Below, piece by piece: positions 1 through 36,254 of a stretch of 36,254 nt of DNA. Positions within the stretch are counted from its first letter, which is position 1; the number at the start of each line of letters is the position of its first letter. The stretch covers positions 1-36,254 of the forward strand of contig CAINCQ010000037.1 of assembly GCA_903847095.1 (NCBI GenBank). The letters run 5' to 3'. The notes under the pieces were generated by a model, which ran no database searches, had not been told where the DNA came from, and saw only the letters and a list, made by a program, of their open reading frames with translations. Source of the DNA: an uncultured bacterium (GTDB lineage: Bacteria > Patescibacteriota > Minisyncoccia > Minisyncoccales > UBA5738). The translations under genes were made by a program, and so were the position numbers.

Positions 1-424
1 CTTGCGTTCTTTTCTCTTTGAACTCAAGCCAAGGAGTCGCTCCAATCCACTCGATCGCTTGTTGGACGCTTTCGACGCCCGGAAGCTCCACGATCAAACG
101 GTTCTGGCCCGATGTCTGGATTTGCGGTTCGGCAACGCCATATACATTAATACGCCTATCAATCAAATCCTTTAAGCCTTGCATCACTTCGCTGCGTTTG
201 CTTTCTTCTATTTTGCTGAGATCCGCCTGGTATTCCAAACGAACACCCCCTTTAACGTCCAATCCCAGCTTGAACTCCGGGGCAGGGATCTGAGGTAATT
301 TCCAATTATATTTGGAGTTTATCGAACTTATTCCGCCATTAACATACTGGGGAACACAGTAAATACCCGAAACAACGGCCAACAAAACAATTAAAATCAG
401 CGACACAAGGTGTTTTTTAAGCAT
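1..424 (-). CDS. secD: Protein translocase subunit SecD, N-terminal part (runs off the window)
   Basis: SecD works with SecF in the inner membrane, using the proton motive force to pull exported proteins out of the SecYEG channel. The reading frame is open from an ATG at 424 to the window edge, giving 141 residues. Residues 1-25 form a membrane segment (MLKKHLVSLILIVLLAVV). The SecD signature LGLDVKGGVRLEYQADL follows near residue 53, and LIDRRINVYGVAEP and the P1-domain motif RLIVELPGV come after it. Most of the periplasmic domain and the C-terminal membrane helices lie outside the window. It is the only Sec gene here besides secA, which is about 4 kb away and not in the same operon. No clear Shine-Dalgarno precedes the ATG. 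The identification rests on these motifs and is firm despite the truncation. Confidence 0.87.
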   Translation of the reverse strand, partial: MLKKHLVSLILIVLLAVVSGIYCVPQYVNGGISSINSKYNWKLPQIPAPEFKLGLDVKGGVRLEYQADLSKIEESKRSEVMQGLKDLIDRRINVYGVAEPQIQTSGQNRLIVELPGVESVQQAIEWIGATPWLEFKEKRTQ

Positions 425-611
425 ATTTTTAGAATAACGGACAACGGCTCGAAAAAAAAGAAATTATTCAACAACAAAAAAGGATCTCGATCTTGTTCTT
501 TGCCGCCGTTTCGCGTATTTACGCATTTAAATTCTTTACCTATATATGATTTATCGTTTATACTTTAACTTCGATCGAACCTCCGTTCGAAAGTACAATA
601 CCACGATAAAT

Positions 612-640
612 CGTAAAAGTAAAGTCGCGGCCCGCGGCCG
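612..640 (-). terminator. Possible terminator of the six-gene operon
   Basis: Just past the stop codon at 654, the minus strand reads a GC-rich hairpin (stem 636-640 with 628-632, CGGCC/GGCCG, loop GCG) followed by CGACTTTACTTTT. The T-run is interrupted, so this is a moderate terminator candidate. The 425-653 spacer also holds small palindromes (575-590, TCGAAC/GTTCGA; 602-614, ACGAT/ATCGT) and should contain the secD promoter, but no convincing -35/-10 pair was recognised. Confidence 0.4.
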
Positions 641-653
641 TTATTATTCGCTT

Positions 654-983
654 TTAGCGGCATTCTTCCAGCGGATAAATATCCAAAGCCACCTCTTCGT
701 AAGGGTGGACGATCTTAACCGCCGCGACCACCTTCGCCAAAATGTCACGTCCGCACACAACCTCTATTCTATCCTCTGGAACCGATTCCAGCCTCCCCAC
801 CTCGCCGATTGCCGGATGCGCGCCGGCTCCAGGTTTGAAACGCCCGACACCCTTTGAAGAAAAACTGCAGTGCGTATAATTTCCAATCTTTCCCGCTCCG
901 GCCTCGGCCAAAGCAAGACGTACCGCGTCCGCATGAGATTCAGGCACAAAGATTACGATCTTTACGTTATTTGATCTTTCCAT
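654..983 (-). CDS. Stand-alone NIF3/YqfO insertion-domain protein
   Basis: This 109-residue protein matches the PII-like insertion domain of NIF3/YqfO (DUF34, the so-called GTP cyclohydrolase 1 type 2 family) without the flanking metal-binding domain. The pattern is clear: IFVPESHADAVRLALAEAG near residue 11, then GKIGNYTHCSFSSKGVGRF, GAHPAIG, RIEVVC, and the terminal IVHPYEEVALDIYPL. Such single-domain versions of about 105 residues are known in bacteria; their biochemical role is not settled, and a regulatory or small-ligand-binding role is plausible from the PII-like fold. It is the last gene of the operon and overlaps the previous gene by 17 bp, so translational coupling is likely. The family assignment is confident and the function is not. 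Confidence 0.82.
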   Translation of the reverse strand: MERSNNVKIVIFVPESHADAVRLALAEAGAGKIGNYTHCSFSSKGVGRFKPGAGAHPAIGEVGRLESVPEDRIEVVCGRDILAKVVAAVKIVHPYEEVALDIYPLEECR

Positions 984-1353
984 TTTTTTTCGCGTCTTCC
1001 GGCGCGCTAGGTTTTAATCGTTGGCCCATTGCCAACAAGGCAAAATTCATAAAATAGCGATCAAGCGACTCCAAGTCACTGTTATAAACCTCGCCACCCA
1101 AAACCGCGTCGCAAAAAACTTCATACGCCCGACTGATTTCTTTGCGCCGCTCTCCCCAGCGCGAATCGCGCAACGTTAAATTGAATAACTCCAATCCGCG
1201 CTCGACCGCGCCCCAAAACCGCGCGTCATTCTTCCCTTGACTCAAGCGCGCACGGCTTACTTCGCTGCCGATATTCCCCATTTGCTCGGCTAGCGTAAGC
1301 TCGTACCACCTGCCCTCCGCCAAGGTTTTATGTTGGATTTGTCCGCTCATCAT
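967..1353 (-). CDS. Conserved hypothetical protein, helical, about 128 residues
   Basis: No enzymatic function is recognised. The sequence resembles a family often seen in CPR bacteria, Firmicutes and archaea, with an N-terminal LAEGRWYELTLAEQMGNIGSEVSRA block, a middle block giving RGLELFNLTLRDSRW and RRKEISRAYEVFCDAVLGGE, and a YFMNFALLA end. The protein is soluble and predicted mostly alpha-helical, with no signal peptide or membrane segment. The start is an ATG that overlaps the TGA stop of the preceding DUF5674 gene (ATGA overlap near 1350). That overlap fixes the start and shows TGA acts as a stop codon here. Its 3' end overlaps the NIF3-like gene by 17 bp. The charged C-terminal tail (EDAKKNGKIK) may be unstructured. 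It could be HEPN-like in fold, but the sequence alone does not establish this. Confidence 0.7.
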   Translation of the reverse strand: MMSGQIQHKTLAEGRWYELTLAEQMGNIGSEVSRARLSQGKNDARFWGAVERGLELFNLTLRDSRWGERRKEISRAYEVFCDAVLGGEVYNSDLESLDRYFMNFALLAMGQRLKPSAPEDAKKNGKIK

Positions 1354-1697
1354 TTTACTAATTTTTTAACGACTTCAACTATCTTCTTTTTCGTTTCTGG
1401 ATCATCAATGCCGCGCGTCCGGTTTCCGAATGCCGGTTTTAAATTGATCATCGAATCAAATTCAATGAAATCATCCCCTGTAATTTCCGGGTATAAATTT
1501 ATCCCCCACACAAATTCCTGCTTGGAATTTTCTTGTTCGATCAACAACATTTGTTCATCCATGTGCATTTCCCCACCCACGGCCATCATTTCCTGTTCAA
1601 TGTCTACCACGCCCTTAACCATTTCGCCAAATCCCTCCCTTGCTATCTTAATCAATTCAATCCTAGTAATGGCATTTTTTATGACTTTTATTTTCAT
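1350..1697 (-). CDS. DUF5674 family protein
   Basis: This 115-residue protein fits the DUF5674 family: an N-terminal helix (ITRIELIKIAREGFGEMVKG), then VVDIEQEMMAVGGEMHMDEQ, a conserved QEFVWGINLYPE segment, FIEFDSMINLKPAFGNRTRG near residues 79-98, and a helical C-terminus. The acidic and histidine residues in the GGEMHMDEQ stretch could bind a metal or nucleotide, but the family's activity is not known to me. It is soluble, with no export signal. It is the fourth gene of the six-gene operon: 6 bp separate it from the DUF2007-like gene upstream, and its stop overlaps the next start by 4 bp. Its recurrence beside other small uncharacterised genes suggests a housekeeping or regulatory module. 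Confidence 0.78.
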   Translation of the reverse strand: MKIKVIKNAITRIELIKIAREGFGEMVKGVVDIEQEMMAVGGEMHMDEQMLLIEQENSKQEFVWGINLYPEITGDDFIEFDSMINLKPAFGNRTRGIDDPETKKKIVEVVKKLVK

Positions 1698-1703
1698 GGT
1701 AAT

Positions 1704-1895
1704 TTATTTAATTTCTAAAATTTCTTTTGCTTTCTCAAAATCGGCAACTGCCACAAATAAATCCGCGCCGTCGCCGTCGGCTCTTAAAACATCGACATAT
1801 CTTTTTTGAATCATGTTTTTGATTCCCTGTTCTTTCAGCAAATTACTCGCTAATTCCGCCTCCGCCACCGAATTAAAGAAATGTAATTTTACCAC
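1704..1895 (-). CDS. DUF2007-like small putative signal-transducing protein
   Basis: This 63-residue protein has the beta-alpha-beta layout of DUF2007 (putative prokaryotic signal-transducing domain): VKLHFFNSVAEAELASNLLKEQGI, a short QKRYVDV strand, then LFVAVADFEKAKEILEIK. The family usually runs 60-75 residues and is found alone or joined to zinc ribbons. Its ligand or partner is unknown. The protein is soluble and cytoplasmic. It sits 4 bp after the alpha/beta-hydrolase gene and 6 bp before the DUF5674 gene, so it is made from the same mRNA. The match is to a short, loosely conserved domain, so confidence in the family is moderate, but the coding call is supported by operon packing. Confidence 0.68.
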   Translation of the reverse strand: MVKLHFFNSVAEAELASNLLKEQGIKNMIQKRYVDVLRADGDGADLFVAVADFEKAKEILEIK

Positions 1896-1899
1896 AAAT

Positions 1900-2466
1900 T
1901 TAATACCTCAACATAAACTCCTTGATTTTTTCCAATACGACCGGCAATTCAAAACAACCGGCTTCCGTGTTCAAATGCCCCCCATTTTTTATAATTATCA
2001 ATTCCGCGCCCAGTCTGTCTCTTAATATTTCTCCGCCTTCTTTCGGAACATGAGGATCGTTATCGGAAGCAATGGCCACAAAACGTTTGGCCGATCTTTT
2101 TACTTTCCCGTATTCGAGGGGAATCTTAAAAAAACTGCTCAACTCGTCGTACCCGATCAGTTCCGAAAATCCCGCGACCGATATCACGCCGCCAACCGTC
2201 TTTCCTTCTTCCAAAGTTTCCAGATATCTCAAAATCGCTATAACCCCCAAGCTATGGCCGACAAAGTAGGTATGTTCATCGGCCCGGCCAATCGTTTTTT
2301 CGAGAAATTCCAACCACTCCGGCAGCCTGGGATGGTCGGCATTTGGCATTAAAGGAGCTAAAACCTCGCAACCCGCTTTTTCAAGTTCTTTTGAGAGCCA
2401 GGGAAACCAATTCCGTTGCGGCGAACTTTCCCAGCCATGGATTACAACTATTCGCTCTTTGTTCAT
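1900..2466 (-). CDS. RBBP9/YdeN-type alpha/beta hydrolase
   Basis: This is a 188-residue serine hydrolase of the RBBP9/YdeN type, compact alpha/beta hydrolases of about 180-190 residues with unknown natural substrates. The N-terminal VVIHGWESSPQRNWFPWL forms the first strand and oxyanion loop. The nucleophile is S72 in GHSLG. The acid is most likely D137 in ASDNDPHVP, and H164 in NGGHLNTEAG completes the triad. There is no signal peptide, so it acts in the cytoplasm. It lies between the DUF5680 and DUF2007-like genes with gaps of 9 and 4 bp. All catalytic residues are present, so it is probably active, perhaps as an esterase or peptide hydrolase. Confidence 0.85.
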   Translation of the reverse strand: MNKERIVVIHGWESSPQRNWFPWLSKELEKAGCEVLAPLMPNADHPRLPEWLEFLEKTIGRADEHTYFVGHSLGVIAILRYLETLEEGKTVGGVISVAGFSELIGYDELSSFFKIPLEYGKVKRSAKRFVAIASDNDPHVPKEGGEILRDRLGAELIIIKNGGHLNTEAGCFELPVVLEKIKEFMLRY

Positions 2467-2475
2467 GTTTAAAAA

Positions 2476-2928
2476 TTATTTAGAAATGATGCCGCCATGG
2501 TATTTTACCTCGTGCACTTTCTCCTTATGAAAATAAATTGTCTCTATTCCATCGAATTTATCAATCGTACCAACACTCTTATCGCTATAACCCCATTCGC
2601 CTTCTTGAAAAACCGACGGCCCTCTAAACGGTCTTTCTATTTTCACCAACTTCATCGCTTTTTTGAGAAAATGGTAGATATGGTTCGCGCCTGCCTTATC
2701 AGACACAATTCCGCCATAGTAATTCATACCCCAAACGACCAAACCATCTTTTGAAACAATTTCTTCGCCAATAAACGGCTCAAATCCAAAATAGCGGTCG
2801 CGGTACTTCCAGCCATCCTCTTTAAAAATCAATTCTTTTCCGCCATCGGGCAAACCAATTTCTCCGCCCTCGCCGCTGCCGGCATAAGTATTGATTTTAG
2901 CTTTAACCAAAAATTCATTGATTTCCAT
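2476..2928 (-). CDS. DUF5680 domain protein, first gene of the operon
   Basis: This 150-residue protein matches DUF5680: FLVKAKINTYAGSGEGGE at residues 6-23, then DGGKELIFKEDGWKYRDRYFG, FIGEEIV, VVWGMNYYGG near 65, a helical HIYHFLKKAMK, the block ERPFRGPSVFQEGEW, and a final KVHEVKYHGGIIS. The catalytic or binding role is unknown; the many conserved glycines and aromatic residues suggest a beta-rich fold. It has no export signal. The ATG at 2928 sits only 7 nt after a perfect TATAAT box (2936-2941 on the opposite strand), so the mRNA probably has no or almost no leader. It heads the six-gene operon that ends at 654. Confidence 0.8.
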   Translation of the reverse strand: MEINEFLVKAKINTYAGSGEGGEIGLPDGGKELIFKEDGWKYRDRYFGFEPFIGEEIVSKDGLVVWGMNYYGGIVSDKAGANHIYHFLKKAMKLVKIERPFRGPSVFQEGEWGYSDKSVGTIDKFDGIETIYFHKEKVHEVKYHGGIISK

Positions 2929-2935
2929 ATTTTGA

Positions 2936-2964
2936 ATTATATTGTATTAAAAATGTATTAAAAA
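2936..2964 (-). promoter_or_regulatory. Promoter of the six-gene operon, with tandem 11-bp repeats
   Basis: On the minus strand a perfect TATAAT (plus positions 2936-2941) lies 7 nt before the ATG of the DUF5680 gene. Immediately upstream are two exact tandem copies of TTTTTAATACA (plus 2954-2964 and 2943-2953). They are one helical turn apart and cover the place where a -35 box would be, and no good -35 is present. The repeats could bind a regulator or act as an A+T-rich UP-like element. The short gap to the ATG implies a leaderless transcript. Confidence 0.55.
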
Positions 2965-3048
2965 TGGGAAAAAGCGGGATTATACCAGAACAGCGAACAA
3001 TCGGGCGTCGCGATAATCGCGTCCAAGATCTTTGACTATCTCAAGTAG
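2962..3048 (+). pseudogene. Remnant of a plus-strand gene (C-terminal 28 codons)
   Basis: An open frame without a usable start encodes a well-behaved C-terminus ending in SGVAIIASKIFDYLK and a TAG at 3046-3048, preceded in frame by a TAA at 2959. It is followed 7 bp later by a good plus-strand terminator. A terminator facing this way has no other gene to serve. The likely reading is that the 5' part of a plus-strand gene was lost and replaced by the promoter of the operon running the other way. The protein family was not recognised. The alternative is chance. Confidence 0.35.
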
Positions 3049-3055
3049 ACGGCCG

Positions 3056-3087
3056 GGGAAACGAATGTTTCCCTTTTCTTTTTTTTG
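3056..3087 (+). terminator. Rho-independent terminator, plus strand
   Basis: GGGAAAC (3056-3062) pairs with GTTTCCC (3067-3073) around a GAAT loop and is followed by TTTTCTTTTTTTT. The T-run lies on the plus-strand side, so it does not serve the NUDIX gene, which reads the other way. Confidence 0.6.
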
Positions 3088-3109
3088 GGCGATGATTTTA
3101 ATTGTTTGC

Positions 3110-3529
3110 CTACCAGGTTTTCAGCCCCTCTTTGATGATATTTTCCACGTTCGGCAGCAAATCATATTTATCAAGGCTATCAATATTTATCCATTCCGGC
3201 ATCGTTTCAACGTTTCCTCTGATCTGCCCTTTAAATTTATCGGCCAAAAAAACTGTTAAAGCGAATTGTTTCGCTCCATCTTTTCTTTCTATGGCGGCAA
3301 ACCATTCTCCGGGCAGCAAAATCAAGCCATCGGAATCCGCGACAAGCCCTGTTTCTTCTTTCAATTCCCGCTGCGCCGCCTCTTTCGCGCTTTCATTATC
3401 CTGTATTCTGCCGGCAGGCAAGCCATACTTGCCGTTCAAGTGTCCCGCGGTTTCGCCATGCTTAACCAGTAAAACTTTTTTGTTTTTTACGATCAGCACT
3501 CCTGCTGTTGGAATAATATTATTTTCCAT
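3110..3529 (-). CDS. NUDIX hydrolase
   Basis: This 139-residue NUDIX protein hydrolyses a nucleoside diphosphate linked to another moiety; the substrate cannot be read from the sequence. The Nudix box is complete: G40, E46, R54-E55-L56, E58-E59 and G61, in the order GX5EX7REUXEEXGU, within GRIQDNESAKEAAQRELKEE and the TGLV that follows. The core strand before it (GVLIVKNKKVLLVKHGE) resembles the MutT/ADP-ribose group. It has no signal peptide. The gene stands alone between a plus-strand terminator and the divergently oriented small gene at 3629. The ATG at 3529 is the natural start, since the domain begins at about residue 7. A role in nucleotide-pool cleaning or sugar-nucleotide turnover is likely. 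Confidence 0.88.
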   Translation of the reverse strand: MENNIIPTAGVLIVKNKKVLLVKHGETAGHLNGKYGLPAGRIQDNESAKEAAQRELKEETGLVADSDGLILLPGEWFAAIERKDGAKQFALTVFLADKFKGQIRGNVETMPEWINIDSLDKYDLLPNVENIIKEGLKTW

Positions 3530-3570
3530 GGCATTTCTGCTTGTTAGATACCATTGCGCGGGAATTTTTC

Positions 3571-3598
3571 TTTACTTTTTTTCACTCTATGTTATATT
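3571..3598 (+). promoter_or_regulatory. Promoter of the orphan plus-strand gene
   Basis: TTTACT (3571-3576) and TATATT (3593-3598) are separated by 16 bp. The -35 matches the consensus at four of six positions and the -10 at five of six. The box sits 30 bp before the ATG at 3629, leaving room for a short leader with a Shine-Dalgarno. It drives transcription away from the NUDIX gene. Confidence 0.55.
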
Positions 3599-3628
3599 CT
3601 GGCCAAAACCCATCAATGGAGGTATCTA

Positions 3629-3892
3629 ATGGTAAAGCTCTTTGCAGCCGAATTTCTGACGGAAAAAGGTCTTGAATGCGACTGTTGTGTATCGGTCGTA
3701 AGAATAAAAGCGAATGTCTACGCCGGAAATGAAACGCAAGCTCGGGAATTAATCAAGGAATCTTATTCTGACATTCGGATCCAGTCGCTGGAGGATGAGG
3801 GAGAAGTTAACAGAGATTGCGGCATAAATGTCGTCACTGCCGATGAAGTTTTCAGGGGTTATTATCGGAGTTCTCCGTTATACGCCTTCTAG
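3629..3892 (+). CDS. Orphan small protein, 87 residues, function unknown
   Basis: This is the only convincing plus-strand gene in the window. Translation should start at the ATG at 3629, which has a textbook GGAGG at 3618-3622 with 6 nt spacing. A longer frame back to 3554 would run through the promoter and is not preferred. The protein starts MVKLFAAEFLTEKGLECDCC and has a CxCC cluster at about residues 17-20, a mixed acidic and basic middle with KANVYAGNETQARELIKESY, another cysteine near DCGINVV, and the tail SSPLYAF. It is soluble, with no signal peptide or membrane helix. The alpha/beta pattern could be a small ferredoxin-like fold, and the cysteines might bind a metal. I do not recognise the family. 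Promoter, ribosome site and terminator together argue that it is expressed. Confidence 0.72.
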   Translation: MVKLFAAEFLTEKGLECDCCVSVVRIKANVYAGNETQARELIKESYSDIRIQSLEDEGEVNRDCGINVVTADEVFRGYYRSSPLYAF

Positions 3893-3906
3893 ACGCTCAT
3901 TTTTCT

Positions 3907-3928
3907 GCCACCAATTAGGTGGCTTTTT
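3907..3928 (+). terminator. Rho-independent terminator of the orphan gene
   Basis: GCCACC (3907-3912) and GGTGGC (3918-3923) form a perfect 6-bp stem with an AATTA loop, followed by TTTTT. It is 14 bp past the stop at 3892 and works in the plus direction only, between this gene and the convergent DUF2000 gene. Confidence 0.75.
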
Positions 3929-3959
3929 CATTCCTTAGCCCCATGGCGTTTCCTTGGAT

Positions 3960-4379
3960 TTATTTCCACAACCGCAACGAGCCAGTGAGTTCTTTCAGCC
4001 TATCGTTGGGTCCAAATATTCCGATTCCAAGGATATTCATCTCTTTTGAGCTTATAGAGCTTAACGCCTTTGCCAGCTTCTCATCATCGGCCATATCTAT
4101 CATTTCCCGCACATATACGATCCAGTTTAAACCGGTGCCTCGCAGTTTAACGGCCAAATCTTTTAACTGGCCGCTGGCCGCTTTCAGGACCACGATCGGG
4201 AATTGGGAATTTCTGGGAAAATTTATCCCGTCCTTTGACACAAAATATTCTCCAGTATCGAACGGCTCAGACATTTTATTGCCCAAATAGGCCGCTATGT
4301 GGCCAATCGTATTGGTAAGCTGCCAAGAAGCAACATCATCCTTTAACACAATGGTCATTTTTTTAGAGAAATCCTGCAT
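3960..4379 (-). CDS. DUF2000 family protein (PTH2-like fold)
   Basis: This 139-residue protein fits DUF2000, a family related in fold to type 2 peptidyl-tRNA hydrolases. KKMTIVLKDDVASWQLTNTI at residues 5-24 carries the conserved W-x-L-x-N. GNKMSEPFDTGEYFVSKDG matches the GxxYxDxxG region. SQFPIVVLKAASGQL follows, and NILGIGIFGPNDRLKELTGSLRLWK is the characteristic GIalrG...KGLRL ending, with TGSLRL where the family usually has K-G-L. The biochemical function of the family is not established. It is cytoplasmic, lies 11 bp after the secA stop in the same direction, and is probably read from the secA transcript. Confidence 0.76.
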   Translation of the reverse strand: MQDFSKKMTIVLKDDVASWQLTNTIGHIAAYLGNKMSEPFDTGEYFVSKDGINFPRNSQFPIVVLKAASGQLKDLAVKLRGTGLNWIVYVREMIDMADDEKLAKALSSISSKEMNILGIGIFGPNDRLKELTGSLRLWK

Positions 4380-4390
4380 ATGGCTGTTCC

Positions 4391-6826
4391 CTATTTACCA
4401 TGGCACTTCTTGTACTTTTTTCCCGAACCGCAAGGACAAGGATCGTTGCGGTTTACTTCCTCGCCGCCCGGAAGCACCAATTTTTTTTCCGGCGCGGTTT
4501 GCGGCGCGGCCTGGTTGGTGTTGGCGGATAATTTCATCATATTTTGGACTACGTTGCCTTCGATCACTTCCAGAAGCTGGCGGAATAACTTATGGCCTTC
4601 GTTCTTGTATTCGACCAGCGGATCTTGTTGGCCATAGGCGCGCAAACGCACCGAGTCGCGGACATGCTCCATCTCCTCGAGATGTTCCTGCCAAAAATGG
4701 TCGATGGTCTTTAAATAGACATAGCGTCCGGCTTGAAGCAAAACCGCCCGCCCGATCTCTTTTTCCTTGGCTTCGAAATCGGCTTCGGGTAAATTGAATT
4801 TTTTAACCAGGTCTAAAAGCAGCAGACGGAGATCGTCTTCGTTCTTTTCCAAAATGTCCAGCCTTTTTTTATAAATAACTTCACGGTGTTTGTTCAATAC
4901 GCTGTCATAGTCGAGAAGGTGTTTCCTGACATCGAAATTCGCGCCCTCGATCTTCGTCTGGGCATCCTCGATGGCTTTGCTTAGAAACCCGTGTTCAATG
5001 GGCTGGTCCTCGGGAATTTTAAGCGCGTCCATCATGGATTTCATTTTATCGCCGCCAAAGATCCTCAAAAGATCGTCCTCAAGGGAAATAAAAAATTGGG
5101 TCGTGCCCGGGTCCCCCTGCCGGCCCCCGCGGCCGCGCAACTGGTTATCAATGCGGCGGGCATCATGCCGTTCGGTTCCCATAATGAATAATCCTCCCAA
5201 ATCCTTCACTTTTTGAGCATCGATGGGATCGCTTGGCGTCCCTCCAAGAATGATGTCCACTCCGCGGCCCGCCATATTGGTCGCGATCGTCACGGCGCCT
5301 TTTTTCCCGGCCTGGGCAATGATCTCTCCTTCCCGTTCATGGTTTTTAGCATTCAAGATCTCGTGGCGGATGCCTTCTCTTTCGAGCAGCTTTCCAAGAT
5401 ATTCGTTTTTGTCAACCGACCGCGTTCCAACCAGGACCGGCTGGCCGTTTTTGTTCTTTTCTTGCACTTCCCTTACTACAGCGTCGAATTTGGCTTTTTC
5501 GTTCTTAAAAACCTTGTCCGCCAAGTCCGTCCGCGCCAATTTTTTGTTGGTCGGTATCGGAACGCAATCAAGGCCATAAACTTTGTCGAATTCCTCTGAC
5601 GACGTCATCGCCGTACCCGTCATACCCGACAGTTTTTTATACATGCGGAAATAATTCTGGAACGTGATTGACGCAAGCGTCAAAGACTCGGGCTGGACCG
5701 CCACGCCTTCTTTGGCCTCGACAGCCTGGTGCAACCCCCCTGACCAGCGCCGTCCCGGCATCAGACGGCCCGTAAATTCGTCGATAATGATTATCTCGTT
5801 GTTTTTCACAACGTAATCGCGATCCAATTTGTACATAACTTGCGCCCGCAAAGCTTGCTCCATATGGTGCAGGTATTTGATCCCCTTCTCTTCGTAAATA
5901 TTTCCCACATCAAGGATCTTCTCTATTTTATTGATGCCTTCCTCGGTAAGAGTAACAGCCTTCATTTTTTCATCGATCTCGTAATCGCCTTCCTTTGAAA
6001 GCCTTGGCATGATGCGGGCGAAATCCAGATACCATTTCGAGCTTTCCTGGTCCGGAGCGGAAATGATCAACGGAGTCCTGGCTTCATCGATCAAAATCGA
6101 ATCAACCTCGTCAACGATCGCGTAATGATATCCGCGCTGGACGCGGCCCTCAAGCGAATAAGCCATATTATCCCGTAGATAATCGAACCCGAACTCGTTG
6201 TTCGTCCCGTAAGTGATGTCGGCGGCATAGGCTTCCTTGCGCGTGCAGGGCCGCAAATAATCCTGGACCACATGGAAAGAGCCCAGGCGGTCGCGTATCA
6301 TATCGGCCTCCGAATCCGTTTTTTTATAATCGGGGTCATAAATGAACGATTGCTCGTGGTTAATGCATCCCGTACTCAAGCCCAGGGCGTAATAGATTTG
6401 GCCCATCCAAACCGCGTCGCGCCGAGCCAGATAATCGTTCACCGTTACTAGGTGACAACCCTTGCCCTCCAGGGCGTTCAAATAAACCGGAAGGGTGGCG
6501 GTAAGGGTTTTTCCTTCACCGGTTTTCATTTCGGCAATCATCCCTTTATGCAAAACGACCCCTCCCATCAGTTGTACGTCAAAATGCCGCTGTTTCAAAT
6601 TTCTTTTAGCGGATTCGCGGACTAAAGCAAACGCCCGGGGCATTAAATCATCCAAGGTTTCGCCTTTCTCCAGCCTTTCTTTGAACTCCTTGGTTTTTTC
6701 CTTCAATAATCCGTCCGACAGGCTTTCGTATTCCTCCTGATGGCTGTTGATAGCGTCAACATCGGGTTGCAGTTTTTTAAAATATCCGGCATTGGTCTCG
6801 CCGAATATCCGGGTTAATATAGACAT
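4391..6826 (-). CDS. secA: Preprotein translocase ATPase SecA
   Basis: SecA is the motor that threads unfolded preproteins through SecYEG. The 811 residues cover the whole protein. Walker A MKTGEGKT lies at residues 100-107, followed by VTVNDYLARRDA, the preprotein cross-linking domain, the DEVDSILIDEARTPLIIS block, FQNYFRMYKKLSGMTGTA, the NBD2 motif TNMAGRGVDIILGG, and DNQLRGRGGRQGDPG. The C-terminus ends in a zinc finger of the SEC-C type (NRNDPCPCGSGKKYKKCHGK), which binds SecB or ribosomes in other bacteria. The length is slightly below the usual 840-900. The ATG at 6826 fits the family start. An extended -10 element and a hairpin precede the gene, and stacked hairpins separate it from hpf. 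Confidence 0.98.
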   Translation of the reverse strand: MSILTRIFGETNAGYFKKLQPDVDAINSHQEEYESLSDGLLKEKTKEFKERLEKGETLDDLMPRAFALVRESAKRNLKQRHFDVQLMGGVVLHKGMIAEMKTGEGKTLTATLPVYLNALEGKGCHLVTVNDYLARRDAVWMGQIYYALGLSTGCINHEQSFIYDPDYKKTDSEADMIRDRLGSFHVVQDYLRPCTRKEAYAADITYGTNNEFGFDYLRDNMAYSLEGRVQRGYHYAIVDEVDSILIDEARTPLIISAPDQESSKWYLDFARIMPRLSKEGDYEIDEKMKAVTLTEEGINKIEKILDVGNIYEEKGIKYLHHMEQALRAQVMYKLDRDYVVKNNEIIIIDEFTGRLMPGRRWSGGLHQAVEAKEGVAVQPESLTLASITFQNYFRMYKKLSGMTGTAMTSSEEFDKVYGLDCVPIPTNKKLARTDLADKVFKNEKAKFDAVVREVQEKNKNGQPVLVGTRSVDKNEYLGKLLEREGIRHEILNAKNHEREGEIIAQAGKKGAVTIATNMAGRGVDIILGGTPSDPIDAQKVKDLGGLFIMGTERHDARRIDNQLRGRGGRQGDPGTTQFFISLEDDLLRIFGGDKMKSMMDALKIPEDQPIEHGFLSKAIEDAQTKIEGANFDVRKHLLDYDSVLNKHREVIYKKRLDILEKNEDDLRLLLLDLVKKFNLPEADFEAKEKEIGRAVLLQAGRYVYLKTIDHFWQEHLEEMEHVRDSVRLRAYGQQDPLVEYKNEGHKLFRQLLEVIEGNVVQNMMKLSANTNQAAPQTAPEKKLVLPGGEEVNRNDPCPCGSGKKYKKCHGK

Positions 6827-6843
6827 TGGTTTTCTTTAAACGT

Positions 6844-6876
6844 AAACCAACCGCGAAGCGGCTTGGTTTCATCATA
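6844..6876 (-). promoter_or_regulatory. secA promoter (extended -10) and leader hairpin
   Basis: On the minus strand TGGTATGAT (TATGAT at plus 6871-6876) forms an extended -10 about 45 nt before the secA ATG, with no clear -35. The start of the transcript would carry a hairpin: AAACCAA-GCCGC pairs with GCGG-TTGGTTT (plus 6844-6854 with 6858-6869, one bulge, GAA loop). A leader hairpin directly ahead of secA could protect the 5' end or affect translation. Confidence 0.5.
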
Positions 6877-6896
6877 CCAGTATTCTAGCTAAGTTT

Positions 6897-6952
6897 GGAA
6901 AAAAGAAAAGGCCGTCCCGCGGACTTTGCCGCGCTCGTCTTTGGCGGCCTTT
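6897..6952 (-). terminator. Strong terminator between hpf and secA
   Basis: AAAGGCCG (6907-6914) pairs with CGGCCTTT (6945-6952), with an inner CGCGG/CCGCG stem (6918-6922, 6929-6933). On the minus strand it is followed by TTCTTTTTTCC. It would end transcripts coming from hpf before they reach secA. Confidence 0.65.
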
Positions 6953-6994
6953 CTTCTCGGCGCCCCGTTTCCCTGCTCTCCGTGGCCAATATCG

Positions 6995-7025
6995 AAAATT
7001 CCAAAGGTATTACCTTTGGAATTTT
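6995..7025. repeat. 31-bp perfect palindrome between hpf and secA
   Basis: AAAATTCCAAAGGTA (6995-7009) is matched exactly by its reverse complement at 7011-7025 around one central base. As RNA it would form a long hairpin ending in a short run of T on either strand; as DNA it could be a binding site for a dimeric protein. It lies between a weaker hairpin (7061-7076) and the terminator at 6897-6952. Confidence 0.7.
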
Positions 7026-7041
7026 ACGGCACCCTGCGGCT

Positions 7042-7076
7042 AAAAAAATAGAATAATTTCGGCTACCTGCTTAGCC
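7042..7076 (-). terminator. Possible first terminator after hpf
   Basis: On the minus strand GGCTA-AGCAGG-TAGCC (plus 7061-7076) makes a 5-bp hairpin 36 bp past the hpf stop, followed by an A+T-rich stretch ending in a run of seven T (plus 7042-7048). The distance between stem and T-run is longer than ideal, so this is tentative. Confidence 0.35.
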
Positions 7077-7111
7077 AAAGCTTAGGCGGCCGGATCGGAA
7101 CCAAAACAACA

Positions 7112-7471
7112 CTAAGGCTTTCTCGAAAGCTCGATCATTTTATCCTTGTAATCGGTTATCTGCCTTTGCAATTCCTCGCGGACCTCGATGATCGATGATT
7201 TAAAATCCTCGCTGGCCGCGCTGGCCGTAAGCGTCTTCCTGGGAAAGACCAGATGGCACTCGGCGAAATAATTATCCCCTTTGCGGTGGTGCAAGGTTGA
7301 CTTGCCTATTTCGACGATCGCTTCAACCTTCGCCTTTTGCTTTACCGGATCGTGGTCAGCATCCTCCTGGAACATTACTGAATATTTTTCCAACGACCCG
7401 ATCTTTTCTTCAATGAACTCTTTAAAAGTAGGGGTCAACTCGCAATCTTTGGTTCTGATTATAATATTCAT
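7112..7471 (-). CDS. hpf: Ribosome hibernation promoting factor, short form
   Basis: This 119-residue protein matches the short HPF/YfiA family (S30AE domain), which binds the 30S subunit in the decoding region and stops translation in resting cells. The N-terminus MNIIIRTKDCELTPTFKEFI gives the first strand and helix, followed by EEKIGSLEKY, VKQKAKVEAIVEIGKSTLHH, the YFAECHLVFPRKTLTASAAS segment, DFKSSIIEVREELQRQITDYKDK, and a short end. It lacks the C-terminal dimerisation domain of the long form that makes 100S particles alone. The gene is single, with a structured leader upstream and several hairpins downstream. This suggests separate control of its level, as expected for a growth-phase protein. 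Confidence 0.88.
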   Translation of the reverse strand: MNIIIRTKDCELTPTFKEFIEEKIGSLEKYSVMFQEDADHDPVKQKAKVEAIVEIGKSTLHHRKGDNYFAECHLVFPRKTLTASAASEDFKSSIIEVREELQRQITDYKDKMIELSRKP

Positions 7472-7657
7472 ATTTGTTCGCTTGTTTTTTTATCCGGCAA
7501 AATATTCCGGGGTTAATCGGTTCAAGTACGAACCGCCCCGCACCCGGGGTAATTTATTCAGCTTTTGGCTGCGTCCGACGATCGCGCCAAGTGGCAATTC
7601 AAAGCATAACATTTTTTTCAAGGCGCGCAACAAAAAAAATTCTCATAGCGCGTCTTT
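7472..7657 (-). promoter_or_regulatory. hpf leader with adjacent hairpins and possible promoter
   Basis: The minus-strand leader of hpf carries two adjacent perfect hairpins: CGGTTC-GTACTT-GAACCG (plus 7518-7535) and CCCCG-GGTG-CGGGG (plus 7536-7549). CCGGGGTTAAT (7508-7518) and CCGGGGTAATT (7544-7554) repeat each other, so the two regions could compete for pairing. A candidate promoter is TTGCGC with TGTTATGCT (plus about 7604-7631), whose -10 is poor. The leader would exceed 100 nt. No known riboswitch was recognised. Confidence 0.4.
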
Positions 7658-7683
7658 CTAAAAAAACAACCTGCGCTAGCAGG
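7658..7683 (-). terminator. Rho-independent terminator upstream of hpf
   Basis: On the minus strand CCTGC-TAGC-GCAGG (plus 7670-7683) is followed directly by TTGTTTTTTTAG. There is no annotated gene upstream before murB, so this terminator implies an independent transcript from the 7684-8010 region, which holds the 17-codon ORF at 7824-7877. Confidence 0.65.
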
Positions 7684-8125
7684 AAGTCAAAAAGTTAAAT
7701 TAATTTTTGATGCGGCATCATTGTTAAACATTTACCTACCACCCTCCCTTGCCTTCAACAGAAGACAAGGGACGAAATTAGGTTGTTTAGACTTTATTCC
7801 GTCTTTGATAAATAAGGCAAAAACTATTTCTTCTTCTTTGTCTTCGGTTTTGCCTTTGCTTTTTTTTTGGCGGCCATGTTAGTTGATTTGAAAATTTTAT
7901 ATATTTTTTTTTCAAATAGTCGACCGCTATTTGTACTCGTTGTTTGAGAGAATTTCTAAAATTCAATTCTCTTTACTTTATTTTTTCACGTTGCGAATGT
8001 TTGTCAAGTGTTGATAACTAAAAAAAATTATTGATAAAAAATATTCTTCGGAAAAAAAGAAAAAAATATTTTTAAAAACGTTTTTCGTGGAAAAAATACG
8101 CCCGCGACCGGCAAACCAATGCTTT
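7684..8125. other. Gene-poor A+T-rich spacer between hpf and murB
   Basis: Apart from the small lysine-rich ORF at 7824-7877, this spacer holds no gene I can support. It includes an imperfect hairpin at 7746-7771 (CCCTTG...CAAGGG with an inner CTTC/GAAG), a TTGACA on the minus strand (plus 8002-8007) without a matching -10, and a run of A/T tracts at 8010-8100. A few DnaA-box-like words (GTTATCAACA) occur but do not form an origin. Confidence 0.5.
7824..7877 (-). CDS. Tiny lysine/alanine-rich basic peptide, 17 residues
   Basis: ATG at 7877 to TAG at 7824 encodes MAAKKKAKAKPKTKKKK, eleven lysines in 17 residues. The composition matches lysine-rich tails of bacterial histone-like or nucleoid proteins and could bind nucleic acid or the ribosome. 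Support for a real gene is a dedicated terminator 140 bp downstream (7658-7683), no other gene on that transcript, and a consensus-like TTGACA upstream at 8002-8007. Against it, there is no Shine-Dalgarno, the -10 is unclear, and the ORF is very short. It may be the marker of a small RNA rather than a peptide gene. Confidence 0.4.
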   Translation of the reverse strand: MAAKKKAKAKPKTKKKK

Positions 8126-9079
8126 TTACCCGACAATCTCTATTTCCTCCTCCAGTTTTACGTTAAATTTTTTAAACACTTCTTTTTTTGCCAAAGCAAT
8201 CAATTTTTTTACATCGGATGATGTTGCTCCGCCGGCATTGATAATAAAATTCGCGTGCTTATCGGAAATTATCGCGCCTCCGATCTTTCTCCCCTTCAAG
8301 CCGCATTCATCGATCAGCTTTGCCGCGAACATATCTTTGGGATTTTTAAAGATCGAACCCGCGCTTGGCAGATCGTACGGCTGGCTTTTCAATTTTTGAG
8401 CCAGATATTCCCCCATTTTCTTTTTTATGTCCCCGGCCTTGCCCTTTTTTCCCTTAATCTCGCAGGAAACAACGACCAGGTTGATTTTGTTTTTAAAAAT
8501 ACTATCGCGATACGAAAAACGGCATTCCTCCTTTGAAAAAGACCGAACGCCCGCCGCGAGGTCATTAACGTCAAAAAAATTAACACTGCTTACAATATCC
8601 GCCATTGAGCCCGACATCGCGCCCGCATTGCCTCTTATGGCCCCTCCAACGGTCCCGGGAATACCGGCCGCCCATTCCATTCCAGCTAGGGAGCTCTCGG
8701 AAAAAAATCCGGCCAGATCGCTCAAGCGCGTCCCGGAGCCAACGGTTATTGTTTTACCTTGGCCAATTTTATTAACAGCAATCCCGGAATTTTTGGTCCT
8801 TACAACCAAACCGCGGAAACCTTTATCGCTTACCAGAATGTTTGATCCGCCTCCCAGCACAAAAAACGGCAGTCCGCATTCCTTCGCCGCGGCCACTGCC
8901 CTGATCAAATCTTTTTCATTCTTTGCCTCAAAGTAAAAATCGGCCGGCCCTCCTATCCCATAGCTTGTAAGCGGAACCAATACCTTGTTTTCGATGATCC
9001 CGGGTAAATTCTTTACGGCCGTTACTATTGTTTTTGTTTTGTTTGTAATGGTTTTGTTTATAATAATCTTTTCGGTCAT
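8126..9079 (-). CDS. murB: UDP-N-acetylmuramate dehydrogenase MurB
   Basis: MurB reduces UDP-GlcNAc-enolpyruvate to UDP-MurNAc with FAD and NADPH in the cytoplasm, the committed step of peptidoglycan synthesis. The 317 residues show SYGIGGPADF at 39-48, the FAD-binding GGGSNILVSDKGFRG at 76-90, the block WAAGIPGTVGGAIRGNAGA at 136-154, the FSYRDSIFK motif near 188-196, PSAGSIFKNP at 238-247 carrying the active-site serine, and IDECGLKG near 256. It looks like a type II enzyme. The first 30 residues are a threonine/lysine-rich extension before the usual start, and the ATG at 9079 is kept because a strong promoter and leader precede it. It is read alone, which is unusual since mur genes often cluster. 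Confidence 0.96.
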   Translation of the reverse strand: MTEKIIINKTITNKTKTIVTAVKNLPGIIENKVLVPLTSYGIGGPADFYFEAKNEKDLIRAVAAAKECGLPFFVLGGGSNILVSDKGFRGLVVRTKNSGIAVNKIGQGKTITVGSGTRLSDLAGFFSESSLAGMEWAAGIPGTVGGAIRGNAGAMSGSMADIVSSVNFFDVNDLAAGVRSFSKEECRFSYRDSIFKNKINLVVVSCEIKGKKGKAGDIKKKMGEYLAQKLKSQPYDLPSAGSIFKNPKDMFAAKLIDECGLKGRKIGGAIISDKHANFIINAGGATSSDVKKLIALAKKEVFKKFNVKLEEEIEIVG

Positions 9080-9091
9080 GATTCAATCAAA

Positions 9092-9143
9092 GACCGGAAG
9101 AGTTAACCCCCAAAAATAATTTCACGGGTGCATCCTTCCGGTC
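9092..9143 (-). promoter_or_regulatory. Hairpin in the murB leader
   Basis: GACCGGAAG (9092-9100) and CTTCCGGTC (9135-9143) are exact reverse complements enclosing 34 nt. The expected transcription start is just upstream, so the hairpin would occupy the very 5' end of the murB mRNA and end 12 nt before the ATG, hiding or presenting the ribosome-binding region. No known leader RNA class was recognised. Confidence 0.45.
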
Positions 9144-9150
9144 CAATAGA

Positions 9151-9179
9151 ATTTTATCAAGTTTGGAATTCACTGTCAA
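9151..9179 (-). promoter_or_regulatory. murB promoter, near-consensus
   Basis: On the minus strand TTGACA (plus 9174-9179), 17 bp, then TAAAAT (plus 9151-9156). The -35 is perfect and the -10 matches at five of six positions. It is one of the best sigma-70-type promoters in the window. Confidence 0.8.
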
Positions 9180-9204
9180 AGGTAATGCGACCAACGTCAA
9201 ACTT

Positions 9205-11166
9205 TTACTTTTTTTCGGACGGAACCGCGGCCGCGTCCCTGATCGCTTTTATTTTTTCCATGATCGTTACCGAACTCAAGTTGTCCGGATCAAGATCGTA
9301 AGCCTTTTTTGCCAGATCATAAGCTTCGTTAATCCGGTTCTGATAAAGACGGACTTGCGCCAACAGCCAATAGCCTTTCTGGTTGGTGGGCGAAAGCGCG
9401 ATCATTTTCTCCGACGCGGCTTCCGCCAGCACCGTCTTAGAATTGTCAAAGGATGCCCAATCATTATAAAGCTGGCTTAGCATAAAAAAGGACTTATAAT
9501 CCAACGGCACTTCGCTTACGCTTTTTTGAAGCTCGCCGGTCAGCAATTCCAGCTCTTTGATTTTAGTTTCCGCGGTCATTTCTCCTTTTTTCTCCTCGTT
9601 TATGAATGTCTGGGCGAAAAATTGGCGGATCTGGTAGCGGCCCATCGGAGAAAGTTCGATAGTCGTCCGGTAATTATTGAGCCGGGCAACCGAACCAAAC
9701 GGAGAATTAACCGCGACGATCACCGAGTGCCCCGCGCTCGCTGGATTAACAATGAACTGGAAGAAACAAACAAGAAAAGCGGCAACGATCGAAAAAATGA
9801 AAACATTACCGGAAGTTCCTTCTTTTTTTTCTTTGTTCTTATCCGCGAGCATTGATTCAATGAAAGCCAGGACCAGCGCTAAAAGCATCAAGCTGGCCAC
9901 CATATCGAAAACCGTAAGATTCTGGACAAAATAGGCGACGAATAGCGAGGTAATTACCCCGGCTTCCGCAAAACCGATTTTGTCACGGAAAAAACCCTTC
10001 CAAAGGAAGAAAATGGCGGCAACAAAAATTGCCAGATAAGATAACAGCCCCAATACTCCCGTCTCGACCAGAGTATCAAGAATTATATTATGAGCCCGGT
10101 CAAACCAAACCGACTCACCACATTTTCCACTGGCCCTTCCAAAACAAGGATCGTAATGCTTGATAAAAGCGTATTCAAAATTCTCCGGGCCAGAACCAAG
10201 CCAGGGCCGGTCCAAAAAACCCCCATAAGCTACTTTCCAAACAACAAGACGGGTATTTAGCGTACTTTCGCCGAATTTATCCACCATTTTTTGGTAAACC
10301 GGATTCCCGGCTCTCGTTGCCAGTATTACGATCGAAAACGTTCCCAAAAATAATAACAGTAAAAGGGTTGAACCAATAATTCTTCTGGCGATATTTTTGC
10401 CCGCGGCCAGCCAAAGGATCCCCAATAGCAACATTCCCGCCAAAAAAGATATTTTGGCGGCTCGCGCTCCGCTCCCAAAAACATCCCCCAACAATCCAAT
10501 TTGCGGCAGGGGCGCGCCGGTAGCTATGCTCTGCATAAACTGGGTTCCTTCAAGTAGAAGACAAAGTGCCAACATAAAAAAAGCCACAGCGGCAAAAATT
10601 TTTAACGGTTTGTTTTCCGGCCATTTTTGGGAAATAAACAGATAAGCCGCGAAAAAAATATTAAAAAGCAGATAAGTGCCCAAAAAAGAATCGTTTCCAA
10701 TGGTCCCTGCCCCGCCCATAGTCGGATCTTTATCCATGAGCGCAAGCAGCCCCATTAGAACGCCGAGTCCCGCGCTTACGCCAAAAAGCCACGACCAATC
10801 TTTTTTTCGCATGACCGACGACGCGACCAAATAAAAAACGAACAAGTGCAACCACATCAAAACCCCGGTCATCCGTTCGAATTTCGACCAAAAACTTAAC
10901 GAAGGATTAACGCCAAACAGCGCGCTCAACGACATTACGGCCAAAAACAAAAACAGGAACAACGTCATTCCTTTGAAACGCGGCCGGTATTCGGGATATT
11001 TTTTGGCCAAGACTATCCAAGCGAAAAAAACTATCTCGGCCACGCCCAGGAAATACAAGCTTTTGGGCCCGACGTAGGGAAAATAGAAATTTTTATAAAA
11101 AACAAAGGGGGTGAATAAGGCCAAAAACAAACCGATCTTAATAATTTTTATCAAGAACTTTTTCAT
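9205..11166 (-). CDS. O-antigen ligase/polymerase-type membrane protein with C-terminal TPRs
   Basis: This polytopic membrane protein of about 653 residues belongs to the WaaL/Wzy_C group, which joins or polymerises lipid-linked glycans on the outer face of the membrane. It has around ten or more hydrophobic helices. The Wzy_C signature follows residue 280: a conserved arginine region (NTRLVVWKVAYGGFLDRP), WLGSGPENFEYAF, then FDRAHNIILDTLVETGVLGL. The last 150 residues are soluble, with a TPR-like stretch (GYWLLAQVRLYQNRINEAYDL, LDPDN). I prefer the ATG at 11166; a GTG at 11193 would add nine residues. It lies just after the Wzz-like gene in one operon. TPR-fused versions may be protein O-oligosaccharyltransferases as well as ligases, and the sequence does not decide. 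Confidence 0.83.
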   Translation of the reverse strand: MKKFLIKIIKIGLFLALFTPFVFYKNFYFPYVGPKSLYFLGVAEIVFFAWIVLAKKYPEYRPRFKGMTLFLFLFLAVMSLSALFGVNPSLSFWSKFERMTGVLMWLHLFVFYLVASSVMRKKDWSWLFGVSAGLGVLMGLLALMDKDPTMGGAGTIGNDSFLGTYLLFNIFFAAYLFISQKWPENKPLKIFAAVAFFMLALCLLLEGTQFMQSIATGAPLPQIGLLGDVFGSGARAAKISFLAGMLLLGILWLAAGKNIARRIIGSTLLLLLFLGTFSIVILATRAGNPVYQKMVDKFGESTLNTRLVVWKVAYGGFLDRPWLGSGPENFEYAFIKHYDPCFGRASGKCGESVWFDRAHNIILDTLVETGVLGLLSYLAIFVAAIFFLWKGFFRDKIGFAEAGVITSLFVAYFVQNLTVFDMVASLMLLALVLAFIESMLADKNKEKKEGTSGNVFIFSIVAAFLVCFFQFIVNPASAGHSVIVAVNSPFGSVARLNNYRTTIELSPMGRYQIRQFFAQTFINEEKKGEMTAETKIKELELLTGELQKSVSEVPLDYKSFFMLSQLYNDWASFDNSKTVLAEAASEKMIALSPTNQKGYWLLAQVRLYQNRINEAYDLAKKAYDLDPDNLSSVTIMEKIKAIRDAAAVPSEKK

Positions 11167-11204
11167 TTCGAAATTACTGCTTAAACTTTCCACCGCGGAT
11201 AAGG

Positions 11205-12089
11205 TTAGGTCTTTTGTTTCTTAACGGCTTCCTTAAAAAAAGCCAGCACCGATCCGGCGCCAAAACCCAAAATCGCCGCGAGCACAGTGTATAAAACGAT
11301 CCTGGGACTAACCGGGTTTTCCGAAACCGAAGGTGCCTTGACCATGACGGTAGGCCGACTGGCATCTATTTTAAGCTGAAGCGCGTTAATCTCTTTTTCC
11401 AAAGAATTGGTCTGTAAAAAATTACTTTCTATTTCCTGCTTCTTCGCTTCAAGAGTTGCCTTAGCCTCCAAAAGAGAATATTGAATGCTTAAATCCCGAT
11501 TTTGAATGGAAACGGCCTCCAAGGTATTTACTTTATCATCGAAGATCTTTTTTTCCTCTTCCAGCGCTGTTATTTTGTTTTTTATCCGTTCAACATCCTT
11601 CTTGTCCGTATCAATACTGTTTTGGAAATCCTTATTCGCTTCGTCGATCTTTTTTTGATGGTCGCTGATAATAATATTATTAATCTCTTCCAAAATCTGT
11701 TTGGCGCGCTCGGTTTCGGAGGATTTGGTGGAAAGATCGAATATCAGCGTTTTATCGGAATTTTGCGCGATTAACTTGGGAAAATCTTTTTCCGAAATAT
11801 TCAATTTCTCCCTGACCGCCTGGCCGTAAATATCTTTGTCGATCTTGTCTTTTAGCTGCGCGGTGTCTTCGATCGCTACCGGCTTATCGGCTTCGCCTAC
11901 CACCCCAACCTCCAAAGCACTGTCGATCTTATAAACCTTGGGCATCGCGAAACTTACAACAAACGCCAAAACAGCCGCCAAAACAGCAATCTTTAAAATA
12001 AAAAACATATTCCTGGTAAAAAAAACCACTATCTCGCGCAAATCAATTTCTTCGTAATCTTCCGTTTTGTTGATATTTTGGCCATCCAT
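11205..12089 (-). CDS. Wzz-like chain-length/polysaccharide co-polymerase protein
   Basis: This 294-residue protein has the Wzz topology: a short cytoplasmic N-terminus with DLREIVVFFTRN, a membrane helix at about residues 32-50, an outside domain with a long coiled coil at about 130-240 (DEANKDFQNSIDTDKKD, KITALEEEKKIFDD), a P-rich segment (SENPVSP), and a second helix at about 265-285. Wzz proteins set the length of chains made by Wzy. There is no C-terminal tyrosine-kinase domain. The ATG at 12089 lies 8 nt after a TACAAT box, so the mRNA is probably leaderless. It is followed 11 bp later by the ligase/polymerase gene. Family membership is inferred from topology and the proline motif. Confidence 0.75.
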   Translation of the reverse strand: MDGQNINKTEDYEEIDLREIVVFFTRNMFFILKIAVLAAVLAFVVSFAMPKVYKIDSALEVGVVGEADKPVAIEDTAQLKDKIDKDIYGQAVREKLNISEKDFPKLIAQNSDKTLIFDLSTKSSETERAKQILEEINNIIISDHQKKIDEANKDFQNSIDTDKKDVERIKNKITALEEEKKIFDDKVNTLEAVSIQNRDLSIQYSLLEAKATLEAKKQEIESNFLQTNSLEKEINALQLKIDASRPTVMVKAPSVSENPVSPRIVLYTVLAAILGFGAGSVLAFFKEAVKKQKT

Positions 12090-12097
12090 ATAGCTCC

Positions 12098-12125
12098 ATT
12101 GTAATTATTTTCCCCCTCAAGTCAA
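12098..12125 (-). promoter_or_regulatory. Promoter of the wzz-like gene
   Basis: On the minus strand TTGACT (plus 12120-12125), 16 bp, TACAAT (plus 12098-12103). Both boxes match at five of six positions. The -10 ends 8 nt before the ATG, so the transcript should start at or within a few bases of the start codon. Confidence 0.68.
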
Positions 12126-12132
12126 CGGACCC

Positions 12133-12212
12133 GCCGCCGACATTACCCAATGTCGCGGAATATCCCCTAGAAAAGTTAGCCCGCGGTTTCTCGCTATCGG
12201 CCGGCTAAAAAG
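12133..12212 (-). terminator. Hairpins and possible terminator ahead of the wzz-like gene
   Basis: On the minus strand TTAGCC (plus 12203-12208) pairs with GGCTAA (plus 12176-12181), followed by CTTTTCTAG, a weak terminator for the operon ending at 12259. A second hairpin at 12137-12155 (CGACATT-ACCC-AATGTCG) lies between it and the promoter of the next gene. Confidence 0.4.
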
Positions 12213-12222
12213 TATCCATGGC

Positions 12223-12255
12223 AAATTTGCCTCGGTTAAACCTCTGCAAATCTAA
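12223..12255. repeat. 33-bp repeat element, copy 1
   Basis: This stretch matches 15566-15597 with one substitution and one single-base gap over 33 bp. Both copies have the same orientation and lie directly behind the stop codon of a minus-strand gene, before a hairpin. Inside, ATTTGC and GCAAAT are inverted. Function unknown. Confidence 0.75.
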
Positions 12256-12258
12256 TTA

Positions 12259-12576
12259 CTAGATCATTCCAAACGTTGATGCCAAAATAAAATAAAGTAA
12301 CATATATTCAAAAAGCCCCAACACCGATAGAATTATTCCCGTCCGCGCCAACATCTTCTCCTCCAACTTCAGACCCTTAATCCCAAAAAAAATACCCAAA
12401 ACATCAAAAATCCAAGCCGTATAGAAAATAAATATAAATATGTAATCAACGATGATTACGGAATACCATGAAACTGCATATTTCATGACGATTAATCTAC
12501 CGATAAAAAGTAAAAAAGAAACTAAACCAATAGTTCCAAAAACTACGCTTGCTTTACCTATTTGCTTGTTATCCAT
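12259..12576 (-). CDS. Small four-helix membrane protein, DUF4190-like
   Basis: The preferred ATG at 12576 gives 105 residues with about three to four membrane segments: ASVVFGTIGLVSFLLFIGRL, SVIIVDYIFIFIFYTAWIF, and a C-terminal GIILSVLGLFEYMLLYFIL. The spacing of GIFFGIKGLK and ARTGIILSVLG resembles DUF4190, small membrane proteins of unknown role. A TTG start at 12597 would overlap the previous gene and is less likely. The gene follows the large surface protein, with its ATG 5 bp inside the end of that gene, so the two are coupled. It may help anchor, assemble or export its neighbour, but that is an inference from position. The 33-bp repeat and a hairpin follow. Confidence 0.6.
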   Translation of the reverse strand: MDNKQIGKASVVFGTIGLVSFLLFIGRLIVMKYAVSWYSVIIVDYIFIFIFYTAWIFDVLGIFFGIKGLKLEEKMLARTGIILSVLGLFEYMLLYFILASTFGMI

Positions 12577-12580
12577 TTTT

Positions 12581-15439
12581 TTATTGCTTAGCCTCAAAGT
12601 TAAACCAAACCTTTAATTGTTTCCCCTGCCATTCGTTGCCAATGGATTCCAGAAATTTGAATTTATAAACCAGCTTTTTTGTTTGCCAAGGCAAAAGGAT
12701 TTTTTTAATTTCGGGCAGGTATTTTGTTAAATTAATTTTATCTTGTTTAAGCTCCGATAACAATAACGGCGGATTTTTGTCGCCAAGGTCGGCCGCAACC
12801 TTATCAAGCATATTTTCTCCGTCGTATTCAAGTTTGGTTACCGCGATTTGCTCCTCAAGATTTTTGTTAATAACCGAATTCAATTCTCCCCCGCCGGTTC
12901 CGGTAATACCGTAAACCCGGTAATACGGCTGGCCAAGGTAGACAATTTGGCTAACGGTCATGCCATTTTTGGTTTCGCCCACGGTTAAGATGGTGGCATC
13001 CTGGCAATTAGGTTGAACTTTAGCCAAAGAATCGGCTTGGGGGCAAATATATACCTGGCCTTTGCCGGTGGAAGGAATGTAGAGGATTTTATTGTTTTCG
13101 ATTACATCCGGCCAATTATCCATATGCATAAACGATTTATTTTCTTTTGTATCGGTATCGGCAACTAAATCGGAAAGATCAATATCGGTCTGGGATAACT
13201 CAAAATGCGTATTTACCATTCCAATTAGCTTTAAGTCGTTTTTAGAGATTGTTACCCATTCATTAGTATTTTGAGCGTATTTTGGATCACGTAAGTCAAC
13301 TCCGGTGTACAACATTGGTATAAACGTTCCGTTAATCATAATCATTTTCCGACCCAGCCTTGTGTCCTCCTTAACTTCGAAATTCCAGCTTATTGATTCT
13401 TCGCGGCCATAAATATCTTTTACCGTTAATTTCATTTTTCGATTTCCCTGCTTGGAAAACCATTTAGCCAAATCAACATTATTGGTAACGATTGGTTCGT
13501 CGTCGTCAAACTGCCAAGTGTAAGTCAATATTTCTTCTTTGCTTCGATTTTTCGCGCCTGCCTGAAAGTTAACCGGCTGGTTGACGCCGATCGAACCCGG
13601 AAAAATGGTAAAGAACGGATTGATCGCGCTAGGCAAGCCATCGGCAAAATTATCAACATCAATCATTTGAACATCGTTATTTTTTTTCACATTAACCAGT
13701 CTCAAATATTGATTTTTATTTTCATAAGAAGGATCAAGCGCCACCTGAGAAAGGGCTTCGGTTTCTACAACATCGTATTTATTATTCCAGTTTTGTTTAT
13801 TTTCACTATGAGTATGTCCAGCCATATTTAATGTTTGGCAACTTGAATTATTGACAAATAAATTTTCAATCGGAGGAAAGGCGCCTATGAAAAATCCGCC
13901 CAGAACATCCCTTAATGGATAGTGGGTTAAAAGCACAACTTTCTTTCCCTCACAATCATTTAATTCGTCTCGCAACCAAGTATGAGTATCAACCGGGTCA
14001 ATCGCGTTGGTCGGCCAAAAAAGCTGCAAATCTTCTTCGCGCGAAGCAAAATCAAGCGAAACAAATTTGATATTATCATAGGTAAAAGCATAATTTTGGT
14101 GGTAATTTGTCCCCTTTGCCTGCCGATTGAAGGTGGGAAAAAGATTAACCAATTTTTGTTCGTTTACCGCATTATCGTCCCAAAAAACCTGGTTGAAATA
14201 CTGATCGCCTAATGGTTCTCCATTCTTCCATTGATCCCCTATCCCAAGAGTTACAAAAGCGGCTGATCGCGCGTTGGGATCCCACATGGGCCGGGAAACG
14301 TACGGAATAATATCGTGGTTTCCGATTATTGGAATATAGGGAACGACAAGCTGGTTTAAAATTTGGCGGGCCTTGAGGAATTCGGAGTATTCGGCAGTGT
14401 CAGCAATATCGCCAAGGATAACCACGAATTTGATGTTATTGCTTACCGTGTGCGCGTTAATCCATTCGATCGAACGGTTAAGCCTATCGGTCATAAAATA
14501 ATCTTGACCGGGTTCGTTATCGGTTTCACCGTAGCCGGGTTTCCCATAGTCGGGGATGCCCCATCCGATGTGAAGATCGGTAATGACAGCGAAGGTCCAA
14601 TCCGGTTTTTCGGTTAGGATTTTGTAATTAGAGGGTGGCTTAATTAACGGATAATTATCGGTTTCACCGTTTAATGCTTGAGGTTTCTCGCCAACACCAT
14701 CGCCGTTATCGTCGGTTCCATCATAATAAAGGTAGTAATTTCCCAGTCGGTTTTTGTGATACCCTCCGGAATATTGGTAATTGATTTCTTCGCCGGTTTT
14801 CCAGAAATTGTAGTAGGGCCAGCCGGATCCGGCAAAGATCTTGGAATAAAAATCGTTGAGGTAAATATTGTTGGCCGAGCTTTTTCTTGTCGCGCCCGAA
14901 CCGGAATCGAATGCTTCTTGGAGATATAATCCGTAATCATTGGTTTCTTTGAAAATATTCCCGGTCATTTCGTTGAGATAAGAATACAAACTGATATGGA
15001 TCCCATATTCGTTCCCGGCAAATTCATTGTTGGTTATTTTATTTTCGGTGCTAAAGTATTTGATCGCGATCCCCGACGCGTTGGTTGCGCCTTCGATCGT
15101 TAAACCCGAAATCGTTGTCCGATTCCGGTTCAATTCAAAAACATTCTTATTGGGATCGGTGGCAGAAATAAAAACATGGCCTGACCCGTTTTGCGACTTG
15201 ATCGTCAAATCACTCGTATTTACCAAAATATTCTCCGTATAGCACCCATCGCGGACAATAATGATATCGCCGGAATTAACGGACTCAACGGCTTGTTGGA
15301 TCGTGGAATAATTGTCGGGCACATAAACCGTATTCGCCGCGCCCGCGCGTTCCGCGCCAAAAAACATCAAAACCGCGGCAACGACCGCGACAATTATTCT
15401 TATTGTTTTTTTATACTTTGGCGATAAAAATAAATACAT
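12581..15439 (-). CDS. Large secreted protein: beta-helix, calcineurin-like phosphoesterase, PKD-like and TasA/camelysin-like domains
   Basis: From the ATG at 15439 the product has 952 residues. A signal peptide (about 1-34, ending AERAGA) leads into VYVPDNYSTIQQAV and a NosD-like right-handed beta-helix to about 265. A calcineurin-type metallophosphoesterase follows, with all metal-site motifs: DLH (288-290), GDIAD (343-347), GNHD (373-376), THYP (505-508) and GHTH (541-544). A PKD-like domain covers about 611-690 (TYTWQFDDDEP). The C-terminal 90 residues, with SIGNEWQGKQLKVWFNFEAK, resemble the end of TasA/camelysin filament proteins. A domain with paired cysteines and YGITGTGGG lies between. 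The phosphoesterase could act on phosphorylated sugars or nucleic acids outside the cell. The earlier TTG start is rejected because it falls on the -35 box. Confidence 0.8.
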   Translation of the reverse strand: MYLFLSPKYKKTIRIIVAVVAAVLMFFGAERAGAANTVYVPDNYSTIQQAVESVNSGDIIIVRDGCYTENILVNTSDLTIKSQNGSGHVFISATDPNKNVFELNRNRTTISGLTIEGATNASGIAIKYFSTENKITNNEFAGNEYGIHISLYSYLNEMTGNIFKETNDYGLYLQEAFDSGSGATRKSSANNIYLNDFYSKIFAGSGWPYYNFWKTGEEINYQYSGGYHKNRLGNYYLYYDGTDDNGDGVGEKPQALNGETDNYPLIKPPSNYKILTEKPDWTFAVITDLHIGWGIPDYGKPGYGETDNEPGQDYFMTDRLNRSIEWINAHTVSNNIKFVVILGDIADTAEYSEFLKARQILNQLVVPYIPIIGNHDIIPYVSRPMWDPNARSAAFVTLGIGDQWKNGEPLGDQYFNQVFWDDNAVNEQKLVNLFPTFNRQAKGTNYHQNYAFTYDNIKFVSLDFASREEDLQLFWPTNAIDPVDTHTWLRDELNDCEGKKVVLLTHYPLRDVLGGFFIGAFPPIENLFVNNSSCQTLNMAGHTHSENKQNWNNKYDVVETEALSQVALDPSYENKNQYLRLVNVKKNNDVQMIDVDNFADGLPSAINPFFTIFPGSIGVNQPVNFQAGAKNRSKEEILTYTWQFDDDEPIVTNNVDLAKWFSKQGNRKMKLTVKDIYGREESISWNFEVKEDTRLGRKMIMINGTFIPMLYTGVDLRDPKYAQNTNEWVTISKNDLKLIGMVNTHFELSQTDIDLSDLVADTDTKENKSFMHMDNWPDVIENNKILYIPSTGKGQVYICPQADSLAKVQPNCQDATILTVGETKNGMTVSQIVYLGQPYYRVYGITGTGGGELNSVINKNLEEQIAVTKLEYDGENMLDKVAADLGDKNPPLLLSELKQDKINLTKYLPEIKKILLPWQTKKLVYKFKFLESIGNEWQGKQLKVWFNFEAKQ

Positions 15440-15479
15440 TGAACCAATCGCGCCCCGATAGGCGGCACTTAAAGGCTTC

Positions 15480-15508
15480 TTTTTATCGAAAATCAAACCG
15501 GTTGTCAA
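15480..15508 (-). promoter_or_regulatory. Promoter of the large surface protein gene
   Basis: On the minus strand TTGACA (plus 15503-15508) is followed after 17 bp by TAAAAA (plus 15480-15485), with ATAAAA at 16 bp as an alternative. It lies directly behind the terminator of the VIT1-like gene and 40 bp before the ATG at 15439. Confidence 0.6.
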
Positions 15509-15516
15509 GAAGTCGT

Positions 15517-15544
15517 AAAAAAACGCAGGAGCCTTGCTCCTGCG
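15517..15544 (-). terminator. Rho-independent terminator of the VIT1-like gene
   Basis: CGCAGGAGC (15524-15532) and GCTCCTGCG (15536-15544) form a perfect 9-bp stem with a 3-nt loop, followed on the minus strand by seven T. It ends the transcript from 16106. Confidence 0.88.
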
Positions 15545-15565
15545 GGAATATTCTGGAATAATTTT

Positions 15566-15597
15566 AAATTTGCCTGGTTAAACCTATGCAAATCTAA
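15566..15597. repeat. 33-bp repeat element, copy 2
   Basis: This is the partner of 12223-12255 (32 of 33 positions present, one substitution). Here the element is extended by CCTGGTTA (15573-15580) and TAACCAGG (15595-15602), an exact inverted repeat that would make a second stem. It lies between a stop codon at 15603 and the terminator at 15517-15544. Confidence 0.75.
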
Positions 15598-15602
15598 CCA
15601 GG

Positions 15603-16106
15603 TTAGAAAGCCGTTATTATAAAATCACCAACGAATTTGCTCAAAGCGATAACAACAACCGCAATGCAGAGATGTTCCAATATCGGAAATACCGGTTTCC
15701 TATTTTGGCTGATGGCGATGAAATAGCTGAAAATCGCCAACGTGGCAAGACCATAGGCAATGGCGATATAGGTTGCCAACGCCAACGGAAAAACCGCGAT
15801 AATAGCGATAAATCCAAATGAAACGATCAGTCGCGTAAAAAAATTAGTACCGGTTTTCAACCAGACTTTTCGCGCCGTCATTCCTTCCGATTCCTGGTAA
15901 ATGTGGATTCCCAGCGAATCGGAAATATTATCGGCCAGCGCGATGACCAGCAAACTTCCGATAATCGCCAACCTTGGATTTTCCGAGGCGTTAAGCCCGG
16001 TAATAATAGCTAGGCTGGTGACAATTGCCGATGTACCGCCAAAAATGTAGTTAGTGATCTCAATTTCTTTACCCCGGAAAAATTTTAATAATTTCTTGAT
16101 TTTCAT
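15603..16106 (-). CDS. VIT1/CCC1-like integral membrane protein
   Basis: From the ATG at 16106 the product has 167 residues. The N-terminal ITNYIFGGTSAIVTSLAIITG and the following PRLAIIGSLLVIALADNISDSLG match the start of VIT1/CCC1 family proteins, which move iron or manganese across membranes in plants, fungi and bacteria. Five hydrophobic segments are visible. HIYQESE in the first loop corresponds to the region where family members carry acidic residues, but the typical cytoplasmic metal-binding domain is short here, so transport is not proven. A TGGTATAAT extended -10 ends 6 nt before the ATG, which fixes this start over a longer frame to 16178 and suggests a leaderless mRNA. A strong terminator follows, so the gene is transcribed alone. 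Confidence 0.76.
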   Translation of the reverse strand: MKIKKLLKFFRGKEIEITNYIFGGTSAIVTSLAIITGLNASENPRLAIIGSLLVIALADNISDSLGIHIYQESEGMTARKVWLKTGTNFFTRLIVSFGFIAIIAVFPLALATYIAIAYGLATLAIFSYFIAISQNRKPVFPILEHLCIAVVVIALSKFVGDFIITAF

Positions 16107-16112
16107 TTTTGG

Positions 16113-16121
16113 ATTATACCA
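16113..16121 (-). promoter_or_regulatory. Extended -10 promoter of the VIT1-like gene
   Basis: TGGTATAAT on the minus strand (TATAAT at plus 16113-16118), 6 nt before the ATG. The TGn extension compensates for the lack of a recognisable -35. Confidence 0.7.
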
Positions 16122-16140
16122 TCTTTTTCCGATACCCGCC

Positions 16141-16580
16141 GTGGAGATCCAATCTCCACAAGCTTCAGGCCTAAACAAGGCTTACGCAGTTGGCACAGAT
16201 TCAAGGCAAAGCGCGAGGGTGCGCCGAAGCCGTACGATTTGTACGGCGACCGGTGCTACATTAATTTAATTTTGTCGATTTAGCAGAATCTATTTAGCCT
16301 GAATTCTAGGCGCGAGGAGCGTAATGTACCCTGTGCGGTACATTAGCGACGAGCAACAACGAAGGCAGGCTAAATAGATTCTGCCCTGCGGGAACATTGA
16401 AATTCGGCCATTTTCCGCTTCACTCCTCCTCAATGTACCGCACAGGGTACAATTTCGTCGTCGTTCATTGAAACTGACCGGACTTGAATGTTCTAAATCG
16501 ACGAAATTAAGTTAATGGGGCACCAACACCCAAACACTTTAACGCAGAAGATGGGGCAACTTCGTAAGCCTTGCCTAAGG
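16141..16580. repeat. Non-coding island of nested inverted repeats
   Basis: No gene fits this stretch. Exact or near-exact inverted pairs are: 16141-16148 with 16152-16159 (8 bp); 16170-16192 with 16557-16580 (imperfect); 16252-16283 with 16493-16524 (about 32 bp, imperfect, GGTGC...GTCGATTTAG); 16283-16301 with 16366-16384 (19 bp exact, GCAGAATCTATTTAGCCTG); 16325-16344 with 16432-16451 (20 bp exact). Local hairpins are 16229-16247 (GCCGTAC-GATTT-GTACGGC) and 16322-16345 (TAATGTACC-CTGTGC-GGTACATTA). The right outer arm reaches the last codons of the next gene. It could be a transposase-less element, a structured RNA, or a multi-hairpin end to the polysaccharide operon. Confidence 0.75.
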
Positions 16581-18461
16581 TTTTAATGAAGATGAGTTGT
16601 ACGAAGGAATAGCCAGTTTGAAAATTACCGCGATCTTTTCAAAATCGCGATCTTTGGCGGCGATTTCCAAATCGGCAAGAATTTCGGCCATTTTCTTTTC
16701 GTCGGCAAGCGCGAGCTTGGCCACAAAGATCTTTTGATTTTTGGTTGCGCGCGTTCCTTCTTCGGCTTTGGTCAAGGTTTCCTCGATGATTTTTTCCCCG
16801 GGCCGCATACCGATATAAACGATCGGAATTTGCTTGTCGGGTTCAAAACCGGACAAGCGGATCATTTCACGCGCCAGATCCAAGATTTTTACCGGCTTGC
16901 CCATATCAAGCACGAACACCTCTCCGCCCTCGCCCATGGCTCCGGCCTGCATTACCAAAAGGCAGGCTTCGGAGGTAAGCATAAAATAACGCTGCATGTC
17001 TTTGTGTGTCACTTCCACCGGGCCGCCCAGCTTGATCTGCTCGCGAAAGATCGGGATCACGCTGCCCCGGCTGTTTAAAACGTTGCCAAACCTCACCGAA
17101 ACAAATTTGGTAAAATCTTTACGGTTCAGATCCTGGCAGACCATTTCGCAAATCCTTTTTGACGCACCCATCGCCGAAGTCGGATTAACCGCCTTGTCGG
17201 TGGAGATCATAATAAATTTTTCGGCTTTATATTCAACCGCTGCATCCCCCACAGCCTTAGTCCCGAAAATATTATTTTTTACCGCCTCGTCGGGCTGTTC
17301 CTCCATCAGCGGCACATGTTTGTAAGCCGCGGCGTGAAAAACGATAGCGGGTTTAAACTGACTGAATATTTTTCCGATCTTATCCTTGTCGGTGATATCG
17401 GCAACCAACGCTTTAATATCAAGATCGGGAAAATTTTTCTTCAGCTCTTTGGCAATATTGAATATCCCGGTTTCATCCTGATCGATTATCAGCAAAAGGC
17501 TGGGCGAAAATTTAGCCACCTGGCGGCATAACTCGCTCCCAATGGAACCGGCTCCGCCGGTAATCAAAATCTTTTTTCCTTTAACGAACGCTTCGATCGA
17601 AATTGTATCAAGCTCAACCGGTTCCCGCTCCAACAGATCCTCAACCTCCACCTCGCGCACACTGGCAATGGTAATCTGGCCATCGATCAACTCGGTAATG
17701 GAAGGCAACACCTTTAAATTTTTAACTCCAGCTTTCCGGGAAAGCTCCACTGCCCGCTTGATCGATTTTGAGCCTGCCGAAGGTAAGGCGATAATGATCG
17801 ATTCGGCGCCTTGAGCCTTTACGATCTCGGGCAGATTTTCAACCGGCCCGAATACTTTAACCCCGTGGATCAAATTACCCAGCTTGGTCAAATTATCATC
17901 AACAAAACCAACCGGCAAATAAGCGCCTTTTTTAGCCAAAATGCTGCGCAACAACTGCTCCCCTGCGTCCCCGGCTCCCACGATCAACGTCCGAGACATC
18001 CCTCCCATCGCGTAATTCCGCCGCGAAAACGAAAGATAAGCGCGCTTGGAAAACCGAGCCCCACCACAAAACAGAAAAATAAAAAAATAAGCAATGAAAA
18101 TCGTAGACCGGGGAAATCCCGAGAATAAGCGGTAATCGCGTAACAGGAATAACGCACCAAGCACCAATAATAAAGAATAGACGGTTGCCCGTAAAAGCTG
18201 CACCAATTCCTGGACGCTAACATAGGCCCAAGTAAACGAATAAAGTTTCTGCCAATAAAATATTGGCAAACAGATAAGAATATTGATAACCGAAAGCATT
18301 ACAATACTCTCAAAATACCGCTTCGGAATCGCCCCCTCGAAGCGGATAAAAAAAGCCAAATAAACTGATGCAAAAAAAATGAAGACATCCAAAACCATAA
18401 AAATAACCGCTTTATGTCTGCCTGCAAATTGCCTCATTTTTTTAAATTGATCTTTATTCAC
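16575..18461 (-). CDS. Membrane-bound UDP-sugar 4,6-dehydratase (PglF/WbpM/CapD type)
   Basis: This 628-residue protein has four N-terminal membrane helices (about 17-130), a Rossmann-like CoA-binding domain with VGAGDAGEQL at 161-170, and a C-terminal SDR domain with TGGAGSIGSE at 301-310. The active-site stretch STDKAVNPTSAMGASKR (420-436) has the methionine-for-tyrosine replacement (M431) and K435 typical of UDP-GlcNAc 4,6-dehydratases. They make UDP-4-keto-6-deoxy-GlcNAc, the precursor of bacillosamine, QuiNAc or FucNAc. No dedicated PglE/PglD pair is seen nearby, so the next step is unclear. The start is a GTG at 18461; an ATG at 18437 is a good alternative. It is the last gene of the polysaccharide cluster, next to the initiating transferase. 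Confidence 0.9.
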   Translation of the reverse strand: MNKDQFKKMRQFAGRHKAVIFMVLDVFIFFASVYLAFFIRFEGAIPKRYFESIVMLSVINILICLPIFYWQKLYSFTWAYVSVQELVQLLRATVYSLLLVLGALFLLRDYRLFSGFPRSTIFIAYFFIFLFCGGARFSKRAYLSFSRRNYAMGGMSRTLIVGAGDAGEQLLRSILAKKGAYLPVGFVDDNLTKLGNLIHGVKVFGPVENLPEIVKAQGAESIIIALPSAGSKSIKRAVELSRKAGVKNLKVLPSITELIDGQITIASVREVEVEDLLEREPVELDTISIEAFVKGKKILITGGAGSIGSELCRQVAKFSPSLLLIIDQDETGIFNIAKELKKNFPDLDIKALVADITDKDKIGKIFSQFKPAIVFHAAAYKHVPLMEEQPDEAVKNNIFGTKAVGDAAVEYKAEKFIMISTDKAVNPTSAMGASKRICEMVCQDLNRKDFTKFVSVRFGNVLNSRGSVIPIFREQIKLGGPVEVTHKDMQRYFMLTSEACLLVMQAGAMGEGGEVFVLDMGKPVKILDLAREMIRLSGFEPDKQIPIVYIGMRPGEKIIEETLTKAEEGTRATKNQKIFVAKLALADEKKMAEILADLEIAAKDRDFEKIAVIFKLAIPSYNSSSLKP

Positions 18462-18507
18462 TTATTTATTCAAAGTATTATTAGCTAATCGGTTTCCGGA
18501 TTAAACT

Positions 18508-19113
18508 TTAATTATTTTTTTTATACAATCCTTCCCCTCTCAAAATAATTCTCCAAAACGAAAGCAGCAAAATTTTGGCATCTAGCCAAAGAGAAAAGTT
18601 TTCCGTATACCACACATCATATTTAACTCTTTCGTCCCAGGAAATCCAGTTTCCTCCGTTTAGTTGCGCCCAGCCGGCAAGACCAGGCTTCATTAAAAAT
18701 CTTCTCTTTTCTAATTCATTTTCAGTATTGACTTGGTTTAAAAGCGGCGGACGCGGACCGACAAAACTCATCTCTCCCCTCAAGACATTAATAAGCTGCG
18801 GCATTTCGTCCAAATGCCAACGCCTTAAAAATTTACCAATACCAATAATCTGCGGATTATTTTCTCCCATATTCAAACCAAGCTTTTCCGAACCTTGCTT
18901 CATTGTTCTAAATTTCAGGATTGAGAACATTTTCAAGTTCAGTCCTGGCCTCATCTGTTTAAAAATCACAGGGCCGGGTGATACAAAAAAAATTAAAAGG
19001 GAGATTAATAAATAAAATGGCGCCAAAAAAACAAGCATCACCAAAGAAAAAAAAATATCGAGATAGCACTTGATTAATATTTGTAATTTTTTTCCCTTAT
19101 ATGTCTGTTTCAT
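18508..19113 (-). CDS. Initiating sugar-1-phosphate transferase (PglC/WcaJ type)
   Basis: This 201-residue protein is a small polyprenol-phosphate sugar-1-phosphate transferase (bacterial sugar transferase family), which places the first sugar phosphate on undecaprenyl phosphate. A membrane segment at about 13-40 (YLDIFFSLVMLVFLAPFYLL) is the reentrant helix, followed by the catalytic region FKQMRPGLNLKMFSILKFRT, the DE motif in RRWHLDEMPQLINVLRGEMS near 97-116, FVGPRPPLL and PGLAGWAQLNGG. It lacks the extra N-terminal helices of WcaJ, so it is PglC-sized. Because the dehydratase gene follows, the first sugar may be a 6-deoxy-GlcNAc derivative. It starts with ATG at 19113, 41 bp after the glycosyltransferase gene. 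Confidence 0.92.
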   Translation of the reverse strand: MKQTYKGKKLQILIKCYLDIFFSLVMLVFLAPFYLLISLLIFFVSPGPVIFKQMRPGLNLKMFSILKFRTMKQGSEKLGLNMGENNPQIIGIGKFLRRWHLDEMPQLINVLRGEMSFVGPRPPLLNQVNTENELEKRRFLMKPGLAGWAQLNGGNWISWDERVKYDVWYTENFSLWLDAKILLLSFWRIILRGEGLYKKNN

Positions 19114-19154
19114 TGCAAAGGCGATATTTGATTTTTGGCCAAATGTATTTGTTT

Positions 19155-20378
19155 TTACATCAAACCTTCCAAACGATCAACGAGGATTGGGATCGTACAA
19201 TTCTTTTCTGCATATTCTCGACCCCTTGCCCCAAGCAATCCCCTTTCTGCCGCACTCATTTTGTACACCTTCAGAATGGCAGCAGCAATTGACTCGGGAT
19301 TTCCCGGTATGGCATACACACCGCAGCCTATTCCATCGAGCATTTTTTTTACAAAATCACTCGCATACACGATTGGTTTACCCGCCGCCAAATAATCATA
19401 TATTTTGTTCGGGCTACCTCCAAAATTAGAATATGCAAAATTCAAATCAATATCCATAAGGACATCCGCCGAAAGAAGTACACGCGGTATCATGTCTTTC
19501 GAGACGCTAGCTGGAAACGAAACAGAATCAAGCGCCAACGAATCGGTCAATTTCAACAAGTTTTCTTTTTCTGCACCATTCCCGTATACGAAAATATGAA
19601 TATCGTGATAACCTCGCTTACGAATCAATTCGGCCGCCTCGATTAAATACTTGAGGCCATTAGATTCAATCACGCTTCCAGTAAACAAGACTTTGAACTC
19701 CTGATTATGTCGATTGCTAATTTCCAACCCGGAAAATCTAGACAAATCCACACCATTGGGAATCAAAGCGGTTTTCTTCTCATCAATACCTAGCGAAATA
19801 AGATATTTTTTTACTTCCGGAGTAAAAAAAATAACTTTGTCCGCTTTCTTATACAAAAATCGCTCCAACGACCCAAGAATCCGCACAACCATGCTCCCTT
19901 TTTTCATAATTCCCATATCGACAAATACCTGAGGCCAAACATCACGTATCTCCATAAAGAACTTCGCCTTATACCGAAGGGAAAAAAAATATGCCGACAG
20001 CCCCGCAATCAAATGCGGAGAAGATCCGATGACCACATCTGGCTTGGCAGTTTGAGCCCCCTTACGCAAAAACACTTCTCCCAGAAACAAAACACGCCAA
20101 GAATAAGAAACCATATTTAATGACCTACGCCAATCATTAGCCTGATATGGGAACGTCCGCACCCAAACGAAATCAATACCTTCGTGCTGCTCGATTTTAT
20201 AATATTTACCATTTTCCAACCTTGTCTCTTTCTTCTCTCCGTAATGCGGAAAGCTTGAAGCGAAAATAACTACGCGATGTCCCCGTCGTACAAGTTCCTT
20301 GCCAAAATCATAGTGCCGCGTTCCTCCCGGTGTATCCGGTGTAATCGCATAATGATTAATTATCCAAATAGTTGCCAT
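19155..20378 (-). CDS. GT4 glycosyltransferase, WbuB-like
   Basis: This 407-residue GT-B enzyme transfers a sugar from a nucleotide donor in the cytoplasm. IINHYAITPDTPGGTRHYDF at residues 6-25 and ELVRRGHRVVIFASSFPHYG are typical of the WbuB branch (L-FucNAc and related transferases). The acceptor domain has IGSSPHLIAGLSAYF and MEIRDVWPQV. The donor domain has PNGVDLSRF, FTGSVIESNGLKYLIEAAELI, and the EX7E-like region GGSPNKIYDYLAAGKPIV near 310, in which the first glutamate of the canonical motif is replaced. It has no membrane helix. It lies 14 bp after wbqC and shares the operon. The exact donor cannot be assigned. Confidence 0.88.
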   Translation of the reverse strand: MATIWIINHYAITPDTPGGTRHYDFGKELVRRGHRVVIFASSFPHYGEKKETRLENGKYYKIEQHEGIDFVWVRTFPYQANDWRRSLNMVSYSWRVLFLGEVFLRKGAQTAKPDVVIGSSPHLIAGLSAYFFSLRYKAKFFMEIRDVWPQVFVDMGIMKKGSMVVRILGSLERFLYKKADKVIFFTPEVKKYLISLGIDEKKTALIPNGVDLSRFSGLEISNRHNQEFKVLFTGSVIESNGLKYLIEAAELIRKRGYHDIHIFVYGNGAEKENLLKLTDSLALDSVSFPASVSKDMIPRVLLSADVLMDIDLNFAYSNFGGSPNKIYDYLAAGKPIVYASDFVKKMLDGIGCGVYAIPGNPESIAAAILKVYKMSAAERGLLGARGREYAEKNCTIPILVDRLEGLM

Positions 20379-20392
20379 ATAAATCTATTTTC

Positions 20393-21070
20393 CTATTTAC
20401 GCCGGAAAAATACACCGCTTTCGGGTCCACAATTAAAAAGCAAATCAATAATAGACAAACCTTCCGCAAATACCCCCCATTGCTGAGGATATACCGGATG
20501 ATTAAAGTCGCTGTATTCCAGCTTGATTCCAACACTCTTAAATTGAAACTCGTCTTGATAATTTTTCCCCCCCCTGCCGGATAAGTACGTGTCAGCCTGA
20601 AGCAAGACACATAAATTCAACAACCGCTCGGTTGATTCTCCGTTAACTGACCTACTAGAAGCAATTTCTAAACGTGTTTTAATCCCCAATTTTTTCTTGA
20701 CGAGATGAATCAGTGCTATGTTCAAATCGGAAAGTAACCTCCAATCCCCATTTATAATTTGTTCTAACTCTGGAAAAAAATAATCAAAATAAGGCGCCTT
20801 TTTATAATTAAAATAAATGGTTTTTAAACACTTTAACCGTTCATTCGGATAGTCAGCCAACTCCGCCACATTAATGGCCTGTGGAAAATGCGATTGTGTA
20901 GGAATGGTCAGCCACTTTCCCCCCTGGGGAGTTTTTATCTTGACCCGATTTAAAAAGCCATTTTTCTCATATTGAGCGTCGTCCAAAATTACAAAAACAT
21001 CAGCATTGGCCATTTTGTAAAAATAACCAAGCCACGGAATAAAATTGGGCTGATGTATCGCTACCTTCAT
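20393..21070 (-). CDS. WbqC family protein
   Basis: This 225-residue protein matches WbqC (PF08889 type): AIHQPNFIPWLGYFYKMANA at residues 4-23, VILDDAQYEKNGFLNRVKI, GGKWLTIPTQ near 50, a helical YFNYKKAPYFDYFFPELEQI, then LSGRGGKNYQDE and a C-terminal YPQQWGVFAEGLSIIDLLFN. WbqC proteins are common in surface-polysaccharide and sugar-modification loci; their reaction is not established to my knowledge. The start overlaps the TGA of the methyltransferase gene (ATGA), which implies coupled translation. Together with the PIG-L deacetylase just upstream it may form a small sugar-modification set (inference). Confidence 0.88.
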   Translation of the reverse strand: MKVAIHQPNFIPWLGYFYKMANADVFVILDDAQYEKNGFLNRVKIKTPQGGKWLTIPTQSHFPQAINVAELADYPNERLKCLKTIYFNYKKAPYFDYFFPELEQIINGDWRLLSDLNIALIHLVKKKLGIKTRLEIASSRSVNGESTERLLNLCVLLQADTYLSGRGGKNYQDEFQFKSVGIKLEYSDFNHPVYPQQWGVFAEGLSIIDLLFNCGPESGVFFRRK

Positions 21071-21708
21071 TGTTGCTCAGCAAGACACTTATAAATATAC
21101 ATAGTAAAATCATTCGGCCAATAATCTTGCCGTAGAACGGATCGGAAATTTAAATTACTATTCGCGAATTTCAACAATTCGCACGGATCAGTATAATGAG
21201 ATCCTTCGCTTTTCGGCAGAATGGTTTGTGCATTCAAAAAATTTATTCCGACCGCATTCTTGCATACCCGGTACATTTCTAATAATGACGCATAAGTATA
21301 TTGTTGCCAATGGGGTATTTCAATGTTAAAAACGCCTGACGCGACAACATAATCGAATGATCCCTCGGGAAACTCTTTCAAAGCTAGGTAATCACCTACT
21401 CTAAATTCAACCCCTTGATACTTTTGCCTTGCTTTTTCGATTGCAAACGGATTCATATCAACGCCGACATACCGACCCAAATTTTTTTTTCCATTTTCTG
21501 TGAAAAACCCGTACAAATCGCCGAAGCCGCACCCAAAATCTAGTATGTTTTTCCCATTTAAATTACCGATTTCACAAAGAATGCGAAATCGGATTTTTTG
21601 AGATGTCTCGCTACCCCACCCCAACGCCTTTGGCCCACTTTCATGATCCTGTAGCGCCCGGACAAAAAAACTGTTAAGAATTATGCTATCTTCAGAAAAA
21701 TTATCCAT
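21067..21708 (-). CDS. Class I SAM-dependent methyltransferase
   Basis: This 213-residue protein has the Rossmann-like SAM fold. Motif I, ILDFGCGFGDLYG, is at residues 55-67; the acidic residue of motif II is in YVGVDMNPFAIEKAR; VEFRVGDYL and FDYVVASGVFNI give motifs III and IV. A HWQQYTYASLLEMYRVCKN helix and VGINFLNAQT follow. The substrate is probably a nucleotide- or lipid-linked sugar, given its place between the deacetylase and WbqC genes, with an ATGA overlap to the latter and 7 bp to the former. It has no membrane segment. The role as an O- or N-methylase of the glycan is an inference from context. Confidence 0.86.
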   Translation of the reverse strand: MDNFSEDSIILNSFFVRALQDHESGPKALGWGSETSQKIRFRILCEIGNLNGKNILDFGCGFGDLYGFFTENGKKNLGRYVGVDMNPFAIEKARQKYQGVEFRVGDYLALKEFPEGSFDYVVASGVFNIEIPHWQQYTYASLLEMYRVCKNAVGINFLNAQTILPKSEGSHYTDPCELLKFANSNLNFRSVLRQDYWPNDFTMYIYKCLAEQQ

Positions 21709-21715
21709 AAAAATA

Positions 21716-22351
21716 TTAACGTGTGATCCACCGTATCACCTCGAATGACTCCGCATATTCGCTACTAATCTGAATTCCCCGCGTCTTTGCCAAACTTTTA
21801 ATAAATTCCGTCGACATATAAGGCCGATTCGTTTGGGAACGATAGCAAGAAAGAGCTGTAATCTTTTTATCCACATGCCTTGCCTGCAGAGAAACAAACG
21901 CTTCCGTTGAAAACGTAAGATTATTCCACGGTAGTTCATAACCCAAAATACTTGATTGCTTAAACGCACGGAATCCCTCCTGAGCAATAACTTGGTGATC
22001 CTGGTGCGTATCAAAATTAGAGGGAAGATACACAAGATCTGGATTCCACCGGTGATTTAATTCAACCATTTTTTCCAAAATTTCCTGCCGATAACGAGGG
22101 AACTCTCTAACGGGAAAATGAAACACGGCAAGATTGCTATCCGCCAGATTATATTCTTTGGCTGACTCTTTTAACTCCAATTCATGAATATCTTTTGGCT
22201 CGCCTTCACGAACAGATCCCTCCGCCACACTAAACACCGCGCATGCCAGACTTTTTCCCTCTTCAATAAACCGCGCCATGGTACCGCCACAACCAAACTC
22301 GACATCATCTGCATGAGGCCCTAATACCAATATTTTTTTAAATTGATTCAT
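21716..22351 (-). CDS. PIG-L/LmbE-type N-deacetylase
   Basis: This 211-residue zinc-dependent deacetylase resembles LmbE/PIG-L/BshB enzymes, which remove an N-acetyl group from GlcNAc-type sugars. The N-terminal motif is H13-A-D15-D16 (usual PHPDD, here PHADD), followed by EFGCGGTMARF. The second zinc motif is THQDH at 115-119 (H116, D118, H119). LPSNFD and the EGFRAF helix are typical. No signal peptide is seen, so it acts in the cytoplasm on a nucleotide- or lipid-linked sugar. A promoter with a perfect TATAAT lies 37 nt upstream. The gene starts the PIG-L, methyltransferase, WbqC, GT4 group. Confidence 0.9.
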   Translation of the reverse strand: MNQFKKILVLGPHADDVEFGCGGTMARFIEEGKSLACAVFSVAEGSVREGEPKDIHELELKESAKEYNLADSNLAVFHFPVREFPRYRQEILEKMVELNHRWNPDLVYLPSNFDTHQDHQVIAQEGFRAFKQSSILGYELPWNNLTFSTEAFVSLQARHVDKKITALSCYRSQTNRPYMSTEFIKSLAKTRGIQISSEYAESFEVIRWITR

Positions 22352-22388
22352 AACCTTTTTTTGCTTAAAATTTTACCGTATTATTGCT

Positions 22389-22418
22389 ATTATAAGCTTA
22401 TTTTTTTGAAAATCGCAA
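22389..22418 (-). promoter_or_regulatory. Internal promoter before the PIG-L gene
   Basis: On the minus strand TTGCGA (plus 22413-22418), 18 bp, TATAAT (plus 22389-22394). The -10 is perfect and the -35 matches at four of six positions. It would give the deacetylase, methyltransferase, wbqC and downstream genes their own start within the cluster. Confidence 0.58.
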
Positions 22419-22427
22419 CTGTCTCCC

Positions 22428-24281
22428 TTACCGCAAAATGAATTTTCTGCCCCAAAGCTCGGCGATATAGAAGCGGGAAAGTATTTCCCCGGTTAATGTG
22501 CCATGTCCATTCAAATAATTATCGAATGCTTTTCTCCATTTCTTGGAATCAGCGTATGAGGGCAGAAAAACCGCCTGTTCGATTGTTTCTTTCATATGTG
22601 TTGACAGTTTTCCTCTTAGCCACTCGTCTTCCGGCGTCGAAAATCCCAATTTGCTTTTTCTTAGGCGCACCGGTTCCGGTAAAATTCCTTTCATCGCCTC
22701 CCGCAACACTGCTTTTGTCCAACCATTTTTCATCTTCTCATCCAAGGGAAAAGAAGCAATTTTTTCAACCACCCGGTAATCCAAAAAGGGCAATCGCGAT
22801 TCGAGTGAATGAGCCATGGAATTTTTATCTTCATACCGCAATAGAACGGGAAGGCTCCATTTGGTAATGTCTTCTTTTATTCTTTTTCCTAGGTCGCGGC
22901 GATAACCAAAATCGGCAGTTCTGTTCGAAAAATCGGCGGAAAACCCCGGTGCCAGCAATTCGCGAGCGCCTAAAATTGTTTTACCTATTTTAAAATACCT
23001 CAGCCCGCTTTTGAAATCCGTCGTTTTTAATATTTGGGGGGAAAGAAAAAATCTTAACGCTTCATCGCATGCCGCCGTCCAATGGCCATTTTGTATTAAT
23101 TTTCTGAGATAGAAAATGTAAAACTTCCTATATCCGCACAACAATTCGTCACTACCTTGGCCATCAAGCAATATCTTAACCTTTTTACTGGCACCCTCCA
23201 TCACAAACCATTGCGCCGCCATGCCCGTGCCGCTGAACGGCTCCTCTTGATGCCATATTATCGAATCAAGCGCGCTCAGGTACTGACCCGGGTCGGGAAA
23301 AATGAAATTTTTTTCTGCGCCTGTTTTTCCAATCACATCTTCGATATAATCACGTTCATCGAAACGGCGGTTCTCAAAACAAGAGGAAAAAGTTTTTTGG
23401 ATGGCACCGACACTCGAAATATTTTCATGTTCAAGCAATCTGCTTACCAGGCAGACTATCGACGAAGAATCAAGACCTCCGGAAAGACATGACCCGACCG
23501 GAACATCGCTTCGAAGACGGATTTTCACCGCGTCTGTTAATAAACCCTTTAAATCATCTGCCGAAGATTGGAAAGATACCGCCGGATCGTGCACGCAATC
23601 TGAAACATCAAAATCCCAAAAGTTGTCGCTCTTTGACCCGCCGCGCTCATCGACAACAATCCATGAGGCAGGGGTAAGTTTTTTTATACCCTTAAAAAAT
23701 GTCTCATCGGTATGGTCTAGGATTCCATCAGCCAAAAAATCATACATTAATCCAGGATTTACAACCCTTGGCAAGTCAAGTTCAAGTAGCGCTTTAATCT
23801 CGGACGCGAACGCGAAAATTTTTTCATCGTGCCAAAAATAAAACGGTTTTATTCCAAACCTGTCACGAGAACAAAACAATCGCCGTTTTTTTTCATCCCA
23901 AATCGCGAAAGCCCACATCCCGTTAAATTTTGGCAAGCATTTCTCGCCCCACTGCTCATATGCGTGCAAAATGACTTCGGTATCCGTGTGGGAACGAAAA
24001 ACATGGCCCAGCGATTTCAGCTCCCTCCTCAACTCAATAAAATTGTAAATCTCGCCATTGAACACTATCCACAAAGAATTATCTTCATTGGCCAAGGGCT
24101 GGCGTCCGTTCCCACTCAGATCAAGAATCGATAGTCGGCACTGACCAAGCGCGATATTTTTTTGCGCGTAAAAACCCCTATCGTTTGGTCCTCGATACTT
24201 GATGGTTTCGACCATCCGCTCCACATCTTTTTGTTCGGCTTTCTTGCCGTTAAAATTAAATATTCCTGCAATGCCACACAT
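22428..24281 (-). CDS. asnB: Asparagine synthase-type glutamine amidotransferase, probably for a sugar
   Basis: The 617-residue protein has the AsnB layout: N-terminal Ntn glutaminase with C2 in MCGIAGIFNF, KYRGPNDRG near 29, the LSILDLSG and FNGEIYNFIELR blocks, and a synthetase domain starting with the ATP-binding SCLSGGLDSSSIVCL. The C-terminal part has HSLESRLPFLDYRVVEKIAS. Classic AsnB makes asparagine. In O-antigen clusters such as Pseudomonas aeruginosa O6, the similar WbpS converts the carboxyl of a uronic acid to an amide. Here the cluster makes a diacetamido-uronic acid, so a sugar-amidating role fits better than amino-acid synthesis (inference). An extended -10 (TGCTATAAT) ends 5 nt before its ATG. 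Confidence 0.9.
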   Translation of the reverse strand: MCGIAGIFNFNGKKAEQKDVERMVETIKYRGPNDRGFYAQKNIALGQCRLSILDLSGNGRQPLANEDNSLWIVFNGEIYNFIELRRELKSLGHVFRSHTDTEVILHAYEQWGEKCLPKFNGMWAFAIWDEKKRRLFCSRDRFGIKPFYFWHDEKIFAFASEIKALLELDLPRVVNPGLMYDFLADGILDHTDETFFKGIKKLTPASWIVVDERGGSKSDNFWDFDVSDCVHDPAVSFQSSADDLKGLLTDAVKIRLRSDVPVGSCLSGGLDSSSIVCLVSRLLEHENISSVGAIQKTFSSCFENRRFDERDYIEDVIGKTGAEKNFIFPDPGQYLSALDSIIWHQEEPFSGTGMAAQWFVMEGASKKVKILLDGQGSDELLCGYRKFYIFYLRKLIQNGHWTAACDEALRFFLSPQILKTTDFKSGLRYFKIGKTILGARELLAPGFSADFSNRTADFGYRRDLGKRIKEDITKWSLPVLLRYEDKNSMAHSLESRLPFLDYRVVEKIASFPLDEKMKNGWTKAVLREAMKGILPEPVRLRKSKLGFSTPEDEWLRGKLSTHMKETIEQAVFLPSYADSKKWRKAFDNYLNGHGTLTGEILSRFYIAELWGRKFILR

Positions 24282-24286
24282 TTTTT

Positions 24287-24295
24287 ATTATAGCA
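24287..24295 (-). promoter_or_regulatory. Extended -10 promoter directly before asnB
   Basis: TGCTATAAT on the minus strand (TATAAT at plus 24287-24292), 5 nt before the asnB ATG and overlapping the stop codon of the preceding glycosyltransferase gene. A leaderless asnB transcript is implied. Confidence 0.55.
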
Positions 24296-25403
24296 ATTTA
24301 TGATATATCCTTAGCAATTTTTTGCTTTCTAAATTCCAGTTATAGATCGTATCGACGGCTTTTTTACCATTTTCCCCCATACGATCAGCAATGTCTTTAT
24401 GCGACAATAAATAGCTGATTGCCTCTGCCATCTCGTGAGGATTGGTCGAATCCACGCATATTCCACATTTATTCCCCTCCACAATTGCACGCAAATTGGG
24501 AAAATCCGTAGCGATGACCGGTAAGCCCGCACCCATGTATTCAAACAATTTATTTGACCCGAAACCAGAATTTATATAATTTGAAAGCGGTGGAAAACAA
24601 ATGATCCCGATATCGGAATCTTCAAGCAGTTCGGCAATTCTGTGGTAAGGCACTCTACCCATGAATTTTACATTTTTAACGTTACGGCTTTTAATCTCCC
24701 GCTCAAAAAACAAATCTTCGAAACAACCCACAATCACAAGCTCCACATTATGATTTAAAATTTCCATCGCATCAACCATTTCTTTGATTCCGTATTCTCG
24801 AGAAAGGCTGCCAACATAAATTACTCTTAAGGTATTCTTTATAATTGGGTCTGTTTTTCTCTTTTTTGAAAAATCAACTATTGGAAAATTAGAAATAACC
24901 TTAACATTTTTAATAGAAACCGAGGAAAAACTTTTTTTAATTGTTTCGTTTACCACAATAATAAAATCAAAATACCTTGCCGCTGTTTTTTCGAAAAAAT
25001 TGAATATTCGCGAAACAACAGGTCTTATTAAGCTTGGAATCCAACGCCTGGTCAAAATATCGGCAGGCACATTCTCGTGGACATCATAAATAACCTTTGC
25101 GCGAGTTATTATTTTCAATACAACCATGGAAAACAACAATTCTGGGTCGTGAAAATGATACACATCCGCTTTTTCCATAAATGCAGCACAAAATGCTTTC
25201 CACGGTAAAATAAAAAACCGAGAAAAACGCCCTGTTTCCATTGATAAAGGAATGATCCGAATGCCTTGCATCTCCTCCGCTTGCCTGTGCCTAACTATAA
25301 AAACTACTTGCCAACCTGTTTGGGCAAGGGATTTCGCTTCCTTGTGAAATATTCTGGTATCATCGGCTAGGTGGCTCGTGGTTAAAATGCAAATTTTTTT
25401 CAT
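24288..25403 (-). CDS. GT4 family glycosyltransferase
   Basis: From the ATG at 25403 the product has 371 residues and the GT-B fold. The N-terminus MKKICILTTSHLADDTRIFH with KEAKSLAQTGWQVVFIVRH is typical of the GT4 family; ADVYHFHDPELLF follows near 85. The donor-binding part includes VIYVGSLSREYGIKEMVDAM, FMGRVPYHRIAELLEDSDIG, and KLFEYMGAGLPVIATDFPNL with the conserved E near 285. The longer frame to 25451 adds 16 hydrophobic residues within the end of the polymerase gene and is not preferred; with the ATG chosen the two genes overlap by 44 bp. Donor and acceptor are unknown. A single transferase between wzy and asnB suggests it adds one of the main-chain sugars. Confidence 0.9.
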   Translation of the reverse strand: MKKICILTTSHLADDTRIFHKEAKSLAQTGWQVVFIVRHRQAEEMQGIRIIPLSMETGRFSRFFILPWKAFCAAFMEKADVYHFHDPELLFSMVVLKIITRAKVIYDVHENVPADILTRRWIPSLIRPVVSRIFNFFEKTAARYFDFIIVVNETIKKSFSSVSIKNVKVISNFPIVDFSKKRKTDPIIKNTLRVIYVGSLSREYGIKEMVDAMEILNHNVELVIVGCFEDLFFEREIKSRNVKNVKFMGRVPYHRIAELLEDSDIGIICFPPLSNYINSGFGSNKLFEYMGAGLPVIATDFPNLRAIVEGNKCGICVDSTNPHEMAEAISYLLSHKDIADRMGENGKKAVDTIYNWNLESKKLLRIYHKLL

Positions 25404-26670
25404 AATCAGATGGAAGTAAATATACCAAAATAAGTCCAACCAATAAACCATCGGTAAAAAGGGCTGTTAGAAAAGGAACATTTGTCAATACAATCGTTAC
25501 CATTCCCACCGCGGCTATAACCAAATTACGATCTTTATTTTTAGCAAACGAATCTAATAATTTTAGAAAAACTGCGAAACCTACTCCCCAAATCAAAAAA
25601 CCCAAAAAACCGAAGTTCATAAATGCATCTCCAAAAAGACCATTGTTGGCGCTATTTGCAGGATCGCCAAAATACTGCGCTCCAATAAGATATTGTGGCT
25701 GAACTCCGTAGGGATATCTTGCAAAAATCTTAAACAAACTGTGCTGGGACAAATAGGTTATATCGTGAGTGGAGAAAAAATCGTAATAATCAAAAGATAT
25801 TAATGCGGGCAAGAGAACCGTTCTGTTGGTAAAAAAGCTTGAAATCCACAGATTACCTGACAGAGAATATAATACCATACCCAACATTATAATACCCGAA
25901 AGGCATAGAGATACCCACATAAGTGGATTTTTCGATTTTACAACAACAATCAATCCCACCACAAATGGCAATACAAAGAGGTAAAGCCTGTTTCCGGTGA
26001 CCGAAAAAAGAACAAGCTCGAGCAAAGCAACAAATAAGACATAAGCAATTTTTTTCTGTTTAGCAAACATCACAAAAAAAATAGGGTTAAACACAATCGC
26101 TAGCCAATTGAATAGATGGCTCGCAAAGGGAATATTGTAACTTACGAATTGTGCGCGGATATCGTAAACCTTCGATAAATCAAGGTTGATTAAAAAACCA
26201 ACGGTTTTATACACAACGTAGATCGCCAACAATGCCAAAGTAAAAAAAAATATATTACATAGTACGTAAGCCTGATTTCTTTTAATAAAACGAACAGATA
26301 TCCTGCTAAAAAAATTGAACAAAAAGAAAATAAACATAATGCATCCGGTTACCCCATACATATACGCAACGGATCCATTCGTTAATGCAAATAAAGTCAG
26401 CACGGGAACATATGCGAGCAGGAAAAAGAGCCATCCAGTAATACCCCCAACCGTTTCTTTCGTTTTCGGCATTATGATGAACACGACCACGAATAGTAAA
26501 AATGCTTGAATAAATTTAGAAATGTTAAGATCCAAGGTAAAAGATTGGTACGCCCAGATACTGGAAATATGAAAATAGTACACCGCGTTGAGCATCATCC
26601 AATAAAACAATGTTGCCGTAAACGAAGCGATTGAATTTTTTTTAATTCTAATAGTTCGATATCTAAACAT
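25360..26670 (-). CDS. wzy: Wzy-type oligosaccharide repeat-unit polymerase
   Basis: This 436-residue protein has about ten to twelve membrane helices and a larger outside loop (about 265-330, with ISFDYYDFFSTHDITYLSQH and RYPYGVQPQYLIGAQYFG), which is the usual layout of Wzy polymerases. Wzy sequences diverge strongly, so the assignment rests on topology and on position beside wzx. It would join repeat units on undecaprenyl diphosphate at the outer face of the membrane, with the Wzz-like protein at 11205 setting length. FNPIFFVMFAKQKK and SVTGNRLYLFVLPF contain the conserved type of arginine and lysine positions near the membrane. The 13-bp gap to wzx shows one operon. Confidence 0.78.
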   Translation of the reverse strand: MFRYRTIRIKKNSIASFTATLFYWMMLNAVYYFHISSIWAYQSFTLDLNISKFIQAFLLFVVVFIIMPKTKETVGGITGWLFFLLAYVPVLTLFALTNGSVAYMYGVTGCIMFIFFLFNFFSRISVRFIKRNQAYVLCNIFFFTLALLAIYVVYKTVGFLINLDLSKVYDIRAQFVSYNIPFASHLFNWLAIVFNPIFFVMFAKQKKIAYVLFVALLELVLFSVTGNRLYLFVLPFVVGLIVVVKSKNPLMWVSLCLSGIIMLGMVLYSLSGNLWISSFFTNRTVLLPALISFDYYDFFSTHDITYLSQHSLFKIFARYPYGVQPQYLIGAQYFGDPANSANNGLFGDAFMNFGFLGFLIWGVGFAVFLKLLDSFAKNKDRNLVIAAVGMVTIVLTNVPFLTALFTDGLLVGLILVYLLPSDYEKNLHFNHEPPSR

Positions 26671-26683
26671 GTTATTTCCCTCA

Positions 26684-28144
26684 CTAAAAAAGACGAATTG
26701 CTTCCGTAACCCATTTTACCCTCAAACGATAAAGAATCGCCAAATAAATTAGTGCGGTAATGGCTTCATATGGAATCAACAAGTAAATATGCCCTCCAAT
26801 CAACGATTTTACAGAAAAAGTCGCCCCAGCGATCAGCGCGTTTATTAGAACTGCTGTTTTAAGACCGGCCACATCCCTATCCACGCCCTCCGGATAGATC
26901 TTTCTTACCGAATAATACGTCAATAGGCCCAAGCAGACAAGTGCTAAGGAAAACGCGACACTCATTCCAATAAGGATTGAAAACCCCTTCAGTGATATCG
27001 CCAAGAAACTCAACCCAACAAAAACAGCCAACGCAATGCCAAGGTTTATTGTGTTTATCGGAGTAATTTTAACCGCGTCCAATATACTCCTAAACGCCAC
27101 ATAAAAACAATAGAATAAAAGCGCCAAAAACGTAATTCGTATAATCGGAACGGCTTCGATAAAATCCAGCCCTAGCCAATATAAAACAATCGTGTCGGAA
27201 AAAAAAATCATCTGAATACATAAGAAAACAGAACATTGTATAATTGCTTCTGTTAGTAAATTTATGTTTTTTTTGATTTCATTTTCCCTACCCTCTGCCA
27301 TCAGCTTGCTAACTTTCGGAAGAAGCACAAGCCCTAAAGGCGCGATAACCGCCCCAACGCTGGAAAGCAAACTTTGGCTGATAGAAAGATAACCAACATC
27401 CCTAATAGCCATTACGTGAGCTGCCAAAATCGGACCAAATGAAAATAATCCGGCCAATACCATATCTCCAGCAAATCGCGGCAAACTATATGCCATCAAT
27501 TCCTTAAAATGTCTCGTTATACCCACAACCGGGGCTATAATATCTTTTATAAAATATAAAGAAAAAAAAGTTCCCCCGATAAAAGTCCACAAACCTGTAG
27601 TAAAAATTAGCACTTCAATACTTTTCCCCTGCACTACAAAAATCACGATAATCGGTACCAACCCCATATTAATAATTTGCAACAGATTAAAACTTTTTAC
27701 TTTCAGCGCGCCCCTAAAAAACGAATAAACCAGCCCGTGCAAAACAAGCCCAACCAACAACATCGAAAAAGAGATTACCAATCGCTCATAGCTTGGCGAT
27801 CCAAAAACAAACGAAGCAAAGCTTTCTCGAAATAAATTAACAACGACGACAAAAAATAACGTAAAAATAAATATCGCATATCCCCCCGCCTGTAGATACC
27901 CCCTTCTCTGCGCTACATCTTTGGCCACAGCCAAGTATCTAGACAATCCAACTCCGAGCCCTAAAAAAAGGAACGGCTGAAACAATCCTATCGCACGCCG
28001 TATTAGAGAATAAACCCCCACCCCATCTGGACCCCAAAAAAACGCTAGTAAGCGATATGTGATAAAAAAACCGAACAAAACGGCTATTTCGACAACCGAA
28101 GTCAACATAACGTCGCCATAGAACCCAGAAAATTTTAATTTCAT
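26684..28144 (-). CDS. wzx: Wzx-type oligosaccharide flippase
   Basis: This 486-residue protein has about 12-14 membrane helices and matches the MVF/Wzx flippase family. The N-terminal region (VEIAVLFGFFITYRLLAFFW, then GVGVYSLIRRAIGLFQPFLF) is typical. YSLPRFAGDMVLAGLFSFGP near 220 and GAVIAPLGLVLLPKVSKLMA near 275 match the conserved inner blocks of these flippases. It would move undecaprenyl-diphosphate-linked repeat units from the cytoplasmic to the outer leaflet. It has no signal peptide beyond helix 1. It sits 12 bp after the epimerase gene and 13 bp before wzy. Two hydrophobic C-terminal helices (YLLIPYEAITALIYLAILYR) complete the fold. Confidence 0.92.
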   Translation of the reverse strand: MKLKFSGFYGDVMLTSVVEIAVLFGFFITYRLLAFFWGPDGVGVYSLIRRAIGLFQPFLFLGLGVGLSRYLAVAKDVAQRRGYLQAGGYAIFIFTLFFVVVVNLFRESFASFVFGSPSYERLVISFSMLLVGLVLHGLVYSFFRGALKVKSFNLLQIINMGLVPIIVIFVVQGKSIEVLIFTTGLWTFIGGTFFSLYFIKDIIAPVVGITRHFKELMAYSLPRFAGDMVLAGLFSFGPILAAHVMAIRDVGYLSISQSLLSSVGAVIAPLGLVLLPKVSKLMAEGRENEIKKNINLLTEAIIQCSVFLCIQMIFFSDTIVLYWLGLDFIEAVPIIRITFLALLFYCFYVAFRSILDAVKITPINTINLGIALAVFVGLSFLAISLKGFSILIGMSVAFSLALVCLGLLTYYSVRKIYPEGVDRDVAGLKTAVLINALIAGATFSVKSLIGGHIYLLIPYEAITALIYLAILYRLRVKWVTEAIRLF

Positions 28145-28156
28145 TTTATTCTGCCG

Positions 28157-29368
28157 TTATTTTAAAACACAACTAAGATTTTGGCTCGTTGACTTGACAA
28201 TTAATCGTTTATTCAGCAAAAAACCAACAATCTTTTTGGCAGCATGGCCATTGCCATAATAACTTTTTTGACGTGAACGCGGATACGCCAGGTTAATTGC
28301 CAAAGTAATCGCTTCGCTGTCGGTTCCCACAAGGACATTCCATCCTTCAACCAACGTTTCCGTCCATTCAGTTGTTTTCCGTAAAGTTAAACAAGGAATC
28401 GTAAGCCAGTACGCCTCTTTTTGAACGCCGCCGCTGTCAGTTAAGATTTTTTTGGCGTTTTTCTCAAGCGCAAGCATGTCCATATAGCCGACCGGCTTAA
28501 TAAAAAGCATATTAGTCGGTCCATTAAGCATATTAAGCTGATTAGGTTTGTTAAGTAAATCGGATTTGTTGAGTTGCTTAAAGGGCTTAAAAGACTTAAT
28601 TATCTTAATTAGCTGAGTCTTAGTCCTCGGATGGACAGGAAAAATTACTTTTTCCTTTATTTTTAGAATCGCTTCGATAATCTTTTTTAAATTTTCCAGA
28701 TCATCGGTATTGGAAGCCCGGTGAATAGTCAAAAGCAGGTATTCTTTTGGTTTTACGCCTAACTTATCCAAAATTTCCGTTTTAAGATTTTTTTCCTTTA
28801 TTTTCAAAATATCGTACATTGTGTCTCCGACATTGAAAACATTTTTAACAATCCCCTCTTTTTTCAGATTCGATACCGCTGTTTTGGTCGGACAAAACAA
28901 ATAATCCGAGATGTGATCGGTTAAGACGCGATTCACCTCTTCAGGCATGTTCATATCGTAGCTTCGCAAACCTGCCTCAATGTGCGCTACGGGAACATGT
29001 AATTTTTTTGCCACCAACGCCCCGGCCAGCGTGGAATTAACGTCCCCGACAACAATAACAATATCGGGAACTTCTTTCGTAACGATCTTTTCAAATTCGA
29101 TCATTGTAAGGCCGGTCTGAGTGCTATGCGAACCTGATCCGATTCCCAGATTATATTCTGGTTTCGGAATATCCAAATCCTGAAAAAAAGCTTGTGACAT
29201 TTCAAAATCATAATGCTGACCGGTATGGACCAGAACCGGCTTGATTTCGGGATGATTCCTTAATTCCCAAAATAACGGCGCAACCTTGATAAAATTGGGC
29301 CGAGCGCCAACAAGGACAAGCAGTTTAAGAGGGTTAAGTTGGCTAGGTTTTTTAGGCTTGGTTTCCAT
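28157..29368 (-). CDS. wecB: UDP-GlcNAc 2-epimerase family enzyme (WecB/WbpI type) with a repeat-derived insert
   Basis: From the ATG at 29368 the protein has 403 residues. Non-hydrolysing epimerase motifs are VLVGARPNFIKVAPL, VLVHTGQHYDFEMS, VVGDVNSTLAGALVAKK, HIEAGLRSYD, EEVNRVLTDHISDYLFCPT, TIHRASNTD and DSGGVQKEAYWL. Given wbpA, B, E and D next to it, the substrate is more likely UDP-2,3-diacetamido-glucuronic acid, as for WbpI, than UDP-GlcNAc. Two parts are unlike the family: the N-terminal KPKKPSQLNPLKLL, and about 36 extra residues (28505-28615), rich in LN and K with a three-residue rhythm, between the HPRT and IKPVGYMDM motifs. Both match the 9-bp repeat family found in the wbpA-wbpB gap. 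The gene overlaps the aminotransferase gene by 17 bp. Confidence 0.92.
   Translation of the reverse strand: METKPKKPSQLNPLKLLVLVGARPNFIKVAPLFWELRNHPEIKPVLVHTGQHYDFEMSQAFFQDLDIPKPEYNLGIGSGSHSTQTGLTMIEFEKIVTKEVPDIVIVVGDVNSTLAGALVAKKLHVPVAHIEAGLRSYDMNMPEEVNRVLTDHISDYLFCPTKTAVSNLKKEGIVKNVFNVGDTMYDILKIKEKNLKTEILDKLGVKPKEYLLLTIHRASNTDDLENLKKIIEAILKIKEKVIFPVHPRTKTQLIKIIKSFKPFKQLNKSDLLNKPNQLNMLNGPTNMLFIKPVGYMDMLALEKNAKKILTDSGGVQKEAYWLTIPCLTLRKTTEWTETLVEGWNVLVGTDSEAITLAINLAYPRSRQKSYYGNGHAAKKIVGFLLNKRLIVKSTSQNLSCVLK
28505..28615 (-). repeat. 9-bp repeat-derived insert inside the epimerase gene
   Basis: On the minus strand the sequence can be cut into 9-mers of the form AAGNNNNTT (AAG ATA ATT, AAG TCT TTT, AAG CCC TTT, AAT CAG CTT, AAT ATG CTT), in frame with the codons. 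The family consensus has no residues here. Confidence 0.6.
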
Positions 29369-30632
29369 AAAAATCTTTGATCGCTTTAACAACCGATTCC
29401 TGTTCTTTTTTATCTAGCTCCGGATACATCGGCAAACTCAACACTTTTTTGGCGGCACATTCCGCTTCCGAAAAATCCCCAACCTTGTATTTTAAATATT
29501 CGAAAGCCGGCTGTAAATGCAGTGGTATGGGATAATAAACCATGGTTGGAACACCCTTTTCCTTCAAAAATTTTTGCAGCTGCTCACGCCGAGCCACCCT
29601 GATCGTATATTGATGATAAACATGAGTATTACCGAAGTTCACCGCGGGCGCAATAAGGCCATCAATATCTTTTAATCCTTCATTGTAATATTCGGCGATA
29701 TCGGTTCTCTTCTTGTTCCACTCGTTCAAATGTTTTATCTTCACGTTCAAAATAGCAGCTTGGATCGAATCCAAGCGCGAGTTGACGCCCAAAGATAAAT
29801 GACGGTATTTGTCCTGGGACGAAGAACCATGCGATTTCAGCAATCTTATTTTTTCATATATCCCGTCATCATTGGTCGCAACCATTCCTCCATCTCCGTA
29901 AGCACCTAGATTCTTGGTCGGAAAAAACGAAAAACATCCAGTATCGCCTATCGTCCCTGCTTTAACCGAAGTTTCAACGGTCGCACATGTCTCCAAATAA
30001 CTTTTCTTTCTCTCATTTTTACTCTTCCCCCTGTTTTCGCTCTTCTCGCCTTCTTGCTGTTCCCGCTTTCTCGCTTTCTCGCTTACTTGCTCTTCTTGCT
30101 GTTCCCAGCTTACACGCTGCTCCGCTCCCAGCGATTGGGCGCAATCTTCAACAACCTTTAAATCAAACTTTTTCGCCACTTCCATGATCGCGGCCATATC
30201 GGCCATTTGGCCAAACAGGTGGACGGGAATGACGGCTTTCAACTTGCTAAGCTTACCAAGCTTACTAAGTGAATCAAGCTTAATAAGCAAATCAGCGGGG
30301 TCAAGGTTAAAGGTTTTGGAATCGATGTCAACGAAAATTGGTTTCGCGCCACAAGCAGCGATGGCTTCAGCGGTAGCAATAAATGTAAAGGGTGCCGTAA
30401 TAACCTCGTCGCCTTCCTTAATCCCCAAGGCTTTCAAGGAAAGAAACAGCGCATCGGTCCCGGAGTTCAAACTGATGGCATGCTTAACACCCAGATAATC
30501 CACCATAGACTTTTCAAAATTTTCGACTTCTTCGCCACCGATAAAAACTCCGTTCTCTAAAACCCGGCTTACCGCTTCATCTATCTCAATCTTTAAATTA
30601 TGGTATTGGGCTTGCAAATTAAAAAAATGCAT
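29352..30632 (-). CDS. wbpE: DegT/DnrJ/EryC1/StrS aminotransferase (WbpE type) with two low-complexity inserts
   Basis: This PLP enzyme of 426 residues puts an amino group on a keto-sugar; here it would aminate the 3-keto product of WbpB. Motifs are LNSGTDALFLSL (55-66), TAPFTFIATAEAI (79-91), VEDCAQSLGA (161-170), CFSFFPTKNLGAYGDGGMV with the PLP lysine K240, and LKSHGSS. The family has about 365-375 residues. The excess is explained by about 50 charged residues at 172-222 (E, K, Q, R-rich) and a KLDSLSKLGKLSKLK stretch at 118-132. Both arise from short DNA repeats. Surface-loop positions make an active enzyme plausible. The stop overlaps the epimerase start by 17 bp, and it begins 1 bp after the acyltransferase gene. 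Confidence 0.92.
   Translation of the reverse strand: MHFFNLQAQYHNLKIEIDEAVSRVLENGVFIGGEEVENFEKSMVDYLGVKHAISLNSGTDALFLSLKALGIKEGDEVITAPFTFIATAEAIAACGAKPIFVDIDSKTFNLDPADLLIKLDSLSKLGKLSKLKAVIPVHLFGQMADMAAIMEVAKKFDLKVVEDCAQSLGAEQRVSWEQQEEQVSEKARKREQQEGEKSENRGKSKNERKKSYLETCATVETSVKAGTIGDTGCFSFFPTKNLGAYGDGGMVATNDDGIYEKIRLLKSHGSSSQDKYRHLSLGVNSRLDSIQAAILNVKIKHLNEWNKKRTDIAEYYNEGLKDIDGLIAPAVNFGNTHVYHQYTIRVARREQLQKFLKEKGVPTMVYYPIPLHLQPAFEYLKYKVGDFSEAECAAKKVLSLPMYPELDKKEQESVVKAIKDFYGNQA
29967..30119 (-). repeat. Purine-rich repeat insert inside the aminotransferase gene
   Basis: Read on the minus strand, AGCGAGAA occurs in tandem with variants (AGCGAGAA, AGCGAGAA, AGCGGGAA), and GGGAACAGCAAGAAG occurs twice 42 bp apart. 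It encodes about 50 charged residues just before the PLP lysine and differs from the AAGCTTACT-type repeat. Confidence 0.65.
30234..30287 (-). repeat. 9-bp repeat tract inside the aminotransferase gene
   Basis: The minus strand reads AAGCTTGAT, TCACTTAGT, AAGCTTGGT, AAGCTTAGC in register with the codons. These are close to AGCTTACTA and AGCTAACTA in the wbpA-wbpB gap. Confidence 0.7.
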
Positions 30633-30633
30633 A

Positions 30634-31374
30634 TTAAATTATTTCTTGTTCGCTCACGTCACGAACGACACGAGCCGGAACACCCATGACAATCTTCCTG
30701 TCTGGCACATCACGAGTAACAACCGATCCGGCCGCTACAACCGCGTTCTCCCCTATCACCACGCCCGGCAAAAGGGTAGCGTTCGAACCGATGCGCGCAC
30801 CCCGTTTAATGGTCGGGCCCTTACATTCCGACATGCCTCGCCCCATACTATTATCATTGGCCGTACTCACTTCATCGCCGAAAAATACATTTTCCTCAAT
30901 AATCGCGTTTGCGGTAATATGCGATCCGGTCTGGATCCGCGATCCGTTGCCAATCTTGGTATCGGGTTCTATCATAACCAGCCTTCCAATCACAACCCGT
31001 TCTCCAATTACATTGTTCTCCCTAATCGACGCTAAATCCCCCACCATCCCCTTATCGCCAATAGTAGTTCCTTCGTATATGATTGCTTGAACGCCAATCA
31101 CGCAGTCGTTGCCTATGGTAAGGGGACTAAAATCCTGTGCCACCTTCATGCGCATTGAAAATCCGGTTTTCGGTTTTCTTCCCAAAACAGCTCCATCATC
31201 GATATAAGCGTTATTTCCGATATTAACGTTCTTGTGAACTATGACGTTATGACCAAAATAGGCGTTATCCCCGATATTAACACCATCTTCTATAACAACA
31301 TTATTACCAAAAACGTAGCCCTTTCCGATTTTAGCATCTTCGGAAATCATTTGTTTTTGGGTATTTTTTTCCAT
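30634..31374 (-). CDS. Left-handed beta-helix (hexapeptide) acyltransferase, second copy
   Basis: This 246-residue protein is almost entirely hexapeptide repeats ([LIV]-G-x4), for example IGKGYVFGNNVVIEDGVNIG, VNIGNNAYIDDGAVLG, IGNDCVIGVQAIIYEGTTIG, and GARIGSNATLLPGVVIG, ending with the typical VVAAGSVVTRDVPDRKIVMG. Such enzymes are trimers that transfer acetyl or other acyl groups to amino sugars. The acceptor is not clear: the WbpD role is filled by the next gene, so this one may act on a second amino sugar or acylate the sugar made by the deacetylase. It begins 32 bp after the WbpD-like gene and ends 1 bp before the aminotransferase start. Confidence 0.88.
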   Translation of the reverse strand: MEKNTQKQMISEDAKIGKGYVFGNNVVIEDGVNIGDNAYFGHNVIVHKNVNIGNNAYIDDGAVLGRKPKTGFSMRMKVAQDFSPLTIGNDCVIGVQAIIYEGTTIGDKGMVGDLASIRENNVIGERVVIGRLVMIEPDTKIGNGSRIQTGSHITANAIIEENVFFGDEVSTANDNSMGRGMSECKGPTIKRGARIGSNATLLPGVVIGENAVVAAGSVVTRDVPDRKIVMGVPARVVRDVSEQEII

Positions 31375-31406
31375 TATTTTTCAATATTTTAATAAAACCG
31401 CACAAA

Positions 31407-31988
31407 TTATATCGGCACGACGAATTCTTTTTCTTGGCGAAAAGATCGGGAACACACGCCACACACAGCTTTGTTTTCCTTAAATGAAAGTCTATTGCCA
31501 CACTCGCAAACCCAACCGATAAACTTTGCCGGAACACCCACAAACAACGCGTAGTCAGGAATATCTTTAGTCACTACCGAACCGCCTCCCACCATAGCCC
31601 ATTTGCCTATTTTATTTCCGCAAATAATCGTGGCATTCACTCCCAGCGAAGCCCCTTCTTGCACGCAGGTCGGAAGCCATTTTCCGTATTTTGGAAATTC
31701 AGATTTAGGATACTTCGCCCTTGGTATCAAATCGTTAGTAAATGTAACCGACGGCCCAACAAAAACATAGTCTCCTAATACTACCAAATCCCAAACATCG
31801 ATATTTGATTCTAATTTGACACCATTACCAAGAACCGCTTTCGACCCAATAAAACAATTATGGCCAATTGTACAATCTTCCCCGATAACCGCGCCTGCCA
31901 AAACTTGGCTGTTGTGCCAAATTTTTGTTCCTTGACCAATTTTAGCCTCGGGCGAAACTTCGGCGGTTTTATGAATGATAGGATCCAT
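31407..31988 (-). CDS. wbpD: WbpD/WlbB-type N-acetyltransferase with C-terminal zinc ribbon
   Basis: This 193-residue left-handed beta-helix acetyltransferase would add the 3-N-acetyl group to give UDP-2,3-diacetamido-glucuronic acid. KTAEVSPEAKIGQGTKIWHN and SQVLAGAVIGEDCTIGHNCF are typical of WbpD/WlbB, as are VGPSVTFTNDLIPRAKYPKS and GASLGVNATIICGNKIGKWA. It continues beyond the usual end with C161-x-C163 and C176-x2-C179 (CECGNRLSFKENKAVCGVCS), a small zinc-ribbon-like tail. The start overlaps the end of the dehydrogenase gene by 20 bp. Its neighbours WbpA, B and E define the pathway. The role of the cysteine tail is unknown; it could stabilise the trimer or bind another subunit. Confidence 0.88.
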   Translation of the reverse strand: MDPIIHKTAEVSPEAKIGQGTKIWHNSQVLAGAVIGEDCTIGHNCFIGSKAVLGNGVKLESNIDVWDLVVLGDYVFVGPSVTFTNDLIPRAKYPKSEFPKYGKWLPTCVQEGASLGVNATIICGNKIGKWAMVGGGSVVTKDIPDYALFVGVPAKFIGWVCECGNRLSFKENKAVCGVCSRSFRQEKEFVVPI

Positions 31989-32769
31989 ATAATTTTTCTA
32001 TAAGCTGAATTACCGGCAAAACATCTTGAGGAATAACCCCTTGCTTCTTTTCCAGATCGCGATACACAAATTGATGCAAATTCTCTTCGGCCAGATTTTC
32101 TTTTGAAGAAAGATTGATCGCTTTGCCGTCGATGATGAATTCCCGTTTCCACGGATCGTTGATCGCCGCTCCTACCGACACGCGCCACGAACAGTCATAA
32201 TTGGCACCTTTGATCGTGCCGACGCCGGTTTTTCCGTCAAATTGGTCCATTTTTACCTCCAAAGCCGGACCAAACAAATACAACAACAGCTCAAAGTAAT
32301 GAACTCCCAAGGTGAACAGCGGCCCGCCCGATAATTCCCGATCGCCCTTCCAACCCTTGAAATAATGGTCATCCCGATAAACCGAAATGTCCATTTTTAT
32401 ATCGTAGTGTTTGGCTTTATCGATTTTTACCTCTAATCTTTTGACTTCGGGATGATAACGCAACTGCTGAACCACGAAAATATCTTTCCTTTTGGCCAGA
32501 GTCTCCACGTGTTCGGACTTCAAAGCCAGCGGTTTTTCGACCAACACCAACTTTCCGGCGTCGACTGCCGCTATGGCGATCGGATAATGGAGATAGTTCG
32601 GCGCCAAGATCACAACACAGTCCGTTTCCGGGTTTTTGACGATCTTTTTCCATTCTTCTCCCCGCCCGTGGGTAATATCGCACACATCAACAATCGTGCC
32701 TCCGGTTTCCAGGATGGCCTGCAGATGTTTGCGGAAAATGAATCCTGTTCCGATGATGGCAAATTTCAT
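31969..32769 (-). CDS. wbpB: WbpB/WlbA-type Gfo/Idh/MocA sugar dehydrogenase
   Basis: This 266-residue protein is an NAD-dependent oxidoreductase that would oxidise C-3 of UDP-GlcNAc-uronic acid. The Rossmann motif IIGTGFIFRKH is at residues 5-15, VVILAPNYLHYPIAIAAVDA at 52-71, and the catalytic EKP at 78-80 (K79). QQLRYHPEV and GGPLFTLGVHYFELLLYLFG (148-167) carry the conserved histidine H157. The protein is shorter than most family members (about 310-320), mainly at the C-terminus, but all central motifs are present. It lies between the 9-bp repeat array and wbpD, with a 20-bp overlap to the latter. The assignment to the WbpB role relies partly on the neighbouring genes. Confidence 0.88.
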   Translation of the reverse strand: MKFAIIGTGFIFRKHLQAILETGGTIVDVCDITHGRGEEWKKIVKNPETDCVVILAPNYLHYPIAIAAVDAGKLVLVEKPLALKSEHVETLAKRKDIFVVQQLRYHPEVKRLEVKIDKAKHYDIKMDISVYRDDHYFKGWKGDRELSGGPLFTLGVHYFELLLYLFGPALEVKMDQFDGKTGVGTIKGANYDCSWRVSVGAAINDPWKREFIIDGKAINLSSKENLAEENLHQFVYRDLEKKQGVIPQDVLPVIQLIEKLYGSYHS

Positions 32770-32775
32770 AGTAAT

Positions 32776-32931
32776 AGCTAACTAAGCTTACTAAGTTAAT
32801 CAAGCTAACTAAGTAAATTAAATTCCAAACAACACACCTAATTAATCAAATCTGCTAAGTTGAGTAAACTTGCTTAATTAGTATTTTTACTTAGTAAGCT
32901 TACTAACTTGATTAACTTAGTTAGCTTGTTC
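32776..32931. repeat. Inverted array of 9-bp repeats between wbpA and wbpB
   Basis: Positions 32776-32820 read as consecutive 9-mers AGCTAACTA, AGCTTACTA, AGTTAATCA, AGCTAACTA, AGTAAATTA. About 60 bp of weaker similarity follow, then 32889-32931 carries the same units on the opposite strand (AAGCTAACT, AAGTTAATC, AAGTTAGTA, AGCTTACTA). The two arms are inverted relative to each other and could form a long imperfect hairpin in the mRNA. No start codon or gene lies here. Confidence 0.8.
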
Positions 32932-34254
32932 TTAAAAGCGGTATACATTCTCAAACTCGCGAGATTTGATCGCGTTGCGCGTATCGATCACCACTTTGGC
33001 ATTTTGGGCCAGTGTCTCGTAGTCGAATCCGGAATGATCGCACAAAATAATTACCGCATCGTAATTTTTTACCGCTTCAAGTCCGTTTTCGATTGATTTC
33101 ATTAAAATCGGCTCTTTATTTTCCAGCATGAAATTACCCGCCGCAATCCGCAATTCCGGTATCAGATGATCGAAATAATCAACTTCGGCACCCTTTCTCA
33201 TTAAATTAGGGACAACGTCGTAAGCCGCGCCTTCGCGGGGATCGTTGATGTCTTTTTTGTAAGCTACTCCCCAAACCAGGATTTTCGACCCCTTAATCGC
33301 CTTTCCTTGGCGGTTTAAAGCCGTAATCGTGGAGGTAACGACATAATGGGGCATCTGTTCGTTGATCTCCCCGGCCAGCTCAATAAAATGGGCCCAAAAA
33401 TTATATTCTTTCGCTTTCCAAGAAAGATAAAACGGATCAAGCGGAATGCAATGACCACCTACTTTGGGCGATGGATAGAACGCTTGAAAGCCGTAGGGCT
33501 TGGTTTTAGCCGCTTCGATCACTTCCCAGATGTCGATGTTCATTTTTCCGGCCAGCATCGCCAGTTCGTTGATCGCCGAAATATTGATCAGGCGGTAGGT
33601 GTTTTCCAGGATCTTGGTCATTTCGGCCGCGCGCGCGGAAGATACCGGATGGACGTGTTTTAAGAATTGGCCGTAAAACAAACCGGTGATCTTGGTACAT
33701 TCCGGCGTAATCCCGCCCACCACTTTGGGCACTTCGTTAAAGGGTATCGTGTTCCCCGGATCGATGCGCTCCGGCGCGAAAGCCAGGTAAAAATCCTGAC
33801 CGCACTTTAAGCCGGATTCTTCGAGCATCGGCAAGATCACCTCATCGGTCGTACCCGGATAAGTCGTGCTTTCCAGAATGATCAGCTGGCCCGGCCGCAA
33901 ATGTTTTTTGATTTCCTTAACGGAATTCACGATATAGGATATGTCGGGGATCTTGTACTTATCCAGGGGGGTTGGCACGCAAATAATAATAACATCGGCT
34001 TGGTCCAGCTTGGAAAAATCCGTGAACGCTTCAAACTTTTTGGCATCAATAATTCCTTGAAGTTCGCTGTCTTTAACATCCTGGATGTAAGACTTCCCCG
34101 CATTCAACTGGTTTACCCTTTTTTCTTGGATATCGATGCCATAAACCTGCATTCCAACCCTCGCGATCTCTAAGGCGTGAGGCAATCCAACATAGCCCAT
34201 TCCGATAATGGCAACTTTAGCTTTTTTCTCTTTGATCAGATCGTAAAGATTCAT
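32932..34254 (-). CDS. wbpA: UDP-GlcNAc 6-dehydrogenase (WbpA type)
   Basis: This 440-residue UDP-sugar dehydrogenase would oxidise UDP-GlcNAc to UDP-GlcNAc-uronic acid with two NAD, opening the pathway. The N-terminal Rossmann motif is G18-M-G20-Y-V-G23-L-P, with VYGIDIQEKRV following. ICVPTPLDKYKIPDISYI, ILESTTYPGTTDEVILP and FAPERIDPGN are family motifs. The catalytic cysteine is C269 in GGHCIPLDPFYLSWK. The C-terminal part, with KILVWGVAYKKDINDPREGA, is the UDP-binding domain. The PERIDPGN and SYI features fit the WbpA/WbpO branch rather than UDP-glucose dehydrogenase. It is the first gene of the cluster, with a promoter and hairpin in front and the repeat array behind. Confidence 0.93.
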   Translation of the reverse strand: MNLYDLIKEKKAKVAIIGMGYVGLPHALEIARVGMQVYGIDIQEKRVNQLNAGKSYIQDVKDSELQGIIDAKKFEAFTDFSKLDQADVIIICVPTPLDKYKIPDISYIVNSVKEIKKHLRPGQLIILESTTYPGTTDEVILPMLEESGLKCGQDFYLAFAPERIDPGNTIPFNEVPKVVGGITPECTKITGLFYGQFLKHVHPVSSARAAEMTKILENTYRLINISAINELAMLAGKMNIDIWEVIEAAKTKPYGFQAFYPSPKVGGHCIPLDPFYLSWKAKEYNFWAHFIELAGEINEQMPHYVVTSTITALNRQGKAIKGSKILVWGVAYKKDINDPREGAAYDVVPNLMRKGAEVDYFDHLIPELRIAAGNFMLENKEPILMKSIENGLEAVKNYDAVIILCDHSGFDYETLAQNAKVVIDTRNAIKSREFENVYRF

Positions 34255-34261
34255 GTGATTA

Positions 34262-34326
34262 ACCCTGTTTTACCCAGGGTCGCGCGTAATAGTTAATTAT
34301 ACTAAGGTGTTTTCCAGATTTATCAA
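34262..34326 (-). promoter_or_regulatory. Promoter and leader hairpin of the polysaccharide cluster
   Basis: On the minus strand TTGATA (plus 34321-34326) and a perfect TATAAT (plus 34296-34301) are 19 bp apart. The leader then carries ACCCTG/CAGGGT (plus 34262-34267 with 34275-34280), a 6-bp hairpin 8 nt before the wbpA ATG. This is the likely main start of the operon that runs to 16575. Confidence 0.58.
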
Positions 34327-34343
34327 GTCGTTCGCCGGCTTTT

Positions 34344-36086
34344 CTATCCAACCAGTAAACGATTGATAACCTGGCGCGTAGCCGAACCAACATAACCCGT
34401 GCCGGATTTTAAGCCCAAGGGATTCAAAACCTCGGAGGCGTATTTTTCTTGGAAGCGGATGACGGCGCTTTGGGTTAAAGAGAGGAAATTGCCGGACACA
34501 ATGGCTTCCGGGTAGATTGAAGGACCCTGGGCTTTAAGAAATTCCTGGAGGCATTTTACTTCCGGGCCGCTCGCGCCCAAAGCCAAGTCCGCGGTTATCG
34601 ATGAACAAGTTGTCTTAACGGCCTGGTTTTGGGAAGCCAAGATAGTCTGGATGCGCGCGATCTCCTTTTTCAAAGAACCGATCCGGGCCAGCAAATTCGC
34701 GATCTCCGCGTCCGAACTTGGGGGTCCAAGCTCTTCTTTTTTATCCTGGGTTAAAGAAATCGTGAACGAATAAGAAATTATCGGCTGGATCCCATCGAAT
34801 CCACTTACTTTCCCTTTGACGAATTGAACAAGGGTCAAGGAAGAATAGTTGGTGTCGAAGTTAGCCAGAGAAATGCTTCCTTGGTTTTCGCTGTTGAGCG
34901 GAAAGGTTTTTATCGAACAAGTCCCACGGATGTCGCACAAAAAATAACGGATCGAGAATTGCTCGTTTTTTCCGCCGAAAACATCAAGCTTTAAATTGCC
35001 CTTCCCCCCGACAATCTTCTGCCAATTGCCCGCGTAATAAGTGGAATTGTAAAGCACCGAAAGAGTCGCTTCCCCGGATGTTGGAAGGTAATTGATCTTT
35101 GGCGGCACTTTCAGCTTTTTCAAATTTTCGTTTTTGTAGCAAAACTCGGGCCCGTAAGAACAATCGTTGATCGATACGGCCATCAGCCAGTTGGAGAAGA
35201 TCTGGTTAAAATCCTCGGGCTGGCCATTTTTCTTCAAAAAGGAATTGATCGATCCGATTCCCGTTTCGTTCGAAGACATAGTCTCTGAAATGATATTAAC
35301 CCCGTACTGCTCCACCAGATAATGAACAAAAAGACTGGCCGAAGCGTAATCGGGCTCTTCGTTAAGCCATTCGGTAACCGAATCCTGGGGATCCGCGAGA
35401 AAAACTTTCACCCGCTCTTCCAAATTACTACCGTGATAGGATTCATCGTAACCGAGCAAGGTCGAACTGAAATCGGCACGAGCCTCGTTTAACCAGTCAT
35501 CTTCGGAAACGGAGCGGATAACATCCTTTTGGTTAAAATCGATCAGATGAGTGAATTCATGAGCCAAATAGATCTTTGTGTTCACGGAAAGCATTCGCCG
35601 GGCATTCAAATAGACCATTTCCCGCTCGTTGGAAGTGGGTACCTCCAGTTTTGAATAACCATCGGCCGCGCTGAAATACCCGCCGGCTTCCTTGATCATC
35701 GGATGGACCAGTATCGTGATCTTCCCGTCTTTATTGATATTGGAATTAAAATCACTGCCGTAGATATCGGTAAGCTTGGGATAAATATTATCGGAAAATT
35801 CCACGCCCAGATCCTCGAACGCTTTATTATAATTTCCCTGGTCTTTTTCGCTCAAAGTGGACCACCATAAATCGTCAACATAAAAATAAAGCTTGTCGGT
35901 CGATACCACCAATCGGGACGCTGTTTTGGTCCTTCCCTTGCTATCGTATGTTTTATCGATAGTGAAATTCTGGTTATCCCCGACAATATCGGCAAAAACC
36001 GCGATCGGAAACAGACCGAACGCCAAAATACAGCCGACCACGGCCAAAACCGATATGATCGCTTTTTTTATAATCACCTGATCCAT
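34344..36086 (-). CDS. Secreted zinc metallopeptidase with C-terminal peptidoglycan-binding-like domain
   Basis: This 580-residue protein carries a signal peptide (about 1-32, ending IAVFA) and is exported. The catalytic site is H176-E177-F-T-H180 in LAHEFTHLIDFNQ, with a glutamate ligand E201 in DDWLNEARADF about 20 residues later. This is gluzincin-like spacing, near the M6/M30 group but not assigned further. After a beta-rich region comes a coiled coil (about 460-485, IANLLARIGSLKKEIARIQT), and the last 90 residues match the PG_binding_1 type (LGASGPEVKCLQEFLKAQG near 500, AVIRFQEKY, GYVGSATRQVINRLL). The C-terminal domain probably holds the enzyme on the cell wall or envelope. It starts with ATG at 36086, upstream of the polysaccharide cluster in the same direction but with its own promoter. 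Confidence 0.88.
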   Translation of the reverse strand: MDQVIIKKAIISVLAVVGCILAFGLFPIAVFADIVGDNQNFTIDKTYDSKGRTKTASRLVVSTDKLYFYVDDLWWSTLSEKDQGNYNKAFEDLGVEFSDNIYPKLTDIYGSDFNSNINKDGKITILVHPMIKEAGGYFSAADGYSKLEVPTSNEREMVYLNARRMLSVNTKIYLAHEFTHLIDFNQKDVIRSVSEDDWLNEARADFSSTLLGYDESYHGSNLEERVKVFLADPQDSVTEWLNEEPDYASASLFVHYLVEQYGVNIISETMSSNETGIGSINSFLKKNGQPEDFNQIFSNWLMAVSINDCSYGPEFCYKNENLKKLKVPPKINYLPTSGEATLSVLYNSTYYAGNWQKIVGGKGNLKLDVFGGKNEQFSIRYFLCDIRGTCSIKTFPLNSENQGSISLANFDTNYSSLTLVQFVKGKVSGFDGIQPIISYSFTISLTQDKKEELGPPSSDAEIANLLARIGSLKKEIARIQTILASQNQAVKTTCSSITADLALGASGPEVKCLQEFLKAQGPSIYPEAIVSGNFLSLTQSAVIRFQEKYASEVLNPLGLKSGTGYVGSATRQVINRLLVG

Positions 36087-36148
36087 AATTTCGTCTCTGG
36101 CTTTAACTTAGCCAAATTCCAGTCCTTGCCTTGGAAAAACCACTGAAA

Positions 36149-36154
36149 ATTATA
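36149..36154 (-). promoter_or_regulatory. -10 box of the metallopeptidase gene
   Basis: TATAAT on the minus strand inside AATATATAAT, 62 nt before the ATG at 36086. No -35 at normal spacing; TTGGGA lies 20 bp upstream. Confidence 0.4.
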
Positions 36155-36230
36155 TATTAAGTTTAACAGAATTTTCCCAAAAAAAAAGCCCGCCCATCCT
36201 GCCGCCATCAGCGCCAATCCCCTCCAATCT

Positions 36231-36251
36231 CGCAGCGTCCGGGACGCTGCG
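36231..36251. repeat. 21-bp palindrome at the window end
   Basis: CGCAGCGTCC (36231-36240) and GGACGCTGCG (36242-36251) are exact reverse complements around one base. It could be a terminator stem for a gene outside the window, but its flank is cut off. Confidence 0.5.
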
Positions 36252-36254
36252 GGA

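Follow-up and report, generated by a model that had tools for sequence, protein, structure and literature searches.

The window analyzed here is the whole contig C37, 36,254 nucleotides long, of a 1.35 Mb genome of an uncultured Patescibacterium. The gene under study (12581..15439, minus strand) runs from an ATG start codon at position 15439 to a TAA stop codon ending at 12581, and its translation predicts a secreted multidomain phosphoesterase of 952 amino acids. Its end is overlapped by a gene for a small membrane protein of about 110 amino acids (12259..12597, minus strand), which is found at the same position in all six CPR loci examined; these small proteins showed weak similarity to one another, and some of the relatives matched DUF4190. 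The small membrane protein is the best candidate partner of the phosphoesterase. A direct repeat of about 33 bp (AAATTTGCCT..GGTTAAACCTnTGCAAATCTAA; positions 12223-12255 and 15566-15597) flanks exactly this two-gene module. No other copy of its 22-bp core was found in the 1.35 Mb genome when up to three mismatches were allowed, and none was present at the locus of a genus-mate.

First, the predicted protein was examined for export signals. Hydropathy analysis showed that residues 8-35 form the sole hydrophobic segment of the 952 residues, and inspection by eye placed after this segment an AGA-A site of the kind usual for signal peptidase I. The first 35 or so residues (15335..15439, minus strand) are thus a predicted signal peptide with possible cleavage after AGA. 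The protein has no recognisable anchor, whether transmembrane, LPXTG or other. The genus-mate (G001; same locus as L063, RA.bin35) carries an orthologue that is about 57-58% identical, aligns over residues 5-952 and lies at the same chromosomal place. With the predicted signal peptide and this full-length match at the same place, the gene is judged to be real.

The N-terminal part of the mature protein, residues ~36-279 (14603..15334, minus strand), was assigned to a NosD-type right-handed beta-helix plus linker. The Pfam NosD profile matched residues 101-241 (E 7e-9, 35.8 bits against a cut-off of 23.6), and the AlphaFold2 (AF2) model showed regular, short strands of mostly high pLDDT at residues 37-173, so that profile and fold agree. 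Further along, residues ~610-690 (13370..13612, minus strand) form a PKD domain. Pfam PKD_4 matched residues 616-682 (E 1.7e-9, 38 bits against a cut-off of 27), and the model of this domain has an Ig-like fold that matched the PKD domains of collagenases in Foldseek (TMt 0.75). In the AF2 model of all 952 residues the beta-helix, the PKD domain, most of the phosphoesterase and the D1-D2 region described below came out well, and the C-terminal tail poorly. Other members of the same taxonomic family and order have related beta-helices that are joined to a GDSL-type hydrolase (twice in G002), to an LCAT-type lipase (G007) or to a peptidoglycan-binding domain (G079). Because relatives bear other extracellular hydrolases, namely the GDSL-type and LCAT-type enzymes, these fusions suggest that the beta-helix is a carrier with exchangeable enzyme cargo.

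Between the beta-helix and the PKD domain lies a calcineurin-type metallophosphoesterase domain, residues ~280-609 (13613..14602, minus strand). Pfam Metallophos (PF00149) matched residues 282-515 (E 1.9e-11, 45.2 bits against a cut-off of 21.5), and the motifs of this family, DxH, GD, GNHD/E, H and GHxH, are present in order. The preliminary description had held that all five metal-site motifs were intact, and this was borne out: the eight metal and catalytic residues (D288, H290, D344, N374, H375, H506, H542 and H544) are kept in every relative that covers them, including CPR bacteria, Chloroflexi, Chlamydiota and several archaea. With the Pfam matches above their cut-offs, its identification of a beta-helix, a calcineurin-type phosphoesterase and a PKD domain was also confirmed; signal peptide, motifs and Pfam domains together support its view that the protein is exported and that a multidomain surface carrier bears an enzyme domain whose catalytic signature is intact.

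The class of the enzyme was assessed from its fold. GpdQ is a glycerophosphodiesterase of Enterobacter and Rv0805 a cyclic nucleotide phosphodiesterase, and both act on phosphodiesters. The best PDB matches to the phosphoesterase model were GpdQ (E 2e-7) and Rv0805 (E 2e-6), and enzymes of this class took Foldseek ranks 1-5 (E 2e-7 to 3e-6); AF2 confidence was uneven within the domain. Because these nearest folds both belong to phosphodiesterases, the domain is probably a phosphodiesterase, an assignment made from fold rank at 12-19% identity in the listed matches. Likeness to the two enzymes lies in the metallophosphoesterase fold and the full set of metal-site motifs; however, GpdQ and Rv0805 are stand-alone enzymes, whereas the present domain is predicted to be exported and is fused to surface domains. 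Scores against the curated families stayed far below their cut-offs, at 29.1 bits against 400 for NCBIfam SpdA and 13 against 225 for CpdA (PRK11148). The reading of the domain as an enzyme is well supported by the sequence.

Residues ~727-853 (12881..13261, minus strand), which had been overlooked in the preliminary description, make up a conserved region that we call D1-D2 (IDLS..ILYIPSTGKG / VYICP..GETKNGM..GTGGG). No Pfam model matched this region, which is thereby defined here as a conserved region lacking one. The AF2 model showed it to be rich in strands, with pLDDT mostly 75-92. D1-D2 recurs in CPR bacteria and archaea. A sample of 286 other genomes of the phylum gave matches in further surface proteins in 13 of them at E<=0.01, though certain of these matches were marginal. 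The window protein has both halves of D1-D2 fused, whereas three relatives of the same order (G050, G010 and G035) encode the second half (VYICP...GGG) on its own, in a gene that lies two genes downstream of the one for the phosphoesterase. The phosphoesterase protein of G050 ends in ...KILFIP and that of G010 in ...KILFLP; the one of G035 is shorter.

The preliminary description had regarded this domain order as unknown elsewhere. A scan of genome contigs with the single protein found no relative; relatives came from an alignment-based query of GTDB contigs, and the six genomes that contain the archaeal loci were then searched. The data showed that the trunk of phosphoesterase, PKD domain and D1-D2 is present in Methanophagales (L064, L065 and L067) and Bathyarchaeota (L066), described as methane-cycling archaea, with about 30-35% identity over some 600 residues. 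In the Methanophagales locus L067 a NosD beta-helix precedes the trunk, as in the window, although its assembled frame contains one stop codon; in L064, L065 and L066 no beta-helix was detected before the trunk. The claim of an unprecedented order therefore fails. The C-termini after D1-D2 differ, however, since the archaeal proteins carry further PKD or other domains there and none has a TasA-like tail. Within the phylum the trunk is rare: among 380 sampled genomes only the genome studied here carried it, and five other matches were to the PKD domain or D1-D2 alone. Among this genome and its close relatives, six genomes (its own included) have the trunk. On sequence grounds, then, the architecture is a recurrent archaeal and CPR one with a genus-specific tail; the order of its parts is not new, and just the last 100 residues are peculiar to the genus. 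Searching the literature for an earlier description of such a protein returned nothing relevant. The analysis names a hitherto unnamed surface-phosphodiesterase architecture common to archaea and a few ultrasmall bacteria.

The history of the phosphoesterase domain was also investigated with a tree of 12 sequences, several of them on long branches. The domain and that of the genus-mate grouped with Methanophagales L065 and Bathyarchaeota L066 (support 96/94), and the sequences of Parcubacteria L068 and Patescibacteria L069 stood apart. A single CPR clade for the domain was rejected (p-AU 0.0066). Because the domain groups with archaeal relatives and not with those of other Patescibacteria, the tree suggests transfer of this surface-enzyme gene between archaea and Patescibacteria, in one direction or the other.

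Next to D1-D2 is the C-terminal tail, residues 854-952 (12584..12880, minus strand), ending GNEWQGKQLKVWFNFEAKQ. A search of 247 genomes of the order with a tail profile found it in this genus only. Three matches beyond the genus (L149, L151 and G516) were all at noise level: L149 is a deacetylase-like protein by eye, the match in L151 was limited to a short internal stretch, and the match in G516 falls in a broken frame. The tail had been likened to the biofilm fibre proteins TasA and camelysin. Against PF12389 it gave E 0.05 and 13.8 bits, and that of the orthologue E 0.0044 and 17.3 bits, both under the cut-off of 22.5; in genome-wide scans with this profile the tails scored E 0.027 (own genome) and 0.002 (genus-mate). 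The alignment is in register with the end of the profile, positions 134-191 of 196 (to 193 across scans), covers the C-terminal ~45-58 residues of the tail and includes a GNxxQG...F.A.Q motif common to both. Nothing in the tail corresponds to the first two thirds of the domain. Of a complete TasA domain, with its beta-sandwich, N-terminal donor segment and SipW-type signal, only the C-terminal profile part was matched, and this rules out the tail as such a domain. The resemblance claimed earlier thus holds as an in-register match that beats shuffled sequences, and it is weak and below the cut-off; we regard it as suggestive.

Two explanations of the tail were weighed against these data. According to the first, which we rate at a little under an even chance, the tail is an unrelated beta-hairpin whose GNxxQG motif is a product of chance or convergence; other modules would then retain the protein, or it would be released. 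This would account for all tail matches lying under the curated cut-offs. The AF2 model of the tail, with a strand, helices and a terminal hairpin, was of a confidence too low to decide its fold (pLDDT 55.6), and Foldseek with this model returned no significant fold match and no TasA. Neither of the two outcomes that the preliminary description had named as refuting, a C-terminal fold unrelated to TasA/camelysin or a misfolded or inactive metal site, was thus reached. BLASTP of the tail against a TasA-like protein of the same genome also gave nothing. However, both orthologues match PF12389 in register and right at the C-terminus, and CPR TasA-like proteins also have GNxxQG at their ends. The second explanation sees in the tail a shortened TasA/camelysin unit by which the enzyme would dock on TasA-type fibres that the same cell produces. 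In TasA fibres the C-terminal residues are one of the subunit interfaces (PMC9674648), which makes such docking conceivable. A profile built from 11 CPR TasA-like C-termini ranked both tails first and second, above 10,000 shuffled sequences, at 14-15 bits, and hhalign gave E 2e-4 over 33 columns. Contig C9 of the same genome (L060, 6000-25900) encodes a cluster of several TasA/camelysin-like proteins and two SipW-like signal peptidases, the latter assigned by eye; within the phylum, PF12389 was detected in 23 of the 192 genomes sampled. A TasA-like gene of G050 (L027, 652-1223, plus strand), with a frameshift in the assembled sequence, lies about 90 bp from the phosphoesterase module and convergent to it. 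Nevertheless, the hhalign probability was 48%, the tail model was poor and brought up no TasA, and a C-terminal part in one genus is all that matched, so that we consider docking on fibres rather unlikely. Still less probable is the combined scenario, in which the Patescibacterium took an archaeal surface phosphodiesterase of the Methanophagales/Bathyarchaeota type and added a part-TasA domain that plugs onto its own fibres; were it true, the result would be an enzyme-decorated matrix fibre. The protein offers a testable case of an enzyme possibly hung on TasA-type fibres.

Secretion signal, catalytic signature, domain order, archaeal kinship and the conserved small membrane-protein neighbour can all be read from the sequence. 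Activity, substrate, surface retention and a possible attachment of the tail to TasA-type fibres are inferred, and we think it fairly probable that the protein is a secreted, surface-retained phosphodiesterase. It would be exported by the Sec route and, outside the single membrane, function as an enzyme of the GpdQ/Rv0805 class, a phosphodiesterase with a dinuclear metal centre. Because no transmembrane, LPXTG or other anchor is recognisable, the beta-helix, the PKD and D1-D2 Ig-like modules and possibly the C-terminal tail would hold the enzyme in the surface layer or matrix; alternatively, the protein may be released. It would most likely cleave small phosphodiesters outside the cell (glycerophosphodiesters, and nucleotides in cyclic or linear form) or else phosphodiester groups that surface glycans carry.

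From the gene neighbourhood, a role in editing or remodelling the polysaccharide on the cell's own surface was considered; the enzyme might, for instance, cut its phosphodiester links or its phosphorylated substituents. In both members of the genus the gene order is secA, hpf, murB, wzy-type ligase, wzz, small membrane protein, phosphoesterase gene and capD, which places the phosphoesterase gene between capD/flaA1 and wzz/wzy ligase within a Wzy-dependent glycan locus; the beta-helix is, in addition, a common glycan-binding fold. At the genus level a surface-glycan role is as compatible with this neighbourhood (CapD, Wzz, Wzy ligase) as is the nutrient scavenging proposed in the preliminary description. 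However, the relatives in G056, G010 and G035 lie outside glycan loci, and the gene may be tied to the glycan genes by position alone, so glycan editing appears doubtful. A general tie of the module to glycan synthesis by gene order was rejected, as relatives outside the genus are not in glycan loci.

Several further features of these loci were observed. In the window the product of an extra gene before capD (15603-16178) looks by eye like a VIT/CCC1-type membrane protein; it had no Pfam match, and the gene is absent from this place in G001. An intergenic stretch of about 400 bp lies at 16180-16560, in which inverted copies around CCTGTGCGGTACATT were noticed by eye. In G056 the start of a second, nearly identical phosphoesterase gene lies at a contig end (L026, 11733-12329), as a tandem copy or an assembly artefact, and in G035 a caspase-domain (Peptidase_C14) gene (L032, 2012-3094, minus strand) lies near the phosphoesterase module.
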